Below, one piece after another: positions 1-64,000 of a stretch of 64,000 bases of DNA. Position 1 is the stretch's first letter, and each line of letters begins with the position of its first letter. The position numbers and the translations under genes were made by a program. Below the pieces are notes generated by a model, which saw only the letters and a program-made list of their open reading frames with translations, ran no database searches and was not told the DNA's origin. The stretch comes from Parvularcula mediterranea (GTDB lineage: Bacteria > Pseudomonadota > Alphaproteobacteria > Caulobacterales > Parvularculaceae): assembly GCF_013085255.1 (NCBI RefSeq), contig NZ_JABFCX010000002.1, forward strand, positions 858,501-922,500, written 5' to 3'.

Positions 1-232
1 CCACGTGACGCCCGAGGCCCTGCGCGATGGCCCCATCGGCAAGGTCCAGGACGGCGACATAATCCTTCTCGATGCGGAGGAAGGGAAACTTGAAGTCGAG
101 GCCGACCTTTCAGGCCGCGAGCAGGCCCGCCACCAGCGCAACAGCCATGACGGCCTCGGCCGCGAGATGTTTGCGCCGCTCAGGGCTGCCGTCAGCCCGG
201 CCAATGAAGGTGCCTGCACCCTCTTCGGTTAG
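1..232 (+). CDS. edd: Phosphogluconate dehydratase, C-terminal end only
   Basis: This is the last ~76 codons of a gene entering from the left edge; the reading frame is open from base 2 to the TAG at 230-232. The peptide has the form of the C-terminus of the IlvD/Edd dehydratase family: GPIGKVQDGD, then a DAEEGKLEV strand, then GLGREMFAPLRAAVSPANEG. The GREMF...LRA...EGA ending fits 6-phosphogluconate dehydratase (Entner-Doudoroff pathway, an Fe-S enzyme making KDPG) better than dihydroxy-acid dehydratase (IlvD), which ends differently. The catalytic part is outside the window, so the choice between the two paralogues is inference. Its stop overlaps by 4 bases with the stop of the convergent MATE gene. 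Confidence 0.7.
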   Translation, partial: HVTPEALRDGPIGKVQDGDIILLDAEEGKLEVEADLSGREQARHQRNSHDGLGREMFAPLRAAVSPANEGACTLFG

Positions 233-1575
233 TCCGCTTCCGGACTTTTACGCTTGAGAATGACAAAGGCGAGGATCGCAACCAGCGCTCCCGCCACCAC
301 ATTCGTCGCGGCGATTGCGAACCATGCGGCCCAGGGCGGACCAAGCGTGGTCGCCAGCCAGACCGCAGGCACGTAGAGGACAAAGCTCCTCAGGATCGTG
401 AAGAAGAGCCCGACCAGCGCCCGGTCGATCGCATTGAACGCAGCGCTCGCATTGATGACGATGCCGTAGCCACCAAGGCTCAGCCCCACCACGACGAGAT
501 AGCTCTGGGCGATGTTCTGGACGACGCTATCGTCCGAGAACAGAGCAACCAGCGGCTCTGCCAGGAAGAAAAAGCTTGCCCCAAGCGTCAGGCCGCACAG
601 CACCACGAAGATGAACGTGTCGCGCATCGCAGCGCCTGTCCGCTCCGGCTTCCCCTTGCCCCAGTTCTGCCCTGCCACCGGGCCGATGGCGCTCGACAAA
701 GCCAGCATCGGGATCGTCGTCATGGTCTCGATCCGGGTCGCAACGCCAAAGGCCGCCACCGCCTCGTTGCCATAAGCTGCAAGGAACGCCGTCACCACGC
801 TCATGGAGAAGGGGTTGATCATGTTGCTGCCCGCAGCAGGGGCACCAACCTTCAGGATGTTGCCTGCGGACGTTATGAAGCCCGAAACGCTCGGCAGTTC
901 GAGGGTAAGTAGCTTCTCACGAAAGATCAGCAAGCTGAGCGCTCCGGCGAGCATAGCGATCCGCCCGCCAAGCGCCGCCCATGCCGCACCCTCAACTCCC
1001 AGCTCCGGCACGGGCCCCATCCCGAAGATAAAGACCGGGTTCAGCGCGACGTTCACCAGCGCCGAGAGGACCATCATGGCGCTTGGCCCTGTGCTGTCAC
1101 CATTCGCGCGGATGAGACCCAGCCCCACCATAGGCACAGCTAGCAGCGGTACACCGATGAACCAGATGCGCATGTAGTCGACGATCATATCGAGGACCGC
1201 GCCCTCCGCCCCTAAAAGCGCAAAAAGCGGTCGCGCGAGGACGAACCCCGCCGCTGCCACGAGCGACACGATGACCAGGGAGAGGATCAGGCTCTCTGTC
1301 GCGAGGCGCTTCACCCGCTCGGTATCGCCCCTGCCGATGGCGCGGCTTGCGACCGACGTCGCACCCGCCGACATGCCGATGGCGAGGCTGGTGATCGTCA
1401 GGACGACAGGGAAGGTGAAGCTGATCGCCGCGAGCTCATCGGTACCCAGCTGGCCGAGGAAGTAGGTATCAGCGAGGCTCACCGACAGAACCGCCGCAAC
1501 CCCCACCACCATAGGCAGGCCAAGCCGGGCCAGGTGCCCTGCGACCGATCCTTCGGTCAGATCACGAGACGCCAC
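229..1575 (-). CDS. MATE family efflux transporter
   Basis: A 448-residue membrane protein with about 12 hydrophobic segments arranged as two similar halves, the size and layout of the multidrug and toxic compound extrusion family. These carriers export organic cations or drugs in exchange for Na+ or H+. The N-terminus (GHLARLGLPMVVG) and the segment after the first helices (LADTYFLGQLGTDELAAISF) match the typical first-helix region, and a second such pattern begins near residue 230. The start is a GTG at 1575 with GAGGAG about 10 bases upstream. The gene stands alone between edd (convergent) and the minus-strand kinase operon. Substrate cannot be told from sequence. Confidence 0.9.
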   Translation of the reverse strand: MASRDLTEGSVAGHLARLGLPMVVGVAAVLSVSLADTYFLGQLGTDELAAISFTFPVVLTITSLAIGMSAGATSVASRAIGRGDTERVKRLATESLILSLVIVSLVAAAGFVLARPLFALLGAEGAVLDMIVDYMRIWFIGVPLLAVPMVGLGLIRANGDSTGPSAMMVLSALVNVALNPVFIFGMGPVPELGVEGAAWAALGGRIAMLAGALSLLIFREKLLTLELPSVSGFITSAGNILKVGAPAAGSNMINPFSMSVVTAFLAAYGNEAVAAFGVATRIETMTTIPMLALSSAIGPVAGQNWGKGKPERTGAAMRDTFIFVVLCGLTLGASFFFLAEPLVALFSDDSVVQNIAQSYLVVVGLSLGGYGIVINASAAFNAIDRALVGLFFTILRSFVLYVPAVWLATTLGPPWAAWFAIAATNVVAGALVAILAFVILKRKSPEAD

Positions 1576-1670
1576 GGACGCTGCTCCTCACATGGTTGGA
1601 GGCTCTAGGTATGCCTTTTTGAGGACCGAACCAATCAGCGAAGGCTGCATGGCAGTTTTGAGCCTTGGTG

Positions 1671-4061
1671 TCAGGCCGCTTCCTCGGAGATCCATTTCTT
1701 GATCTTGGCGAGGATCGCGTCCTGGCGCAGGGGCTTGGCGACATAGTCGTCCATGCCTGCCTCACGGCAGCGCTTCTTATCCTCTTCCATCGCATGGGCA
1801 GTCGCTGCGATGATCGGTACACGGCCAAAGCTGGTCTCGCGCTCATAGGCGCGGATGGCCTTAGTCGCCTCAAGACCGTCCATCTCCGGCATGGAGACAT
1901 CCATGATGATGAGGTCGGGACGCTCTTCCTTGAACTTCTCGACGGCGATCTTGCCATTGTCGGCAATCTCGATCTCGAAACCGAGACCCGCAATCATGTT
2001 GGTCACGACGAGCTGGTTCACGCGATTGTCCTCAGCGATGAGGATTTTCAGGCCGTTGCCAGCAGGCGTCTGGGCCTTCGGCGTATCCTGTTCATCCTTA
2101 CCCGGAACGGTGGCGTTGCCCTTCTCATCGAGGCGGCCCTTCTCGGTGAGGGTCTTGGCCTGCTCGGTACCGGCCGCGACCATCGCTTCACTGACGGCCC
2201 GGACGAGCGGCTCGATGCGGTAGGGTTTGGAGACAAAGGCAGTCAGGCCGTCATCGCGGGTCGGCTGGCCGATCTGGGAGGGCGATGCCATGACGACGAT
2301 CGGCTTGCGGCTTGTCGCTTCGTCCTCACGCAGAGCATTGCAGAACTCGTCGCCAGTCATATCCGGCAGGTCATAGTCGGAGATGATGATGTCAGGCTGC
2401 GGGCTGCGTTTCATGATCTGCAGCGCGCGCTTCGCGTTGGTCGCGGTATCGACCCGCGCACCCCAGGAGCTGACGAGCTCGTCGAGGACATTCCGCGTCT
2501 GGTCCTTGGCGTCGATGACGAGGACCGAGAGGCCTTCGAGCGCATCGGACGGCAGGTTGATTTCGACGCCGCTGTCGGCGACCGACATGCGGACCTCGAA
2601 GGAGAACGTCGAGCCCTCGCCTTCGATGGATTTCGCCTGGAGCTGCCCACCTGCAAGCTCGATGATCGAGCGCGAGATGGAAAGGCCAAGACCCGTCCCC
2701 TCATAGCGGCGTGCGGAGGAACCGTCGGCCTGCTCAAACTTTTCGAAGATGCGCGGCAACTTCTCTTTCGAGATACCGATGCCCGTGTCCGTGACGGCGA
2801 GATAGATCCGGGCCTTGCCCTGCTTGACCTGGCCGTCAACGTCGATCCGTACACTGCCTTCTTCGGTGAACTTCACCGCATTGCCGACAAGGTTGGTAAT
2901 CACCTGGCGGATACGGCCGCCATCACCGACAAAGCTCTCAGGCAGGTCGGGATGATAGCGAACGACGAGCTCGAGCTTTTTCTCTTCAGCTGCGCCCGCG
3001 ACCAGGGAGACGACATCGTCGATGGCCTCACGCATGTTGAAAGGCGCGTTGACCAGCTTGAACTTGCCCGCCTCGATTTTCGAGAAGTCGAGAATATCGT
3101 TGATGATCGTCACGAGGCTGACGCCCGACGACATGATGACATTGGCCAGGTCCTTCTGGCGCGACGACATCTCCGTCTGGAGGAGAAGCTCGGTCATCCC
3201 GATCATGCCGTTCATCGGGGTACGGATCTCGTGGCTCATATTGGCCAGGAACTCCGATTTGGCCCGGCTCGCCGCCTTGGCCTTCTCCGTGGAGAGGAAG
3301 AGCTGCTCGGTCCGCTCACGGACGGTCTCTTCGAGGGTCGCGTCACGCTGGGCGATCTCGGTCAGCATGGCGTTGAAGTTCTCGCTCAACCGGCCAAGCT
3401 CGTCCTCGGACCGCTTGTCGACGCGCTGGCCATAATCCCGCTCGCCGCGCACGGCCTGCATGGCCTCGTTGAGCTTGGAGACAGGTACGGTGACGAAGTT
3501 CGCCACCAGCCTTGCGAGGATCCAGCTCACTGCAAAGGCGAAGAGGACGACGACAACGGAGAGCCGCTGGTAACGCGATACCCGCTCCTCCAGACGCTCG
3601 CTCGACACCCTTACCTGCAGGGCGCCGATCACTTCGCCGTCCGAGGTGACAGGGGTCTGAACGGCAAAGGCTCCGGGAAGTGATGCGCCAAGCACCCTGT
3701 CCACCGGCAGGTCGATCGGCGCGCGCTCAACGCTCAGCGGCAACGCAGGGCTGATGTAACGCCCACGGACGAAACCGTCCTTGTCGACGACGTAGGCGGC
3801 CTGGATATCCGAGACGCCCTTCAGGCTCTCAAGGTTCCTGTTGATCGTCAGCTCGTCCTCAAAGACCAGCGCTGCGGAGACATTGGCCGCGGTAACCTCC
3901 GCAAAGCCGCGGCGGTCGCGCAGCAGCTCCTTGCGGAAGGTTTGGGTCTCAAGGACCACAAAACCTGCGTAGGATCCGATCAGGACGACCACGGTCGACA
4001 CCATGATCGCGATCGTCACCTTCCAATAAAGAGGGAGCTTGCCGAGAAACGGAGGGATCAC
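1671..4061 (-). CDS. Hybrid sensor histidine kinase with two receiver domains
   Basis: A 796-residue inner-membrane signalling protein. Visible in order: a membrane segment (~14-36); a periplasmic region (~37-165) of the size and style of a CHASE8 sensor; a second membrane segment (~166-188); HAMP (~189-240); HisKA with phospho-acceptor His277 in MSHEIRTPMNG; an HATPase with N box NLVGNAVKF, DTGIGI and GTGLGL (~375-490); a receiver domain with IIISDYDLP (Asp562); and a C-terminal receiver (ILIAEDNRVNQ, then IIMDVSMPEMDG). The general plan is BarA/TorS-like without an Hpt domain. The GTG start overlaps by 4 bases with the stop of the upstream yfiR-like gene, so the two are translationally coupled. 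Because CHASE8 is the sensor of YfiN, the cyclase that YfiR inhibits, I infer that the periplasmic neighbour controls this kinase. The output partner is not in the window. Confidence 0.9.
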   Translation of the reverse strand: MIPPFLGKLPLYWKVTIAIMVSTVVVLIGSYAGFVVLETQTFRKELLRDRRGFAEVTAANVSAALVFEDELTINRNLESLKGVSDIQAAYVVDKDGFVRGRYISPALPLSVERAPIDLPVDRVLGASLPGAFAVQTPVTSDGEVIGALQVRVSSERLEERVSRYQRLSVVVVLFAFAVSWILARLVANFVTVPVSKLNEAMQAVRGERDYGQRVDKRSEDELGRLSENFNAMLTEIAQRDATLEETVRERTEQLFLSTEKAKAASRAKSEFLANMSHEIRTPMNGMIGMTELLLQTEMSSRQKDLANVIMSSGVSLVTIINDILDFSKIEAGKFKLVNAPFNMREAIDDVVSLVAGAAEEKKLELVVRYHPDLPESFVGDGGRIRQVITNLVGNAVKFTEEGSVRIDVDGQVKQGKARIYLAVTDTGIGISKEKLPRIFEKFEQADGSSARRYEGTGLGLSISRSIIELAGGQLQAKSIEGEGSTFSFEVRMSVADSGVEINLPSDALEGLSVLVIDAKDQTRNVLDELVSSWGARVDTATNAKRALQIMKRSPQPDIIISDYDLPDMTGDEFCNALREDEATSRKPIVVMASPSQIGQPTRDDGLTAFVSKPYRIEPLVRAVSEAMVAAGTEQAKTLTEKGRLDEKGNATVPGKDEQDTPKAQTPAGNGLKILIAEDNRVNQLVVTNMIAGLGFEIEIADNGKIAVEKFKEERPDLIIMDVSMPEMDGLEATKAIRAYERETSFGRVPIIAATAHAMEEDKKRCREAGMDDYVAKPLRQDAILAKIKKWISEEAA

Positions 4062-4609
4062 TGGGATGCCTCCTGCGCCATGGCGAGCAGCTGGGCGCTG
4101 ACGGTCAGCGGATGGTCGATCACCGTCTGGCGGTCGATCACGATCGAGAATCGGCCCGGCGTCTGGCCGATCTCCACCACACCGCCAAGCATCGCAAAGC
4201 CCGGCTGGGGCGAAATCGTCAGGACCGGGCGAAGCTTGAGGCCCGCCACCGTCTGGGGATCAGCAAAACCGTTCGAGAAATAGACGAGGTGGCACGGCCG
4301 CGCGATCAGGAGCGACGGCGGCACCGCATGAAGGCTTACCGGCTTTTGTCCGACGGTCTTCTCTTCGAGGCTCACGAACCGGCCGAAGGCGGGATCATCA
4401 TCCCTGAGGCAAATCCTGAAGGTCTGTCCGAACTCAGCGGAAGCGGGCCATGTGGTGAACCGGGCGATCTTGAGGACCACCGAACCGGGGTCGTCCTGGG
4501 CGTGGGCGGGCTGGAGGGCGAGGAAAAGCAAGCCGAGCGAAAGGCTTATCCCGCGAAGGACGCGCAAGGCAGCAGGTCCGCTGCGGATATCGCTTCTCAT
4601 GCCCTTCAT
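4058..4609 (-). CDS. YfiR-like periplasmic protein (DUF4154)
   Basis: A 183-residue exported protein. An N-terminal signal peptide (~residues 18-37, ending around PAHAQ) is followed by the YfiR/DUF4154 pattern: VVLKIARFTTWPASAEFG, FRICLRDDDPAFG, and RPCHLVYFSNG. In Pseudomonas, YfiR is the periplasmic repressor of the CHASE8 diguanylate cyclase YfiN. Two cysteines of the mature domain (in FRICL and RPCHL) could form a disulfide, as in that family. Here the partner gene, overlapping its stop, encodes a hybrid histidine kinase instead. ATG 4609 has GAAGG upstream; ATG 4600 is an alternative. It is the first gene of a two-gene unit, with about 260 bases of non-coding DNA upstream shared with the divergent M2 peptidase gene. 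Confidence 0.85.
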   Translation of the reverse strand: MKGMRSDIRSGPAALRVLRGISLSLGLLFLALQPAHAQDDPGSVVLKIARFTTWPASAEFGQTFRICLRDDDPAFGRFVSLEEKTVGQKPVSLHAVPPSLLIARPCHLVYFSNGFADPQTVAGLKLRPVLTISPQPGFAMLGGVVEIGQTPGRFSIVIDRQTVIDHPLTVSAQLLAMAQEASQ

Positions 4610-4871
4610 AGGTGCCTTCGCCCCTTCCCAGCCGGAACACTAGGGCAAAGTCGGTGAAGCTTTGCCTAAGGGCCTGTGCTTCTTGGTTAATCTGGGGTGA
4701 AAGCAGAGAGGCGAAAGCCCTGCAATTTCTATGACCGAAGGAGCGGCTTGCCGCCGATCCTCCTAATTCTGGCGCTGCGGCGTTTACGAATCCGCCATTC
4801 CGCTAGCTGTTGGCAAGATGCCCTCGAACGCGCAAAAGCCGATTAACGATAAACACATCCGAGGAGACCCC

Positions 4872-6677
4872 ATGCACAAGAAACTTCTCTCCGCCCTCCT
4901 TGTGGGCACCGCCATTCTCATGCCCCTCGACGCTTCGGCGCAGCGGGCCACCAAGGCCAATGCCGAGAAGTTTCTCAGCGAAGCCGAGGAACGCCTGTCG
5001 GAGATCGGCGAAGAGGCCTCGCGCATCGCATGGCTCCGGGCGACTTACATCAATTACGACTCGAGCTGGCTCGAAGCGAAGATCAGCGCCGAGTACACCG
5101 AACTGGCTGTGGAGCTGGCCAATGAGGCAAGCCGCTATGACCGCATCCGCGGCAAGCTGACCCCTCAGCAGGTCCGCAAGCTCGACATCCTCAAGCAGTC
5201 GATCACCCTGCCCGCCCCGACCACCGATGGCGCAGCAGCGAGGCTGGCTGAGATCACCACCCGCCTCGACAATACCTACGCCACCGGCACCATCGAGCTT
5301 GACGGCGAGACCATCCCCCAGAACCGCACCGAGACCCTGATGCGTGAGCTGAAGGACCCGGCGAAGCTCGAAGAAGTCTGGACCAAGTGGCGCGAGAATT
5401 CGAAGCCCATGAAGGACGACTATATCGCGATGGTCGACATCGCCAATGAGGGCGCGCGCGAACTTGGCTATTCCGACCTCGGACAGATGTGGCGTTCGAA
5501 TTACGACATGGACCCTGACGCCTTTGCCGAAGAGGTCGACCGCCTCTGGGGCCAGGTGAAGCCGCTCTATGACAATGTCCATTGCGCGGTGAAGTATGAA
5601 CTCAACGAAGCCTATGGCGACGATGTGGTGCCGCTGGACCAGCCAATCCGTGCTGACCTTCTGGGCAACATGTGGGCCCAGCAATGGGGTTCGATCTACG
5701 ATCTCGTGAAGCCGTCGGGCATCGAAGCCGAAGGCGTCGACCTCGACAAGCTTCTTCAGGAGGCTGACTACACGCCGCTCAAGATCGTCGAGACGGCGGA
5801 AGAGTTCTTCACCTCGCTCGGCTTCGATGAGCTGCCTGAGACGTTCTGGGAGCGCAGCCAGATCACCAAGCCTGCCGACCGTGACGTGGTGTGCCACGCC
5901 TCCGCGTGGAACCTCGACGATGTGGACGACATCCGTATCAAGATGTGTACGGAGGTCAATGCCGATGACTTCCAGACCGTGCACCATGAGCTGGGTCACA
6001 ATATCTATCAGCGTGCTTACAATATTCAGGATCCGCTGTTCCGCAATGACCCGAATGACGGCTTCCACGAGGCCATTGGTGACATGGTCGCCCTGTCGAT
6101 CACCCCGGCCTACCTCCAGCAGATCGGCCTTCTCGACGAAGCGCCTTCAGACGATGCAGACCTTCCGATCCTGATGCAGAAAGCCCTCGACGGTGTGGCG
6201 TTCCTGCCCTTCGGCCTGCTGGTCGACAAATGGCGCTGGCAGGTCTTCTCCGGCGAGCTTCAGCCCGATGAGTGGAACGAGGGTTGGTGGGCCCTGCGCG
6301 AAGAGTATCAAGGCATCCGTCCGCCCGCTGAGCGTCCTGCCGATGCCTTCGACCCCGGCGCGAAGTACCATATCCCGGGCAACACGCCTTACATGCGCTA
6401 CTTCCTTGCCCGCATCCTGCAGTTCCAGTTCTACAAGGCCGCCTGCGAGCAGTCGGGCTGGGAAGGTCCGCTTCACCGCTGCTCCTTCTACGGCAACGAG
6501 GAAGTCGGCACGCGGTTCAACGCGATGCTCGAAAAGGGCAATTCGCAAGCCTGGCAGGACAGCCTCGAAGAATTCACCGGCACCCGCGACATGGACGGCT
6601 CCGCCATGGTCGAGTATTTCCGTCCGCTGATGGATTACCTCGATGAGGCCAACAAGGACCGCAACTGCGGCTGGTAA
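4872..6677 (+). CDS. M2 family metallopeptidase (angiotensin-converting enzyme-like peptidyl-dipeptidase)
   Basis: A 601-residue secreted zinc peptidase. The start at 4872 is chosen because GAGGAG lies at 4861-4866 and the protein then begins with a clean signal peptide (MHKKLLSALLVGTAILMP, cleaved after DASAQ). The catalytic zinc motif HELGH appears in TVHHELGHNIYQ, and the third zinc ligand Glu in DGFHEAIGDMVALS, the spacing expected for M2 (gluzincin) enzymes. Bacterial members remove C-terminal dipeptides from peptides in the periplasm or outside the cell. The length is normal for a single-domain bacterial ACE homologue. It is monocistronic. No catalytic residue seems lost. Confidence 0.95.
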   Translation: MHKKLLSALLVGTAILMPLDASAQRATKANAEKFLSEAEERLSEIGEEASRIAWLRATYINYDSSWLEAKISAEYTELAVELANEASRYDRIRGKLTPQQVRKLDILKQSITLPAPTTDGAAARLAEITTRLDNTYATGTIELDGETIPQNRTETLMRELKDPAKLEEVWTKWRENSKPMKDDYIAMVDIANEGARELGYSDLGQMWRSNYDMDPDAFAEEVDRLWGQVKPLYDNVHCAVKYELNEAYGDDVVPLDQPIRADLLGNMWAQQWGSIYDLVKPSGIEAEGVDLDKLLQEADYTPLKIVETAEEFFTSLGFDELPETFWERSQITKPADRDVVCHASAWNLDDVDDIRIKMCTEVNADDFQTVHHELGHNIYQRAYNIQDPLFRNDPNDGFHEAIGDMVALSITPAYLQQIGLLDEAPSDDADLPILMQKALDGVAFLPFGLLVDKWRWQVFSGELQPDEWNEGWWALREEYQGIRPPAERPADAFDPGAKYHIPGNTPYMRYFLARILQFQFYKAACEQSGWEGPLHRCSFYGNEEVGTRFNAMLEKGNSQAWQDSLEEFTGTRDMDGSAMVEYFRPLMDYLDEANKDRNCGW

Positions 6678-6841
6678 AACCCAAGCCGGGTTCGCGACTT
6701 AGGCGAGCCCGGCACCGCCACCCCTCGCGCAAACAGGTGGCGATTTTATACAATCCGCATGCGCCATCTCCCCACATATTGAGCTCAGGAACGAACCGGA
6801 CGTGGCGCTAGGGCGCGCGTCTCTTGGGATGGGGACTACTG

Positions 6842-7519
6842 ATGAAAGCGATCCTTTCGATCGCCGCCTCTGCTGCGGCCATGATGACGGCTGCCCATGC
6901 GGCCACTTATACCTACGAGATCAACGGGCAGTTCGCCTCGTCTTGGTCGGTCAGCAACCTCAACGGACGCGCTCCGATTACGGGGGGAACGATCGAGGGG
7001 ATCATGACCCTCTCCGATGACGGGATGGGCGGCTATGACCTTGTCGACTGGGCCTTCGACGTCACGCAGCCACTGATCCACGTGGACGATCGCGATGTCG
7101 ACTATGACCCGACCAGCGCCGACATCGCGCCGGGAGCAGCCGGCCAGTTTCCCGGCTATTGGGTGAAGTCCGTCGGCACCAGCGGCGCGAGCATCGCAAG
7201 GTTTCCTCAAGGCGTGGTGCCCCAATGGAACAATGCCAGCGTCGCAGGCAGCTACAGCACCATGAGCATGAGCTTCGACTGGACGAGCGTGGGTGACAGT
7301 GCACTGAGCGTCGTCATGACGGAGACCTACGGCAACTGCCGACCAGGCTTCACTTTCTCTGGTCCCTTCAGTGCCTGTACCGGCGTCTCGGGCGGTCAGG
7401 GCGGCACCTTCGCATTCAGCCTGCAAGGGGACCAGTCCGCCGTGCCCCTGCCCGGCGCAGCAGCACTCATGGCTGGCGGCCTCGCAGCATTTGCCGCACG
7501 CCGTCGTAAGACTGTCTGA
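6842..7519 (+). CDS. Secreted protein with VPLPG C-terminal sorting-type tail
   Basis: A 225-residue protein of unknown function. It has a signal peptide (MKAILSIAASAAAMMTAAHA), a Ser/Gly-rich beta-type body, and a C-terminal tripartite signal: VPLPGAAALMAGGLAAFAA followed by RRRK. This resembles PEP-CTERM and VPLPA-type tails, which in other bacteria are recognised by exosortase-type enzymes for surface anchoring. The start at 6842 removes a 6-residue extension and leaves a normal signal peptide, with a GGGG run upstream. The window holds two more genes with this architecture (25813-26415 and 30989-31633). No exosortase gene is seen here. A strong inverted repeat follows the gene. Confidence 0.7.
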   Translation: MKAILSIAASAAAMMTAAHAATYTYEINGQFASSWSVSNLNGRAPITGGTIEGIMTLSDDGMGGYDLVDWAFDVTQPLIHVDDRDVDYDPTSADIAPGAAGQFPGYWVKSVGTSGASIARFPQGVVPQWNNASVAGSYSTMSMSFDWTSVGDSALSVVMTETYGNCRPGFTFSGPFSACTGVSGGQGGTFAFSLQGDQSAVPLPGAAALMAGGLAAFAARRRKTV

Positions 7520-7531
7520 TGACTGAAAGAC

Positions 7532-7561
7532 GAGGCAACCGGTACTGCTATCGGTTGCCTC
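7532..7561. terminator. Inverted repeat between convergent genes, probable bidirectional terminator
   Basis: Perfect 10-base arms GAGGCAACCG / CGGTTGCCTC flank a 10-base loop. It lies between the stops of the VPLPG gene (+) and the zinc peptidase gene (-). There is no strong T run on either side, so intrinsic termination is likely but not certain. Confidence 0.55.
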
Positions 7562-7573
7562 AGAACATCTGAC

Positions 7574-8452
7574 CTACAACTGATCTGTACCCAGCGTATC
7601 ACACGCGGAGATATCTCGCGCGCGGTACCCGGTCGTGAACCAGCGCTGGCGTTGCTCGGACGTGCCGTGGGTGAAGCTGTCTGGCACCACCCTGCCGCCA
7701 GAGCGGCGCTGGAGCGTATCGTCGCCGATGGCCGCCGCGGCCCCTAGCGCCTCTCTGATATCACCGGGATCAAGCTGGATCTGCGTCCGGCCAGCCCAGA
7801 CACCGGCGAGGCAATCAGCCATCAGCTCGAGGCGTACGGAATATTCATTGCGGTCCGCCTCGCTCCGGGCGGAAGCCTGCTGGCGGCGCACCTGGTCCGA
7901 GATTCCGGTGACGTTCTGGATGTGGTGGCCGACCTCGTGAGCGATGACGTAGGCCTGGGCGAAGTCGCCCGGCGCGCCGAAGCGCTGGCCGAGTTCGTCG
8001 AAGAAGCTCGTGTCGATATAGACCTGGCTGTCTGCGGGGCAGTAGAAAGGTCCGACCGCTGACGTTGCCGAGCCGCAGCCGCGAGTCGTCACGCGGCCCG
8101 CGAAGAGGTTCAGCACAGGCTCGGGGTAATCGCCTATCCCCTCCTCGCGAAAGACCTCGGTGAAGACATTCTCCGTGGACAGAAGGACAGCGCCGACAAG
8201 CTGGTCATATTGCGAGGTTTGGGGCGCGGATGCCCGCTGGGTCCCGCCGCCCGAGCTCAGAGGATTGATGCCGATCGCCTGCAGCGCGAAAAACCCGATC
8301 CCCAAGACGACGAGCCCGCCAATCCCGAACCGGCTCATCACCATGCGGATCAGCACGAACATCAGTCCGGCACCGCCGCTGCCCATGCGGCTGCCGCCCT
8401 CGCCACGCCGGTTCCTCACATTGCTGGACTGGCCAAAATCATCGAGACGCAT
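7574..8452 (-). CDS. Neutral zinc metallopeptidase, YpfJ family
   Basis: A 292-residue protein with the YpfJ/neutral zinc metallopeptidase layout. A short cytoplasmic N-terminus (MRLDDFGQSSNVRNRRG) is typical of the family. One membrane anchor follows (~32-62), then a peptidase domain with HEVGHH in VIAHEVGHHIQNVTG. The downstream ADCLAGVWAG contains the conserved Asp. The start has GAGGAG upstream and the family N-terminus begins exactly here. The physiological substrate of this family is not established. It is downstream of, and co-oriented with, the DUF2721 gene, 57 bases away. Confidence 0.92.
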   Translation of the reverse strand: MRLDDFGQSSNVRNRRGEGGSRMGSGGAGLMFVLIRMVMSRFGIGGLVVLGIGFFALQAIGINPLSSGGGTQRASAPQTSQYDQLVGAVLLSTENVFTEVFREEGIGDYPEPVLNLFAGRVTTRGCGSATSAVGPFYCPADSQVYIDTSFFDELGQRFGAPGDFAQAYVIAHEVGHHIQNVTGISDQVRRQQASARSEADRNEYSVRLELMADCLAGVWAGRTQIQLDPGDIREALGAAAAIGDDTLQRRSGGRVVPDSFTHGTSEQRQRWFTTGYRARDISACDTLGTDQL

Positions 8453-8490
8453 GGCGGCTCCTCCTCTTCGCGCGGGGTCTTAACACGCCG

Positions 8491-8510
8491 GAGGCCAACC
8501 CGGTTGCCTC
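8491..8510. repeat. Imperfect copy of the GAGGCAACC inverted repeat
   Basis: GAGGCCAACC directly followed by CGGTTGCCTC. It repeats, with one extra base in the left arm, the arms of the hairpin at 7532-7561. It touches the stop codon of the minus-strand DUF2721 gene (8510-8512) and may form its terminator. A third half copy (GAGGCAACC) is at about 8980-8988. Confidence 0.5.
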
Positions 8511-8950
8511 TAACGCAGCAGCTCCTGCCGGATCTTGAGCGACTTCGACGCCACGGAGATCTCCCGCAGGAAGAAGAGGATCCCGAGGAGCAGGAGCCCC
8601 ATCGTCACGGCAAAGATGAGCGCAATGACGCCAGCCACGCTGAACGGCAGGAACTGTTCAATGAAGAGGAGCGGCACCATCAGGCAGATGAAGAGACCCG
8701 ACGCCGAGGTCGCATAGATCGCCCGGTTCGACTGGCGCATGCGCTTTCCGAGAGCGATCAGCTCCTCTCGGTGCCGAGCAATCTCATCAGGATCGGTATC
8801 ATCGACCAGGAGGTCCTCGAGCGTCCGCGCCCTGTCCACGACCCGGCCGAGCCGCGCGGTCATGACATTGAGCATCCCACCGATCGCGACCAGCAGGAAG
8901 ATCGGGCCGACGGCGAGGGTGATGGCCTCGGTAATGGTGGGCGTGTCCAT
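8510..8950 (-). CDS. DUF2721 membrane protein
   Basis: A 146-residue integral membrane protein. An N-terminal helix contains AVGPIFLLVAIGGMLNVMT, followed by an amphipathic stretch (ARLGRVVDRARTLEDLL) typical of DUF2721. Two further transmembrane segments lie at about 80-100 and 104-128. No biochemical function is known for the family. ATG at 8950 has a GAGG-type ribosome site. It is probably expressed with the zinc peptidase gene downstream. Its upstream region (8951-9022) is shared with the divergent DUF2188 gene. Confidence 0.85.
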   Translation of the reverse strand: MDTPTITEAITLAVGPIFLLVAIGGMLNVMTARLGRVVDRARTLEDLLVDDTDPDEIARHREELIALGKRMRQSNRAIYATSASGLFICLMVPLLFIEQFLPFSVAGVIALIFAVTMGLLLLGILFFLREISVASKSLKIRQELLR

Positions 8951-8966
8951 TCCTCACCCCTGCTGA

Positions 8967-8992
8967 GGAACTCCGCGGGAGGCAACCCTGTT
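8967..8992 (+). promoter_or_regulatory. Near-match EcfG-type stress promoter in front of the DUF2188 gene
   Basis: GGAAC at 8967-8971, 17 bases, then TGTT at 8989-8992. The alphaproteobacterial general-stress consensus is GGAAC-N16/17-CGTT, so one position differs. The distance from the -10 element to the start codon (about 30 bases) is the same as for the perfect site before pmp3. The opposite strand of the same interval reads AGAAC-N17-AGTT toward DUF2721, a weaker match. Confidence 0.4.
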
Positions 8993-9022
8993 CTCTCAGT
9001 GCAACAACCTGCGGAGGGCCCC

Positions 9023-9307
9023 ATGGCCAACGATAATTACCACGTGACCTCCGGCAATGACGGCGGCTGGGACATCAAGCGCGAGGGCGCGAGCCGTGCC
9101 TCGGCGCATTTCGAAAGCCATGACGCCGCCCTCTCCAAGGCGAGAGAAATGGCCGGCCGACAGGGCGTGCGCCTGATCCTCCACGATGAGGAAGGCCAGA
9201 TCACAGCGAATGAAGCGCCGGAACCGCCCATCGCGGCGAATGATCCGAAACCGCTCCGAAAGCGGGTTTTCGGACGCCTCGGCAGACTCTTCTCGCGTAG
9301 CTCGTAA
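9023..9307 (+). CDS. DUF2188-like small protein
   Basis: A 94-residue soluble protein. The first ~60 residues fit DUF2188: NYHVTSGNDGGWDIKREGASRASAHFES, then DAALSKAREMAGRQG and a short beta hairpin (VRLILHDEEGQI). The tail is basic and ends RLGRLFSRSS. DUF2188 proteins are small and often stress-associated, without a proven function. ATG at 9023 is preceded by GGAGGG and is the only start giving the family N-terminus; the frame is open much further upstream but without family similarity. A near-EcfG promoter lies 30 bases before the start. Confidence 0.75.
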   Translation: MANDNYHVTSGNDGGWDIKREGASRASAHFESHDAALSKAREMAGRQGVRLILHDEEGQITANEAPEPPIAANDPKPLRKRVFGRLGRLFSRSS

Positions 9308-9354
9308 CTGCTGAAGGGCATTGACGATTTCCCCGGTTCCGCGAGGCTCCGGGG

Positions 9355-10716
9355 ATGCGTTTTATCCTCGCCGCTCTGACGGCTGCTATCTTCTGGGTTG
9401 GCTCTGCGCTGGCGGAGTATCCCGGCGGTCTCGCTGACTATTATGAGGGCGCGCTGACCATCGACGGGACGCCTGTCGCGGTCAGTGTCTCTTTCTCGGA
9501 AGCCGACGATGGCGCGCTCACAGCCAAGACAGTGATCGCGGAGTGGATTACCTATGACCTCGACCCCGATCCTGTTCGGCTGACTAAGACAGGCGTTGTG
9601 ATCGAAGGCTTCTACGGCGGTGACGCTGTGCTGCAGAGGGACGAGCGTTTCGGGCAGCTGGTAGGCACCATCGAGAACGAGACGCGGGATATCCGCCTGC
9701 ACTTGAAGCCTTTGCCTGCTCCTCCGCCGCCAGCGTTCACTGAAGAAGCCGTGACGTTCACGAGCACCGATGGGGTGGATCTCAAGGGCATTCTCACGGT
9801 GCCGAAGTTCGGAAAGCGCCATCCAGCGATCATCCTTTTCCACGGAAGGGGCTGTGGCCGCCGCTCCCTCGGTGAGGCGCGCTTCTACGCAAGACGCGGC
9901 ATGGCGGCCCTCACCTTCGACAAGCGCGGCAGCGGGGAAAGCGGCGGGAGCTGTCAGGATGCGACCCACGCCCAGACCGTTGCCGACGCAGCCGCAGCCC
10001 TCTCCTTCCTCGCGTCCGACCGCAGGATCGACCGCCGCCGGATCGGCTATCGCGGCATCTCCGCAGGCGCATGGACCTCGCAAGCCCTCGCCGAGCGGGC
10101 CGCGGAGAAGCGGGCGCTCCCGGACGCAGCCTTTGTCATCACCTGGATCGGGCCCTCGACGTCGATCAGGCAGCAACAGCTCTCCTCGGCGGAGACCTAT
10201 GGCCGGTTGGCCGGGCTTGGGGACGAGGAGATCGCCCTCGCCCAAGAAGCGGTGCGCCTCCTCACCGACCCGGAAGTCCCTGATGGTGAGGCGGAGGAAC
10301 GCCTCCTCGCCATCCGGGCGCGCGCAGAAGAAGATGGCTGGCTGAGCGTCATGTTCGCTCCCGATGATTTGCCCGACGGTCCCGGGAAGCTCGGCGCGTC
10401 CTTCCTCAAGAAGTTCCGCTACGATCCCGAGGGAGCCTTCGGGGCCCTGGGAGAGACGCCCTATCTCGGCGTCTTTGGCGAGACCGATCAGATCGTGCCG
10501 CTCGAGGAGAATCTGGAGGCGCTCAAGGCGGCCTTTGAGGGAAGCGATGCGCTGACCATCGTCACGATCCCGGGCCTTGGGCACCAGATCGAGCATGGCG
10601 ACCTCGAGGCAGCGTTGCCCGATGGCACCAGCTTCCTGAAGATCGACACCGTCGAGCCGGGCTATCTCATCGCGACTCAAGCCTTTCTCAGGCGGCACGG
10701 CTTCATGCCCTTATAG
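9355..10716 (+). CDS. Secreted alpha/beta hydrolase
   Basis: A 453-residue exported protein. A signal peptide ([20 protein letters not shown]) precedes an N-terminal beta domain of about 110 residues. The alpha/beta hydrolase domain follows, with [12 protein letters not shown] near the oxyanion hole, KRGSGESGG, the nucleophile elbow YRGISAGAW (Ser in GISAG), and a C-terminal PGLGHQ carrying the likely catalytic His. The layout resembles S9/acyl-aminoacyl-peptidase-like or dienelactone-hydrolase-like periplasmic esterases; the substrate is unknown. ATG 9355 gives the signal peptide directly. It precedes typA with a 51-base gap. Confidence 0.85.
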
Positions 10717-10767
10717 CGTGAACAAGCTTTCGCTTGCGCAGTGCACAAAAATCGGTACGGCCCCGCC

Positions 10768-12612
10768 ATGACCGAACAACTGCGCAACATTGCGATCATC
10801 GCCCACGTCGACCACGGCAAGACGACCCTCGTCGACGAAATGCTTCGCCAGTCCGGCACCGTTCAGGCCCACCAGGACATGGCCGAGCGCGCCATGGACT
10901 CAGGCGACATCGAGCGTGAGCGCGGCATCACCATTCTCGCGAAAGCCACCTCCGTCCTCTGGGACAAGGGTGAGAACCCCGTCCGCGTGAACATTGTCGA
11001 CACCCCCGGCCACGCCGATTTCGGCGGCGAGGTGGAGCGTATTCTCTCGATGGTCGACGGCTGTGTCCTGCTGATCGACGCGGCTGAGGGCCCGATGCCC
11101 CAGACCAAGTTCGTCCTGTCGAAAGCACTCGCCCTCGGCCTCCGCCCGATCGTCTGCCTCAACAAGGTCGACCGTCCGCAAGCCGATCCCGACGCAGCGC
11201 TCGACGCAGCCTTCGACCTCTTCGCAGCGCTCGGCGCTTCGGACGAGCAGCTGGACTTCCCGGTCCTTTACGCATCAGGCCGTGATGGCTGGGCCGATGA
11301 CGAGGAAGAAGGCAAGCGCGAGAACCTCGATCCCCTCTTCGAGCGGATCATCGCCCATGTCCCGCCACCGCCGGTGGCTGATGATGCTGACGAGAAACCT
11401 TTCCGTATGCTGGCGACGACGCTGGAGGCTGACAGCTTCCTCGGCCGCATCCTGACCGGCCGTGTCGAGCAGGGCATCGCGAAGCCGGGCATGACCCTCA
11501 AGGCGCTCTCCGCCGACGGCAGCGAGATCGAGCGTGTGCGGATCACCAAGGTCCTCGCATTCCGCGGCCTTGCCCGCCAGCCGATCGAGGAAGCACGTCC
11601 GGGCGATATCGTCGCGATTGCCGGCTACCAGAAGGCGTCGGTTGCCGACACGCTTTGCGACCTGCCCGTGACCGAGCCGCTGGACGCCCAGCCGATCGAC
11701 CCGCCGACGTTGTCGATCCGTGTTGCCCCTAATGACAGCCCGCTGGCTGGCCGTGAAGGTGACAAGGTGCAGAGCCGGGTCATCCGTGAACGCCTCTTCC
11801 GCCAGGCCGAAGGCGATGTCGCGATTCAGGTGACTGAAAGCGCCGATGGCGACGCCTATGAAGTCGCAGGCCGCGGTGAGCTGCAGCTCGGCGTCCTCCT
11901 TGAGAATATGCGCCGGGAAGGCTTCGAGATGGCTGTCTCGCGTCCGCGCGTCGTGACCCGCAAGGACGAGAGAGGCCAGGTCCTCGAGCCCATCGAGGAA
12001 GTGACCATCGACGTCGATGAAGAGCATACTGGCGCGGTCATCGAAACCCTGACCCAGCGCAAGGCTGAGCTTGTCGAGATGAAACCCTCCGGGGGCGGAA
12101 AGACGCGGATCATCCTTCACGCACCGGCCCGCGCCCTCATCGGCTATCACTCGCAGTTCCTGACCGATACGCGCGGTTCGGGCGTCATCAACCGCGCCTA
12201 TCTCGAACATGCTCCGCACAAGGGACAAATCGAGGCGCGCCGTAATGGCGCCCTGATCTCCAACGGGGACGGCGACAGCGTGACCTATGCGCTGTGGAAC
12301 CTCGAAAGCCGGGGCATCATGTTCATCGGCGGCGGCGAGAAGGTCTATAAAGGCATGATCATTGGCGAGAACGCCAAGCCCGATGACCTCGACGTCAACC
12401 CGCTCAAGGCCAAACAGCTGACCAACATCCGCGCTGCAGGCAAGGACGAGGCCGTGCGCCTGACCCCGCCCAAGCGCCTCTCGCTTGAAGAAGCGATCAG
12501 CTATATCGGCGATGACGAGCTTGTCGAAGTGACGCCGCAGAACATCCGCCTGCGGAAGATCGAGCTCGAGCCCCACATGCGCAAGCGCCGTGCGAAAGAG
12601 GCTGCGGCCTAG
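10768..12612 (+). CDS. typA: Ribosome-associated GTPase TypA/BipA
   Basis: A 614-residue translational GTPase of normal BipA length. G motifs are all present: AHVDHGKTT (G1), RERGITI (G2), [12 protein letters not shown] (G3) and NKVDRPQ (G4). Domain II and the EF-G-like domains III/V follow, then the BipA-specific C-terminal domain ([20 protein letters not shown] and [19 protein letters not shown]). BipA binds the ribosome and helps 50S assembly and growth under stress or cold. The start is placed at ATG 10768 because homologues begin [15 protein letters not shown]; an in-frame GTG at 10741 would add 9 unlikely residues. Its stop overlaps the stop of the convergent membrane protein gene. Confidence 0.98.
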
Positions 12613-13298
12613 GAATAGGTGGTCGCGAGCACAGCTCCGATCGGGACTGATGCGATCAGTCCCGTGAGGGCAGCGCGCGGCCATCCAGCCTTCTCCGAGA
12701 GCAACGCTCCGTAGAACCAGCAGCTCATCAACGCGCCAAACACGATCACGAACGGCTCGAAAACGCCGTTCGTGCCGCCCTCACCGAAGAGCCTCGATAG
12801 CGGCTCGGAAATGGCCGTCGCAAAACCGATGGCAAAGATTGCATAGAAGCCTGACCGAACCGCGGCGGTGAGCTGCCAGTCAGGCACCCGCGTGATCTTG
12901 CCAGCAGCGAACGCGAACATCCCGATGCTGATCGCGGCGAGGAACAGCGGCAGGATCAGCGCGGCGATCTTCCAGACATTCCCATCCTCGGCTGCGGTGC
13001 TCACCTCGGTTCCGATGCGGGTCATCGCCCCTCCCCCATCGGCCATGAAGATGGCCGCGCAGAAGAGGCTTGTCAGCGTACTGATGAGAAAGAAGGCGCC
13101 CGGCGCAAGGAAGGCTCCACGCCGCCCTTCAGGCTCGATCGCGGGGATCATCCGCCCCAGAACACGGGGCCAAAAAACACAGGCAAGGACGGTAGGCAAA
13201 AGCAGCAGAACCGCCAGGGCAAGCTGGGTCGCTGTGCCGTCGATGACGCCGAGGGTGCGCCTGCCGCCGTCTTCGGTGGGCGGATCTTCGTCGATCAT
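12609..13298 (-). CDS. Hypothetical multi-pass membrane protein (possibly Yip1-like)
   Basis: A 229-residue protein with a short charged N-terminus and about five or six hydrophobic segments (~22-42, 66-88, 110-135, 145-165, 180-200, 207-227). It contains no recognisable catalytic motif. The size and helix pattern loosely resemble Yip1-domain proteins, but I do not recognise a diagnostic sequence. It may be co-transcribed after the YbjN-like gene, which ends 7 bases upstream of its start. Treat as unknown. Confidence 0.6.
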   Translation of the reverse strand: MIDEDPPTEDGGRRTLGVIDGTATQLALAVLLLLPTVLACVFWPRVLGRMIPAIEPEGRRGAFLAPGAFFLISTLTSLFCAAIFMADGGGAMTRIGTEVSTAAEDGNVWKIAALILPLFLAAISIGMFAFAAGKITRVPDWQLTAAVRSGFYAIFAIGFATAISEPLSRLFGEGGTNGVFEPFVIVFGALMSCWFYGALLSEKAGWPRAALTGLIASVPIGAVLATTYS

Positions 13299-13305
13299 AA
13301 AAGGA

Positions 13306-13809
13306 TCAGCTGCCTGCGTAGGCTTCCATCATCTGCTCACGGAAGGTGGAGATGATATTCGGCCATTTGCCGAGACGAGCCGAGATATGCTCGCCCGTCA
13401 CGCCGCCGGTGAGGTCGATGACATAGTCGACGCCGATCTGGTCGGAGCCTTCAAGGACGTAGGCGCGACCGTTCTTGTTGCCGTCATTGAAGCTGTTGAC
13501 GATGCGGAAGTCGCGGTCGGTGATATCCCGGCGCATTTCGAAATTCGCAAACATGACGAGCTGCTGGCAGGCCTTCGGCCGACCGCCGCATTCGACAGCG
13601 CGGACGATGAAGATGACGCCATCGGCGTTGCCCGTGGCCACCGGGTCGCCGGTTTTCGCGTCCTTGCTCATGGTCGGGTTGAGGCCAGCCTCGGCCAGCA
13701 CCTGTTCGATGTCGGCAGCCGTCATAGCCTCCTTCACCGGGCGCAGGTCCTGCGCCGATGCCGTGCCGACAAGCCCGAAAGCGAGAAGAGAAAGAAGAAG
13801 CCCGCGCAT
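13306..13809 (-). CDS. Secreted YbjN-domain-like protein
   Basis: A 167-residue protein. The signal peptide (MRGLLLSLLAFGLVGTASAQ) precedes a YbjN-like fold: MTAADIEQVLAEAGL, a strand with DGVIFIVRAVECGG, and LVMFANFEMRRDITDRDF. YbjN proteins (bacterial sensory-transduction-regulator family) have a T3SS-chaperone-like fold and unclear roles; exported versions are common in Alphaproteobacteria. The start at 13809 is chosen over a 67-residue upstream extension because it gives a signal peptide and has CAGGGG upstream. Its promoter region faces the divergent DGPF/ECF unit. Confidence 0.75.
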   Translation of the reverse strand: MRGLLLSLLAFGLVGTASAQDLRPVKEAMTAADIEQVLAEAGLNPTMSKDAKTGDPVATGNADGVIFIVRAVECGGRPKACQQLVMFANFEMRRDITDRDFRIVNSFNDGNKNGRAYVLEGSDQIGVDYVIDLTGGVTGEHISARLGKWPNIISTFREQMMEAYAGS

Positions 13810-13891
13810 GATGTTGCCCCTGAGAATTTGGTAAAAGGAGGTTGCCCCGAAGAGCCGCGGAAGTCCACGCCTGAAGAAAAACGCCTGGAGG

Positions 13892-13918
13892 TGTCGATCG
13901 CGCTGCGTCTCACCCGTC
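13892..13918 (+). promoter_or_regulatory. Candidate ECF42-type promoter
   Basis: TGTCGA at 13892-13897, a 17-base spacer, and CGTC at 13915-13918. ECF42 sigma factors are reported to recognise TGTCGA in the -35 and CG(A/T)C in the -10 region of promoters of DGPF-protein genes. The site lies 51 bases before the DGPF gene, in the right orientation, and implies autoregulation of the downstream sigma factor. Confidence 0.65.
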
Positions 13919-13969
13919 ACGTTGGTGAGCCAGGTGATAGGCTCGGCAACGCAAGGAAGGGGTTTTCCC

Positions 13970-14326
13970 ATGCAATATCTGCTGATGATCTTCGAGGACG
14001 AGGCGCACATGCAACGCTCGGTCGAGGAGAAGGGCTTTGAAGCCTATATGGCGCCGTGGATGGCCTACACTGAAGAGATGGAGAAGGCTGGCGTCATGGC
14101 CGGGGGCAATGCCCTCGAAATGGCGCATACCGCGACGACCGTTTCGGTGCGGGATGGAAAGCGCACCATTCAGGACGGGCCGTTTCTCGACATGAAGGAG
14201 CAGCTCGGCGGCTACTATGTGCTCGACGTTCCGGGCCTCGATGAGGCGATCAAGTGGGCTGAAAAATGCCCCGCCGCGAAGTACGGCCATATCGAGCTGC
14301 GGCCTATCACGAATTTCGACGACTGA
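13970..14326 (+). CDS. YCII-related (DGPF domain) protein
   Basis: A 118-residue protein of the YciI/DGPF superfamily: MQYLLMIFEDEAH at the start, a Gly-rich turn GVMAGGNALEMAHTATTV, the signature QDGPFLDMKEQLGGYYVLDV (DGPF with conserved Asp-Gly-Pro-Phe), then DEAIKWAEKCPAAKYGHIELRP. YciI-like ferredoxin-fold proteins carry a conserved His/Asp pair thought to be catalytic, but DGPF proteins next to ECF42 sigma factors have no assigned reaction. ATG 13970 is preceded by AAGGGG. The stop overlaps the start of the sigma factor gene as TGATG, so the pair is translationally coupled. Confidence 0.92.
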   Translation: MQYLLMIFEDEAHMQRSVEEKGFEAYMAPWMAYTEEMEKAGVMAGGNALEMAHTATTVSVRDGKRTIQDGPFLDMKEQLGGYYVLDVPGLDEAIKWAEKCPAAKYGHIELRPITNFDD

Positions 14327-15522
14327 TGACGGTGCCGACGGAGAAGCTGGTGGAAGCTGCGGCGCGCGAAGGGCGTGCCCGGCTTCTTGCCATCCTCTCC
14401 CGGCGGACCGGGGATCTGGCGGCGGCGGAGGATGCGCTGCAGGCTGCGTTCTTGAAGGCGCTGGAGAGCTGGCCGGAGTTGGGCGTCCCCAGAGTCCCTG
14501 ATGCCTGGCTGCTGACCGCCGCCCGCAATCACCTTACCGATGGGTTCAGGAAAGAGAGCGTCCGAGCCGGGAAGGAAGAGGCGATCGTCCTCCTCCTCGA
14601 TGAGCTTGCGGAGGCTTCCGCGAAGGACGGTCTGCCTGAGAGGCGGCTTGAGCTTCTCTATGCCTGCGCCCACCCCGCCATCGATGAGCAGGTCCGCCCG
14701 CAGCTTGTTCTCAACACGGTGCTGGGCGTTCCTGCGGAGGACATCGGCCGGTGCTGGCTCGCCTCGAAGAGCGCCATGGCCCAGCGGCTGGTCCGGGCCA
14801 AGGCGAAGATCAAAGCATCGGGCATCCCGTTTGCGATCCCCGAGCCCTCGGAGCGCGAAGAGCGGACGGCTTGCGTCCTAGAGGCGATCTACGGAGCGCT
14901 CACCATTGGCGGGGAAGGCGGCGCGCTCGCCGAGGAGGCGGCCTACCTTGCGAGCCTGTTGAGCCGCCTCCTGCCCAATGATCCCGAGGCCGCAGCGCTC
15001 AGGGCTTTGAGCCTCTTCGTCCTCGCGGTCAGGCCTGAGGAGGGCGAACCCTTCCGCCCACTGAGCGAGCGGGACCCGGAGGGGTGGAATTCCGAAGCCA
15101 TCAACCTCGCGGACAATATCCTCGTGAACGCGGCAAGGGCGAGAAAGCCCGGCCGCTTCCAGCTTGAAGCGGCCATCAGCTCAGCGCGGATCGCGCAACT
15201 AAGGGATGGCAGGGACACATGGGAGCAAGTCCTCCACCTCTACCGTCGCCTCATCGACCTCGCCCCCAGCCTCGCGGCGACGTGCGGTTACGCTGCCGCG
15301 TTGATGGAGGCGGGACGGAACGACGAGGCTGCGAGCGTTCTCGCTGGGATGGATCTGGACGGCGAAGACTTTCCGCCCCTGCTCGTGGTGCGCGCAGAGC
15401 TGGCGATCAGGCAGAGAGAGCCCCGGCAGGCAAAGGTGTTGCTTGAGAAGGCAGCGCATCTGCGGGCGGGCCATCCCGACGGCGCCCACCTCTCCGCCCG
15501 CGCGAGAGACCTTCAATCCTGA
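14326..15522 (+). CDS. RNA polymerase sigma factor, ECF42-like with long C-terminal extension
   Basis: A 398-residue protein. Sigma region 2 is at ~8-75 (AREGRARLLAILSRRTGDLAAAEDALQ in pieces, with VPDAWLLTAARNHLTDGFRKE) and region 4 at ~110-160 (LVLNTVLGVPAEDIGRCWLAS). The rest (~170-398) is a helical, TPR-like extension (TAALMEAG, REPRQAKVLLEKAAHL). ECF42 factors have this long C-terminal extension, lack an anti-sigma gene and lie beside DGPF genes, exactly as here. The extension is thought to be needed for activity. ATG 14326 overlaps the DGPF stop by one base. A candidate ECF42 promoter precedes the two-gene unit. Confidence 0.9.
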   Translation: MTVPTEKLVEAAAREGRARLLAILSRRTGDLAAAEDALQAAFLKALESWPELGVPRVPDAWLLTAARNHLTDGFRKESVRAGKEEAIVLLLDELAEASAKDGLPERRLELLYACAHPAIDEQVRPQLVLNTVLGVPAEDIGRCWLASKSAMAQRLVRAKAKIKASGIPFAIPEPSEREERTACVLEAIYGALTIGGEGGALAEEAAYLASLLSRLLPNDPEAAALRALSLFVLAVRPEEGEPFRPLSERDPEGWNSEAINLADNILVNAARARKPGRFQLEAAISSARIAQLRDGRDTWEQVLHLYRRLIDLAPSLAATCGYAAALMEAGRNDEAASVLAGMDLDGEDFPPLLVVRAELAIRQREPRQAKVLLEKAAHLRAGHPDGAHLSARARDLQS

Positions 15523-15689
15523 GCTGCCACCGGCGCGCCCATCACCACGAGGCCGCTCAGATCCCCGAAATCGTGAGCCAAATTCAGTTTCGCGTGACAT
15601 CTCCCGTAAGGTTTTGTGGAGACCCCGGGTGGCAGAAGCACCGCCAAGCCAACTTCGACCATTGGAGGTTGCCGCTTCCTCTTGCCGCT

Positions 15690-15718
15690 TTGCACCCAAG
15701 TGGTGCATTGGGTATCGC
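15690..15718 (+). promoter_or_regulatory. Possible sdhC promoter with an internal palindrome
   Basis: TTGCAC at 15690-15695, 17-base spacer, TATCGC at 15713-15718, ending 16 bases before the sdhC start. The spacer contains GCACC-caagt-GGTGC (15692-15706), an inverted repeat overlapping the -35 element that could be an operator. A similar arrangement, TTGCAA-N17-TATCTG, occurs upstream of sdhB. Match to the housekeeping consensus is only partial. Confidence 0.35.
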
Positions 15719-15734
15719 ACAACGCGGAGTGCTC

Positions 15735-16163
15735 ATGTCCGAATCTGTTCGCCAAGTTACCTTCATACCCGGTGAGAACGCGCCGGTTTCCCCGCACCTT
15801 CAGGTGTGGAAGTTCACCTGGACCATGGCTGCGTCCATCTCGCAGCGTATTTCCGGCGTCGGCAATGCCATCGGCATGCTGCTCCTGACCGCGTGGATCA
15901 CGTCCGCCGCGATCTCCGAGAGCGCTTTTGATGCCGTCAGCGGCTTCCTCGGCTCGCCCATCGGGATCGTGCTGCTCGCTGGCTTCACGGCGAGCGTGAT
16001 GTTCCACATGCTCAACGGCCTTCGCTACCTCGCCATGGATTCAGGCAAGGTGATTTCGAAGGAAGCCGGCAACGTCACCTCCGCGCTGGCCTATATCGGT
16101 GCCGTGGTCCTGACCGCCGCGATCCTTTTCGCAGGGTTCAGCTTCGCAGGAGGTGCAAACTGA
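15735..16163 (+). CDS. sdhC: Succinate dehydrogenase cytochrome b556 subunit
   Basis: A 142-residue membrane anchor of complex II. The N-terminus NAPVSPHLQVWKFTWTMAASISQRISG matches the SdhC signature (RP.SPHL...S..HR.TG), with Gln in place of the usual His before Arg. A segment FHMLNGLRYLAMDSG holds the likely haem-ligand His of HxxNGxRxLxxD. Three transmembrane segments are visible (~30-58, 75-95, 115-137). SdhC with SdhD binds haem b and ubiquinone and anchors SdhAB to the inner membrane. The start ATG has CGGAG upstream. It is the first gene of sdhC-sdhD-sdhA; its stop overlaps the sdhD start by one base. Confidence 0.95.
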   Translation: MSESVRQVTFIPGENAPVSPHLQVWKFTWTMAASISQRISGVGNAIGMLLLTAWITSAAISESAFDAVSGFLGSPIGIVLLAGFTASVMFHMLNGLRYLAMDSGKVISKEAGNVTSALAYIGAVVLTAAILFAGFSFAGGAN

Positions 16164-16501
16164 TGGCTTCCGCAGCGACCAAGCATTTCATCCGCCAGCG
16201 CTTCACCGCTATGGTGCAGGTCCCCCTCACCGTCTGGCTCGTCATCTCCGTCATCACCATGATCGGCGCAACCCGCGTCGAGATGCTCGAATGGGTCTCG
16301 ACCTGGTGGGTGGCAGCGCTTCTTGTCACATGGTTCCTGTCCGTGCCGCTCCACATGTCGATCGGTATCGGCGACATCATTGACGACTACATTCACAAGA
16401 AAGGCTCGCGCTCGGCGCTCAGCCTTCTCAACTCCATCTACGCACTTGCGATCGGTGTGGTCGGCGTCTTCGCCGTGATTGCCATCGCGTTCATCGCCTA
16501 A
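16163..16501 (+). CDS. sdhD: Succinate dehydrogenase hydrophobic membrane anchor subunit
   Basis: A 112-residue protein with three transmembrane helices (~18-38, 48-68, 86-110), the normal SdhD length. The loop after helix 2, [23 protein letters not shown] in parts, carries the H...G...II.DY.H pattern of SdhD that lines the quinone site. It pairs with SdhC in the membrane domain of complex II. ATG overlaps the sdhC stop (TGATG), giving tight coupling, and sdhA starts 17 bases downstream. Confidence 0.93.
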
Positions 16502-16518
16502 AACGAGGTACCCTGAGT

Positions 16519-18318
16519 ATGTCCGCGACCATGCCGACTTCTTCCTACGAGATTGTCGATCACGCCTATGACGTTGTTGTTGTCGGCGCTGGCGGTGCTG
16601 GCCTGCGCGCCACCCTCGGGGCGGCGGAAGCCGGCCTCAAGACGGCCTGTGTGACCAAGGTCTTCCCGACCCGCTCGCACACCGTCGCAGCGCAAGGGGG
16701 CATCTCCGCTTCCCTTGGCAATATGGGCGAGGACGACTGGCGCTGGCACATGTTCGATACCGTGAAGGGTTCGGACTGGCTGGGTGATCAGGATTCGATC
16801 GAGTATCTCTGCAAGAACGCTCCGGCTGCCGTTTATGAGCTTGAGCACTGGGGCGTGCCATTCTCGCGGACCGAAGAGGGCAAGATCTACCAGCGCGCCT
16901 TTGGCGGCATGACGAAGAACTTCGGCGAAGGCCCGGTGCAGCGCACCTGCGCCGCCGCGGACCGGACCGGTCACGCGATCCTTCACACCCTCTACGGCCA
17001 GTCGGTCCGTCAGCAGGCTGAGTTCTTCATCGAGTACTTCGCCCTCGATCTCATCATGGATGGCGGCGAGTGCAAGGGCGTGATGTGCTGGAACCTGGCC
17101 GACGGCACGATCCACCGCTTCCGCGCGAAAATGGTGATCCTCGCCACGGGCGGCTATGGCCGCGCCTATTTCTCGGCCACCTCGGCCCACACCTGCACCG
17201 GCGATGGCAACGCCATGGTCCTGCGCGCAGGCCTGCCGCTTCAGGACATGGAGTTCGTGCAGTTCCACCCCACCGGCATCTACGGCGCGGGCTGCCTGAT
17301 CACCGAGGGTGCCCGCGGTGAAGGCGGGTATCTCACCAACTCCGAAGGCGAGCGCTTCATGGAGCGCTATGCTCCGTCTGCGAAGGATCTCGCGTCCCGC
17401 GACGTTGTCAGCCGCGCCATGACCATGGAAATCCGTGAGGGCCGCGGCGTCGGCAAGGATGGCGATCACATCCACCTCAACCTCAACCACATCCCGGCGG
17501 AAACGCTGGCCGAGCGACTTCCGGGCATCTCCGAGACCGCAAAGATCTTCGCAGGCGCCGACGTCACGAAGGAGCCGATCCCGGTGATCCCGACCGTCCA
17601 CTACAATATGGGCGGTATCCCGACGAACTATCACGGCGAGGTCCTGACCAAGGTCGACGGCAATGCCGACTCGGTCGTTCCGGGCCTGATGGCCATCGGC
17701 GAAGCGGGCTGTGTCTCCGTGCACGGAGCGAACCGTCTTGGTTCGAACTCGCTCATCGACCTCGTGGTCTTCGGACGGGCCGCTGGCCTGCGCTGCAAGG
17801 AGATTGTTGATCCGTCCACGCCGGTTCCGGACCTGCCCAACGGCGCAGGCGACAAGTCGCTCGATCGCCTCAACCGCTTCCGTTACGCCGATGGCGGCAC
17901 CGGCACGGCCGAGCTTCGCCTCGAGATGCAGAAGGTCATGCAGAACAACGCTGCCGTCTTCCGCACCGGCGAGGTCCTGAAAGAAGGCCAGGAGAAGATC
18001 CGCAAAGTCTATGGCGGCGGTGACGACATCTCCGTCAGTGACCGGACGATGGTCTGGAACACCGACCTCGTCGAGACGCTGGAGTATGACAACCTCATCG
18101 CCCAGGCGATCGTCACCATCGACTCGGCTGCGAACCGCGAGGAAAGCCGCGGCGCCCACGCCCGCGAGGACTTCCCCGAGCGCGACGACGACAAGTGGAT
18201 GAAGCACACCATCGCCTGGTTCGAGAACGGCGAAAGCGACATCGACTACCGCCCGGTCCACACCTGGACCCTGTCGAACGAGATCAGCTACATCGAGCCG
18301 AAAAAGCGGGTGTACTGA
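16519..18318 (+). CDS. sdhA: Succinate dehydrogenase flavoprotein subunit
   Basis: A 599-residue flavoprotein of normal length. The FAD-binding Rossmann motif is [13 protein letters not shown] near residue 20, and the covalent-flavin region is [18 protein letters not shown]. The catalytic loop contains [21 protein letters not shown], and a second conserved block is [22 protein letters not shown]. It oxidises succinate to fumarate and passes electrons to SdhB. CGAGG precedes the ATG. A terminator hairpin lies about 110 bases after the stop, so transcription of sdhCDA probably ends before the next genes. This is unusual because sdhB normally follows directly. Confidence 0.98.
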
Positions 18319-18429
18319 TCTTTTGCCTCACGCGCCGGTGGCGCTCCGGCGGGGCGGGCCTGACCGGCCCGGACACCCAACTGGGTGCCTTCGAGCGGAG
18401 AAGTCGTTTCGGCGCGTAGCTCACATTAT

Positions 18430-18454
18430 AGCCCCGCTTCGGCGGGGCTTTTTC
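18430..18454 (+). terminator. Rho-independent terminator after sdhA
   Basis: Stem AGCCCCGC-ttcg-GCGGGGCT followed by TTTTTCTTT. It lies 112 bases downstream of the sdhA stop and before the next gene, supporting a separate sdhCDA transcript. Confidence 0.85.
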
Positions 18455-18530
18455 TTTGGTAAGTTGGGTACCCTTGGCGCTCGGCGCCGTTCTCGTTAGT
18501 CTCGCAACTCAATCACATGAGGGATGCGCC

Positions 18531-19169
18531 ATGCTCTCCGTCCTGCTTCTTGCTGCTGCCATGACCACCCAGGCTGCCGATACCGGCGATGCCTACCGCG
18601 CGTGCGTGGACATCAAGCGCAGCCGAGCTCGCCTCGCCTGCTACGACGAGGCGGCCAGCAAGGATGCGGTCCTGATCGCTGAGGCGGAAGCGGTAGCCGA
18701 AGAGGCCCGCCTCGCAGCAGAAGCCGCCGAGGCCGCAGCACAAGCTGCTCGGGTTGAGCAGGCAGCGACGAGCCCGGCACCCATCACCACGCCGGCCCCC
18801 AACATCGAAGACGAAGACCTCGCCGCAGCTCAGGCACGCGCCGCTGCCGCGGAACGCCGGGCCCAAGAGGCCGAGAGAGAACTGCAGGAAGCGCGCGCCC
18901 GCGCCGACAAGATCGAGCGCGACAACACCCCCATCCCTTCGCAGTTCACCGCTGGCGTCGACGCCATCGGCTTTGGCCCCTCCGGCGAGATGATCCTCCT
19001 CCTCGACGATGGCATGGTCTGGCGCCAGATCCGCGCCGACGGGACGATCCCCGAGAAGAACGCGCGCTTCGTGAAGCAGGTGAAGGTGACCCAAGGGGCG
19101 CTCGGCAGCTGGCGCATGAAGCTGATGCCGCTCAACAAGACGATCAAGGTGCGCCCGCGGGAAGACTGA
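18531..19169 (+). CDS. Hypothetical exported coiled-coil protein with RLACYD motif
   Basis: A 212-residue protein of unknown function. A signal peptide (MLSVLLLAAAMTTQAAD) is followed by CVDIKRSRARLACYDEAA, the Cys...RLxCYD element seen at the N-terminus of many exported proteins, including VasI-type ones. An Ala/Glu-rich coiled coil follows (~55-145, interrupted by a Pro-rich link), then a C-terminal beta domain (LLLDDGMVWRQIRAD, ending KLMPLNKTIKVRPRE). ATG 18531 has GAGGGA upstream; the frame is open to 18456, but an upstream start would bury the signal peptide. It sits between sdhA and sdhB, behind a terminator, so it is not obviously part of complex II. Confidence 0.75.
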   Translation: MLSVLLLAAAMTTQAADTGDAYRACVDIKRSRARLACYDEAASKDAVLIAEAEAVAEEARLAAEAAEAAAQAARVEQAATSPAPITTPAPNIEDEDLAAAQARAAAAERRAQEAERELQEARARADKIERDNTPIPSQFTAGVDAIGFGPSGEMILLLDDGMVWRQIRADGTIPEKNARFVKQVKVTQGALGSWRMKLMPLNKTIKVRPRED

Positions 19170-19228
19170 CCTTTCGCGGCGCCTCCGTGGCTGGTAACCC
19201 CTCGCCCGCGGAGTAACCGAAGAGCGCC

Positions 19229-20050
19229 ATGGCCACGCCCCAGATCAGCTGCCCCCTTTGTCAGCACCCTGACAGAAGCCTCGCTGCCAGCTGGAGCGAC
19301 TGGGAGGCGAGCCTCGATCACCGCGAGGATGGCCCGATGCGCCTCGAGGCTGGAAAGGCCTGCGGCGTGGCAGACGATGCGCCGGACCTGATGGAATGCG
19401 AGGCCTGCGGCTCGGTCGGCATGAGCCTCATCCCGACCCGCGACCAGCTGGGCCAATTCTACGCCAGCTACCACATGACCGGCGGTTTCGTGGACAAGGC
19501 GAAGAAGAAGGTGGCCCGGGCGAGAAAGCGCCTGAGGCTCCTGAACCTCCTCGCGCCGCGCCCCAAGGACGGCCCACGGCGGTTCCTCGAAATCGGCGCC
19601 TCGATCGGCACGGCAGCCGAGGCGGCCCAGCGGTTCGGCTTCGAAGCCCATGCGGTGGAGATCGACAGCGATGCCGTGACGCGCGGCAAGGGCCTCTTCC
19701 CGAAGGTCAGCTTCACCGAAGGCCGCCTCGAGGATGTCGATGGAGAAGGCCGCTTCCACCTTCTTTATGGCGCCGAAGTGATCGAGCATGTGCGCGATCC
19801 CGGCGCTTTTCTCGACCATTGCCGGAGGCTCCTGGTGCCCGGCGGCATCCTCTACATGACGACGCCGGACTGTGGGCACAGGCTACGGCCGAAACCTCTC
19901 CTCGATTGGCATTCTGTAAAGCCGCCTGAGCATATCAACCTCTTCACCAAGAAAGGGATGGCGGCGCTCCTCTCCGCCCATGGCTTTGCGCGGCACATGC
20001 TTCCGCCGCACACAAAGCCCGGCATGAGGATCATCGCCTGGCGCGGCTGA
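19229..20050 (+). CDS. Class I SAM-dependent methyltransferase with N-terminal zinc-finger-like cysteines
   Basis: A 273-residue protein. The N-terminus has CPLCQHPD (residues ~7-10) and CEACGSVG (~57-60), two CxxC pairs that may bind zinc. The methyltransferase domain starts with FLEIGASIGTAAEAAQRFG (SAM motif I), has a motif-II-like acidic residue in AVEIDSDAV, and continues with LLYGAEVIEHVRDPGAFL and VPGGILYMTTPD. This matches the Methyltransf_23-type fold often found in small-molecule or surface-sugar pathways. The substrate is unknown. It lies between sdhA and sdhB without an obvious link to either. Confidence 0.85.
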   Translation: MATPQISCPLCQHPDRSLAASWSDWEASLDHREDGPMRLEAGKACGVADDAPDLMECEACGSVGMSLIPTRDQLGQFYASYHMTGGFVDKAKKKVARARKRLRLLNLLAPRPKDGPRRFLEIGASIGTAAEAAQRFGFEAHAVEIDSDAVTRGKGLFPKVSFTEGRLEDVDGEGRFHLLYGAEVIEHVRDPGAFLDHCRRLLVPGGILYMTTPDCGHRLRPKPLLDWHSVKPPEHINLFTKKGMAALLSAHGFARHMLPPHTKPGMRIIAWRG

Positions 20051-20081
20051 GACCTTCGTAGGGGGCGCGATCATTCGCCCT

Positions 20082-20110
20082 TTGCAACGCAGCCGCGAAA
20101 GGCGTATCTG
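20082..20110 (+). promoter_or_regulatory. Possible independent sdhB promoter
   Basis: TTGCAA at 20082-20087, 17-base spacer, TATCTG at 20105-20110, 42 bases before the sdhB start. It resembles the arrangement upstream of sdhC (TTGCAC-N17-TATCGC). A hairpin of AGGGGGCG and CGCCCT precedes it and may end the methyltransferase transcript. Confidence 0.35.
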
Positions 20111-20152
20111 CCCTTCCAAACACAGCGTTATCAGTGCGGAGCCGCATCACCC

Positions 20153-20974
20153 ATGGTCGAACTCACTCTTCCCCGGAACTCCAAGATCAGCGGAGAGGGC
20201 AAAAAGTACGAGGGCAAGGCTGGCGACAGCGCCGAGATGCGCACCGTCAACATCTACCGCTACGACCCTGACAGCGGCCAGAACCCGCGGGTCGACAGCT
20301 ATAAGATCGACGTCAACGGTATTTCGATGGTGCTCGACCTCCTGATCAAGGTGAAGTCGGACCTCGACCCCACCGTCGCCTTCCGCCGCTCCTGCCGCGA
20401 GGGCGTCTGCGGTTCGTGTGCCTTCAATATCAACGGCAAGAACGGTCTCGCGTGTACGACCGGTCTCGATGAGCTCGGCTCGGGTGACATCAACATCTAC
20501 CCGCTGCCGCACATGCCGGTGGTGAAGGACCTCGTGACGGACCTGACGAAGTTCTACGAGCAGCACGCAGCGATCCAGCCCTTCCTCCAGTCGGACGATG
20601 TCCCTGAAGAAGAGCACCTGCAGAGCCCTGAAGACCGCGAGCATCTCGACGGTCTTTATGAGTGCATTCTGTGTGCGTCCTGTTCGACGGCCTGCCCCTC
20701 CTACTGGTGGAACGGCAACAAGAAAGCCGAAGGCCAGGAAGACCAGGAATATCTCGGCCCGGCGGCGCTCCTTCAGGCCCACCGCTGGATCAAGGACAGC
20801 CGCGACGACAAAACTGACGAGCGGCTCGCCCAGCTGGACGACACCTTCAAGCTCTACCGCTGCCACACGATCATGAACTGCGTGCAGGTCTGCCCGAAGG
20901 GCCTGAACCCTGCGGCTGCGATCTCTGAGATCAAGCGCATGCTGGTCGAGCGGTCGGGTCAGAAGGTGACCTAA
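20153..20974 (+). CDS. sdhB: Succinate dehydrogenase iron-sulfur subunit
   Basis: A 273-residue protein with all three cluster motifs of SdhB. The [2Fe-2S] site is CREGVCGSC plus a further Cys in NGLAC (~residues 80-102), the [4Fe-4S] site is [12 protein letters not shown] (~174-185), and the [3Fe-4S] site is [14 protein letters not shown] (~243-255). It transfers electrons from SdhA to haem and ubiquinone. The gene is about 1.8 kb away from sdhA with two unrelated genes between, and seems to have its own promoter. Its stop codon is inside a terminator-like inverted repeat. Confidence 0.97.
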
Positions 20975-20993
20975 AAGCGCCCGCGCTTTTAGG
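20970..20993 (+). terminator. Hairpin overlapping the sdhB stop codon
   Basis: CCTAAAAGC-gcccgc-GCTTTTAGG forms a stem that includes the TAA of sdhB. The T run sits inside the right arm. It is likely the first of two successive terminators after sdhB. Confidence 0.55.
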
Positions 20994-20995
20994 TC

Positions 20996-21016
20996 ATCCC
21001 GGACTTGATCCGGGAT
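20996..21016. repeat. Dispersed alphaproteobacterial palindrome
   Basis: ATCCCGGA-cttga-TCCGGGAT, preceded by GTC. This palindrome is a familiar intergenic repeat in many alphaproteobacterial genomes. I see one copy in this window. Confidence 0.6.
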
Positions 21017-21051
21017 CTATCAAGCGCAAACGCGTTAGGCATTGGACAGAC

Positions 21052-21076
21052 AAGGGGGCTACGGCCCCCTTTTTTC
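21052..21076 (+). terminator. Rho-independent terminator downstream of sdhB
   Basis: Stem AAGGGGGC-tacg-GCCCCCTT followed by a run of T (21070-21075). It separates sdhB from the DMT transporter gene. Confidence 0.9.
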
Positions 21077-21138
21077 TTGTCTGGGCATCGGCCCGCCCCG
21101 GGTGGCGTCTTGGGCAAGGAAGGCTTACGGGCGATCGC

Positions 21139-22053
21139 ATGCGCTCGCCTTTTCTCCTCGTGACCCTCGCCGTCATGCTTGGCTGCATCCTTGATGCGTT
21201 GGTCAAATATGTGACGCTGGAGACAGCGCTCCTGACGATGACGGCGTGGCGCTTCATCTTTGGCAGCATGATTGCCGGCACCGTTTTCAAGCTCAGCAGG
21301 CAGCCCTTGCCATCGCTCAGGGCCTGGCGGTTTCACATGATGCGCGCCGCGATCCAGACGGTGGCGGTGCTCAGCTTCTTCTGGGCACTGACCCAGCTCG
21401 GCCTGGCGGAAGCCACCGTGCTCGGGTTCACGGGTGCACTGATGATGCCGTGGGTCGCCAAAGTCATTCTCGGTGAGAAGGTCGCGCCGCTGGCCATTCT
21501 TGCGGGACTTCTTGGTTTCGCAGGGGCAGCGATCGCCGTGAGCGCCGCCCCTGACGGAGCGCCCGCCGATGGTAACCGTGTGCTCGGCAGCCTCGCTGCG
21601 CTTCTCGCAGCACTCACCTATGCGGTGGCCGTGGTGCTCCTGAGGCTCAGGACACGGAGCGATACGACGGAGGCTCTGGCCCTCTTCAACAACACGCTGC
21701 CTGCAGGGATCTTCACGGTTGCGCTTGGTGCGTCGGCGATCATCGGGCAGCCGCTCGCGCCGCTCCTGCTACCGGCCAGCGCCCTGCCCTATGTCATTGC
21801 TCTCGGCTTCGTGGGCTTTTCGATCTGGTGGTTCATGTCCTTAGCCTACCGGGATGCCGAGGCGCAGCACCTCGCGCCGTTTGAATATCTCGCGCTGCCG
21901 ATGAGCGCTGGGCTCGGCTACGTATTCTTTTCAGAGGTGCCGGGCTGGCAGCTTTATATCGGCGCACTGATTATTATCGGTGCCTGCCTCGCCGTTGTCT
22001 TCCAAGGCTACTTCAGCAAGACCAAGCGGCCCGTGAGCGACATCCTGACATGA
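21139..22053 (+). CDS. DMT superfamily transporter (EamA domains)
   Basis: A 304-residue membrane protein with about ten transmembrane segments in two EamA repeats (~5-138 and ~150-290). Typical elements include RFIFGSMIAG in the first repeat and ATVLGFTGALMMPWVAKVILGEKV near the end of helices 3-4; the second repeat ends GYVFFSEVPGWQLYIGALIIIGAC. The fold exports metabolites such as amino acids or purines, or imports sugars, and the specific substrate cannot be inferred. It is a single gene closed by an inverted repeat. Confidence 0.9.
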   Translation: MRSPFLLVTLAVMLGCILDALVKYVTLETALLTMTAWRFIFGSMIAGTVFKLSRQPLPSLRAWRFHMMRAAIQTVAVLSFFWALTQLGLAEATVLGFTGALMMPWVAKVILGEKVAPLAILAGLLGFAGAAIAVSAAPDGAPADGNRVLGSLAALLAALTYAVAVVLLRLRTRSDTTEALALFNNTLPAGIFTVALGASAIIGQPLAPLLLPASALPYVIALGFVGFSIWWFMSLAYRDAEAQHLAPFEYLALPMSAGLGYVFFSEVPGWQLYIGALIIIGACLAVVFQGYFSKTKRPVSDILT

Positions 22054-22077
22054 CAAAGGGGCCCGGAGGCCCCTTTG
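22054..22077. terminator. Inverted repeat between convergent genes
   Basis: CAAAGGGGCC-cgga-GGCCCCTTTG, immediately after the DMT transporter stop and 25 bases from the stop of the convergent DUF1134 gene. It has a strong stem but only short T tracts; it probably works in both directions. Confidence 0.65.
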
Positions 22078-22101
22078 CAACTCGCGATCCTTCTTCGGGG
22101 A

Positions 22102-22728
22102 TTAGAACGGGTTGAGGTCACGCTTCGGCGTGAACTTGATGTACTCGACCGAGACGCCAGCCCGCGCGCCAATGCCCGAGCGGAGCGGAACGACGGTCAC
22201 TTCGCCGTTCGACATGGCCTCGCCGCCGACACCGCCGACGAAGTAGACATTTCCGCCGCCACCGGGGAAGCGTTTGAAGATATTCTCCGTAGGCCCCAGA
22301 TTGTAGACGGGGATGAAGACTTTCGAGGCATCGCCGCCAAGGTCGAAGCCAAGGCTCGGGCCCTGCCAGTAGACCTCCACCGGTGCCGTGTTCGGGCGGT
22401 AGAGGAGGCCCTTGCCATAGGTCACGCCGACGCCGACCGCGCCGCCGACTTCCTCACCGGCGATGAAAGCCTGGGGGCGGTCTTCGCGGGCGAAAAGGTT
22501 GTCGACCACCTCAGCCATCTCGGCGGAGAACTGGCCGAACGCGTCCTCGGCCTCATCGACAAGGGTCACCTTGCGATAAGTCGGGTACTGAAAGTCCGTG
22601 CTGACTTCGGGCCGCGCGACGGGGCTTGCCGCCGTCTCGACGGTCGCCTGATTGCCGACGCTGGAGCACGCGGTGGTGGCGAGAAGCGCTGCGCCGAGGG
22701 CTGCTGCGCTGATCATTTTCGTGGGCAT
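22102..22728 (-). CDS. EipA-like lipoprotein (DUF1134)
   Basis: A 208-residue envelope protein. A lipoprotein signal (MPTKMISAAALGAALLATTAC, lipobox TTAC) is followed by a variable linker and the DUF1134 domain: EVGGAVGVGVTYGKGLLY, PVEVYWQGPSLGFDLGGDASKV and NIFKRFPGGGGNVYFVGGVG. The family includes EipA of Brucella, a periplasmic beta-barrel-like protein needed for envelope integrity. Most EipA proteins have an ordinary signal peptide; the lipobox here would tether it. ATG 22728 has GGGAGG upstream. It is monocistronic. Confidence 0.88.
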   Translation of the reverse strand: MPTKMISAAALGAALLATTACSSVGNQATVETAASPVARPEVSTDFQYPTYRKVTLVDEAEDAFGQFSAEMAEVVDNLFAREDRPQAFIAGEEVGGAVGVGVTYGKGLLYRPNTAPVEVYWQGPSLGFDLGGDASKVFIPVYNLGPTENIFKRFPGGGGNVYFVGGVGGEAMSNGEVTVVPLRSGIGARAGVSVEYIKFTPKRDLNPF

Positions 22729-22816
22729 GTTGCCTCCCTATCTGCGGCATTCTGGCCGCGGGGTGATACTTGGCGCATCAACAGCCGTGTTGAAGTGTCC
22801 TCCCGGAAAGGCGGGA

Positions 22817-23794
22817 TCAACTTGTCTTGAGGGCCCTTAACAGCATGGCCGGATCGGCATTGCCTCCCGACAGCGTAATGGCCGTCGTCCGGCCCTTGGT
22901 GGGCACCTTGCCTGTAAGCACCGCCGCCAGCGCCACGGCGCCGCCGGGTTCGACGACTGTCTTGAGCTCGGTGAGTGCAAAGGCCATTGCGGCCAGCGCT
23001 TCCTCATCGGTGACCGTGACGGCCTTGGCATCAAGGCTCCTGAGGATCGGCAGGGTCAGGTGCCCGGGGGTCTCCACCAACAGTGCGTCGCAGATGGACC
23101 CGCCTCGCCGTGTGTTGGTCTCGAGCTGCTCCGACGCCAGCGAGCGGGCCATGTCGTCAAAGCCTTCAGGCTCCACGACCACGATCTCGCAGTCGGGGTA
23201 GGCCTCCCGCACCGCTAATCCCATGCCTGAAGCGAGACCTCCGCCCGAGCAGCAGACGATAAGCTGGCCGATCGGCTCCGCTGCCTGCTCGGTGAGTTCG
23301 AGCCCGGCGGTGCCTTGCCCGGCGATGGTCAGGGGGTGGTCGAAGGGCGGGATGAGCTTGGCGCCGCGTTCTTTTGCCAGCCGACCGGCGATCTCTTCTC
23401 GGCTTTCGGTTTCGCGGTCGTAGAGGATGACTTCGGCCCCGTCCCGCGCGGTCCGCTCACGCTTCGCCTCGGGAGCGTCGGCGGGCATGACGATGGCGGC
23501 AGGGACGTCCGCGAGCTTCGCGGCCCGCGCGACGCCCTGGGCATGGTTGCCCGAGGAATAGGCAACGACGCCGCGCGTCTTCTCCTCCTCGGTCAGGGAC
23601 AGGACGTGGTTGAGCCCGCCGCGCAGCTTGAAGGAGCCTGTGCCCTGGAGGTTCTCGGCCTTGGCGAGAATCCGCCCGCCTGCCGCTTCGTCCAAGGCAG
23701 GCGCGGAGAGGACAGGCGTCCTGACAACGCGGCCTGCGAGGCGTTTCTCGGCGGCCCTGATGTCTTCGATTGTCACGGAGGCGTTGTCAGCCAT
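22817..23794 (-). CDS. Threonine/serine dehydratase family PLP enzyme
   Basis: A 325-residue fold-type II PLP enzyme without a C-terminal ACT domain, so it resembles catabolic threonine dehydratase or serine racemase-like proteins. The PLP lysine is in GTGSFKLRGG, the substrate loop is SSGNHAQGVA, and the phosphate-binding glycine loop is CCSGGGLASG. It likely deaminates L-Thr or L-Ser to 2-oxo acids, possibly with racemase activity. The start at 23794 (MADNASVTIEDIRAAEKRL) fits homologues better than a 13-residue upstream extension. It diverges from zapE, with only 26 bases between the starts. Confidence 0.92.
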   Translation of the reverse strand: MADNASVTIEDIRAAEKRLAGRVVRTPVLSAPALDEAAGGRILAKAENLQGTGSFKLRGGLNHVLSLTEEEKTRGVVAYSSGNHAQGVARAAKLADVPAAIVMPADAPEAKRERTARDGAEVILYDRETESREEIAGRLAKERGAKLIPPFDHPLTIAGQGTAGLELTEQAAEPIGQLIVCCSGGGLASGMGLAVREAYPDCEIVVVEPEGFDDMARSLASEQLETNTRRGGSICDALLVETPGHLTLPILRSLDAKAVTVTDEEALAAMAFALTELKTVVEPGGAVALAAVLTGKVPTKGRTTAITLSGGNADPAMLLRALKTS

Positions 23795-23820
23795 GCCAGC
23801 GGTCCCTAACAGCGCGCGGA

Positions 23821-24951
23821 ATGGCGCAGACACTCGACCAATATCAGGCGCTTCTCAAGAGCGGGAAGCTGCGGGAAGATCCGGCCCAGAGGGAGGCCGC
23901 TGAGCTCCTCGGCAGGCTCGAAGACCGTCTGCGTACGGAGAAGCGGCGCAGCCTTCCCTGGCAGCCGCCGCGCGAGGCAGGCGGCATCTACCTCTATGGC
24001 GGGGTGGGCGCAGGCAAGACCCTGCTGATGGACCTCTTTGCTGACCATGCGCCTGACCTGCCGACGCGGCGGGTCCACTATCACGTGTTCATGGAGGAGA
24101 TGCACAGCTTCATCGCAGGCTGGCGTGACATGGGCGAGAGCGAACGCAGGCGGCACCCTGCCCGTGCGCGGCGGTCGAGCCTTGACGATCCAATCCCCCA
24201 CGCGGCGAAGCAGGCTTTTCAGCAGGCAGAGCTTTTGTGTCTCGACGAGATGCAGGTGACAGACATTGCCGATGCGATGCTCCTCGGGCGTCTCTTCGAG
24301 CAGTATTTCACGCGGGGCGGCACGCTGGTCGTGACGTCGAACCGCCATCCCACTGATCTTTACAAGGACGGCATCAATCGCGAGCTGTTCCTGCCCTTCA
24401 TAAGCATCATCCAAGAGACGCTTGAGGTCCATGAGCTGGCAGCCGCAGAGGACTACCGCCTGTCAGGGCTCCAGAAACACGGGCTCTATTTCTCGCCGCT
24501 CGGGCATGAGGCTGACACGGCGATGGACCGGGCGTTCGAAGCACAGCTGATGGGCAAGGATGCTGTTCCTGACAGCCTGACGGTGCACGGACGGACAATC
24601 CCTCTCGACAGGACAGCAGGCGATGTTGCGCGGGCGAGCTTCTCGGAGCTTTGCGAGCGGCCTCTGGGCGCAGGGGAGTACCTTACCCTCTCACGGCGCT
24701 TCGCGACGGTGTTCCTTGACCGCATCCCGCTGTTGAGCCCTGAGAACGCCGATGCGGCGAGCAGGTTCCGTACACTGATTGATGCACTCTACGACCATCG
24801 CTGCAAGCTCGTGTGCTCTGCCGATGCCGAGCCTGACCAGCTTTACGCATCAGGCAAGCTGGCGTTCGAGTTCGAGCGGACGGCAAGCCGGCTCTTCGAG
24901 ATGCGGTCTGAGGACTACCTCACCCAGTCCCACAGGACGGACGAGGACTAA
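23821..24951 (+). CDS. zapE: AFG1-family ATPase, cell division protein ZapE
   Basis: A 376-residue AAA-type ATPase of the AFG1/ZapE family. Walker A is GGVGAGKTLLMD (~residue 61), and Walker B and sensor regions are in LCLDEMQVTDIADAMLLGRLF and GGTLVVTSNRHPTDLYKDG. ZapE interacts with FtsZ under oxygen-limiting conditions in E. coli; the mitochondrial homologue Afg1 (human LACE1) acts in respiratory-complex quality control. In many Alphaproteobacteria it lies near sdh and mdh genes, as here. ATG 23821 is chosen because homologues begin near this point. Confidence 0.93.
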   Translation: MAQTLDQYQALLKSGKLREDPAQREAAELLGRLEDRLRTEKRRSLPWQPPREAGGIYLYGGVGAGKTLLMDLFADHAPDLPTRRVHYHVFMEEMHSFIAGWRDMGESERRRHPARARRSSLDDPIPHAAKQAFQQAELLCLDEMQVTDIADAMLLGRLFEQYFTRGGTLVVTSNRHPTDLYKDGINRELFLPFISIIQETLEVHELAAAEDYRLSGLQKHGLYFSPLGHEADTAMDRAFEAQLMGKDAVPDSLTVHGRTIPLDRTAGDVARASFSELCERPLGAGEYLTLSRRFATVFLDRIPLLSPENADAASRFRTLIDALYDHRCKLVCSADAEPDQLYASGKLAFEFERTASRLFEMRSEDYLTQSHRTDED

Positions 24952-24953
24952 GC

Positions 24954-25754
24954 CTAGAACGGCGAGACCAGGAAGAAGGGCAGATCCTCGCCCCGCATGG
25001 TGCTCATCATCAGCCAGATGACGAAGACGGCGTAAGCGGCGGCGACGAGCTTCACCAGCCACGCGCCAAGATCCCCCTTGATAATCCGTGACAGGACAAA
25101 CCCGACGGCAGGCACAAAGTGCAACGCGTGGGTCGAGAAGAAGTGCGCAGCCCTGAGGTCCCCGCCCTCGACCCGCCAGCCGAAAAAGCCCTTGCCGTAG
25201 CCTGTGATCGATCCGCCATAATCGTTCATCGGGCTCGTCAGCGGAAAGGCGACGATGATGGTCAGAAGGAAGGTGATCAGGAGGCCCCATCCGATCGACG
25301 AGGCGAAGACAGGGTTCGGCATCTCCCGCTGGGCCCTCAGCACACAGAGCCCTTCGGTTAGGGAGCCGATCAGGAGCACGATCGCGAAGAGGCCTGAAAG
25401 CGGATAAAGGATCGTGTAAAGACCACCGTCAAAATTGAAGTGCGAGCGGATTCCCTGCGCCCCGGCTGACCACAGCCATGCGGACTCGAAGATGATGGCG
25501 ATGGCCACAGCCGCGACGGTGGCCTTGAAGGCGAAGCTCTGCCGCGCCTCCTCCCGCATCCAGCGGGTGAAGAAGGCGAGGGTCAGGAGATAGATGCCGA
25601 GGGATGTGTTGAACTTGATCGACTTAACCCAGTTGCCCTGGCCGTCGACCAAGCGGTCATCGAAATATTCGAGCCCCATGAAGACCGGCACGCTTGCGAG
25701 CAGCAAGAAACCCAGGACCGCATAGACCGGCTGCCGCCTGTAGAGTTCGCGCAT
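24954..25754 (-). CDS. Hypothetical seven-helix membrane protein
   Basis: A 266-residue integral membrane protein with about seven transmembrane segments (~10-28, 50-63, 78-98, 112-135, 153-175, 205-225, 233-253). Polar loops contain YFDDRLVDGQGNWVKSIKFN and SPMNDYGGSITGYGKGFF; several His residues (HFNFDGG, FFSTHALHFVPA) lie at helix ends. I do not recognise the family. ATG has GGAGGATGATCG upstream. The gene ends 2 bases from the zapE stop, on the opposite strand. Confidence 0.7.
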   Translation of the reverse strand: MRELYRRQPVYAVLGFLLLASVPVFMGLEYFDDRLVDGQGNWVKSIKFNTSLGIYLLTLAFFTRWMREEARQSFAFKATVAAVAIAIIFESAWLWSAGAQGIRSHFNFDGGLYTILYPLSGLFAIVLLIGSLTEGLCVLRAQREMPNPVFASSIGWGLLITFLLTIIVAFPLTSPMNDYGGSITGYGKGFFGWRVEGGDLRAAHFFSTHALHFVPAVGFVLSRIIKGDLGAWLVKLVAAAYAVFVIWLMMSTMRGEDLPFFLVSPF

Positions 25755-25812
25755 CGATCATCCTCCCCCTGCAAGAGGGAAGATGATTTGTCGCAGGCAG
25801 TCGCGCAAGCCC

Positions 25813-26415
25813 TTAGGCTTGCTGGCGCCGCTTCCTGATGAGCGCTGCGCCGCCGAGGAACAGGAGCCCCGCGGCAGGGACCGGGATGGCGGCCGTGTCC
25901 ATGGCCTCGACCGAGACATTGTCGATCAGCGCCAGGGGCCCAGTTGTGCGGTTGATGATCCGCAGGACCGTCGAGGTGCCAAGCGCCGTGAAGGTCGCAG
26001 TGCGGGCGTTGTAACCCTGGCTGCCAAAGATGCCGGACAGACTGAGAGCCTGGCCATCGATCTCGACGGAAATGTCTCCCAGAGCGTTATCGATGCTGAA
26101 GGCGTATTCCGCACCGGCCGTCGTGGAGAGGGTCTGGCTGATCGTGCCGAAGGGTGAAGAGGCGGAGAGCGATGTCAGGTCGACAAAGGCCTGACCCGAG
26201 CTCGGCTGAATGCCGTCGGTGGTATTCTTGCCCCAGGCGACCTGCGCCTCGGCCGTCCAGCCGGTCATATTTGTGTCGCCAGGATTGATGACGTCATAGC
26301 CGGCGACAGTGTTGACGTGGTTGCCATCCTCGAAACCGCCATTGGTCACGATGTTGGCGTGTGCCAGACCGAAGGCTGCGCTTACGGATGCTGCGGCCAG
26401 TAGAAGTGATTTCAT
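25813..26415 (-). CDS. Secreted protein with VPVPAA C-terminal sorting-type tail
   Basis: A 200-residue protein. The signal peptide (MKSLLLAAASVSAAFGLAHA) leads into TNGGFEDGNHVN, the NGxFE opening typical of DUF642 or similar beta-sandwich domains. Further features are GWTAEAQVAWGKN, a PSSGQAFVDLTS strand, and a jelly-roll-like second half. The tail is AAIPVPAAGLLFLGGAALI followed by RKRRQQA, a PEP-CTERM-like tripartite sorting signal. Such proteins are exported and cleaved or anchored in exosortase systems. AAGGGGG precedes the ATG. It is the second of three tail-bearing proteins in this window. Confidence 0.75.
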   Translation of the reverse strand: MKSLLLAAASVSAAFGLAHANIVTNGGFEDGNHVNTVAGYDVINPGDTNMTGWTAEAQVAWGKNTTDGIQPSSGQAFVDLTSLSASSPFGTISQTLSTTAGAEYAFSIDNALGDISVEIDGQALSLSGIFGSQGYNARTATFTALGTSTVLRIINRTTGPLALIDNVSVEAMDTAAIPVPAAGLLFLGGAALIRKRRQQA

Positions 26416-26524
26416 GAGACGTCCCCCTTGGATCCAAGGGAAACTCGTTCAAATCTAACGAAAAGTCCAACCTCTTTTTACTTTTGGTTTACGTTGTTCC
26501 TGAGGCAGGAGTCTCTTTGGCACC

Positions 26525-26887
26525 TTAGCGGCTGCGATCCAGCACTGGAGAAAAGCCGCCCATAATCATGCGCTTGCCGTCGAAGGGCATGTTGGCGATT
26601 TTCTCGTCCTTCATCCGTGGATCGTCCATCGCCGATTTCATCGCCTGATCGCGCACCTCTTTTGAGGGCCATTCGAGCCACGAGAAGATGATCGCCTCGC
26701 CCGCCTCGCGCTTCACCGCGAGGGGCATGGACGTAAGCTCTCCGTCCGGCACATCGTCTTCCCAGGCCTCCACATGGCGGAGGCAGCCATGGTCCAGGAA
26801 GACCTTCGCGACCGCCTCTGCGTGCTCGATGAACTCCTGCTTCCGCTCCTTTGGAACAGAGGCCACAAATCCGTCCACATACGTCAT
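26525..26887 (-). CDS. DUF1428 family protein
   Basis: A 120-residue cytoplasmic protein of the DUF1428 family (ferredoxin-like alpha/beta fold): MTYVDGFVASVPKERKQEFI, then DHGCLRHVEAWEDDVPDG, IIFSWLEWPSKEVRDQAM and a C-terminal FDGKRMIMGGFSPV. These small proteins resemble YciI or monooxygenase-like folds and have no assigned reaction. ATG 26887 has GGGAGAA upstream. It is a single gene. The 251 bases between it and the divergent agcS gene hold no recognisable feature. Confidence 0.9.
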   Translation of the reverse strand: MTYVDGFVASVPKERKQEFIEHAEAVAKVFLDHGCLRHVEAWEDDVPDGELTSMPLAVKREAGEAIIFSWLEWPSKEVRDQAMKSAMDDPRMKDEKIANMPFDGKRMIMGGFSPVLDRSR

Positions 26888-27138
26888 GTCTGTTCTCCCA
26901 TATGGGCTGCCTCAAGGGCGGCGATGTCGAGTTTGAGCGTGCGCAGTCATCTCCGAGCCAACCTTGCTTTTCGCGGCCCTGAACCTGCTCAGTTCCCAGA
27001 ACCTGCGCGGCAGGGCGTCGCGGGTCCAGCAGCCTTGGCAGCCCACGCCTTCGCATGCGCACCCGCCTTCTGGACATTCGGTAAGGTCGCCACTAGCGTC
27101 CGGCGCTTTGTGGCAGGGCCCCGAAGGAGCGGCACATC

Positions 27139-28665
27139 ATGGATTTTGAAGCGCTAATCAGGGCTGCGAACGGTTTCGTCTGGAGCCAGTTCTTCCTGCT
27201 CCCGCTCCTCCTCGGCACCGGCCTGTTCCTGACGGTCGGCCTCAAGTTCATGACCGTGCGCAAGCTCGGCTATGCTTTCTCGGAGCTCTTCCGTAAGCGG
27301 TCGGGCCAGAGCGCGGGCGATGTCTCACCGTTCGCGGCGCTGATGACCGCGCTCTCCTCCACCATCGGTACCGGCAACATCGCAGGCGTCGCGGCCGCTA
27401 TCGCGATCGGCGGTCCGGGCGCTGTCTTCTGGATGTGGATGACTGCCATCTTCGGCATGGCCACGAAGTATTCCGAGGGCGTCCTTGCCCTCCGCTACCG
27501 GGAGAAGGACGCCAATGGCAACTTCGTCGGCGGCCCCATGTATTACATCAAGAATGGCATGGGAAAGGGCTGGGCATGGCTTGGCGCGACCTTCGCCATT
27601 TTCGGCGTCCTCGCCTCTTGGGGTACGGGCGCGCTCATCCAGTCGCAGTCGATCTCGGATGCTGTCCGGGAGACCTACGCTGGCAGCCCTGACGGCGCGC
27701 TCTACGGCCTGATGCCGGTGATCCTCGCGGTCGTCCTCGCGCTCGGCGCAGCGGCCGTGATCCTTGGCGGCGTGAAGCGAATTGCAGGGGTTGCCTCGAA
27801 GCTCGTGCCGATCATGGCGATTGCCTATCTTGGCGCAGGGCTCCTCGTGATCGCCCTCAACTTCGACCAGGTCCCCGAAGCCTTCAGCCGCATCTTCGCC
27901 CGCGCCTTCGGTATCGACGCGGCAGGTACTGGCATCTCGATCGGCCTCCTGATGCTCGCCATGCAAAAGGGTGTAGCACGCGGCATCTTCTCGAACGAAG
28001 CGGGCCAAGGCTCGGCGCCGATTGCGCACGCGGCAGCCCAGAACAAGGACCCGGTGAACCAGGGCATCATCGCCATGCTCGGCACGGTGATCGACACGCT
28101 GATCGTCTGCACGATCACGGCGCTGATCATCCTGACCTCCGGCGTTGTTGGGGACAGCTGCCTGCCTTCGACGATCACCCTGGAAGTCTTCCAAGCCGAT
28201 GGTCAGCCTGCAGGCTGTGACACTGGCGCGCCGCTGACCGTGGCGGCCTTCGATGCGACGCTGACTGGCATCGGCAAGCACATCGTGACCCTCGGCCTTG
28301 TGGTCTTTGGTTTCACGACGATCCTTGGATGGAGCTATTACGGTGAGCGCTGCTGCGCCTACCTCTTCTCCGAGCGTTCGGTGGTGCCGTTCCGGATCTC
28401 GTGGATCTTGGTCGTCTTTGTCGGCGCGCTCTCGATCGCCTTCGAGGGCTCGGTGGCGAACATCGTCAACATCTTCTGGCTGGTGGCCGATACGCTGACA
28501 GGCCTGATGGCGGCGCCGAACCTCGTGGCGCTGATCGTCCTCAGCCCGGTCATCTTCAAGATGACCAAGGACTACTTTGCGGCGAAGGCGGAAGGCTCAA
28601 CGGCAGACGCCATTGCCGCAGCGAAGGAGGCCTCCGAAGAGGTCTCGCCGCTCGGCAAGGACTAA
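27139..28665 (+). CDS. Alanine/glycine:cation symporter (AGCS) family transporter
   Basis: A 508-residue transporter with about 11 membrane segments. Family signatures are strong: STIGTGNIAGVAAAIAIGGPGAVFWMWM, GMATKYSEGVLALRYR, GGPMYYIKNGM and GIFSNEAGQGSAPIAHAAA. It couples uptake of L-alanine or glycine to Na+. The C-terminal ~35 residues are Ala/Glu-rich and soluble. AAGGAG precedes ATG 27139. It converges on the DUF4112 gene across a short gap that contains that gene's terminator. Confidence 0.95.
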   Translation: MDFEALIRAANGFVWSQFFLLPLLLGTGLFLTVGLKFMTVRKLGYAFSELFRKRSGQSAGDVSPFAALMTALSSTIGTGNIAGVAAAIAIGGPGAVFWMWMTAIFGMATKYSEGVLALRYREKDANGNFVGGPMYYIKNGMGKGWAWLGATFAIFGVLASWGTGALIQSQSISDAVRETYAGSPDGALYGLMPVILAVVLALGAAAVILGGVKRIAGVASKLVPIMAIAYLGAGLLVIALNFDQVPEAFSRIFARAFGIDAAGTGISIGLLMLAMQKGVARGIFSNEAGQGSAPIAHAAAQNKDPVNQGIIAMLGTVIDTLIVCTITALIILTSGVVGDSCLPSTITLEVFQADGQPAGCDTGAPLTVAAFDATLTGIGKHIVTLGLVVFGFTTILGWSYYGERCCAYLFSERSVVPFRISWILVVFVGALSIAFEGSVANIVNIFWLVADTLTGLMAAPNLVALIVLSPVIFKMTKDYFAAKAEGSTADAIAAAKEASEEVSPLGKD

Positions 28666-28672
28666 GCTGAGG

Positions 28673-28705
28673 GAAAAAGCGACCTCCGCGTGTTAGTGGA
28701 GGTCG
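28673..28705 (-). terminator. Rho-independent terminator of the pmp3-DUF4112 unit
   Basis: On the minus strand: CGACCTCC, a 10-base loop containing the DUF4112 stop codon, GGAGGTCG, then C and TTTTT. The stem includes the last coding bases. Confidence 0.8.
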
Positions 28706-29166
28706 ACGGTCAGGGGCTGTTTGGCTCGGCGTCGCTCGTGCTTGCGCAGGAGCTCGCGCCTGACGAGCGCCACGTTGCGCTTGTTGGCCTTGAAGGCGAC
28801 GTCGAAGAGATCGCCCAAGAGCGGGACCGAGCCGATCACCGCATCGAGCGTTGTGTTCATCAGCATGGTCAGGAGCGTCCGCTTGCGCGCACCCGCCCTC
28901 GCTGCCTCGGCGATAAGATAGCCCGAGATGCCGAGCGCTGCCGCGTCGCCAACCACCGGGACGAGGCCCAGGATACTGTCGAAGCCGAAACGGATACCGA
29001 GGAAGCTGAACCTCGAGTCGAGAAGCGTCGCGATGTGATCAAGCCGCTCGACCTCTTTCGGGAGCGGATCAACGACCTCGGCGCGACCGCGGCCGGAGCT
29101 GCGGAACGTCCGTCCCGAAACACCTGGCCGCGCGCTTCTTTCCAGAATGCCCTGCCGCATCAGCAT
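28693..29166 (-). CDS. DUF4112 family membrane-associated protein
   Basis: A 157-residue protein with the DUF4112 pattern: VERLDHIATLLDSRFSFLG, then IRFGFDSILGLVPVVGD, GISGYLIAEAARAGA, and a second similar block LDAVIGSVPLLGDLFDVAFKANKRNV. The paired LVPVVGD/SVPLLGD loops are the family hallmark. Two hydrophobic hairpins suggest membrane association. Function unknown. It follows the pmp3 gene by 7 bases in a two-gene unit with a perfect EcfG-type promoter, pointing to a stress role. Confidence 0.9.
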   Translation of the reverse strand: MLMRQGILERSARPGVSGRTFRSSGRGRAEVVDPLPKEVERLDHIATLLDSRFSFLGIRFGFDSILGLVPVVGDAAALGISGYLIAEAARAGARKRTLLTMLMNTTLDAVIGSVPLLGDLFDVAFKANKRNVALVRRELLRKHERRRAKQPLTVDLH

Positions 29167-29173
29167 GCTGACC

Positions 29174-29335
29174 TTAGCGGGTCAGGATGATGTAGACGGC
29201 GTGGATGACGCCCGGGATGTAGCCGAGCAGCGTCAGGACGACGTTGATCCAGAACTGGACGCCAAGGCCGACCTGAAGGGCGACGCCGAGCGGCGGGATG
29301 AGGATCGAAAGGATGATGCGAAGAATGTCGGCCAT
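29174..29335 (-). CDS. YqaE/Pmp3 family small membrane protein
   Basis: A 53-residue protolipid protein with two transmembrane helices: MADILRIILSILIPPLGVAL and INVVLTLLGYIPGVIHAVYI, the complete UPF0057/Pmp3 pattern (PPLGV and P...HA.YI). Yeast Pmp3 and plant RCI2 proteins influence membrane potential and ion tolerance; bacterial YqaE is stress-induced. The start ATG 29335 gives the exact family N-terminus. It is first in the unit with DUF4112. A perfect EcfG consensus promoter lies 32 bases upstream. Confidence 0.93.
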   Translation of the reverse strand: MADILRIILSILIPPLGVALQVGLGVQFWINVVLTLLGYIPGVIHAVYIILTR

Positions 29336-29366
29336 GTTTTGCCTCCGTGGGTTTCTCACGGGGACC

Positions 29367-29392
29367 AACGGGCAGGCTGGCCGCTCTGTTCC
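29367..29392 (-). promoter_or_regulatory. EcfG-type general stress promoter for pmp3-DUF4112
   Basis: Reading the minus strand: GGAAC (29392-29388), exactly 17 bases, CGTT (29370-29367). This is a perfect match to the alphaproteobacterial general stress response consensus GGAAC-N16/17-CGTT. The -10 element ends 31 bases before the pmp3 start. Confidence 0.8.
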
Positions 29393-29450
29393 TCAAGAAA
29401 CTTCGCATTTGCGTGGGTGCGCCCCGAAGGGAGCGCCCATCCGGGCCTGA

Positions 29451-30535
29451 TCAGAAGGCGTATTGCCAGCCGATCTGGGCGGTCAGGTCGGTCTCGAGTT
29501 GAGGGCCGTTGAGGTTGCGGTAGAGCGGCAGACCGATCTCCGCCGCGATGCGGTGCCCCCGAACAACGCCTTCCTGACCCGCATAGTTCACGCCGAGGAA
29601 GACCTCGACGGTCTCCCCTCCGAAATTCGCGGGATCGGCCGTCTGCACAGGCGCAGCGATAAGTGGATCCTGCCCGTCAATGGCGCCTTGAGAGACCCCC
29701 TTGAGGCGCAGAAAGCCTGCAAGCGCATGGCTTTGCGCAAAGCCCAGCCAAGCCGTCACCTCGGCCCGGTCGCCAAGGGTGTAACCCTCGTCAATGCGGC
29801 CCGAGCGGACGGTCCCTGAGACCTGAGCGCCCCAGGCGATCTTGTCCCTGCGGTCACGGTAGGTGATCCCCGGTTTGAAGTCCGTGGTGCCTGACCCGAG
29901 CTGCATCGGGTAGGGAAGCCGCGGTTCCGGCCGCATACCCATCGGCGTCAGGATCTGGTCGGTCTCCTCAATGGAGCCCGTGGGGAAGCTGACCCCGAGA
30001 TTGAGGTTCAGCTGGAACTCCTCCCGCGCGCCATCGTCGATGCCGATGATCGCAGCGAGGGTCGTATCGCCAAACCCAGCCGTTTCGGTCTCGAAATTGC
30101 CAAGCTCGGCCCGGCCCATGCCCCCTTGGAAGGTCACATGGTCCATGGAGTTGGTAAGGTAGCTGCCCATCGCCATGACGTGATGCGGTCGGTGAGGCCA
30201 AGCATGGCGCCGACCATATGCATGTCCATGGTCATCTCGAGGGGCACGACCCGCAGCGTCGGCGGCTGCATGGGCTGACCGAAGAAGCGGTTGGGCACCG
30301 TCGTGGCGATCTCTTCGGGAGAGAGGGGGTCGTTGCCTTCGCGGTTGCCCTCCATCTCCATGCGCATGAAGCGGTAGGAGACCATGACCTCGCCAGCCTT
30401 GTGGCGGTGGTCGGCCATGACGCCGATAGGCGCATGGTCAGCGGCGTGGGGCCCGTCATGGGCGAAGGCGGGGTTGAGGGTCGGCGCGAGGGCCGTCGAA
30501 GCAAGCGCGAGGGCTGCGACAGAGAAGCGTTTCAT
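29451..30535 (-). pseudogene. Outer-membrane transporter-like protein, split by a frameshift
   Basis: Two overlapping frames make one gene. The 5' part (30535-30134) encodes a signal peptide (MKRFSVAALALASTALAPT) and HAPIGVMADHRHKAGEVMVSYRFMRM. It runs on to MDMHMVGAMLGLTDRIT and then goes out of frame (SWRWAATLPTPWTM). The natural continuation, VMAMGSYLTNSMDHVTFQGG, is in the next frame from about 30179 and runs to 29451, ending with IGWQYAF, a beta-barrel C-terminal Phe. One base appears to be missing at about 30177-30181 (ACG-TC-ATG where ACN-GTN-ATG is expected). The repaired protein of about 361 residues fits the His/Met-rich outer-membrane family often labelled 'transporter' (phenol-degradation MetA-like) found near metal genes. 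It is either a true mutation or a sequencing error. Confidence 0.8.
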
Positions 30536-30577
30536 GGGTTGTTCCTACTGGTCGAATGATCGTTCGGTTGGGAGAGA

Positions 30578-30949
30578 TCAGACGATGGCAGGTGGTGCCC
30601 TCGAAGGCGGGGCGCGCCAGCTCCAGTCGATGAACGCCCGCCTGGCCGAAGGCGGCAGGCGTGTTTCCGAGCGGAAAACCCGCTTCGGGAGAGACACCGC
30701 GCTTCTCAGGAGCGCCTCGGTAACGGCCGGGACGCAGTCGCCGCAGCAAAGTTCGAGGATTTCCTCCTCAGGCTCCTCGCCAAGATCGAAAGGCACCTCA
30801 GTGACATGCCCGCCGGAGCAGAGCGTCACCATGGGCGTTTCCGGCGTGAAGGAAAGGCGCAGCTCTCCCCCCGTCAGCCCGACAAGGACCGCCGCGAGAA
30901 GAGCAATACGGCGAATGGCGTTCACGGCCCGCTCCCTAGGCGAGGACAT
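30578..30949 (-). CDS. Small exported Cys-rich protein, DUF2946-like
   Basis: A 123-residue protein with an N-terminal hydrophobic segment (~13-28, ALLAAVLVGLTGG). A Cys-containing body has VTLCSGGHVTEVPF and ELCCGDCVPAV, and the tail ends RAPPSRAPPAIV. The CSGGH...CxDC arrangement and the Arg-Ala-Pro-Pro ending recall DUF2946 proteins, which accompany copper or other metal-related outer-membrane genes. This one lies directly upstream of the His/Met-rich outer-membrane gene (43-base gap), consistent with a shared metal-related role. Family assignment is by pattern only. Confidence 0.55.
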   Translation of the reverse strand: MSSPRERAVNAIRRIALLAAVLVGLTGGELRLSFTPETPMVTLCSGGHVTEVPFDLGEEPEEEILELCCGDCVPAVTEALLRSAVSLPKRVFRSETRLPPSARRAFIDWSWRAPPSRAPPAIV

Positions 30950-30988
30950 TGACCCTGCCTAGGTGCGGTCAGGCCCGTGCGGTGTCGG

Positions 30989-31633
30989 TCAGGCCTTGCG
31001 GAGGCGGCTCCTGACGCTTGCCGCACCGAGCGCGGACAGGAACAGGAGCGCCGCGCCCGGAACCGGGATCTGGGCCTGGGCCGCGATGAAGTCGTCGAGG
31101 GAGACCTCCTCACAGCAATCGCCATCGGTTTCGGGGCCCTCGAAGAGGACCAGCCTGACGATCGGGCTCGAGGCGAGGATGCCGAAGAAATAGGGATCGC
31201 CTTCCACCGCATTGTCCGGGAAGAGATCGAGCGACGTGGACATGCCGTCGGCAAAGCCGATGACGACTTCGATGGGCCCGGGCGTATCGGGGTCGAAGGA
31301 CCTGATGTCGAAGCCGAGCGCGGTGTAGCCGAGCTCCGATACGAGCGAATAGGAGAAGACCTCATCATTGCGGCTCTGCCCGAACATCGACTTGTTCGAA
31401 CCGAAGACCGTCAGCTGGCTGCCAGACGTTCCGGCGAAAAGATCCGGCAGAATCTGGGCGCCGAGAAGATCGTCGCCATTGTTGAAGGCGCTGAAATCCT
31501 GAAGCGTCAGCGGCGCGCCGCCAAGGGCCGCAAGGAAGCCCGCCTGGTCCCCCTCATAGGTATTGAAAACGGCTGCGTGGCCGGTGGTGGCCAGCATTCC
31601 GGCGCATGCAAGGCCGGTGAGTAGTGAGCGCAT
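30989..31633 (-). CDS. Secreted protein with VPVPGA C-terminal sorting-type tail
   Basis: A 214-residue protein. The signal peptide (MRSLLTGLACAGMLATTGHA) has GGAGGGG upstream at ideal spacing, fixing the start at 31633. The body is acidic and beta-rich (FNTYEGDQAGFLAALGG, TALGFDIRSFDPDTPGP) and resembles the PEP-CTERM-associated secreted domains that begin with an FxxD/FxxxL aromatic helix. It contains DGDCCEEV. The tail QIPVPGAALLFLSALGAA followed by RSRLRKA is the third sorting-type signal in the window. Function unknown. A much longer open frame upstream (to 32725) is antisense to mdh and is not part of the gene. Confidence 0.75.
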   Translation of the reverse strand: MRSLLTGLACAGMLATTGHAAVFNTYEGDQAGFLAALGGAPLTLQDFSAFNNGDDLLGAQILPDLFAGTSGSQLTVFGSNKSMFGQSRNDEVFSYSLVSELGYTALGFDIRSFDPDTPGPIEVVIGFADGMSTSLDLFPDNAVEGDPYFFGILASSPIVRLVLFEGPETDGDCCEEVSLDDFIAAQAQIPVPGAALLFLSALGAASVRSRLRKA

Positions 31634-31783
31634 GATTTCCCCTCCAATTGCTCTTGCCTGAAAGGTTAACAGGCCAGGACAGGCACCAAGATCACGAGCC
31701 GGTGCGCGGCTGCGATTGAGCGGAAATGCGACTGCTGCGCGGTTTGACCGGGAGCAATTGAGTTCGCCGCTTCCCCCGGTTAG

Positions 31784-32788
<1,005 letters not shown>

Positions 32789-32809
32789 GGCGTTCAGTTA
32801 TTGGACGGA

Positions 32810-32835
32810 AAAGGCCGCCTCCGGGCGGCCTTTTT
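32810..32835 (+). terminator. Rho-independent terminator of mdh
   Basis: AAAGGCCGCC-tccg-GGCGGCCTTT followed by TT, 21 bases after the mdh stop. Confidence 0.92.
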
Positions 32836-32891
32836 CTTGTGGCGCCTTCTGTCCGATTGACCTTGCCTCCAGACGAGGCACATTCCCGGGC

Positions 32892-33731
32892 ATGCGTATT
32901 CTCGGCACAGCCCTCCTCGCCCTCACCCTGTCCGCCTGTTCAGGTCCCGAGCTACTCAACATCGTTGCGCCCTCGCTCAGCGGTCAGTGGGAGAAGACGA
33001 CCGATCTCGCCTATGGCGAGCTGGAACGCCACCGGTTCGACATCTACACGCCCACCGAAGACGGCCCGCACCCGGTCCTCATCTACGTTCATGGCGGCTC
33101 GTGGAATTCAGGCTCCAAGGATGACTATCCGTGGCTCGGCCGGAGGTTCGCGGCAGAGGGCTATGTCACGGCCGTGATCAACTACCGGCTCGCGCCTGAG
33201 TTCGGCTATGAGGACTTCATGGCGGATACGGCGAAGGCCGTTGCGTTCATCCATCAGAATGCGGAGCAATGGGGCGGCGATCCTGAACGCCTGTTCCTTG
33301 TCGGGCATTCTGCAGGTGCTTACAATGCCGTGCAGGTGGCGCTCGCGCCGGAGTTCCTCGCAGCCGAGGGCAGCTCTCCTGCCATCATCGACGGCGTTGC
33401 AGGCCTTGCGGGACCTTACGACTTCCTCCCTCTCGACGGGCCAGCCACCAAGGCAGCCTTTGGCGTGGCCGAGGACCTCGATGCGACCCAGCCCGTGAAC
33501 CGGGTCACGGCGGACGCCCCGCCCATGCTGTTCCTTCACGGCGACAAGGACACGGTGGTGAGACCTCGGAACTCGACCCGGATGGAGGAGCTCTTGAAAG
33601 CCCAAGGCATCAAGACGCGCTCGGAGATCTATGAAGGCGTCGATCATATCGGCATCATCGTTGCCGTACCGCTGAAGGGGCGTGCGCCAGTGGTGAAGGA
33701 TATCAACGACTTCTTCGGCCAGACGGACTGA
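32892..33731 (+). CDS. Alpha/beta hydrolase lipoprotein (carboxylesterase-like)
   Basis: A 279-residue lipoprotein. The signal ends in the lipobox LSAC (MRILGTALLALTLSAC). The esterase domain has the oxyanion-hole HGG motif in YVHGGSWNSGS, the nucleophile elbow VGHSAGAY, and a C-terminal LFLHGDKDTVV (Asp) with His in YEGVDHIGI. This matches the arylesterase/BD-FAE-like alpha/beta hydrolases acting on small esters. The start at 32892 excludes an upstream open stretch that is antisense-frame read-through over mdh. A weak TTGACC lies about 30 bases upstream. It may be co-expressed with the M28 peptidase gene (50-base gap). Confidence 0.9.
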   Translation: MRILGTALLALTLSACSGPELLNIVAPSLSGQWEKTTDLAYGELERHRFDIYTPTEDGPHPVLIYVHGGSWNSGSKDDYPWLGRRFAAEGYVTAVINYRLAPEFGYEDFMADTAKAVAFIHQNAEQWGGDPERLFLVGHSAGAYNAVQVALAPEFLAAEGSSPAIIDGVAGLAGPYDFLPLDGPATKAAFGVAEDLDATQPVNRVTADAPPMLFLHGDKDTVVRPRNSTRMEELLKAQGIKTRSEIYEGVDHIGIIVAVPLKGRAPVVKDINDFFGQTD

Positions 33732-33781
33732 CCCCGGACTGCAAACTTGACCCGCGCGGCCAGTGTGCAAACTCCTCTGCC

Positions 33782-35185
33782 ATGAGAGCTCTCCTTCTTG
33801 CCGCCGCCGCCAGCCTGTCCTTCGCCCACGCCCAAGGCATCCCCGAGGACGTCAAGGAGACGGCTGACATGCTCATGCGCGCCGGGCTCGAAGACCGGGT
33901 CGGCTATGAGACGGTCGAGGACCTGACGACCGAAGTCGGTGCGCGGCTGGGCGGTTCGGAAGCGGAAGCCCGCGCCAGGGACTGGGCCGTGGAGCACCTG
34001 AAGGAACTCGGCTTTACCGATGTGCGGGTCGAAGAGTTCACCATGCCCTACTGGGAGCGGCGCTATGAGTATGCGGCGATCGAGAGCCCCTTCCCCCAGG
34101 AACTGGAGATCATTGCCCTTGGTAATTCCGTCGGTACACCGAAGGGTGGCCTTTCCGGCGAAGTCGTCCGGTTCGAGACTCTCGATGACCTGATCGAAGC
34201 GCCGATGGATGATGCGCTGAAGGGGAAGATCGTGTTCGTCGACGAAGGCATGACCCGCACCCAGGACGGCTCTGGCTACGGCGTGGCTGTCCGTAAGCGT
34301 TCGGGCGCTGCCAATGAAGGGTCGAAACGCGGCGCGATCGCAGCGCTCATCCGTTCTGTCGGCACGGACAAACACCGCTTCCCGCATACGGGCGGTATGC
34401 GGTATGCGGAAGATGTCGAGCCCATTCCCACGGCGGCCCTGAGCTTCCCTGACGCGGAGCAGCTCACCCGCGCGCTGGAGCGGGGGTCGGTGAAGGTTGG
34501 CCTCGACCTTGCCGTGAAGACCAAACGCCAGGTGACGAGCGGCAACGTCATCGCCGATATTAAGGGGCAGACGGACGAAATTGTCGTCATTGGCGGTCAC
34601 CTTGATAGTTGGGACCTTGGCACCGGCGCCGTCGACGATGGCGCAGGCATCGGCATCACCACCGGCGCAGCCAAGCTGATCCTCGATCATATCGAGGAGA
34701 CTGGCGAGCAGCCGCTGCGCACGATCCGCCTCATCTATTGGGGTGCTGAAGAGGTCGGCCTCCTTGGTGCGCAAGCCTATGCCGAGCAGCATGCTGACGA
34801 AATGGACAAGCACGCCTTTGCTGCCGAGAGCGACTTTGGTGCGCGCAAGATCTGGAAGCTCGACACCCGCTTTGGCGAGGACAAGCTTGGCCTCGCGCGT
34901 GAGATGGTCCGTGTACTGCTGCCATTAGGCGTCGCGCCCGGCAACAACATGGCGACAGGCGGTCCTGACGTCACGCCGCTGAGGGCGCGCGGTGTTCCTG
35001 TGGTGACCCCGCGCCAGAACGGCTGGGACTATTTCGACCTCCACCACACAGCCGACGACACGTTCGACAAGATTGATCCGGACGAGCTGGCCCAGAACGT
35101 CGCGGTCTACGCAGCGATGACTTGGATGGCGGCCAACACCCCCGGCGGATTCCGCGCCGAACCTGCCGCAACCGCATCCGAATAA
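33782..35185 (+). CDS. M28 family metallopeptidase (carboxypeptidase Q-like)
   Basis: A 467-residue exported aminopeptidase or carboxypeptidase. It has a signal peptide (MRALLLAAAASLSFAHAQ). A PA-type insert lies at ~120-250. The M28 core starts with VVIGGHLDSWDLGTGAVDDGAG (zinc ligands His and the bridging Asp). The catalytic Glu pair is in WGAEEVGLLG, a further Asp ligand is in ESDFGA, and the last His ligand is in LHHTADDTFDKID. The layout and PA insert resemble carboxypeptidase Q/PGCP. It acts in the periplasm or outside. It continues a run of four exported proteins on this strand. Confidence 0.93.
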   Translation: MRALLLAAAASLSFAHAQGIPEDVKETADMLMRAGLEDRVGYETVEDLTTEVGARLGGSEAEARARDWAVEHLKELGFTDVRVEEFTMPYWERRYEYAAIESPFPQELEIIALGNSVGTPKGGLSGEVVRFETLDDLIEAPMDDALKGKIVFVDEGMTRTQDGSGYGVAVRKRSGAANEGSKRGAIAALIRSVGTDKHRFPHTGGMRYAEDVEPIPTAALSFPDAEQLTRALERGSVKVGLDLAVKTKRQVTSGNVIADIKGQTDEIVVIGGHLDSWDLGTGAVDDGAGIGITTGAAKLILDHIEETGEQPLRTIRLIYWGAEEVGLLGAQAYAEQHADEMDKHAFAAESDFGARKIWKLDTRFGEDKLGLAREMVRVLLPLGVAPGNNMATGGPDVTPLRARGVPVVTPRQNGWDYFDLHHTADDTFDKIDPDELAQNVAVYAAMTWMAANTPGGFRAEPAATASE

Positions 35186-35216
35186 ACCTGTCACAATAGG
35201 CAGCTAGGAGGCCGCC

Positions 35217-36338
35217 ATGAAGATCAAAGCTCTCGCCGCCGCCCTCCTCGTCGCTGCCTGCGCCAGCCAGACCTATGAACCGCGGGTTGCCACCGAACTG
35301 CCGTTTGGCGGTGCGGAGGTTCCCCGGTCCGGCGCGCGTATGCCTGCAGAGGATGCCGTCCTGACGCGCATCCAGTTCGGCAGCTGCCTCAAGCAGGAAG
35401 ACCCGGCGCCGATCCTGGGCGCCATGATCGCCCGTCGGCCCGACCTCACGGTGTTCCTCGGCGACAACGTCTATGGCGATGTCCGGGACATGGATGATCC
35501 GCTGATGCCTGAGCTCGTCGGCGCCTACCGGACCCTCGGCGCGCGGCGGGATTTCCAGTCACTCCTCTCGGTCAGCCCGGTGTTGAGCACATGGGACGAC
35601 CATGACTATGGCCGGAATGACCGGGGCGGCGAGTTCCCGCTGAAGGAAAATGCGGAGGTCCTGTTCGAGGAGTTCTGGAACCTGCCCCAGGATGATGTCC
35701 GCCGGGCGCGGCAGGGGGTCTATACCTCAGAGACCTTTGGCCCCGAGGGGCAGCGCGTACAGATCATCCTCCTCGACACCCGCTTCTTCCGGAGCGCCCT
35801 CACTCGCACCGATGAGCGCAATGCTCCGGGTAAGGAACGGTATATCCCGAGTGACGATCCCGACCAGACGATGCTTGGCACGGTTCAGGAGCGCTGGCTC
35901 GGTGAGGTCCTCGAAGAGCCTGCAGATCTTCGCATTCTCGTCACGTCGATCCAGCTCATCGCTGATGGTCATGGCTGGGAGGCCTGGGCCACGATGCCTG
36001 AGGCTCGGGACCGTATCTATCGCCAGATTGCTGCGGCGGGTACGGACAATCTCATCGTCATCTCGGGCGACCGGCACCTTGGCGGCTTCTATGAGCGCGA
36101 GCTGGCGCCGGGCATGGTGCTTGATGAGATGACCACTTCATCCCTCAACGCGCCACAAAGCACCTGGCGTGAGCGGGATGGCAGGACGTCCCACGAAGCC
36201 GGCCCTCACCGCCTCGGCCTTCCGATTTACGAAGAAAACTTCGGTGAGCTGACGATCGATTGGGACGTGAGAGAAGCGACCATGTCCCTTCGCGATATCA
36301 GGGGCGAAGAGATCTACACGAGAGCGAAGAGCTTCTGA
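35217..36338 (+). CDS. PhoD-like alkaline phosphatase family lipoprotein
   Basis: A 373-residue protein with lipoprotein signal (MKIKALAAALLVAAC) and the PhoD-like metallophosphatase layout: FGSCLKQEDPAP, LTVFLGDNVYGDVRDM, TWDDHDYGRNDRGG, ILLDTRFFRS, and a late SGDRHLGGFYE. These carry the metal ligands (Cys, Asp, Asn, Asp-His, His). It is likely a phosphodiesterase or alkaline phosphatase at the cell surface. AGGAGG is placed ideally before the ATG, and the gene starts 31 bases after the M28 peptidase gene. Confidence 0.93.
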   Translation: MKIKALAAALLVAACASQTYEPRVATELPFGGAEVPRSGARMPAEDAVLTRIQFGSCLKQEDPAPILGAMIARRPDLTVFLGDNVYGDVRDMDDPLMPELVGAYRTLGARRDFQSLLSVSPVLSTWDDHDYGRNDRGGEFPLKENAEVLFEEFWNLPQDDVRRARQGVYTSETFGPEGQRVQIILLDTRFFRSALTRTDERNAPGKERYIPSDDPDQTMLGTVQERWLGEVLEEPADLRILVTSIQLIADGHGWEAWATMPEARDRIYRQIAAAGTDNLIVISGDRHLGGFYERELAPGMVLDEMTTSSLNAPQSTWRERDGRTSHEAGPHRLGLPIYEENFGELTIDWDVREATMSLRDIRGEEIYTRAKSF

Positions 36339-36417
36339 CCGGAAGCCAGAGACCTCCCTCAACCTATTGAAGTTCCACATCTCCTGTGATTGTCTTCCCC
36401 CAGGCAGGGAGATTATC

Positions 36418-37086
36418 ATGTTTCGTAGACTTTTCGCGCTCGCCGCGATGGGCGCACTTGGCGCGTGCGCGTCGGTCAGCACGGATACGGTGTTCACGGG
36501 TGAAGAGGACAATATCCTCGTCGTCATTCGGGGCGCCAAGCAAAGCGCCTATATCGATGGCTGGGGGTTCCAGAAGGTCAATGTCGACACCCTGCGTTTC
36601 TCGAGCGACAGCTTCGACGTAAATGTCGCTGTGGCTTTCAGCCAGAAGATGGCGATCCCGGAAGGCATCGATACGGGCCGGGCCAACTACTACATCACTA
36701 CGAATGAAGGCCCTGGCGCCTTCGCCTTTACCCGGCGCACAGGTTCGTCACCCACCGTACCGGTTCTCAACTGCTACGCAGACGGAGCAGCCGTCTTTCA
36801 GCTGAGGCGCGGCGTCGTGAACGTCATCGACATTGACGATCCCCGCGGCCGGAAAACCGCAGAGCGCATCGAGGAGGAAGTGAAGCCCGCCCTCGCCCAG
36901 TACGAGGGGATCACCGCCGAGGTGGTCGCGGCACCAGTGACACATTTCGTGCGCTTCGAAATGGGCTCGAGCGGCGATGTTTATAGCCGGTGCCCCGATA
37001 GCGATGAGGTGCTCTCTGTCGTTCCGGCTGCGGAATGGTTCAGGGACAACCCTGAACGAAGCGGCATCACCGTAATCCGCGGCTGA
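36418..37086 (+). CDS. Hypothetical lipoprotein
   Basis: A 222-residue lipoprotein with signal MFRRLFALAAMGALGAC (lipobox LGAC). The start at 36418 follows AGGGAG; an upstream in-frame alternative start at 36367 would bury the signal. The body is beta-rich (NILVVIRGAKQSAYIDGWGFQKV) with two cysteines (LNCYADG and SRCPDSDE) that could pair. I recognise no family. It is downstream of the PhoD-like gene by 79 bases and converges on the VOC gene. Confidence 0.7.
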   Translation: MFRRLFALAAMGALGACASVSTDTVFTGEEDNILVVIRGAKQSAYIDGWGFQKVNVDTLRFSSDSFDVNVAVAFSQKMAIPEGIDTGRANYYITTNEGPGAFAFTRRTGSSPTVPVLNCYADGAAVFQLRRGVVNVIDIDDPRGRKTAERIEEEVKPALAQYEGITAEVVAAPVTHFVRFEMGSSGDVYSRCPDSDEVLSVVPAAEWFRDNPERSGITVIRG

Positions 37087-37089
37087 CGC

Positions 37090-37497
37090 TTACCCCTTGG
37101 CGGGAAGGTCGGGCATGGCCTGGGCTGGCTCCCAGATCTCGATCTTCACGCCGCCCGGGTCGGTGAACCAGGCGAACTTGCCGTAGCCTTCATCAACAAT
37201 GTCCGAGACCTCGATCCCATCGGCGATGAGTTTCTCGCGATAGCCTTCGATCCCCTCACAGACGAAATTCAGCATGAAGGGATGACCCGCATCGCCAAGA
37301 TAGGTCGTGTCCTGATCGAAGAAGCTGACCAGCGACATCTCCTGATGATCGGGGTCGTCAGGCCGCCGCCAGCGCATCTCGACACCGGCATAGCCATCAC
37401 CGGGGTGGAGCCCCAGGTGCTTCTCGTACCAGGCCTTACGCCCTTGCGGGTCATCCGCCTTGTAGAACACCCCGCCCAGTCCAACGATGCGCGCCAT
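37090..37497 (-). CDS. VOC family (glyoxalase-like) protein
   Basis: A 135-residue protein with the beta-alpha-beta-beta-beta vicinal oxygen chelate fold: ARIVGLGGVFYKADDPQGRKAWYEKHLGL at the start, MRWRRPDDPDHQEMSLVSFF in the middle, and KFAWFTDPGGVKIEIWEP, the standard ending with the metal-binding Glu. Substrate unknown; members include glyoxalases and dioxygenases. ATG 37497 with AAGGAGATCACC upstream is preferred to an 11-residue longer frame. Confidence 0.9.
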   Translation of the reverse strand: MARIVGLGGVFYKADDPQGRKAWYEKHLGLHPGDGYAGVEMRWRRPDDPDHQEMSLVSFFDQDTTYLGDAGHPFMLNFVCEGIEGYREKLIADGIEVSDIVDEGYGKFAWFTDPGGVKIEIWEPAQAMPDLPAKG

Positions 37498-37532
37498 GGT
37501 GATCTCCTTGAAAGCTGGAGAACACCACAACG

Positions 37533-37562
37533 AAAAAGCCCGGCCGTAGCAACGACCGGGCT
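37533..37562 (-). terminator. Rho-independent terminator of the rplS operon
   Basis: On the minus strand AGCCCGGTCGTTGCTACGGCCGGGCT in hairpin form (arms AGCCCGG / CCGGGCT), followed by TTTTT. It sits 26 bases after the rplS stop and ends the leuS-lptE-holA-trmD-rplS run. Confidence 0.85.
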
Positions 37563-37588
37563 CAGCAATTTAGCAGTTGAAAGAGGCC

Positions 37589-37999
37589 TTAGGCGTCTTT
37601 CTTGGCCTTGGCTTTTTTCTTGGCGAGAGCCTCGGCCTGACGCTTGGTGTCGACCTTCTCGGCGATACGGGCCGATTTGCCCTGGCGACCGCGGAGATAG
37701 TAGAGCTTCGCGCGGCGGACTTTACCGCGGCGGACGACTTCGATCTCTTCGACCAGCGGCGAGTAGATCGGGAAGACGCGCTCGACGCCTTCGCCGAAGC
37801 TGATCTTGCGCACGGTGAAGCTCTCATTGATGCCGCCGCCAGAGCGCGAAATACAGACGCCTTCAAACGCCTGGAGACGCTCGCGGTTGCCTTCGCGGAT
37901 CCGGACCTGGACACGCACGGTGTCGCCCGGGGCAAATTCAGGAACTTCGGGTTTCAGTTCGGCTGCAAGCTCGGCTTCGAGCTGCTGGATGATGTTCAT
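37589..37999 (-). CDS. rplS: 50S ribosomal protein L19
   Basis: A 136-residue ribosomal protein located at the 30S-50S interface. L19 signatures: [59 protein letters not shown] and [33 protein letters not shown]. The Lys/Ala-rich C-terminal extension ([10 protein letters not shown]) is longer than in E. coli, as usual for Alphaproteobacteria. ATG 37999 overlaps the trmD stop by 4 bases. Confidence 0.98.
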
Positions 38000-38724
38000 G
38001 TCTCGTCCGTCTCTGTATCCGGCGGATTGGACCCCGCCCTCTTCCCCTTTGGGGTGAGCAAGTCGGGTCGTCGCGCGCGCGTCAGGGTCAGGGATTGGTC
38101 CCGTCGCCACTGGTCAATTTTCTTGTGGTCGCCCGAGAGAAGCACGTCCGGGATGGACCGCCCCTCGAACTCCCGAGGTCTCGTGAACTGCGGATATTCG
38201 AGCAGACCCTGCTCAAAGCTCTCATCGTCCCGCGAAGCCAGCGCGCCCAATATACCGGGAACAAGCCGCACGCAAGCCTCGATCATCGCCATCGCGGCCA
38301 CTTCTCCGCCTGCGAGAACGAAGTCGCCGATGGAGACTTCCGTCAGGCCGCGGGCGTCGATCACGCGCTGGTCGACCCCTTCGAACCGGCCGCAGACAAA
38401 GAGCGCGCCGGGACCCTCGGCCAGCTCGTGAGCAAAAGCCTGATCGAAGGGCCTTCCGCGGGGGCTGAGAAGCAGTTTCGGGCCCGGAATAGCCCCGGCA
38501 GCGTCGATGGTTCGCACGAGAACGTCGGCGCGCATGACCATGCCTGGACCGCCGCCGGCAGGGGTGTCGTCCACCGTGCGGTGCTTGTCCTCGGCGAGGT
38601 CCCGGGGGTTCCAGACCTCGTAGGACCAGCGCCCGTCCATGAGCCCTCGGCCCAGGACGCCCACGCCGAGCGGTCCCGGAAAGGCGTCGGGGTAGAGGCT
38701 GACAATGCCTGCGCGCCAGCTCAC
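37996..38724 (-). CDS. trmD: tRNA (guanine-N1)-methyltransferase
   Basis: A 242-residue SPOUT methyltransferase that makes m1G37 in tRNAs. Visible: a N-terminal [21 protein letters not shown], the [18 protein letters not shown] signature, and the trefoil-knot SAM site [18 protein letters not shown] with [13 protein letters not shown] and [14 protein letters not shown]. The start is GTG 38724, overlapping the holA stop as GTGA. trmD is normally in rpsP-rimM-trmD-rplS; here it follows holA instead. Confidence 0.97.
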
Positions 38725-39776
38725 CTTGCGGCACTCATCGCGAGACGCATCAGAATATTCTCGGCGATCGCCTGATCGGGGGCGCCGGTCTTCTTGCAGG
38801 CGGCTTCGGCCTCGTAGATCGCGGCGGCAGCGCGTTGGAGCTTCGAGAGCGGCCAGGCCTGAAGCTGGCGGGAGACGGCGTCCTGTTCCTGGTAGAAGAC
38901 AGGTGGCTTGATCTTCTTCATTGCAGCACCCGCCCCCTCGCCCTGTGCCATAGCAGCGGCGGCGGGCATGAGGCGGAGGATGCGGTTCTGGGCGAGCCGG
39001 AGAAGCGCGATGACAGACGTGCCGGATGCTTCCGCTTCTGCGAGGGCCGCCGAGAGCTGTTTCACTTGGCCTGACAGCGCGAGGGAGGCGATGGCGAAAC
39101 TGTCCTCCTGCGGAGCATCGGCGAGGCAGGCGGCTACGTCTTCGGCGGTGATCCTGTCATCGCCGTCCGCGCGGACGGATTTCGGGCCCTTGTAGAGGAT
39201 GAGCTTCTCGACCTCCTGGCGCAGGAGCCCGCGGTCGTCGCCGAGGGAGGCGGTGAGGACCGCTGCCGCTTCATTGTCGAGGCTGAGGCCTTCCTCCGCA
39301 CACTGTTCGCGGATGGCGGCCATCGTGTCCCGCGCGCCTTCGGCATAGCAGCCTATGGCGACTGCCTTTTTCGAGGCTTCGGCGGCTTTTCTAAGCCCTG
39401 AGCTCTTCTTGAGATCGCCTGCCTCGATGACCACGAGACCTGCTCCGTCGAGTGTCCCAGCGTCGGCGGCCTTGAGGAGCGATTGCACCGCTGAGGTGAC
39501 CCCTGCGCTGGCGCTCCGCACCCGGACGACCCGGCGCCCGCCAAGGAAGCTCTGAGCGGCGGCCTCATCGGTGAGCTTGGCCGCATCGGCTGCGTCTTCG
39601 TCGGACAGGTTGGCGACGCGCCACGGGTCGGAGAGGTCCTCGGCCACCGCTTTGGCGACAAGCTCAGCTCGCTCATGCACCAGCCCCTGCTCAGGTCCAT
39701 AGATCAGGGCAAGGACGATTCCGTCTCCCGGGGCTTTCAGGAAGCCTTGTACATCCCGTCCCTTCAGCGCCGTCAT
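38721..39776 (-). CDS. holA: DNA polymerase III subunit delta
   Basis: A 351-residue clamp-loader delta subunit. The N-terminal domain has VLALIYGPEQGLVHERAELVAKAV and a degenerate AAA-like fold (delta lacks a true Walker A). Mid-region features are VVIEAGDLKKSSGLRKAAEAS and LGDDRGLLRQEVEKLILY, and the C-terminal clamp-loader collar is helical. It opens the beta clamp. ATG 39776 overlaps the lptE stop by 4 bases; its own stop overlaps trmD. The lptE-holA order is conserved in Proteobacteria. Confidence 0.95.
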   Translation of the reverse strand: MTALKGRDVQGFLKAPGDGIVLALIYGPEQGLVHERAELVAKAVAEDLSDPWRVANLSDEDAADAAKLTDEAAAQSFLGGRRVVRVRSASAGVTSAVQSLLKAADAGTLDGAGLVVIEAGDLKKSSGLRKAAEASKKAVAIGCYAEGARDTMAAIREQCAEEGLSLDNEAAAVLTASLGDDRGLLRQEVEKLILYKGPKSVRADGDDRITAEDVAACLADAPQEDSFAIASLALSGQVKQLSAALAEAEASGTSVIALLRLAQNRILRLMPAAAAMAQGEGAGAAMKKIKPPVFYQEQDAVSRQLQAWPLSKLQRAAAAIYEAEAACKKTGAPDQAIAENILMRLAMSAAR

Positions 39777-40393
39777 TCCTGATTGGCCTCCTGGCGCTCG
39801 GCCTCCTGCTCCTCGATGCGCTGCTCGCGCTCGGCTTCCTGTTCGAGACGGCGGAGCGGGTCGCGGCCACCTGTTTCCTGGAACAGACCACCATCGGACG
39901 TATCGGGCGCACGGCCTTCAGCGTAAAGAGCAGCGTCGATCTCGATCTTGCGGGCAAGGTCGATGACCGCGCGGCGGACGGCGTCCTCACGGGCCACGAG
40001 AGAGGCATATTGGCTGGGCACGACAGCGAAAGAGCTGACGCTCTGGAGGTTCTGGCGCCGTCTCGTATTGGTTTCATTGTCCGTATACGACACGGAAGCA
40101 ATGAGGGTGTAGTTGAACCGGCGGGCGTTGGAGTCGATCGTTACAGAGACTGCCTGGGTTCGTTCGCGAAGCTGCACAGACATGGCGAAGCGCTGCTCGT
40201 CAGCAGCCTCAGGCAGACGCCTTGCAAGCACGGTACGCATCTGGTCACGCGGCTCATCGGGACCCCGGATCGCGCCGAGCTCAATCTCTGCCAGCGCGCC
40301 GCCAAGAGCACCCTGCCCTCCTGTGGCATAGAGCGGCTTGAACCCGCAGGCCGTCAGCACAAGGAGCGAGAGCGAACCGAGGATCGTGCGCAT
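39773..40393 (-). CDS. lptE: LPS-assembly lipoprotein LptE
   Basis: A 206-residue outer-membrane lipoprotein; the signal ends at lipobox LTAC ([22 protein letters not shown]). The mature start CGFKPLYA is the standard LptE/RlpB opening. The domain continues with IELGAIRGPDEPRDQMRTVL and YTLIASVSYTDNETNTRRR. LptE plugs the LptD barrel during LPS insertion. The C-terminal ~45 residues are highly charged (Glu/Arg-rich), longer than in E. coli. ATG overlaps the leuS stop by one base and the stop overlaps holA. Confidence 0.93.
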   Translation of the reverse strand: MRTILGSLSLLVLTACGFKPLYATGGQGALGGALAEIELGAIRGPDEPRDQMRTVLARRLPEAADEQRFAMSVQLRERTQAVSVTIDSNARRFNYTLIASVSYTDNETNTRRRQNLQSVSSFAVVPSQYASLVAREDAVRRAVIDLARKIEIDAALYAEGRAPDTSDGGLFQETGGRDPLRRLEQEAEREQRIEEQEAERQEANQE

Positions 40394-43008
40394 CAGCCTG
40401 CCACCACGTTGACGATCCGCCCCGGCACAACGATCACCTTACGGATGGTCTTGCCTTCGAGGGACCGGGCGATGTCGTCCTGCTCGAGGGCGATCTTCTG
40501 GACCTCGTCCTGGGACGCGTCAGGCGAGACCTTGATCTCGCCGCGGCGCTTGCCGTTGACCTGTACGGGCAGGGTCACGACGTCGTCCTCCAAGAGGCTT
40601 TCGTCCGCCTTCGGCCACGCGGCATCGGCGCAGAGACCCTCGCCGCCGAGCATGGCCCAGCACTCCTCCGCAAGGTGCGGCATGAAGGGCGCTGTCAGCT
40701 GCGTCAGCACACGGAGGGCCTCCGCGGCCACGGGCGCGGCATCGCCGTCGGTCTTGAGACCCTTGAGGGCGCCCAAGAATTCGTAGAGCCGCGCGATGGC
40801 CTTGTTGAAGCGGAAATGCTCGATGTCACCCGTGACGCCGTCGATGGTCTTGTGGGTCTTGCGGCGCAGCGCCATCAGCTCATCGGAAAGGTCTGCACCC
40901 GGAGCGCCTGTGCTCCTGAGGAGCCCCTCGCCCTTGGCGATGGCCTCATGGACGCGATTGGCAAAGCGCGCAGCACCTTCCGCTCCGGCCTCTGTCCACT
41001 CGACATCACGCTCGGGCGGCGAGTCCGAGAGCATGAAGAACCTGACCGCGTCGGCGCCGTAATTGTCCGTCATCGACATCGGATTGACGACGTTCTTCTT
41101 AGACTTGGACATTTTTTCGATGGCGCCGATCTTGACCGGTTTACCGCCGTCGACGGTGAAGGCGTCCTTGCCCCTGACCTCGACTTCTTCGGGGAAGAGC
41201 CAATTGCCCGCTTCGTCCTTGTACGTTGCGTGCGTCACCATCCCTTGCGTGAAGAGGTTGGTGAAGGGCTCGGACTGCTCCGTGTACCCGCACTCTTGCA
41301 TCATGCGGGTGAAGTAGCGGGCATAGAGGAGGTGGAGGATCGCATGCTCAATGCCGCCGATATACTGCTGGACCGGGAGCCAGGCATCGGCTTGGGCCTT
41401 GTCGACGGGCTCGTCCTCCGGCTGCGAGGCGAACCTTGCGAAGTACCAGGAGGAATCGACGAACGTGTCCATCGTGTCCGTGTCGCGCTTCGCATCCTTG
41501 CCGCATTTGGGGCAGGAGACCTCGCGCCAGGCCTTCGCGCAGTCGCGGTCGAGGGGGTTGCCGGGCGTCTTAAATTCCGAAGGGTCGATCTCGGGCAGGC
41601 CCACGGGCAGCTGATCGTCAGGGACCGGAACAGTGCCGCAATCCCCGCAGAGGATGATCGGCATCGGGCAGCCCCAATAGCGCTGGCGGCTGAGACCCCA
41701 GTCTCGGAGGCGGTAATTCGTGGTGCCCTCGCCCCAGCCCATCTCGGCGATCTTCTCAATCGCGGCAGGAAGCGCTTCGTCCGTAGACTTACCGTTCAGG
41801 AACTCTGAATGGATCATGGTGCCGGGGCCGGTATGGGCCTCGGTCCGGCCGTCATCGGTTTCGCAGCTCGGCTCCGCCGTCGCTTTCAGGTCCGTCCCGT
41901 GGCCGCCCAAGGGCTGGATCACCGGCTTGACCGGGAGGCCGTATTTCCTAGCAAAATCAAGGTCGCGCTGGTCATGGGCCGGGCAGGCGAAGATCGCGCC
42001 GGTGCCGTACTGCATCAGGATGAAGTTGCAGGCATAGACCGGCAGCTCTTCATTCGTGAACGGATGACGGCCCGTGACAGGTAGGCGAACGCCTTTCTTC
42101 TCGGCCTTCTCGATATCGGCTTCGGAGGTGCCTTGCGCTGCGCATTCGGTGACGAAAGCGGCAACCTTCGGATCGGTCGATGCGTAATGCTTCGCCAGCG
42201 GATGATCGGGCGCGACGCCCAGGAAGCTTGCGCCATAAAGCGTGTCAGGCCGGGTCGTATAAATCGGCAGGTCGTCCTGGGGCAGATCGCTGCCGGAGAG
42301 CGGGAAGGCCATCTTCAGGCCTTCGGACTTGCCGATCCAGTTGCGCTGCATCTCCTTCACGTGGGCAGGCCAGCCTTCGAGGCGGCCATCGTCCAGAGCT
42401 TCGAGAAGATCGTCTGCACGCTCCGTAATCTTGAAGAACCATGTGGACATGGACTTCTTTTCGACCGGAGCGCCGGAGCGCCAGCCCTTCCCGTCGACCA
42501 CCTGCTCGTTGGCGAGGACGGTCATCTCGACCGGGTCCCAGTTCACGAGGCTCTCGCGGCGCTCGACGAAGCCCTTCTTCAGGAACTCGAGGAACAGCTT
42601 TTGTTGGTGGACGTAGTATTCAGGATCGCAGGTTGCGAACTCCCGGCTCCAGTCGATGGCGAGGCCCATGCGTTTCAGCTGGCTCTTCATCACCTCGATA
42701 TTGCCGTAGGTCCATTCGCGGGGGTGCCCGCCATTGTCCCGCGCGGCATTCTCCGCAGGCAGACCAAAGGCGTCCCAGCCCATCGGGTGGAGGACGTCGA
42801 AGCCCTGCGCTTTCTTGAAGCGCGCGATGACGTCACCCATTGCATAGTTGCGAACGTGGCCGATGTGGATCTTCCCTGAAGGATAGGGAAACATTTCGAG
42901 CACGTAGTATTTCGGCTTGCCGCCCTCATCGTGCGCCTTGAAGCATTCTGCTTCGTCCCAGGCCTTCTGCCATTTGGGTTCCGCGGATGCGGGATCGTAC
43001 CGGACCAT
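40393..43008 (-). CDS. leuS: Leucine--tRNA ligase
   Basis: An 871-residue class Ia aminoacyl-tRNA synthetase. The HIGH motif is in [18 protein letters not shown], the CP1 editing domain has [19 protein letters not shown], the KMSKS loop is [12 protein letters not shown], and a zinc-type CGDCG and CPKCG pair is present. The C-terminal domain ends [20 protein letters not shown] 43008 is used; an in-frame TTG at 43017 with GAAGG four bases upstream is a real alternative. A 34-base near-perfect inverted repeat lies 28 bases before the start. Its stop overlaps lptE. Confidence 0.97.
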
Positions 43009-43035
43009 GCTCGTCAAAAAACCTTCGGAAATGCG

Positions 43036-43069
43036 TATGGGTAGGGATGCCTAGGCAGCCCTACCCATA
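43036..43069. repeat. 34-base inverted repeat upstream of leuS
   Basis: Left arm TATGGGTAGGGaTGCCT, right arm AGGCAgCCCTACCCATA. The 17-base arms differ at one position and there is no spacer, and the core TGCCTAGGCA is itself a perfect palindrome. It lies between the DUF3576 stop and the leuS start. It could be an operator, an RNA cruciform in the leuS leader, or a terminator without an adjacent T run. Confidence 0.7.
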
Positions 43070-43106
43070 AGGTAAACGGTGGAGAGAAGAAAAGCGCTGC
43101 GTGCGC

Positions 43107-43556
43107 TTAGCCGACAGCGTTGAGACGCAGCTCGCGGGCGCGGGTGAGGATCGCGTTTTCGATCTCCCGCGCGGTGTTGGGATTGCTCGACGCGTCGGAC
43201 CACTGACCGCCCACGCGGACCTGCTTAAAGACGTTGACCCGGAGAGCATCGGCACGGAGCGCCGTGTCGAGGACCAGCACGTTGACGCGGAAACGCTCGT
43301 CGGGAGCCTGCTGGCTGGCGAACCAATCGGTGGTCACGACGCCGGCAACCGGGTCGACCATGGCGATGGGCATGAAGTCGATGGTCTCGAGCGATGCGGT
43401 CCAGAGGTAGCGGTTCACCGTGGTGACAGCGGAGGTCTTGTCCGAGGCACCAACCCGCAGGTCACGGCCGCCGCTGGTGTCAGCGCAGGCTGCGAGAATG
43501 GCGGCGATGGCCGCGGTGCCGAAAAGCTTGATCAGTCGCTGGGTGTCGGAGCGCAC
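43107..43556 (-). CDS. DUF3576 lipoprotein
   Basis: A 149-residue lipoprotein: signal with lipobox LAAC (AAIAAILAAC), then the DUF3576 domain with VNRYLWTASLETIDFMPIAMVDPVAGVVTTDW, RFRVNVLVLDTALRADALRVNVFKQ and a C-terminal IENAILTRARELRLN. Function unknown; the family is alphaproteobacterial and its gene commonly precedes leuS. The start is GTG 43556, with AAGGA about 10 bases upstream. It diverges from the porin gene. Confidence 0.9.
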   Translation of the reverse strand: MRSDTQRLIKLFGTAAIAAILAACADTSGGRDLRVGASDKTSAVTTVNRYLWTASLETIDFMPIAMVDPVAGVVTTDWFASQQAPDERFRVNVLVLDTALRADALRVNVFKQVRVGGQWSDASSNPNTAREIENAILTRARELRLNAVG

Positions 43557-43752
43557 GTGGAAGTCCTTGTTTCGTGGCCGTCAGCTAGCACCGCAGCGTT
43601 ACCTTTCAAACCCCTTCCCGTCGAAAGGGTTGCATGGAAGCCGCACAACCCGACAATTCGGACAGGAACGGCGGATATACAGCTCTAAGGCCTTTTGTTT
43701 TCGCCGCTTTGCGCCAAGTAAGTCGGGTAGTTTTTCGGCGAAGGTCTAGGAC

Positions 43753-44979
43753 GTGCGTGCCTTGCTCCTCAGTGCAGCGGTTCTGGCTGCGTCCACAGCG
43801 TGGGCGCAGGATGATCCCGTTGTGGTCGAGGGCGACGTTGTTCTGACTGCCGGCGCAACGGATGACGATGTCGAGACCGATCTCGATGCGCGCATCACCG
43901 TCACCGGCACGACCCAGCCTCTTCCTGGTCTTGAGCTCGGCGCCTCGACCGGCGTCAGGATCGACAGCGACCGCAGCTTTAGATTCCCGACCGCTGGCCG
44001 GTATACCTCGATCACCGCAGGTGGCGTGCGTGGTTTCGGCGGCGAAAGCTCTGACGTCTATCTCGACAGGGCCTATCTCTTTGCCCGCGGCGGCTTCGGC
44101 TCGGTCAGCGTCGGTGCGCAGGAAGGCGTGGCTTCACGGCTTTCGGTGACCTCGCCCAACATCTTCCGGGCGCTGGGCGTCAATGACTGGCGGGCAGACC
44201 CGACGGGCCTCAACGACGTCAACACGGTCAATGATTTCTCCGGCTCCGCGCCGAAGATCACCTACATGCCGCCGTCCGGTTTCCTCGGCGGGGTGATCGG
44301 CAACGTCCAGATGGGCGTCTCCTACTCCCCGACCCTCGGCACCTGCGAAGGCAATGATTGCGCGCCGGTCGATGGCCTCGGCCTCGACGCGAATGGCAAC
44401 ATGGTCCTCGAAGATCAGCGCTTCCGCGATGTGTCCGAAGCGGCTGTCTACTACCAGAACGGCTTCAGCATTGGCTCCGACCGGCTCATCCTCGGCCTCG
44501 GCGCGAGTTTCGTGCAGGCTCAGGAAGAGCAGGCTTCGAGCTTCTCGACGGATGATTTCCTCGAAGATTACAAGGCGCTCGCCCTTGGGCTGAACCTTGC
44601 CTATGGCGACATCACGATTGGCGGCTCGGTGAAGACGACCAATGCCGGGCTCGATGAGCAATCGAATGGCCCGAGCGATTACCTCGCCTTCGACGCTGGC
44701 ATCACCTACACCGCAGGCGACTGGCGGATGATGCTCGGTTACGCCCAGGCGGATGCCGAGCGGGACACGAGCCTCCTGATTGGCCCGCAGCAGGGTATCA
44801 ATGTGCCCTTCGCCCTCGATCGCAAGACCCAGACGGCCCAGGCCGGACTTGCCTATGTCCTCGGCAAGGGCATCACGCTGGGCGCGGCTGCCCAGTTCGT
44901 GGACAGCGACAAGCCTGACATGCTGGGCGGTGACGAAGACACGGCTGCCGTGATGATCGAGAGCTCGATCCGCTTCTAG
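43753..44979 (+). CDS. Gram-negative porin-like outer-membrane protein
   Basis: A 408-residue exported beta-barrel protein. It has a signal peptide (MRALLLSAAVLAASTAWAQ). Alternating strands include YTSITAGGVRGFGGESSDVYLDRAYLFARGGFGSVSVGAQ, and the loop region FRALGVNDWRADPTGLN fits the constriction-loop part of general porins. The C-terminus SSIRF ends in Phe as needed for BAM assembly. Two Cys in TCEGNDCAPVD may form a loop disulfide. It probably allows diffusion of small solutes. The start is GTG. It converges with the thiE-like gene, overlapping stops by 4 bases. Confidence 0.88.
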   Translation: MRALLLSAAVLAASTAWAQDDPVVVEGDVVLTAGATDDDVETDLDARITVTGTTQPLPGLELGASTGVRIDSDRSFRFPTAGRYTSITAGGVRGFGGESSDVYLDRAYLFARGGFGSVSVGAQEGVASRLSVTSPNIFRALGVNDWRADPTGLNDVNTVNDFSGSAPKITYMPPSGFLGGVIGNVQMGVSYSPTLGTCEGNDCAPVDGLGLDANGNMVLEDQRFRDVSEAAVYYQNGFSIGSDRLILGLGASFVQAQEEQASSFSTDDFLEDYKALALGLNLAYGDITIGGSVKTTNAGLDEQSNGPSDYLAFDAGITYTAGDWRMMLGYAQADAERDTSLLIGPQQGINVPFALDRKTQTAQAGLAYVLGKGITLGAAAQFVDSDKPDMLGGDEDTAAVMIESSIRF

Positions 44980-45590
44980 GAAACTTCGCCCGCGAAGGCG
45001 TCGATGGCTCCGAAGCCTTGAAAGGGCGTGCCTTCAAGTTCGGCAGCCTTTTCCTCGTCCATTCCTCCCAGCGCGAAGAGCGGCATCGGTGAGGCTTGCG
45101 CGATCGCGACGGCCCGCTCCCGGCCCATAGCCTGCGCTTCTGGATGGCTGCGGGTCGCGAAGATCGGAGAGAGGAAGGCGGCATCGGCCTGCGCTGCGAA
45201 CGCGGCCACCAGCTCGTCCTCGTCATGGGCGGGCATGGTGAGGAGCCCCGGTGCGCCTGGAAGCTTGTGGTGGCCGTCAGCACCCTCCAGCTGAGCCCGC
45301 GCCACTTTAAAGAGATGCCCGCGCTCCTGAACGATCCGACGGACACTGTCCGCAAGGGCGATCCGCTCCTCAGGACCCAAGTGGTCATGGCGGAAGATGA
45401 AGGCGAGCGGCTTTTCCAGCGCCGGCAGCGCTGCTGCCAGCTCTTCCACGGGAGGTAGCCTCTCGGCATCGCTGAACAGCGCCAATGCGAAGGGAAGGTC
45501 GCATGGTTTCGGCGAGGCGGCGCGGAGACGCCAGGCCGCAGCCGAGAGAGCCATGACACGGTCGGAAAACTCTGCCACGGGGCGCGGCAT
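44976..45590 (-). CDS. Thiamine phosphate synthase-like (ThiE/TenI family) protein
   Basis: About 204 residues with a TIM-barrel ThiE/TenI pattern: LPFALALFSDAERLPPVEEL, FIFRHDHLGPEER, HHKLPGAPGLLTMPAHDEDEL, then DAAFLSPIFATRSHPEAQAMG (the LSPIFxTxSHPG family hallmark) and MPLFALGGMDEEKA (GG phosphate site). Canonical ThiE residues at the pyrophosphate site are only partly kept, so it may be TenI-like rather than a true thiamine phosphate synthase. The ATG at 45590 shares CATG with the start of yggS on the other strand; ATG 45554 is an alternative giving 192 residues. Confidence 0.75.
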   Translation of the reverse strand: MPRPVAEFSDRVMALSAAAWRLRAASPKPCDLPFALALFSDAERLPPVEELAAALPALEKPLAFIFRHDHLGPEERIALADSVRRIVQERGHLFKVARAQLEGADGHHKLPGAPGLLTMPAHDEDELVAAFAAQADAAFLSPIFATRSHPEAQAMGRERAVAIAQASPMPLFALGGMDEEKAAELEGTPFQGFGAIDAFAGEVS

Positions 45591-46260
45591 GGACGCAAAA
45601 GACCTGATCCGCAACCGAGACGATGTCCTCGCCGCTATCGCAAAGGCCGCCGAGGAGGCTGGCCGCGAGCCCGGCGACGTGACGCTCACTGCCGTATCGA
45701 AGACCTTTGACGCCGAGACGATCCGCCCGCTCCTCGAAGGAGGGCACCGGGTCTTTGGCGAGAACCGTGTGCAGGAAAGCCTGGAGAAATGGCCGGGCCT
45801 GCGGGAGAGCTTTCCTGATCTCGAGCTGAGGCTCATCGGCCCCCTTCAGTCGAACAAGGCCGGCGATGCCGTGGCGCTTTTCGACGTCATCGAGACCGTC
45901 GATCGCCCGAAGATCGCAAAGGCTCTGGCCAAAGAGATGGAGGCGCAGGGCCGCAAGCTCCCCGTCTTCATTCAGGTGAATACCGGCGAAGAGCCCCAAA
46001 AGGCGGGGGTTGCTCCCTCTGAAACCGAGGACTTCTTCAGGGTCTGCCGCGACGAGCATGGTCTCGACGTGCGGGGCCTGATGGCGATCCCGCCAGCGGA
46101 TGCCGTGCCGGCGCCGCACTTTGCGCTCCTCAAACGACTGGCAGACCGACTTGGCCTTCCTGAGGTCAGCATGGGCATGTCCGGCGACTATGAAGCAGCC
46201 GTCTCACTCGGCGCGACCCGTGTTCGGGTCGGCAGCGGCATCTTCGGCGCGCGGGGATGA
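45589..46260 (+). CDS. yggS: YggS family PLP homeostasis protein
   Basis: A 223-residue PLP-binding protein (PLPBP/YggS). The PLP lysine is in VTLTAVSKTFDAE, followed by RVFGENRVQES, LRLIGPLQSNKAG, PVFIQVNTGEEPQKAG, RGLMAIPP, and SMGMSGDYEAAVSLGATRVRVGSGIFG, all canonical. It buffers free PLP and has no known catalytic role. ATG 45589 begins the family N-terminus; the frame is open to 45397, but that part is antisense to the thiE-like gene. The two start codons interlock. Confidence 0.96.
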   Translation: MDAKDLIRNRDDVLAAIAKAAEEAGREPGDVTLTAVSKTFDAETIRPLLEGGHRVFGENRVQESLEKWPGLRESFPDLELRLIGPLQSNKAGDAVALFDVIETVDRPKIAKALAKEMEAQGRKLPVFIQVNTGEEPQKAGVAPSETEDFFRVCRDEHGLDVRGLMAIPPADAVPAPHFALLKRLADRLGLPEVSMGMSGDYEAAVSLGATRVRVGSGIFGARG

Positions 46261-46302
46261 GCCTTCCCCCTGAGGCCTCTGCATAAATCGCGGGAGTGCC
46301 TT

Positions 46303-46328
46303 GGAACTCTTTCCAAACTTTCGGCGTT
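46303..46328 (+). promoter_or_regulatory. EcfG-type general stress promoter upstream of the OmpR-type regulator
   Basis: GGAAC at 46303-46307, 17 bases, CGTT at 46325-46328: a perfect match to GGAAC-N16/17-CGTT. Because GTTCC follows, the site is an imperfect palindrome and its other strand reads GGAAC-N17-AGTT. The next start codon is at 46494, implying a leader of about 155 bases. Confidence 0.6.
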
Positions 46329-46493
46329 CCATCATCAACAGACGGTGAGCGCCGGATTGTGATCGCGCGACTCAACGCCTGAAGGGTTCCATTGCCTCTG
46401 TTGCAAAGTTCCCGAAGCGTTTAGGGTCTCCCGGATTCACGCCGGGGACCGATCACCAAGAGTCGGCCCGCATCAGTTCGGGGGAAGTGAGGA

Positions 46494-47204
46494 ATGATGT
46501 CGAGAGCTGCCAAGGTTCTTCTGGTTGAGGACGATGAGCTCCTCTGCAGCCATCTCGAGGAGCAGTTCTCCTCACACAGTGAGTTTCAGCTTTCCGTGGC
46601 CCGGAGCGGGCAGGAAGCGATCGACCGCCTGACGGACGAACAACATATCGACCTTGTGCTGCTCGATATCGGCCTTCCGGACATGGATGGCCGGGATGCC
46701 TGCAAGAAGCTGCGTGAGAAGGGCTTCAAGTCCCCCATCATCATGTTGACGGGTTCCGATGGCGATGACGACGTCATCAATGGCCTTGATTCAGGCGCCA
46801 ATGATTATGTCACCAAGCCCTTCAAGTTCGCCGTGCTCCTCGCCCGCCTGCGCGCGCACCTGAGGAGCCATGAGCAGTCCGAGGACGCCGTCTTCAAGAT
46901 CGGCCCCTACGAGTTCAAACCGGCCGTCAAGATGCTGGTCGATACCGAGGACAAGAAGATCAAGCTTACCGAGAAAGAGAGCTCGATCCTCAAATATCTC
47001 TACCGCGCTGGTGGCCAGCCGGTGAGCCGCGACATCCTCCTCAACGAGGTCTGGGGCTACAATTCAGGTGTGACGACCCACACGCTGGAAACCCATGTCT
47101 ACCGCCTGCGCCAGAAGATCGAACCGCGGCCCGGCGAGAACGCGCTGCTCCTCACCGAAAGCGGCGGCTACCGCCTCGCCCTCGAAGAGACGAACTTCGC
47201 CTGA
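46494..47204 (+). CDS. OmpR-family response regulator (possibly CenR-like)
   Basis: A 236-residue two-component regulator. The receiver has the acidic pair in LLVEDDELL, phospho-acceptor Asp58 in LVLLDIGLPDMDG, Thr86 in MLTGSDG and Lys108 in VTKPF. The C-terminal winged helix (~138-230) has LTEKESSILKYLYRAGGQPVSRDILLNEVWGYN in parts and THTLETHVYRLRQKIE. The HTLETHxYRLRQKIE wording is typical of alphaproteobacterial regulators such as CenR, an envelope regulator; this assignment is tentative. No kinase gene is adjacent. The leader of about 230 bases contains a perfect EcfG promoter. GTGAGGA precedes the start. Confidence 0.92.
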   Translation: MMSRAAKVLLVEDDELLCSHLEEQFSSHSEFQLSVARSGQEAIDRLTDEQHIDLVLLDIGLPDMDGRDACKKLREKGFKSPIIMLTGSDGDDDVINGLDSGANDYVTKPFKFAVLLARLRAHLRSHEQSEDAVFKIGPYEFKPAVKMLVDTEDKKIKLTEKESSILKYLYRAGGQPVSRDILLNEVWGYNSGVTTHTLETHVYRLRQKIEPRPGENALLLTESGGYRLALEETNFA

Positions 47205-47277
47205 CCTGACTGCGCACAAGTCTTGAGCCCTGGTGCCCGCCCTTCCATGAGAGGGGCGGCAACACAGGGAGGGCGCC

Positions 47278-47625
47278 ATGTCCGCACCCATCGTCTTTTT
47301 CGATATTGCAGGCCCCGATGAGGGCGCACTCAGGGCTTTCTACGAGAAAGTCTTTGGTTGGCCCTGCGGACAGCCGGGCAATTTCATGCCGGGCAATGCG
47401 CCCAAGCTCGACGGGACGATCCGGCAGGATCCTGCCGACAAGATGCTCTATGTCGGCGTGCCCGATGTCACGAAAACCCTTGAGCTGATCGAAGCCGAAG
47501 GCGGCAAGATCGACGTGCCGCGCTTCGAGGTGCCGGGTACGGTCGTGCTTGGCCTCTTCTCGGACCCGGCGGGTAACCGCAAGGGCCTTGTCGAACTCGA
47601 CGGTGACGAGCCGAAGATTCCCTAA
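47278..47625 (+). CDS. VOC family protein
   Basis: A 115-residue glyoxalase-fold protein: MSAPIVFFDIAGPDEGALRAFYEKVFGWPCGQPG is the usual single-VOC-module start, followed by MLYVGVPDVTKTLELIEAEGGKID and GLFSDPAGNRKGLVEL. The last segment corresponds to the FxDPxGN motif near the metal site. Substrate unknown. GGGAGGG precedes the ATG. Its stop overlaps by 4 bases with the convergent mscS-type gene. Confidence 0.92.
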   Translation: MSAPIVFFDIAGPDEGALRAFYEKVFGWPCGQPGNFMPGNAPKLDGTIRQDPADKMLYVGVPDVTKTLELIEAEGGKIDVPRFEVPGTVVLGLFSDPAGNRKGLVELDGDEPKIP

Positions 47626-49196
47626 GCCTCCGAAGGCCCCTTCGCCATGAAGTCGACGTCCGAGGAGCGGATGTGGAGGTCGCGCTGGGGGAACGGAATC
47701 TCGATGTTCTCTTCGCGGAAGGCTTCCCAAATCTTGAAGAGGATCTCCGAGCGGACGTTGGCGATCCCGTTGGGCGGATCGGTGATCCAGAACCTCAGGT
47801 CGAAGTTCACCGAGTTGTCGCCATACTCCATCATGTTGCAGACGGGCTTCGGCGTCTGCTGCACCCGCGGCGTCGAAAGGGCTGCCTCGACGGCGATCTC
47901 CTGCACCCGGCGCATGTCGGGGGTCGAGTAAGAGACTCCGAACGGCGCGTGGCAGCGGACATTCTTGTCATTGTGGGACCAATTGACGACGCCCTCTTCT
48001 ATGAACTGGGCGTTGGGGATCAGGTGCTCCGTTCCGTCCCTTGTCCTGATCGAGACGTAGCGGCTCTTCATTTCGGTGATCCAGCCAAACGTGTCACCGA
48101 TCTGGATCGTGTCGCCTGGCTTGATCGACTTGTCCGCAAGGAGGGTGAAGCCAGCGAGGAAGTTGCCGATGATCTTCTGGAGCCCAAGGCCGATGCCGAG
48201 GCCGACGGCACCTGAGAAGATCGCGAGGCTGGCGAGGTTGAAACCGATCAGCTGCAGCGCGATGACGAGCGCGATCACCGGCGTGATGAAGTTGATGATC
48301 TTAGCGATCAGCGCCTTCAGCGACGGGTTGATCTCGTCGGTCTCCTGCACCCGGTTGACCACGAGGCCGGAGACGAGCCCTGCCAGCTGCATGAAGATCG
48401 CGAAGATGACGCCCGCTCGGAGGACGTCGTAGAGCGTCAGCTCTACCGCGCCCCTGTCTTCCGTCGCCGGAGAAATCGTCAGGCTGACCGTCTGCATCCA
48501 GGTGAAGACATCGCCGAGAACGCCGAAGGCATCGAGGGCCGCGATCGGCCAGGCGACATAGAAGGCGACCTTCGACCAGAAGGGCGAGCGGATCGCGAGG
48601 GTAACGAGCCTGACCACGATCCATGCAGCGAGGAGCGACTGGGCCGCGTCGACGAACTGGTCCGCCTTGCCCATGCCGTCTTCGAGGATGGCAGCGAATA
48701 TGGTCAGGGCGAGGAATGCCGCGATTGGCGTGGCGAGCGTTGCGACGGCCATCGCCAGTCGTTGGGGCAGCCCCTGGGGCAAGCGCTTCTGCAGATGGCG
48801 CTGGATGAAATCCTTGAGCCGGGGACCGAACATGATCGCCGGGATGATCGCGCCGAAGACCAGACCCAGCTGGATCAGCGAGTTTATCGTGAGGAGGTCG
48901 GTCCGGACCCAGTTGATGACGTCGCCGAGGACGCGCTGCGCCATGCCGACGTCGACAAGTTCGGCCAGTGCGGAGCCTTCCTCGACAGGTTCCTGCGCCC
49001 TCGAGACCAGCTCCTCAGCCTTTTCGTTGGTGGCGTCGACAAGGCTCACCGGCTCTTTGTCCTGCGGCGACCCGTCCGCCTGAGCTTCGGGCCCGGCGGC
49101 AGCGGTCCCGCCCTGGGAGTCGTCCGCAGGCTCAGGCTTTTCGCTGGGCACGGGGGCTTGGTCGCTCTGGTTCTGTTCCTGCACGAAGGGACGCAA
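47622..49196 (-). CDS. Mechanosensitive ion channel (MscS family)
   Basis: A 524-residue channel protein. An acidic, disordered N-terminal ~75 residues (Glu/Gln/Pro-rich) precede about five membrane segments (~97-117, 143-165, 188-204, 212-228, 265-290). The MscS core follows: pore helix FSGAVGLGIGLGLQKIIGNFLAGF, then GDTIQIGDTFGWITEMKSRYVSIRTRDGTEHLIPN, the standard beta domain, and a C-terminal alpha/beta domain with IEIPFPQRDLHI. It releases solutes on hypo-osmotic shock. The start is TTG 49196 with AGAGAG upstream; GTG 49184 is an alternative. Confidence 0.94.
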   Translation of the reverse strand: MRPFVQEQNQSDQAPVPSEKPEPADDSQGGTAAAGPEAQADGSPQDKEPVSLVDATNEKAEELVSRAQEPVEEGSALAELVDVGMAQRVLGDVINWVRTDLLTINSLIQLGLVFGAIIPAIMFGPRLKDFIQRHLQKRLPQGLPQRLAMAVATLATPIAAFLALTIFAAILEDGMGKADQFVDAAQSLLAAWIVVRLVTLAIRSPFWSKVAFYVAWPIAALDAFGVLGDVFTWMQTVSLTISPATEDRGAVELTLYDVLRAGVIFAIFMQLAGLVSGLVVNRVQETDEINPSLKALIAKIINFITPVIALVIALQLIGFNLASLAIFSGAVGLGIGLGLQKIIGNFLAGFTLLADKSIKPGDTIQIGDTFGWITEMKSRYVSIRTRDGTEHLIPNAQFIEEGVVNWSHNDKNVRCHAPFGVSYSTPDMRRVQEIAVEAALSTPRVQQTPKPVCNMMEYGDNSVNFDLRFWITDPPNGIANVRSEILFKIWEAFREENIEIPFPQRDLHIRSSDVDFMAKGPSEA

Positions 49197-49243
49197 TTCT
49201 CTCTGACTTGGGAGGGTTCCCTAGAGAGAAAGTTCGCGCAGCG

Positions 49244-49255
49244 CCAACCGGTTGG
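49244..49255. repeat. Perfect 12-base palindrome in the mscS/TspO-like intergenic region
   Basis: CCAACCGGTTGG, flanked by GCG on the left and AGCGC on the right. It lies 48 bases upstream of the mscS-type start in a 185-base divergent region, a place where an operator would be expected. Confidence 0.4.
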
Positions 49256-49381
49256 AGCGCGAGAAACATCCGGCCACGATCACAGGGCGGAGAGCGACGA
49301 GCCGCGAAGGTCCCGGATGGACGCGACATGCGGCAAGGAGACCCTATTTCCTCTCACAAGAAAGACCTGACAGGCCGAGTC

Positions 49382-50131
49382 ATGACCCATCTGCGTAGCC
49401 TCATCGTTTTGCTCCTCGCCGTCGCGCAGATGGTGATCGGGTTCTTCCCCGGCCTCCTCGGCGCGGGGAGCGATGTCGGTGCCATGGTCGAGCCCTACAG
49501 AACACCGCTGGTCCCCGCCGGATGGGCGTTCGCGATCTGGGGCCTTCTCTATATCGGCTGCCTCGTCTTTGCGGTGTTTCACCTGATGAACAGGCGTGAC
49601 GCTTGCGTTGCCAGGGTGGGGTGGCTGGCGGCGCTCAGCTTTCTCGGCACGACCCTCTGGGTGCCTCATCAGCTCACCTACGGGCCCGGCTGGGCCAGCT
49701 TCATCGGGCTCGAATGGATCCTGCTGACGAACCTAGCCGCGACCTTCGCAATCAGGCTCGACCCAAGGCGCGGAGCGTTCCGCGGGCTCGCCTATGGCGC
49801 GATCATCGCCCTTGCCGGTTGGATCACCGTTGCCTCGCCAGCGGGGCTTTCCCTCGCCCTGGTCTATGAGAACGGCTGGGACCTGGGCGATGACAGGACA
49901 GGGGCCGTCTTCCCGATCCTTCTTGCATGGCTGCCCATCGCGTGGGGGCTGACCTGGCTCATCAGAAGCTGGTTCTATGTCGTGCCCATCATGTGGGGCC
50001 TGTTCGGTGTCGCCATGGCGAACCAGGCCGAGCAGCAGTTCTTCATCGGCGTCCTCGCCCTCGCGACGAGTTTCGCAGGCCTTACCCTCTTCGCGCGCAA
50101 GCACCGGGTCCGCGGCCCAGAGGTGGCATGA
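49382..50131 (+). CDS. TspO/MBR-related multi-pass membrane protein
   Basis: A 249-residue membrane protein with about seven hydrophobic segments. The segment [22 protein letters not shown] is the characteristic second-helix region of TspO-related proteins (TPAGxAFxIWxxIY), and Trp residues are frequent. TspO itself is ~160 residues with five helices, so this belongs to the longer TspO-like group. These proteins may bind porphyrins or sense tetrapyrroles; function here is unknown. The start ATG 49382 is chosen as the first with a good helix start. It lies upstream of miaB (31-base gap), possibly the same transcript. Confidence 0.65.
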
Positions 50132-50162
50132 CAGGCCCCGCCCCTTTTGTTATGGGCCGCCG

Positions 50163-51521
50163 GTGAGCACGACTGAAAAATCCCCCAAGAAACGCGTCCA
50201 TGTGAAGACATGGGGCTGTCAGATGAACGTCTATGACAGCGAGCGCATGAGCGGCCTCCTCAAACCTCTCGGCTATGAAGCCGCGGAGACGCCTGAGGAT
50301 GCCGACCTCGTCATCCTCAACACCTGCCATATCCGCGAGAAGGCGGCGGAGAAGGTCTATTCCGAGCTTGGCCGTCTGAAGGACGTCAAAGCCCGGGGCG
50401 GCACGATCGCGGTCGCAGGGTGCGTGGCCCAGGCCGAGGGCGCGGAAATGCGCGAGCGCGCACCGCAGATCGACTTCGTCATCGGCCCGCAAAGCTACCA
50501 CAAGCTGCCCGAGATCGTCGCCAAGACCGCCCGCCAGACAGGCGAACGTCTCTACACGGACTTCGATGTCGAGGAGAAGTTTGACCGCCTCGCCGAGGGC
50601 CGCGAAGCTGAAGGCTACTCCGCCTTTGTCACCGTGCAGGAGGGTTGCGACAAATTTTGCACCTTCTGCGTTGTTCCGTATACCCGCGGCGCAGAAGTCT
50701 CGCGCTCTGCTGATGCGATCACGCTCGAATGCCGCCAGCTGGTCCAGCAGGGCGTTCGTGAGGTCACCCTCCTCGGCCAGAACGTCAATGCCTGGCACGG
50801 CAAGGCGCCATCGGGCGATGGCCGTGACGAGTGGGGCCTTGGCGAGCTGATCCGGCACCTGGCAAGGATCGACGGGCTCGACCGCATCCGCTTTACGACC
50901 TCGCACCCCAAGGACATGGATGATGGGCTCCTCGAAGCTTTCGGCGAAGAGCCGAAGCTCATGCCCTACCTCCACCTGCCCGTGCAGGCGGGGAACGACC
51001 GTGTGCTGAAGGCCATGAACCGTGCGCATACGGCGGAAAGCTATATCCGCCAGATCGAGAAGGTCCGCGCGGCGCGTCCCGACATCGCGATCTCCGGCGA
51101 CATGATCGTCGGCTTCCCCGGCGAGGATGAGGCCGCCTTCGAAGACACGATGGCCCTCGTCCGCGACGTGAACTACGCGAGCTGCTTCAGCTTCAAATAT
51201 TCCCGCCGCCCCGGCACCCCCGGCGCGACCATGCCCAAGCAGGTGGCCGAGGACATCAAGAACGAGCGCCTCCAGCGGCTGCAGGCCCTCCTCAACGAAC
51301 AGCGCCACGCCTTTGACCAGGCGCAGGTCGGCCGGACGCTCCCGGTGTTGTTCGAGAAGGCAGGCCGCCTCGAAGGCCAGCTCGTCGGCAAGTCGCCCTA
51401 TCTCCAGTCCGTGCACGTCATCGCCCCCGGAGCGACGCTCGGCCAGATCGTCCCGGTGCGGATCGAAGAACGTGGTCCGAACAGCCTGAAAGGGGTTCTT
51501 GGCCAAGGCGCCGATGACTAG
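50163..51521 (+). CDS. miaB: tRNA-2-methylthio-N6-dimethylallyladenosine synthase MiaB
   Basis: A 452-residue radical SAM methylthiotransferase. The N-terminal UPF0004 domain has cysteines in [24 protein letters not shown] and [10 protein letters not shown], the auxiliary [4Fe-4S] ligands. The radical SAM triad is [17 protein letters not shown]-terminal TRAM domain ([24 protein letters not shown]) follows. It methylthiolates i6A37 in tRNAs. The start is GTG 50163; no better in-frame ATG lies near. In Alphaproteobacteria miaB commonly precedes phoH; here a DUF2314/DUF2185 gene lies between and overlaps the miaB end by 8 bases. Confidence 0.97.
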
Positions 51522-52158
51522 CTCGCGACCCCTGAATGATCCTCGGCCTATCCAACAGGAAGCGCCCTATACGTTTTTTCTGCCGAGTGCGGAGAGTTTG
51601 GCGAAGGTCGGCGTCGGCGACCGGGTCCAGCTAATCTTCCCGCCGATTGAACCAGACGGCGAGGTTCCCACGGAACGCATGTGGGTGAAGGTTACGGCCA
51701 GAAGCGGCGCTGATCTTGAGGGAGTCTTAGACAATAATCCCGACAAGCTCGTGAGCGTCTCTTTCGGTGATGCCATTGGCTTCAGCGAATGGCATATCAT
51801 CTCCGTTATGTACGCTGACGGTGAACAGGCCCCATTGCAGGGGCAGTCCGACTCATACTTCAAACTCTGCCTCGTCGACTCCTGTGTGCTCGACGGCTCA
51901 AAGCTCATTCATTTTCTGTACCGTGAGGAACCGGATCAGGATTTTACGACGCGTCGAGCCGTAGACAGTGGGTGGCGCATCCGCGGAGACTACCGTGACG
52001 AGAGCGATGATGAAATTGATCAGCGTGAAGCTCAAATCGTCGCGTTAGGAAGGGTTCTGAATCGGGACGATACTTGGCTGGAGCTGATCAACGAACCAAT
52101 CGGTGCCCGCTTCATCAGAGATTGGGAACGGAACACTTTTGTGCCGGAAGGTACATGA
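51514..52158 (+). CDS. DUF2314 plus DUF2185 (Imm33-like) protein
   Basis: A 214-residue soluble protein with two pattern-recognised modules. The first (~10-95) is DUF2314-like: [23 protein letters not shown], with [15 protein letters not shown]. The second (~110-205) is DUF2185/Imm33-like: [23 protein letters not shown] and [19 protein letters not shown]2185 domains occur in polymorphic-toxin immunity proteins, but lone genes exist. The coding sequence is less GC-rich with more A/T-ending codons than its neighbours, hinting at later acquisition. It overlaps the miaB stop by 8 bases and sits inside the conserved miaB-phoH block. No toxin gene is adjacent. Confidence 0.75.
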
Positions 52159-52170
52159 TGGGAGAAAGCA

Positions 52171-53139
52171 GTGACCGCCAGCGACACCCTCGCCTTTGAC
52201 GACGCTAATCTCGTCCGTGACCTTTGCGGGCCGACGGATGCGCACCTGACGCTGATCGAGAACGCGCTCGGCGTCAGGCTTGATCCGCGCGGGAACGAAA
52301 TCACGATCAATGGCGGCGACCATGCGCGGCTGCAGGCGAAGGCGGTGCTGGAGCAGCTCTATATCCGGCTTGAGAATAGCCAGACCGTGACCCTCGCCGA
52401 TGTCGAGGGGCTGTTGCGTATCGAACGCTCCCCCACCCCCGTTCGCGCCAAGCGAGAGGCTACAGGCCAGGCGCTGGTCCTCCCCAGACGGACGATTGCG
52501 CCGCGCTCGGCATCGCAGGGCCAGTTCATGCGCCAGTTGGCGGAGGATGAGCTTGTCTTTGGCGTGGGGCCAGCGGGTACGGGCAAGACCTATCTCGCGG
52601 TGGCCAACGCGGCGTCGATGCTGGTCTCGGGGCAGGTGGAGAAGGTCATCCTGTCGCGGCCCGCTGTTGAGGCAGGCGAGCGGATTGGCTTCCTGCCGGG
52701 CGATGAGAAGGAGAAGATGGATCCCTATCTCCGCCCTCTCTACGACGCGCTTTACGATTGTCTGCATACCGACTTTGTCGACCGGAAGATTGCGGCCAAG
52801 GAAATCGAGATCGCGCCCCTCGCCTTCATGCGTGGCCGGACGCTGACCCGTTCTGCTGTCATTCTTGACGAGGCCCAAAACGCCACCATCGCTCAGATGA
52901 AGATGTTCCTGACCCGCCTCGGCGAGAACTCGCGTATGTGCATCACGGGCGACCCATCCCAGACGGATCTTCCAGATCCGCGCCAGTCAGGGCTCGCAGA
53001 TGCCCTCAGCCTGCTGACGAAGATTGATGGTGTATCGGTGACCCGGTTCACTGGAGATGACGTCGTCAGGCACAGGCTCGTCGGTGAGATCGTCAGGGCC
53101 TATGATGCGCGCGACGCGGTGCGGGTCCCCGGCGCCTGA
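52171..53139 (+). CDS. PhoH family ATPase
   Basis: A 322-residue PhoH-like protein with a KH-like N-terminal half (NLVRDLCGPTDAHLTLIENALGVRLDPRGNEI in parts) and a P-loop domain. Walker A is GPAGTGKTYLAVANA, Walker B is SAVILDEAQNAT, and the signature GDPSQTDLPDPRQSGLADAL is complete. PhoH/YbeZ is linked to RNA metabolism and works with YbeY in ribosome quality control. GTG 52171 has GGGAGAA upstream. In related genomes it lies directly between miaB and ybeY; here both junctions carry an inserted gene. Confidence 0.95.
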   Translation: MTASDTLAFDDANLVRDLCGPTDAHLTLIENALGVRLDPRGNEITINGGDHARLQAKAVLEQLYIRLENSQTVTLADVEGLLRIERSPTPVRAKREATGQALVLPRRTIAPRSASQGQFMRQLAEDELVFGVGPAGTGKTYLAVANAASMLVSGQVEKVILSRPAVEAGERIGFLPGDEKEKMDPYLRPLYDALYDCLHTDFVDRKIAAKEIEIAPLAFMRGRTLTRSAVILDEAQNATIAQMKMFLTRLGENSRMCITGDPSQTDLPDPRQSGLADALSLLTKIDGVSVTRFTGDDVVRHRLVGEIVRAYDARDAVRVPGA

Positions 53140-53203
53140 GCTGCGCTCTGCCCTTGCGCAGAAGCAGGCAAAGGCCGAGCCTTTCTCCAAAATGGAGGAT
53201 GCC

Positions 53204-54151
53204 ATGACCGACCAACGCCCGCTTGATGTGCCTTGGGACAGGAAGCCTGAACCCGAAGAGGTGATGCATACGGATGGCCTGAGCAGCAAGCGCGCCATCG
53301 TCACCGGCGGCTATTCAGGCATCGGTCTTGAGGCAGTGAAAGCCCTCGCCGGTCAAGGCGCCCAGATCATCGTTCCTGCGCGAAGCCGTCAGAAGGCGGA
53401 GGAAGCGCTGAGCGGGATCAAAGGTGTCACCGTCGCGGACATGGACCTTGCCGATATCGCCAGCGTCAGGAAGTTCGCTTCGGACATCGGCGGCCAGCCC
53501 CTCGACCTCCTCATCAACAATGCGGGGATCATGGTCCCGCCCCTCGAAAGAGTTGGCCCCGGGTGGGAAAGCCAGTTCGGCATCAACCATATGGGTCACT
53601 TCGCTCTGACGACGGAGCTTCTTCCTGCGCTCAGGAAAGCTGAGGCGCCGCGGGTCGTTGCCCTCTCCTCCCTCGCACACCGGAGGACCGGGATCATCTG
53701 GGATGACCCCCATTTTAACGACCGGCCCTATGACAAGTGGGAAGGGTACGGACAGTCCAAGACCGCCAACGCTCTCTTCGCCCGCGCGCTCGACCAGCGG
53801 GAGGAGAGCATCAGCGCTTACTCCGTGCACCCCGGCGGAATCATGACCGACTTGCAGCGTAACATGCCCAAGAAGGAGCAGATCGCCATGGGCTGGCTCA
53901 ACGAAGACGGCACCATTCCCGAAGCTGTCGCCGCCTTCTTCAAATCTCCTGCGCAGGGGACGGCCACGACCCTTTGGGCGGCGACCTCTCCGATGCTGGA
54001 AGGTCATGGCGGGGTCTATTGCGAGGATTGCAACATCGCGGCCCTCGCGCCGGATGATGACCAGGGGTTCTTCGGCGTCAGGAGCTGGGCCTGTTCGGAC
54101 GACGAGGCCGATAAACTCTGGCACCTCTCCGAAAAGCTGCTTGCAAGCTGA
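53204..54151 (+). CDS. Short-chain dehydrogenase/reductase (retinol dehydrogenase-like)
   Basis: A 315-residue SDR. NAD(P) motif [28 protein letters not shown] (NNAG), catalytic Ser in [12 protein letters not shown], and Tyr-x3-Lys in [13 protein letters not shown]. Mid-helix [18 protein letters not shown] is typical of the WWOX/retinol-dehydrogenase-like subfamily that acts on hydrophobic alcohols or ketones. ATG 53204 has GGAGGAT upstream; the frame extends upstream into phoH but this start matches homologues. It sits between phoH and ybeY, which are adjacent in most Alphaproteobacteria. Confidence 0.93.
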
Positions 54152-54176
54152 CACCACTCCGGCGAGAGGCGCGCGG

Positions 54177-54650
54177 GTGAACATCGACATCATCATCGCG
54201 GACGAGGCCTGGGAGCAGCTGAGCCCCCAGGCCCTCGCCGACCGCAGCTTCTCCGCCGTCAGGGAAGAGACGGGCGACCCGGCCCTTGAGCGGGTGGTCT
54301 CGGCGCTTTTCACCTCAGACGCTGAAGTCCAAGCCCTCAACCTCGAGCACCGGGGCAAGGACAAGCCCACAAACGTGCTGTCCTTCCCTTCCGACGAAAT
54401 TCCCGGCCTGCCTGAAGAGCACCAGCCGCTCGGTGACCTGGCGCTCGCCTACGAGACCTGCGCTCACGAGGCGGAGGAAAAAGGGATCACTGCCGAAGCC
54501 CACACGACGCATCTTATCGTTCATGGTCTTTTGCATCTCCTCGGCTATGATCATATCTCGGAGGACGAGGCGGAGATCATGGAAGATCTCGAACGCCGAA
54601 TTCTCGCGCGTCTCGGGATCGGCGACCCCTATGCCGAACCGGGCCAGTGA
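54177..54650 (+). CDS. ybeY: Endoribonuclease YbeY
   Basis: A 157-residue metallo-RNase of the UPF0054 family. The zinc site H-x3-H-x5-H is seen in [15 protein letters not shown], and the family element [13 protein letters not shown] precedes it. It acts in 16S rRNA 3' maturation and 70S quality control. The start is GTG 54177, preceded by GAGAGG, and overlaps nothing. corC starts the base after its stop. Confidence 0.97.
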
Positions 54651-55622
54651 ATGGAGACGACCATGCCCGACGGCTCTGAGCCGTCTCAGTTTGCCGCCGA
54701 AGCGGCGCAGGCTGACAACGACCCCAAAGACCGACAGGAAACCCCCGCTGCAGACCGCGGCGGGTTCAAGCTCGGCACCTTGTTCCGAAAGCGAAACGGT
54801 AACGGCCACACCGAAGGCCAGACCCAGGTGAACGGCCAGAACCGTGACCTGAGCGCCACTGAAAAGGCGATGATCGAGCGCGTCCATGCGCTTGAGAGCG
54901 TGCGCGTCGGAGACGTCGCGATCCCCCGCGCCGACATTATCGGCATGGATGTCGATGGCTCGATCAGCGATGCGGTGTCCGCCTTCGCATCGGCAGGCCA
55001 CTCGCGGCTCCCGGTCTATCGTGGCGATCTCGATGACCCGATCGGGTTCATCCATATCAAGGACGTGGTGACGGAGCTCTCCAAAGGTCCGGCGACGGCC
55101 GAAGCCGAAGAGGACGCCAAGAGCGACGAGCAGCCCTCGGCGCTCGAGCCTCTCGTCAGGAAGCTTCTCTACGCTCCGCCCTCCATGCCAGTGGCCGATC
55201 TTCTTCTCAGGATGCAGGCCCAGCGGATCCACATGGCCCTCGTCATCGACGAGTTTGGCGGTACCGATGGCCTCGTGACCATCGAGGATCTGATCGAGGA
55301 GATTGTCGGCGACATTCGCGACGAGCACGACGTGGCCGAGGAAATGCGCCTGCGTCAGACCCAAGGCGGTCGCTGGGACAGCGACGCAAGGGTTGAACTC
55401 GATGCTCTGGCTGAACGTCTTGATGTCGACCTGCGGCTTGAAGACGAGGACGCCGACACGCTCGGCGGTCTGGTCTTCAGCCTTTCAGGGAGGGTGCCCC
55501 TGCGCGGTGAGGTGATTGTCCATCCTGATGGCCATGAGTTCGAGATCGCCGAAGCTGATCCCCGCCGGGTCCGACGGGTGCTCATCAAGCTCGCGCGCAG
55601 CCAGGAGCAGGCACCGGCGTGA
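54651..55622 (+). CDS. corC: CorC/TlyC-type CBS-domain protein
   Basis: A 323-residue cytoplasmic protein. A polar, low-complexity N-terminal ~85 residues precede two CBS domains (VGDVAIPRADIIGMDVDGSI... and PLVRKLLYAPPSMPVADLLLRM...) and a C-terminal CorC_HlyC domain (~230-320, GLVFSLSGRVPLRGEV). The middle has MALVIDEFGGTDGLVTIEDLIEEIVGDI, the standard CBS/CorC linker. CorC-type proteins regulate Mg2+/Co2+ efflux. ATG 54651 follows the ybeY stop at once. Its stop overlaps the lnt start (GTGA). Confidence 0.94.
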   Translation: METTMPDGSEPSQFAAEAAQADNDPKDRQETPAADRGGFKLGTLFRKRNGNGHTEGQTQVNGQNRDLSATEKAMIERVHALESVRVGDVAIPRADIIGMDVDGSISDAVSAFASAGHSRLPVYRGDLDDPIGFIHIKDVVTELSKGPATAEAEEDAKSDEQPSALEPLVRKLLYAPPSMPVADLLLRMQAQRIHMALVIDEFGGTDGLVTIEDLIEEIVGDIRDEHDVAEEMRLRQTQGGRWDSDARVELDALAERLDVDLRLEDEDADTLGGLVFSLSGRVPLRGEVIVHPDGHEFEIAEADPRRVRRVLIKLARSQEQAPA

Positions 55623-57244
55623 CGAGGGCTGAGAAGCTCCGCGCGGGGCTCTTATCCATCGCGGAGCTTTCAGGCTGGAACCGGCTCTTGGTGGCGGCTG
55701 GCTTTGGCGCGCTGACGGCCATGTCGTTTGCCCCGCTAAGGCTCCTGCCGATGCTGGCGATAGGGCTCTCGGGGCTTACGATCCTGCTTCATGGCTCGCT
55801 TTCCAAGAAGAAGCCGCTCTGCTCGGCCTTCTGGACCGGCTCAGCCTTCGGCACCCTCTATTTCGCGGCCGGAATGTTCTGGCTGGCCAATGCCTTTCTT
55901 GTTCAGGCAGATGCTTTCGCGTGGTTGATCCCCATCGTCCTGCCGCTCTTCTTCTTCGGTCTTGGGCTGTTTTTCGCCCTGTCAGGGCTTGGCAGTGTCT
56001 GGGCCGTCAGGCGGTTCGGGCTGTCTGGCCTGCCGGCGCTCGTGCCCCTGATCCTTCTCCTCGCGGTGACCGAATGGCTGCGCGGGCATATCCTCACGGG
56101 GCTCCCCTGGAACCTCTATGCGCAAGGGACCGCCGGGTGGGGCGTCCTCCTCCAGCCGCTCGCAGCGTTTGGGCCTTATGCCTATGGGCTCGTTCTTGTG
56201 GCTCTGAGCCTTGTGCCAGCAGCGATCGTTTTGAACCCGTCACGGACGAGGCGAACCGCCACTCTCGGCGCGGCAGGGCTTGGCGCGATCATTCTTTTCG
56301 GCGGCCTGAGGCTGACGCTCCTCGCGCCAGAGCTCCGGGACGATACCCAGATCGTCGTCGTCCAGCCGAGCGTTCCCCAGCGGGACAAGCTCGACGCCCA
56401 GAAGCGGGTGGAGGGCCTAAGGCGCACCCTCGACATGACCGAGGCGGCCGCAGCACGGCTTGAAGACGGCAAGGCCATCTTCGCGATCTGGCCTGAAAAC
56501 GCCTACCCGTTCATCGCCCGCATCCCTGAGCTTTCGGGCGCTTTGTCTGATCGGCTGCCCGCCCAGAGCTATGTCGTCACCGGCTCGATCAGGGCGACGG
56601 AGGATGGGGGTTTTGCCAACACCTTCCATATGTTCGGGCCGTCCGACGGCGGTGCGCCGCTGGCGGCGACCTATGACAAGCACCGGCTGGTGCCGTTCGG
56701 AGAGACCCTCCCGTTCTACTCCGTCTTTGAGGCGCTCGGCATCGAAGCCCTGAGCCCTGTGGGGGATGGAGGGTTCACGCCAGGGACAGGGCCAGCGCGC
56801 ATCGACGGGGTGCCAGCGCCGTTTGCGCCGCTCATTTGCTATGAAGATGTCTTCCCGGGCACCCTCTATCCCAAGGGCGAGCGGCCCGAATGGCTGGTCG
56901 TCGTCACCAATGATGCGTGGTTCGGCGACGCAGCCGGGCCGATGCAACACCTTGATATCGCTCGCATGCGGGCGATCGAGACCGGGCTTCCCATCGCGAG
57001 GAGCGCCAATACTGGCATCTCCGCAGTCATCGACAGCGAAGGCCGGGTCCTCGACACCATTCCGCTTTACACCCCCGGAACGATCACCTCGGCGCTGCCT
57101 GTTGCGCGGCCCCCTACACTCTATACACGTGCTGGCGACTTGATCTTTTGGGCGATGGTGAGCTTTATCGTATTGATGGTCTGGCGAACCGGCCCACAAG
57201 TGGCGATTGAAAAGGTCAACCATACCGCGTCAGGGGAACGATAG
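55619..57244 (+). CDS. lnt: Apolipoprotein N-acyltransferase
   Basis: A 541-residue inner-membrane enzyme that adds the third acyl chain to lipoproteins. About seven N-terminal membrane segments are followed by a nitrilase domain (~240-500) with the catalytic triad visible: Glu in WPENAYPF, Lys in YDKHRLVPFGE, Cys in PLICYEDVFPG. The final membrane helix is at ~510-525. The start GTG 55619 overlaps the corC stop by 4 bases. It completes the ybeY-corC-lnt group, and the XRE regulator gene begins 4 bases after its stop. This fits with the many lipoproteins encoded here. Confidence 0.96.
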   Translation: MTRAEKLRAGLLSIAELSGWNRLLVAAGFGALTAMSFAPLRLLPMLAIGLSGLTILLHGSLSKKKPLCSAFWTGSAFGTLYFAAGMFWLANAFLVQADAFAWLIPIVLPLFFFGLGLFFALSGLGSVWAVRRFGLSGLPALVPLILLLAVTEWLRGHILTGLPWNLYAQGTAGWGVLLQPLAAFGPYAYGLVLVALSLVPAAIVLNPSRTRRTATLGAAGLGAIILFGGLRLTLLAPELRDDTQIVVVQPSVPQRDKLDAQKRVEGLRRTLDMTEAAAARLEDGKAIFAIWPENAYPFIARIPELSGALSDRLPAQSYVVTGSIRATEDGGFANTFHMFGPSDGGAPLAATYDKHRLVPFGETLPFYSVFEALGIEALSPVGDGGFTPGTGPARIDGVPAPFAPLICYEDVFPGTLYPKGERPEWLVVVTNDAWFGDAAGPMQHLDIARMRAIETGLPIARSANTGISAVIDSEGRVLDTIPLYTPGTITSALPVARPPTLYTRAGDLIFWAMVSFIVLMVWRTGPQVAIEKVNHTASGER

Positions 57245-57248
57245 ACAC

Positions 57249-57719
57249 GTGGATAGCAAGCGCACGACAGCACAGAGTAAGCGCGGCCCTCACCCGATCG
57301 ACGTCCATGTCGGAAGCCGGGTCCGCCTGCGCCGCATGATGCAGGGCATTTCGCAGGACAAGCTCGGCGAAGAGCTCGGCCTGACCTTTCAGCAGGTCCA
57401 GAAGTACGAGAAGGGCGTGAACCGTATCGGTGCCAGCCGTCTCTATGAGATTGCGCGGATCCTTTCGGTCCCGGTTCAGTTCTTCTACGACGATTACGGC
57501 GATGGTCCGGAGACGCTGATCGGCTTTGCCGAGACCCAGCGGAACCTGTCGGGCGGCAAGGACGACCGCGCGGATTTCCTTGCGACCCTGTCGACGCCCG
57601 AGGGTATGCAGCTCTGCCGCGCCTTCGCGAAGATCAAGGACTACCAGGTCCGTCGGAAGGTCCTCGACCTCGTGAAGACGCTCGGTGACGAGGTCGACGA
57701 GGGCTCGGAAAAAGGCTGA
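57249..57719 (+). CDS. XRE-family helix-turn-helix regulator
   Basis: A 156-residue regulator with a Cro/CI helix-turn-helix at ~12-70: HVGSRVRLRRMMQGISQDKLGEELGLTFQQVQKYEKG, in which SQDKLGEELGLTFQQVQKYE is the DNA-binding core. The C-terminal half is helical (LCRAFAKIKDYQVRRKVLDLV). This is the small regulator normally found between lnt and metK in Alphaproteobacteria. Start GTG 57249 follows the lnt stop by 4 bases. In this genome metK is 5.8 kb further on, with putA, an esterase and a flagellin between. Confidence 0.93.
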   Translation: MDSKRTTAQSKRGPHPIDVHVGSRVRLRRMMQGISQDKLGEELGLTFQQVQKYEKGVNRIGASRLYEIARILSVPVQFFYDDYGDGPETLIGFAETQRNLSGGKDDRADFLATLSTPEGMQLCRAFAKIKDYQVRRKVLDLVKTLGDEVDEGSEKG

Positions 57720-57815
57720 CGTCTTAACGCCGATCACGCTTCCGCCACTTCGGGAGACAAAGCGGTTGAGACCTCCTAGGGAACCCCTGCCTTTTGAGGC
57801 AGTGGAGGTACCTTG

Positions 57816-60800
57816 ATGCTCGATTATCGCCCGCAAAGCCTTGGCTTTTCTGAGCCTTACGCCGAAGCAGACGAAGTCGTCGTTCCCCGCCTGATGCTCG
57901 CCGCGAGAAGCGCTGATCGGGCCCATGGCCAAGCGACAAGGGTCGCTTCGACCCTGATCGACGGGATCAGGCACAGGACCCGCGGCGGCGCGAACCTTGA
58001 TGCGTTTCTGCGCGAATATGGCTTGTCGACCAAGGAAGGCCTCGCCCTCATGGTGATGGCCGAAGCCCTCCTCCGCGTGCCTGACGCCAAGACCCAGGAC
58101 CGGCTGATCGAGGACAAGATTTCCGCAGGCGACTGGGTCAGCCACGAGAAAAAATCGGACTCCATGTTCGTGGCGGCGGCTGCATGGGGCCTCGGCCTCA
58201 CCAACCGGGTGATCCGCCCCGGCGAGACCCCGCAGAACACCCTCCAGAACCTCGTGAAGCGCCTCGGCATGCCGACGGTCCGCATGGGCGTCAGGCAGGC
58301 GATGGGCTATCTTGGCCACCAGTTTGTCCTTGGGCAGACGATCGAAGAGGCCCTCAAGCGTGCCCGCAAGGAAGAGCGTCAGGGCTACCGCTTCAGCTAC
58401 GACATGCTCGGCGAGGGTGCACGGACGACCGCCGATGCGGATCGCTACCTCACCGCCTATCACGAGGCGATCGAAGCCATCGGCAAGGCGCCGGGCAATG
58501 ACGAGCCCGGCGCACGCGGTATTTCGGTGAAGCTTTCGGCGCTCAATCCGAACTATCACCCGCGCCACTGGGACGACGCGGTTGCAGACCTTGCGCCGAA
58601 ACTGTTCGAGCTTGGCAAGGCTGCAAAGAATTACGACCTCAACATGACCGTGGATGCCGAAGAGGCCGAGCGGCTGGAGATGTCCCTTGATGTCATCCGC
58701 CGCGTGTACACGGATGATGCCCTGTCAGGCTGGGATGGCTACGGCCTTGCGATCCAGGCCTACCAGAAGCGCGCCATGGCCGTCTGTCAGTGGGCTGCCG
58801 ACCTCGCCGAAGAGCGTAGCGGCCGCATGATGGTCCGCCTTGTCAAAGGCGCCTACTGGGACACCGAGATCAAGCTGGCCCAGCAGGCGGGCATCCCGGA
58901 CTTTCCTGTCTTTACACGGAAGGCTGCGACGGACCTCTCCTATATCGCCTGTGCCTCGAGGCTCCTCGATGTGGCGCCTCGGCTCTATCCGCAGTTCGCA
59001 ACCCACAATGCCCTCACCTGCGCGACCATCATCGAGATGGCCCACGCGAAGGACAGCCCTCAGGACTTTGAGTTCCAGCGCCTCCACGGCATGGGCGAGA
59101 GCCTTTATGAGCAGATCACGGAGGAAGGCATCCTGACTGAGCGCGGCGAGGAGAAGTATCCCTGCCGTATCTACGCACCCGTGGGCGGGCACCGGGACCT
59201 TCTCGCCTATCTCGTCCGTAGGCTGCTGGAAAACGGGGCCAACAGTTCCTTTGTGGCCCAGGTCCATGACGATACCGTGGCCGATGACAGGCTGCTGGAG
59301 CAGCCTCGCCCACGCCTTGAGCGGCTCGGCGGTTATCGCCATTCGTCGATCAAGCGCCCAACAGAAATCTTCGGTGAGCGAACCAATTCTGCTGGTCTCG
59401 CATTCGGCGATTCGGTCGCCTTGACTGATTTGATGCGGGGAATGGATGGCGCCGACCTTGAAGGCCTCAACGTCGCCTCGATCATCGGTGGCGAAGACCG
59501 TCCGGGCCCTGAGGAAAGGGACCTTCTGAGCCCCAATGACAGCCAGCCCATCGCGAAGCTTTCCGAAGCTGACGAACGCATGGCCCGCGAGGCGGTGGAC
59601 GTGTCGGCGCGCGGCTTCCGCGAATGGAACGAAACCCCGCCTGAGGCTCGTGCCCTGGCGCTTGAGCGCGCGGCGGACCTTCTCGAAGTGAACCGCGACA
59701 GGCTGATGGCGATCCTCGCCAAGGAAGCCGGCAAGAACCTCGAAGACGGGATTGCCGAGATCCGCGAGGCGGTCGATTTCTGCCGCTTCTATGCCGCCGA
59801 AGCGCGACGCCTCTTCCAGCCTCAGCCTCTTCCAGGGCCCGTTGGTGAGGAGAACCAGCTGCGTCTTGAAGGACGCGGCGTCTTTGCCGTTATCTCGCCG
59901 TGGAACTTCCCGCTGGCGATCTTCCTTGGACAGACGACTGCGGCCCTCGCCGCAGGCAATGCCGTCGTGACCAAGCCGGCCGAACAGACCCCTCTTATCG
60001 CGCAGGAAGCTGTCCGCATCCTGCATGAGGCTGGCATCCCTACTTCTGCCTGCCAGCTCCTCCTCGGCGACGGCAGAGTCGGCAAGGCGATGCTGGATCA
60101 TGAAAAGATCGCAGGCGTGGTCTTCACCGGCTCCACGGAGGTTGCCAAGCTCATCCAACGTCAGCTTGCGGAGAAACCTGGCCCGATCCTGCCGCTCATC
60201 GCGGAAACGGGCGGGGTCAACGCCATGGTGGTCGATGCAACGGCACTGCCCGAGCAGGTCACCGACGATGTGGTCGCCTCGGCCTTCCAGTCCGCAGGCC
60301 AGCGATGCTCGGCTCTTCGCGTTCTTTACGTGCAGGAAGATGTCGCTGATACGATGCTCAAGATGATCATTGGGCGGACGAAAACGATGAAGCTTGGCGA
60401 CCCGGCTCTCGCCACGACCGACATCGGCCCCATCATCGATGAAGAGGCACGGAGCAAGCTCGCCAAATATGCGGGTAGCCGCGAGGGCCTCGTCTACAAA
60501 GGCGATGCGCCGAAGGAAGGCACCTTCCTCGCGCCCCATATCTTCGAACTTGGCGATGAGGAAATCCTCGAGCGGGAGCAGTTCGGCCCGATCCTCCACG
60601 TCAAACGCTTCAAGGCCGGCGAGTTTGATCGTGTGCTGAAAGAAGTTGCCTCAACAGGCTACGGCCTCACCTTTGGCATCCACACGCGGATCACCGAGGT
60701 GGCCCAGCGTCTGGCTGAGGAAGCGCCCGCGGGCAATGTCTACGTCAACAGGAACCAGATCGGCGCCATTGTCGGCTCCCAGCCGTTCGGCGGCATGGGC

Positions 60801-60932
60801 CTCTCGGGCACGGGCCCCAAGGCGGGCGGCCCGCATTACCTCCTCCGCTTCGCAGAGGAGCGCGTGATCTCCACCAACATCGCGGCGGCAGGGGGCAATG
60901 CCTCGCTGATCGCGATGGAGGATACGGAGTAA
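57816..60932 (+). CDS. putA: Bifunctional proline dehydrogenase / L-glutamate gamma-semialdehyde dehydrogenase PutA
   Basis: A 1038-residue bifunctional enzyme. Residues ~75-440 are the FAD-dependent proline dehydrogenase barrel (SYDMLGEGARTT, RGISVKLSALNPNY, VRLVKGAYWDTEIK, ATHNALTCATI). Residues ~510-1010 are the aldehyde dehydrogenase half (VISPWNFPLAIF, VVFTGSTEVAKLI, catalytic Cys in QSAGQRCSALRVL). Proline is oxidised to glutamate. It lacks the N-terminal ribbon-helix-helix of trifunctional PutA, so it is of the short, non-repressor type. GGAGG with a 7-base gap before ATG 57816 decides the start. A small hairpin (57787-57802, CTGCCT/AGGCAG) sits directly before the ribosome site. Confidence 0.97.
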   Translation: MLDYRPQSLGFSEPYAEADEVVVPRLMLAARSADRAHGQATRVASTLIDGIRHRTRGGANLDAFLREYGLSTKEGLALMVMAEALLRVPDAKTQDRLIEDKISAGDWVSHEKKSDSMFVAAAAWGLGLTNRVIRPGETPQNTLQNLVKRLGMPTVRMGVRQAMGYLGHQFVLGQTIEEALKRARKEERQGYRFSYDMLGEGARTTADADRYLTAYHEAIEAIGKAPGNDEPGARGISVKLSALNPNYHPRHWDDAVADLAPKLFELGKAAKNYDLNMTVDAEEAERLEMSLDVIRRVYTDDALSGWDGYGLAIQAYQKRAMAVCQWAADLAEERSGRMMVRLVKGAYWDTEIKLAQQAGIPDFPVFTRKAATDLSYIACASRLLDVAPRLYPQFATHNALTCATIIEMAHAKDSPQDFEFQRLHGMGESLYEQITEEGILTERGEEKYPCRIYAPVGGHRDLLAYLVRRLLENGANSSFVAQVHDDTVADDRLLEQPRPRLERLGGYRHSSIKRPTEIFGERTNSAGLAFGDSVALTDLMRGMDGADLEGLNVASIIGGEDRPGPEERDLLSPNDSQPIAKLSEADERMAREAVDVSARGFREWNETPPEARALALERAADLLEVNRDRLMAILAKEAGKNLEDGIAEIREAVDFCRFYAAEARRLFQPQPLPGPVGEENQLRLEGRGVFAVISPWNFPLAIFLGQTTAALAAGNAVVTKPAEQTPLIAQEAVRILHEAGIPTSACQLLLGDGRVGKAMLDHEKIAGVVFTGSTEVAKLIQRQLAEKPGPILPLIAETGGVNAMVVDATALPEQVTDDVVASAFQSAGQRCSALRVLYVQEDVADTMLKMIIGRTKTMKLGDPALATTDIGPIIDEEARSKLAKYAGSREGLVYKGDAPKEGTFLAPHIFELGDEEILEREQFGPILHVKRFKAGEFDRVLKEVASTGYGLTFGIHTRITEVAQRLAEEAPAGNVYVNRNQIGAIVGSQPFGGMGLSGTGPKAGGPHYLLRFAEERVISTNIAAAGGNASLIAMEDTE

Positions 60933-61034
60933 GCTGGCCTCCTCGCGCCTTCGTGTGGTTTCATCGCGGCGAATTCGGTGCCACAAGCTGGCTCTCGCGT
61001 GTTGCAGAGTATCAGTGAGCGCCGGAGGACCGCG

Positions 61035-61886
61035 ATGGACCGGGGGGACCTTGAGAAGCATATAGCCGCGCACCCGGTGAAGGGTGCGCCCGCCCTGATG
61101 CGCGAGGCCTTCGAAGCGATGGCCCGGCCCGCCACCGTTGATGTCCCGCAGGGCCGGTGCCCAGGCATCCAAGGCCTGGACGGGCTCCTCTTTGGCGAAC
61201 ATGGCGGCGCCCCGATCCTCTTCCTTCACGGCGGCGGCTTTGTGTTCGGATCACCTGAGAGCCATGCAGGCCTTGCGTCGGTTCTCGCCAAGCATAGTGG
61301 CCGCGATGTCCTGGCGCTTCGCTATCCGCTTGCTCCGGAAGCCCTTTGGCCCCGGCAGAAGAATGCCGTCCTCGACGCCATCGACCGCATGTCCGATGCC
61401 TATGGCTACGCTCCCGCACTGGCTGGGATCAGCGCAGGCGGCCAGCTGGCGTTGATCGCCGCGACGGAGCGGGTGCTTGAAGCCGTGGTCGCCTTCTCGC
61501 CCAACACCGCGCGAGGCGACGCTCGCGCCTCAAGCCGCAGGGCCAACGCCGAGGCTGACCTGATGAACGATCCGGAGATGGATGCGCGCCTCGCAGACAT
61601 GGCCATCGGCGAGGAAGAAGCGGGTGATCCCGACCAGAACCTCGCCCTGCGCGATCTGTCCCTCCTCCCGCCCTGCTACCTGTCCGTGGGCACGGGCGAG
61701 GTCCTCCTCGATGACAGCCTGATCTTCGCCGTCGAGGCTGCGCGGGCAGGTGCGCCCCTCACCCTTTCGACGCGGGAGGGTTTCCACATGGAAGAACTCT
61801 TCGCCCCCGTCTTCGCTCCGGGAGAGGCAAGCATCGCCCGCGCTGCCGCATGGCTCAGCAGCGGGAATACTCCGAAGGCCGACTAG
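61035..61886 (+). CDS. Alpha/beta hydrolase, hormone-sensitive-lipase-like
   Basis: A 283-residue cytoplasmic esterase. The oxyanion HGGG motif is in LFLHGGGFVFGSPESHA, the nucleophile in LAGISAGGQLAL (GISAG), the Asp in VGTGEVLLDDS and the His in REGFHMEEL. This is the HSL/family IV arrangement, acting on short-chain esters. ATG 61035 follows GGAGG; an in-frame start 57 bases upstream lacks a ribosome site. The stop TAG shares the palindromic CTAG with the flagellin stop on the other strand. It is downstream of putA by about 100 bases. Confidence 0.92.
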   Translation: MDRGDLEKHIAAHPVKGAPALMREAFEAMARPATVDVPQGRCPGIQGLDGLLFGEHGGAPILFLHGGGFVFGSPESHAGLASVLAKHSGRDVLALRYPLAPEALWPRQKNAVLDAIDRMSDAYGYAPALAGISAGGQLALIAATERVLEAVVAFSPNTARGDARASSRRANAEADLMNDPEMDARLADMAIGEEEAGDPDQNLALRDLSLLPPCYLSVGTGEVLLDDSLIFAVEAARAGAPLTLSTREGFHMEELFAPVFAPGEASIARAAAWLSSGNTPKAD

Positions 61887-63352
61887 TTGAAGAGCGTCAG
61901 GATCTGGCTCTGGGACCTGTTGATGATGCCGAGGTTTTGGAGCGCGAGCTGTTCTTGGACCTGCACCGCCTGAAGCCTGCTGGAGGCTTCTTCGAGATCA
62001 GCCTCGACAAGTGCTGACACGGCAAGATCAAGTCCGCCGGTCAGGTCGCGAAGATATGTGTCCTGACGGTCGATCAGCCGGTCATAGGCACCAAGCTGGC
62101 TCTGGTAGATCGAGAGCCGCGAGCGCACCTCTTCGATGATCTGCATCGAATCTTCCGGAGCCAGACGAATGGCAGAGGGATTGACCAGCGTCAGGAGCTC
62201 ATAGATCCCTGCGGACGCCCGACGCTCGGCCCCGAACTCAGCATCGGTGAAGTAGGGAAGGTCCGAACCGCTGATCGGCGTGGGCGGCGGAAGCGGGGTT
62301 GCCGCCGAGGGCTCCGACGGATCCCCTTCGATGAACTGGATGCCGTCGATGGCCGTGCCATCTTCGCGCCCCCAGATATTGAGCGTGTAGATCCCCGGCG
62401 CCGCAATATCGACAAAGACCCGCGCACCGCTCAGCGTGTCCCTGGTCCCCCAGCCGCCGCCATTGGGGATTTGCACGCCGCCCGTGCCGGTCAGCACATT
62501 GCCGTCGAAACCCACATGGATACTGTCGCCAGCAGGCGCGACACCGATGCCCCGGACGTTGACGTAGTAGCGTCCCGGCGTGTTCACCTGCACGCGATAG
62601 TCAATACGCGGAGCATAGGCGAGAACGTCCGATGGGTCCCTGTAAAGGTCCGTCCGGCTGCCAGGTGAGGCGTCCGCGAAGAAGTCGTCCACTCCATCTT
62701 CTTCCCAGACCATGAAGCCTTCGAGTGCGCCTGTCCCGGCGACCCATTCATTGACCAGACCATCGCCCCGACCGATCGCTGTCTCGCGGCTGGTGAAGTT
62801 CTCCGCATTGATGACGAACTCGCCGTCCAGCTCTTCAAGGCCATCAAAGAAGCTGTCCCTGAGGAAGTCGCCGCCCGCCAGGCTGAGCGTTCGGAAGTCG
62901 AACCCCGAGCCTGAGCGATCGAGCCCGATCACCGATGTGGAGATATCGGACTGGGTGAGAAGGTTCGTACCCTGAAAGCTTGAGGCGTTGATGGTGTCGC
63001 GGAACTGCTTGAGGATTTCGCCAAAGACGATGTCCTGTTCCTCGATGGCGATCCCCGTCTGCGCCGTGGGGACGAGGTCGTAGATCTGCTCGACGAGCCG
63101 GTTGAGTTCTTCGATGCCTGCATTGGCTGCACCGATCGCGCCCTCCACGACCGTCAGGTTCTCCCGCAAGCCGGAAAGGACGGTGACGTCGCTCCGCGTC
63201 TTCTGCGAGACGAGAAAGAAGGCTGGGTTGTCATTGGCTCCCCGGACCTTGAGCCCCGTGGAGATCTGGGCGCGCACATCTTCGCCAGCGCTCTGGACCG
63301 CGCGAAGGGTCCTGAGCGCCGTCTGGACTGACGAGATGTTCCCTAGCCCCAC
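61883..63352 (-). CDS. Flagellin with inserted carbohydrate-binding-like domain
   Basis: A 489-residue flagellin (498 if GTG 63379 is the start). The N-terminal D0/D1 coil is clear: GLGNISSVQTALRTLRAVQS, AQISTGLKVRGANDNPAFF, and SSFQGTNLLTQSD. The C-terminal D1/D0 coil ends VQVQEQLALQNLGIINRSQS and TLF. Between them, at about 62324-62821 (~165 residues), is an insert unlike normal flagellin variable regions. It has FVINAENFTSRET, DYRVQVNTPGRYYVNVRG, DSIHVGFDG, GGGWGTRD, and IAAPGIYTLNIWGREDGTAID followed by GIQF. That sequence of elements matches the galactose-binding-like beta-sandwich of CBM6/35 and GH115 C-terminal domains. A Pro-rich linker (PLPPPTP) follows. No other flagellar gene is near. 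GTG 63352 is preferred because it gives MGLGNISS, like other flagellins. Confidence 0.9.
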   Translation of the reverse strand: MGLGNISSVQTALRTLRAVQSAGEDVRAQISTGLKVRGANDNPAFFLVSQKTRSDVTVLSGLRENLTVVEGAIGAANAGIEELNRLVEQIYDLVPTAQTGIAIEEQDIVFGEILKQFRDTINASSFQGTNLLTQSDISTSVIGLDRSGSGFDFRTLSLAGGDFLRDSFFDGLEELDGEFVINAENFTSRETAIGRGDGLVNEWVAGTGALEGFMVWEEDGVDDFFADASPGSRTDLYRDPSDVLAYAPRIDYRVQVNTPGRYYVNVRGIGVAPAGDSIHVGFDGNVLTGTGGVQIPNGGGWGTRDTLSGARVFVDIAAPGIYTLNIWGREDGTAIDGIQFIEGDPSEPSAATPLPPPTPISGSDLPYFTDAEFGAERRASAGIYELLTLVNPSAIRLAPEDSMQIIEEVRSRLSIYQSQLGAYDRLIDRQDTYLRDLTGGLDLAVSALVEADLEEASSRLQAVQVQEQLALQNLGIINRSQSQILTLFN

Positions 63353-63494
63353 CAACGATGAACGCTCCCACGCGGACACAGCTTCCCGGGATTTTATATC
63401 GCCCAGAGGGGTGGAGAACTGGTGAAGATACCCCGTCTCGATGCATCGAATGCCTTGCCAGCCTGCCGCACGGGCGACATAAGGATTTCTTTAT

Positions 63495-64000
63495 ATGCCG
63501 ATCCAAGAGGGCCAGCCCGTGACGCGCCAAGACTACATCTTCACCTCGGAGAGTGTTTCCGAGGGCCATCCGGATAAGGTTTCCGACCGCATCTCCGACG
63601 CCATCGTTGACCTGCACCTCTCCAAACAGCCCGAGGCCCGCGTGGCTGTGGAGACCCTGACCACCACCAACCGGGTGGTGCTGGCCGGTGAGACGCGCTG
63701 TGAGCCGGGCGTCTCGGCCGAAGAAATGATCGAGACGGCGCGCGGCGCCATCAAGGCCATTGGCTATGAGCAGGACGGTTTCCACTGGAAGGACGCATCG
63801 ATCGAATGCCACGTCCACGGCCAGTCGACCGAGATCGCGATGGGCGTCGATGCCGGTGACGACAAGGACGAGGGCGCTGGCGACCAGGGCATCATGTTCG
63901 GCTTCGCCACCGACGAGACCGAGAGCCTGATGCCTGCCCCGATCGCCTTCAGCCACGCCATTGTCGGCGCACTGGCGGATGCTCGGCACAAGGGCAGCGA
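63495..64000 (+). CDS. metK: S-adenosylmethionine synthetase, 5' part
   Basis: The first ~168 codons of MetK, running off the right edge. Motifs: [24 protein letters not shown] (ATP-binding HPDK), [18 protein letters not shown], and [18 protein letters not shown] (the GDQG loop). It makes S-adenosylmethionine from methionine and ATP. ATG 63495 has AAGGA nine bases upstream. No known SAM riboswitch pattern is seen in the 142-base region shared with the divergent flagellin gene. Confidence 0.97.

Follow-up and report, generated by a model that had tools for sequence, protein, structure and literature searches.

The window analysed here is a stretch of 64,000 nucleotides from the genome of Parvularcula mediterranea, and near its end lies a flagellin gene with a swapped variable region (61883–63352, minus strand). 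The ORF is open throughout (61883–63379, −), and the predicted start, a GTG at 63352 that was picked from the alignment with relatives, gives a protein of 489 aa. Both D0/D1 ends are intact, as the preliminary description had stated. On the N-terminal side, the translation P0001 matches Flagellin_N (PF00669) over residues 19–143 (62951–63325, −), with E = 1.6e-11 and 44.9 bits against a curated Pfam cut-off of 26.6, and on the C-terminal side it matches Flagellin_C (PF00700) over residues 412–497 (61889–62146, −), with E = 3.8e-8 and 34 bits against a cut-off of 23. Besides these two, the only Pfam match at E ≤ 10 is GH115_C. The 489-aa protein contains no cysteine, which is compatible with export of an unfolded protein. 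A FlgL identity was considered and rejected: NCBIfam favours the flagellin model PRK12687 (E = 1.8e-21) over flgL (E = 4.7e-6), both below their curated cut-offs, and the genome has a separate FlgL-type ORF.

On the plus strand, an alpha/beta hydrolase gene (60978–61886; Abhydrolase_3, E = 3.7e-26) converges on the flagellin gene, and the stop codons of the two overlap by 4 bases (61883–61886). The divergent neighbour is an ORF at 63495–63998 (+), which, judged by eye, we take to be the start of the S-adenosylmethionine synthetase gene (metK). No further flagellar genes were noticed beside the flagellin in the listed stretch from 54000 to 64000. The best sigma-54-like promoter upstream of the gene is not above chance, with 99 of 200 shuffles equally good; the same search upstream of 12 flagellin genes gave one unusual case (466 aa; 12 of 200 shuffles equally good).

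Between the flagellin ends lies an insert of 167 residues (62318–62818, −; residues 179–345 of the 489), assigned by AlphaFold2, Foldseek and an independent profile to the GH115_C/CBM35/CBM6-type beta-sandwiches. These limits nearly coincide with the insert of about 165 residues (178–343, nt ~62324–62821) proposed before, and the sequence motifs quoted for it are all present in the order given. A proline-rich linker, SEPSAATPLPPPTPISGS, leads back to the flagellin core (62264–62317, −); it is recognized in the sequence and forms the low-confidence end of the structural model, whose last block has a mean pLDDT of 70.

Pfam alone gives the insert a weak match to GH115_C (PF17829; E = 0.0086–0.0096, 16.4 bits), below the gathering cut-off of 24.1 bits, which relatives of the domain do pass (L059 with 34.6, L062 with 33.2 and L058 with 47.6 bits). 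Of 85 domains found, 76 passed the length and score filter and 72 entered the alignment A2 (L095, L099, L105 and L109 were left out), which together with the window copy, L057:7538-8068 and the truncated L055:2-298 comprises 75 rows. GH115_C is matched at E ≤ 0.01 by 73 of these 75 aligned domains, CBM_6 by 4 and CBM_35 by 1. The profile search that the preliminary description had suggested bears out its assignment: an independent profile, made from 64 relatives with every Parvularculaceae row left out, scores the window flagellin at 88.5 bits (E = 1.7e-23, Z = 1e6). Among 2000 shuffles of the insert the highest score was 7.6 bits, and five other flagellins of the window's genome scored between −1.1 and −0.2 bits; the profile reported no match in the genome's 546-aa flagellin, FlgL-type protein or 559-aa coiled-coil protein. 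The similarity of the insert to the GH115_C-like superfamily is more than chance. Against PDB sequences, the A2 profile aligns over two short stretches with a chain of 8zvk (E = 3.8e-5), and it also finds the CBM35 module of 2vzp (E = 2.5e-4); its match to 4zmh is weak (E = 0.064). A phmmer search with the insert itself against the PDB yielded nothing beyond a hit to a subunit of complex I that looks like chance (E = 0.032), and NCBIfam had no match for the insert.

The predicted structure agrees with the sequence profile. With the 74 relatives of A2 aligned, AlphaFold2 models the segment 62291–62818 as a confident beta-sandwich (pLDDT 88.2, pTM 0.85), with its lowest-confidence spot at residues 50–52; a single-sequence model of the whole flagellin (pLDDT 38.4) was set aside and the insert folded with A2 instead. 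Foldseek finds 55 matches in the PDB at E ≤ 0.001, headed by the GH115 alpha-glucuronidases 4zmh (E = 2.2e-6) and 6nps (E = 2.8e-6), followed by CBM35 (2w1w, 2w47) and then CBM6 and related modules; one row, 2vzr, describes the CBM35 of 2vzp as solved with glucuronic acid. The CBM35/CBM6 chains have a probability of 1.00, E-values of 5e-5 to 1e-3 and TM-scores on the query of 0.41–0.52; for the best-ranked match this score is 0.57, with 6.1 A rmsd and 15% identity. As far as the model goes, the resemblance to PDB structures is one of fold class and is not close. Flagellin D2/D3-type outer domains occupy the same position in the chain, and such an ordinary outer domain was also considered for the insert and rejected: at E ≤ 10, P0001 has no match to Flagellin_D3, Flagellin_IN or the FliC families, and no flagellin appears among the 50 PDB matches listed by Foldseek. 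The galactose-binding-like fold of the CBM6/CBM35/GH115_C kind that had been proposed is thus what both profile and predicted fold return. Together they support the view that the insert forms an entire module of the GH115_C type, within the CBM6/CBM35 class of beta-sandwiches. It shares with the GH115_C of GH115 alpha-glucuronidases (4zmh, 6nps, BoAgu115A) the family profile and the best fold matches; it differs in standing within a flagellin and not behind a catalytic domain, in its score below the gathering cut-off and in the change of a Glu-x-Glu motif and of Trp-87. With CBM35 and CBM6 (2w47, 2vzp, 5fui, 2cdp), the modelled insert would have in common the beta-sandwich, the opening and closing strands and a role in displaying sugar-binding loops, but identity in the fold matches is just 9–16%.

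When 84,980 species genomes were scanned by pattern, the domain turned up at 56 loci, in many phyla and also in archaea; the scan detects only copies holding one of two conserved peptides, so that absence elsewhere is not proven. Five of the 56 loci encode flagellins according to our own flagellin profiles, every one of them in Parvularculaceae: one in Parvularcula lutaonensis, two in P. maris and two in the isolate DT_81, one of these being cut by a contig end. The homologues that the preliminary description proposed to count in other Alphaproteobacteria do exist, and they are few. Within the order, the domain occurs in 6 of 398 genomes at E ≤ 1e-4, and in flagellins in 4 of the 398, all of the window's genus; among 385 genomes drawn from the class, 2 have it at E ≤ 1e-8, and one of these is the window's own. 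The remaining two genomes of the order carry it in open frames of 2116 aa (L058), with cadherin, PA14 and RTX repeats in Pfam, and 2558 aa (L060), which resembles the former as judged by eye only. These giant surface proteins hold the nearest non-flagellin copies of the module, at 36–42% identity, but they are multi-domain adhesin-like proteins and not filament subunits.

The 13 Parvularculaceae copies are monophyletic in the tree of 77 domains (99/95): 8 come from flagellins, 3 from coil proteins and 2 from giant surface proteins. Six flagellin inserts cluster together (100/95); the truncated seventh, from DT_81, falls with the giant surface proteins (97/88), and a long-branched flagellin copy from P. 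maris is weakly placed (88/81). The flagellin label requires two changes on the domain tree, in which L069 and L107 are the two most bent rows and have long branches. This arrangement, whose key row is only 99 residues long, suggests that the module may have been swapped between flagellins and surface proteins. The coil proteins, L117:6481-7779 (−) in the window's own genome, L059:5422-6840 and L062:5404-6669, have 422–473 aa and carry the CBM-type module between helical-looking ends, which match neither the Pfam flagellin families nor our own flagellin profiles. Their module domains form a clade of their own (100/99), and it is possible that they make a separate filament or a secreted protein.

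The flagellin core tells something about the likely stoichiometry. Between species, core identity is 55–67% for the CBM flagellins, 61–71% for LamG-like flagellins and 88–94% for ordinary flagellins, the comparison being made between nearest copies and not proven orthologues, because orthology among the CBM flagellins is unsettled. Such fast divergence of the D0/D1 core makes it more likely, from sequence comparison, that the CBM flagellin is an accessory rather than the main filament subunit. It therefore appears doubtful that the filament displays thousands of copies, as proposed earlier. Eight Flagellin_N matches lie above the cut-off in the genome, and between species the core varies much more than in ordinary flagellins; the protein may be a minor subunit. 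The ratio of insert identity to core identity is 0.66–1.11 in the CBM flagellins (13 between-species pairs), and 0.57–0.82 in the ordinary flagellins of the same four genomes. Unlike a usual variable region, the CBM insert is conserved about as tightly as its own core.

Flagellins with a swapped domain are already known, and the CBM-type insert is a further variant. In the flagellinolysins, as described in the available part of PMC5595980, the variable region can be an enzyme; a foreign functional domain sits between intact D0/D1 ends, with a scattered, domain-swapped distribution, as in the window protein. The difference is that flagellinolysin is a peptidase active on filaments (PMC5595980), whereas the window insert appears by its sequence to be a non-catalytic CBM-type module; the HExxH metallopeptidase motif was not seen when the flagellin translation was read by eye. 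The same survey, in its available part, counts 61 types of domain in the variable regions of flagellins; vWFA and sialidase belong to the ten most frequent, and a word search of its main text finds neither "carbohydrate" nor "lectin" (PMC5595980). Our literature search found no description of a CBM-type flagellin; the full 61-domain supplement of PMC5595980 lay outside its scope and may mention one.

We think that the most probable reading, at roughly 0.55, is that a GH115_C-type module on an accessory flagellin shows a glycan-binding module on the filaments and helps the cell to hold or sense polysaccharide. The CBM flagellin would leave the cell through the flagellar secretion system and be incorporated into filaments beside the ordinary flagellins at a minor stoichiometry. 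The filament would thereby display the putative glycan-binding module in the surface-exposed variable region, and the cell might use this module to sense polysaccharide surfaces or matrix, or to hold on to them, presumably by adhesion. Flagella are known to adhere and, to our knowledge, the part that binds is rarely a recognizable glycan-binding fold.

The residues of the insert bear on this reading from both sides. W123, W149, R151, E152 and S99 are kept in all 7 flagellin rows, R89, D98, H101 and D153 in 6 of 7, and W25 in the 6 rows that have letters there, so that the flagellin inserts retain polar and aromatic residues that are conserved across surface proteins from many phyla. From these residues, the tight conservation of the insert relative to its core and the modelled fold, we infer that the insert may bind glycan. 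Two other positions have changed. The Glu-x-Glu of the first strand, which we take to be the structural metal site of the CBM6/CBM35 class, has Glu in 57 and 61 of the 64 other rows; the window reads N-A-E there, and sister flagellins R-A-N or others. The conserved Trp at insert position 87, present in 56 of the 64 other rows, is Asn in 5 of the 7 flagellin rows. Because of these changes, the ligand and metal sites of the insert may be altered, and the same changes agree with another role, which we consider rather unlikely, in which the insert would be a structural outer domain that pairs along the filament, as a sheath or screw surface, and tunes stiffness and swimming with no glycan involved. 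According to the available part of PMC8931119, outer domains of other flagellins do dimerize or tetramerize and modulate motility. The related beta-sandwich at the C-terminus of BoAgu115A contacts the other chain and lines its xylan cleft, and the available part of that paper does not mention stand-alone binding by this domain (PMC3879575). The retained polar and aromatic residues argue against a purely structural domain, as does the fact that the inserts are nearest kin to the domains of giant surface proteins and not to flagellin D2/D3.

It is similarly improbable, in our opinion, that the CBM flagellin is no longer a filament subunit and acts, after export by the flagellar or another route, as a loose or cell-surface adhesin. 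The rapid change of the core and the position of the gene away from flagellar genes would fit this, and the same genomes hold both a flagellin-derived coiled-coil protein of 559 aa and the coil-domain-coil proteins with the same module and no flagellin match. Nevertheless, both flagellin ends score above the Pfam cut-offs and the typical C-terminal helix is kept. That the module is a leftover which neither binds nor has a structural role, drifting among the genome's many redundant flagellin copies with their fast core, is very improbable, since the frame is open, the insert is as conserved as the core across four genomes and the family residues are retained.

Domains of this kind serve enzymes and adhesins in holding sugars, and one in the outer part of a flagellin suggests flagella that may grip polysaccharides. 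If the insert binds sugar, the filament would be a long, multivalent lectin, and the fast and apparently modular exchange of heads within one genus would offer a natural system in which to study the grafting of export-compatible domains on flagellins. The CBM flagellin could then serve as a ready natural scaffold for displaying carbohydrate-binding domains.

The genomes with CBM flagellins have a rich flagellin repertoire. At E ≤ 0.001, Flagellin_N is matched 9, 8, 7 and 11 times in the four of them, FlgL-type proteins and fragments included, against 1–3 times in the six remaining genomes of the genus. Variable regions of flagellins in the four include GH115_C/CBM-type, LamG-like (concanavalin A class), DUF642 and RTX beta-roll modules, and giant surface proteins of the same order also hold several of these head modules. 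In the window's own genome, the flagellin L116:7222-8997 (+) (contig 1, ~762221-763996) has a variable region with an RTX beta-roll (HemolysinCabind, E = 6.1e-15) and sits directly upstream of the second CBM flagellin. The flagellin L136:1684-3042 (−) of isolate DT_81 carries a DUF642 insert (E = 2e-8, above the cut-off). A conserved locus in three of the genomes is formed, according to Pfam, by a pseudouridine synthase, an OmpA family protein, a flagellin slot and a short-chain dehydrogenase; the slot contains RTX plus CBM flagellins, a CBM flagellin alone or two CBM flagellins. It is conceivable, and we put it forward tentatively, that the flagellins of the clade are interchangeable binding heads and their flagella composite, multivalent fibres that read polysaccharides, with tethering second to swimming.

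The 546-aa flagellin of the window's own genome, L114:2762-4399 (+), and its relatives L129, L130, L132, L138, L052 and L137 have a LamG-like insert of ~220 residues. In the eight-member alignment A3, which includes this flagellin, Laminin_G_3 is matched weakly in 3 of 5 members tested (E = 3.8e-4 to 2.4e-3, below the cut-off), the own-genome member not being among them; the A3 profile also matches two open frames, of 1596 and 2806 aa, from two further genomes in the order. Three further genes, L116:11799-13475 (+), L056:8119-9726 (+) and L046:8586-10001 (+), encode proteins in which a long coiled-coil middle follows an N-terminus like that of flagellin, and they adjoin the CBM flagellin locus in three genomes. 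The window genome's copy (559 aa) has no match to Pfam Flagellin_N and is recognized by our own Flagellin N profile at 1.9e-14.
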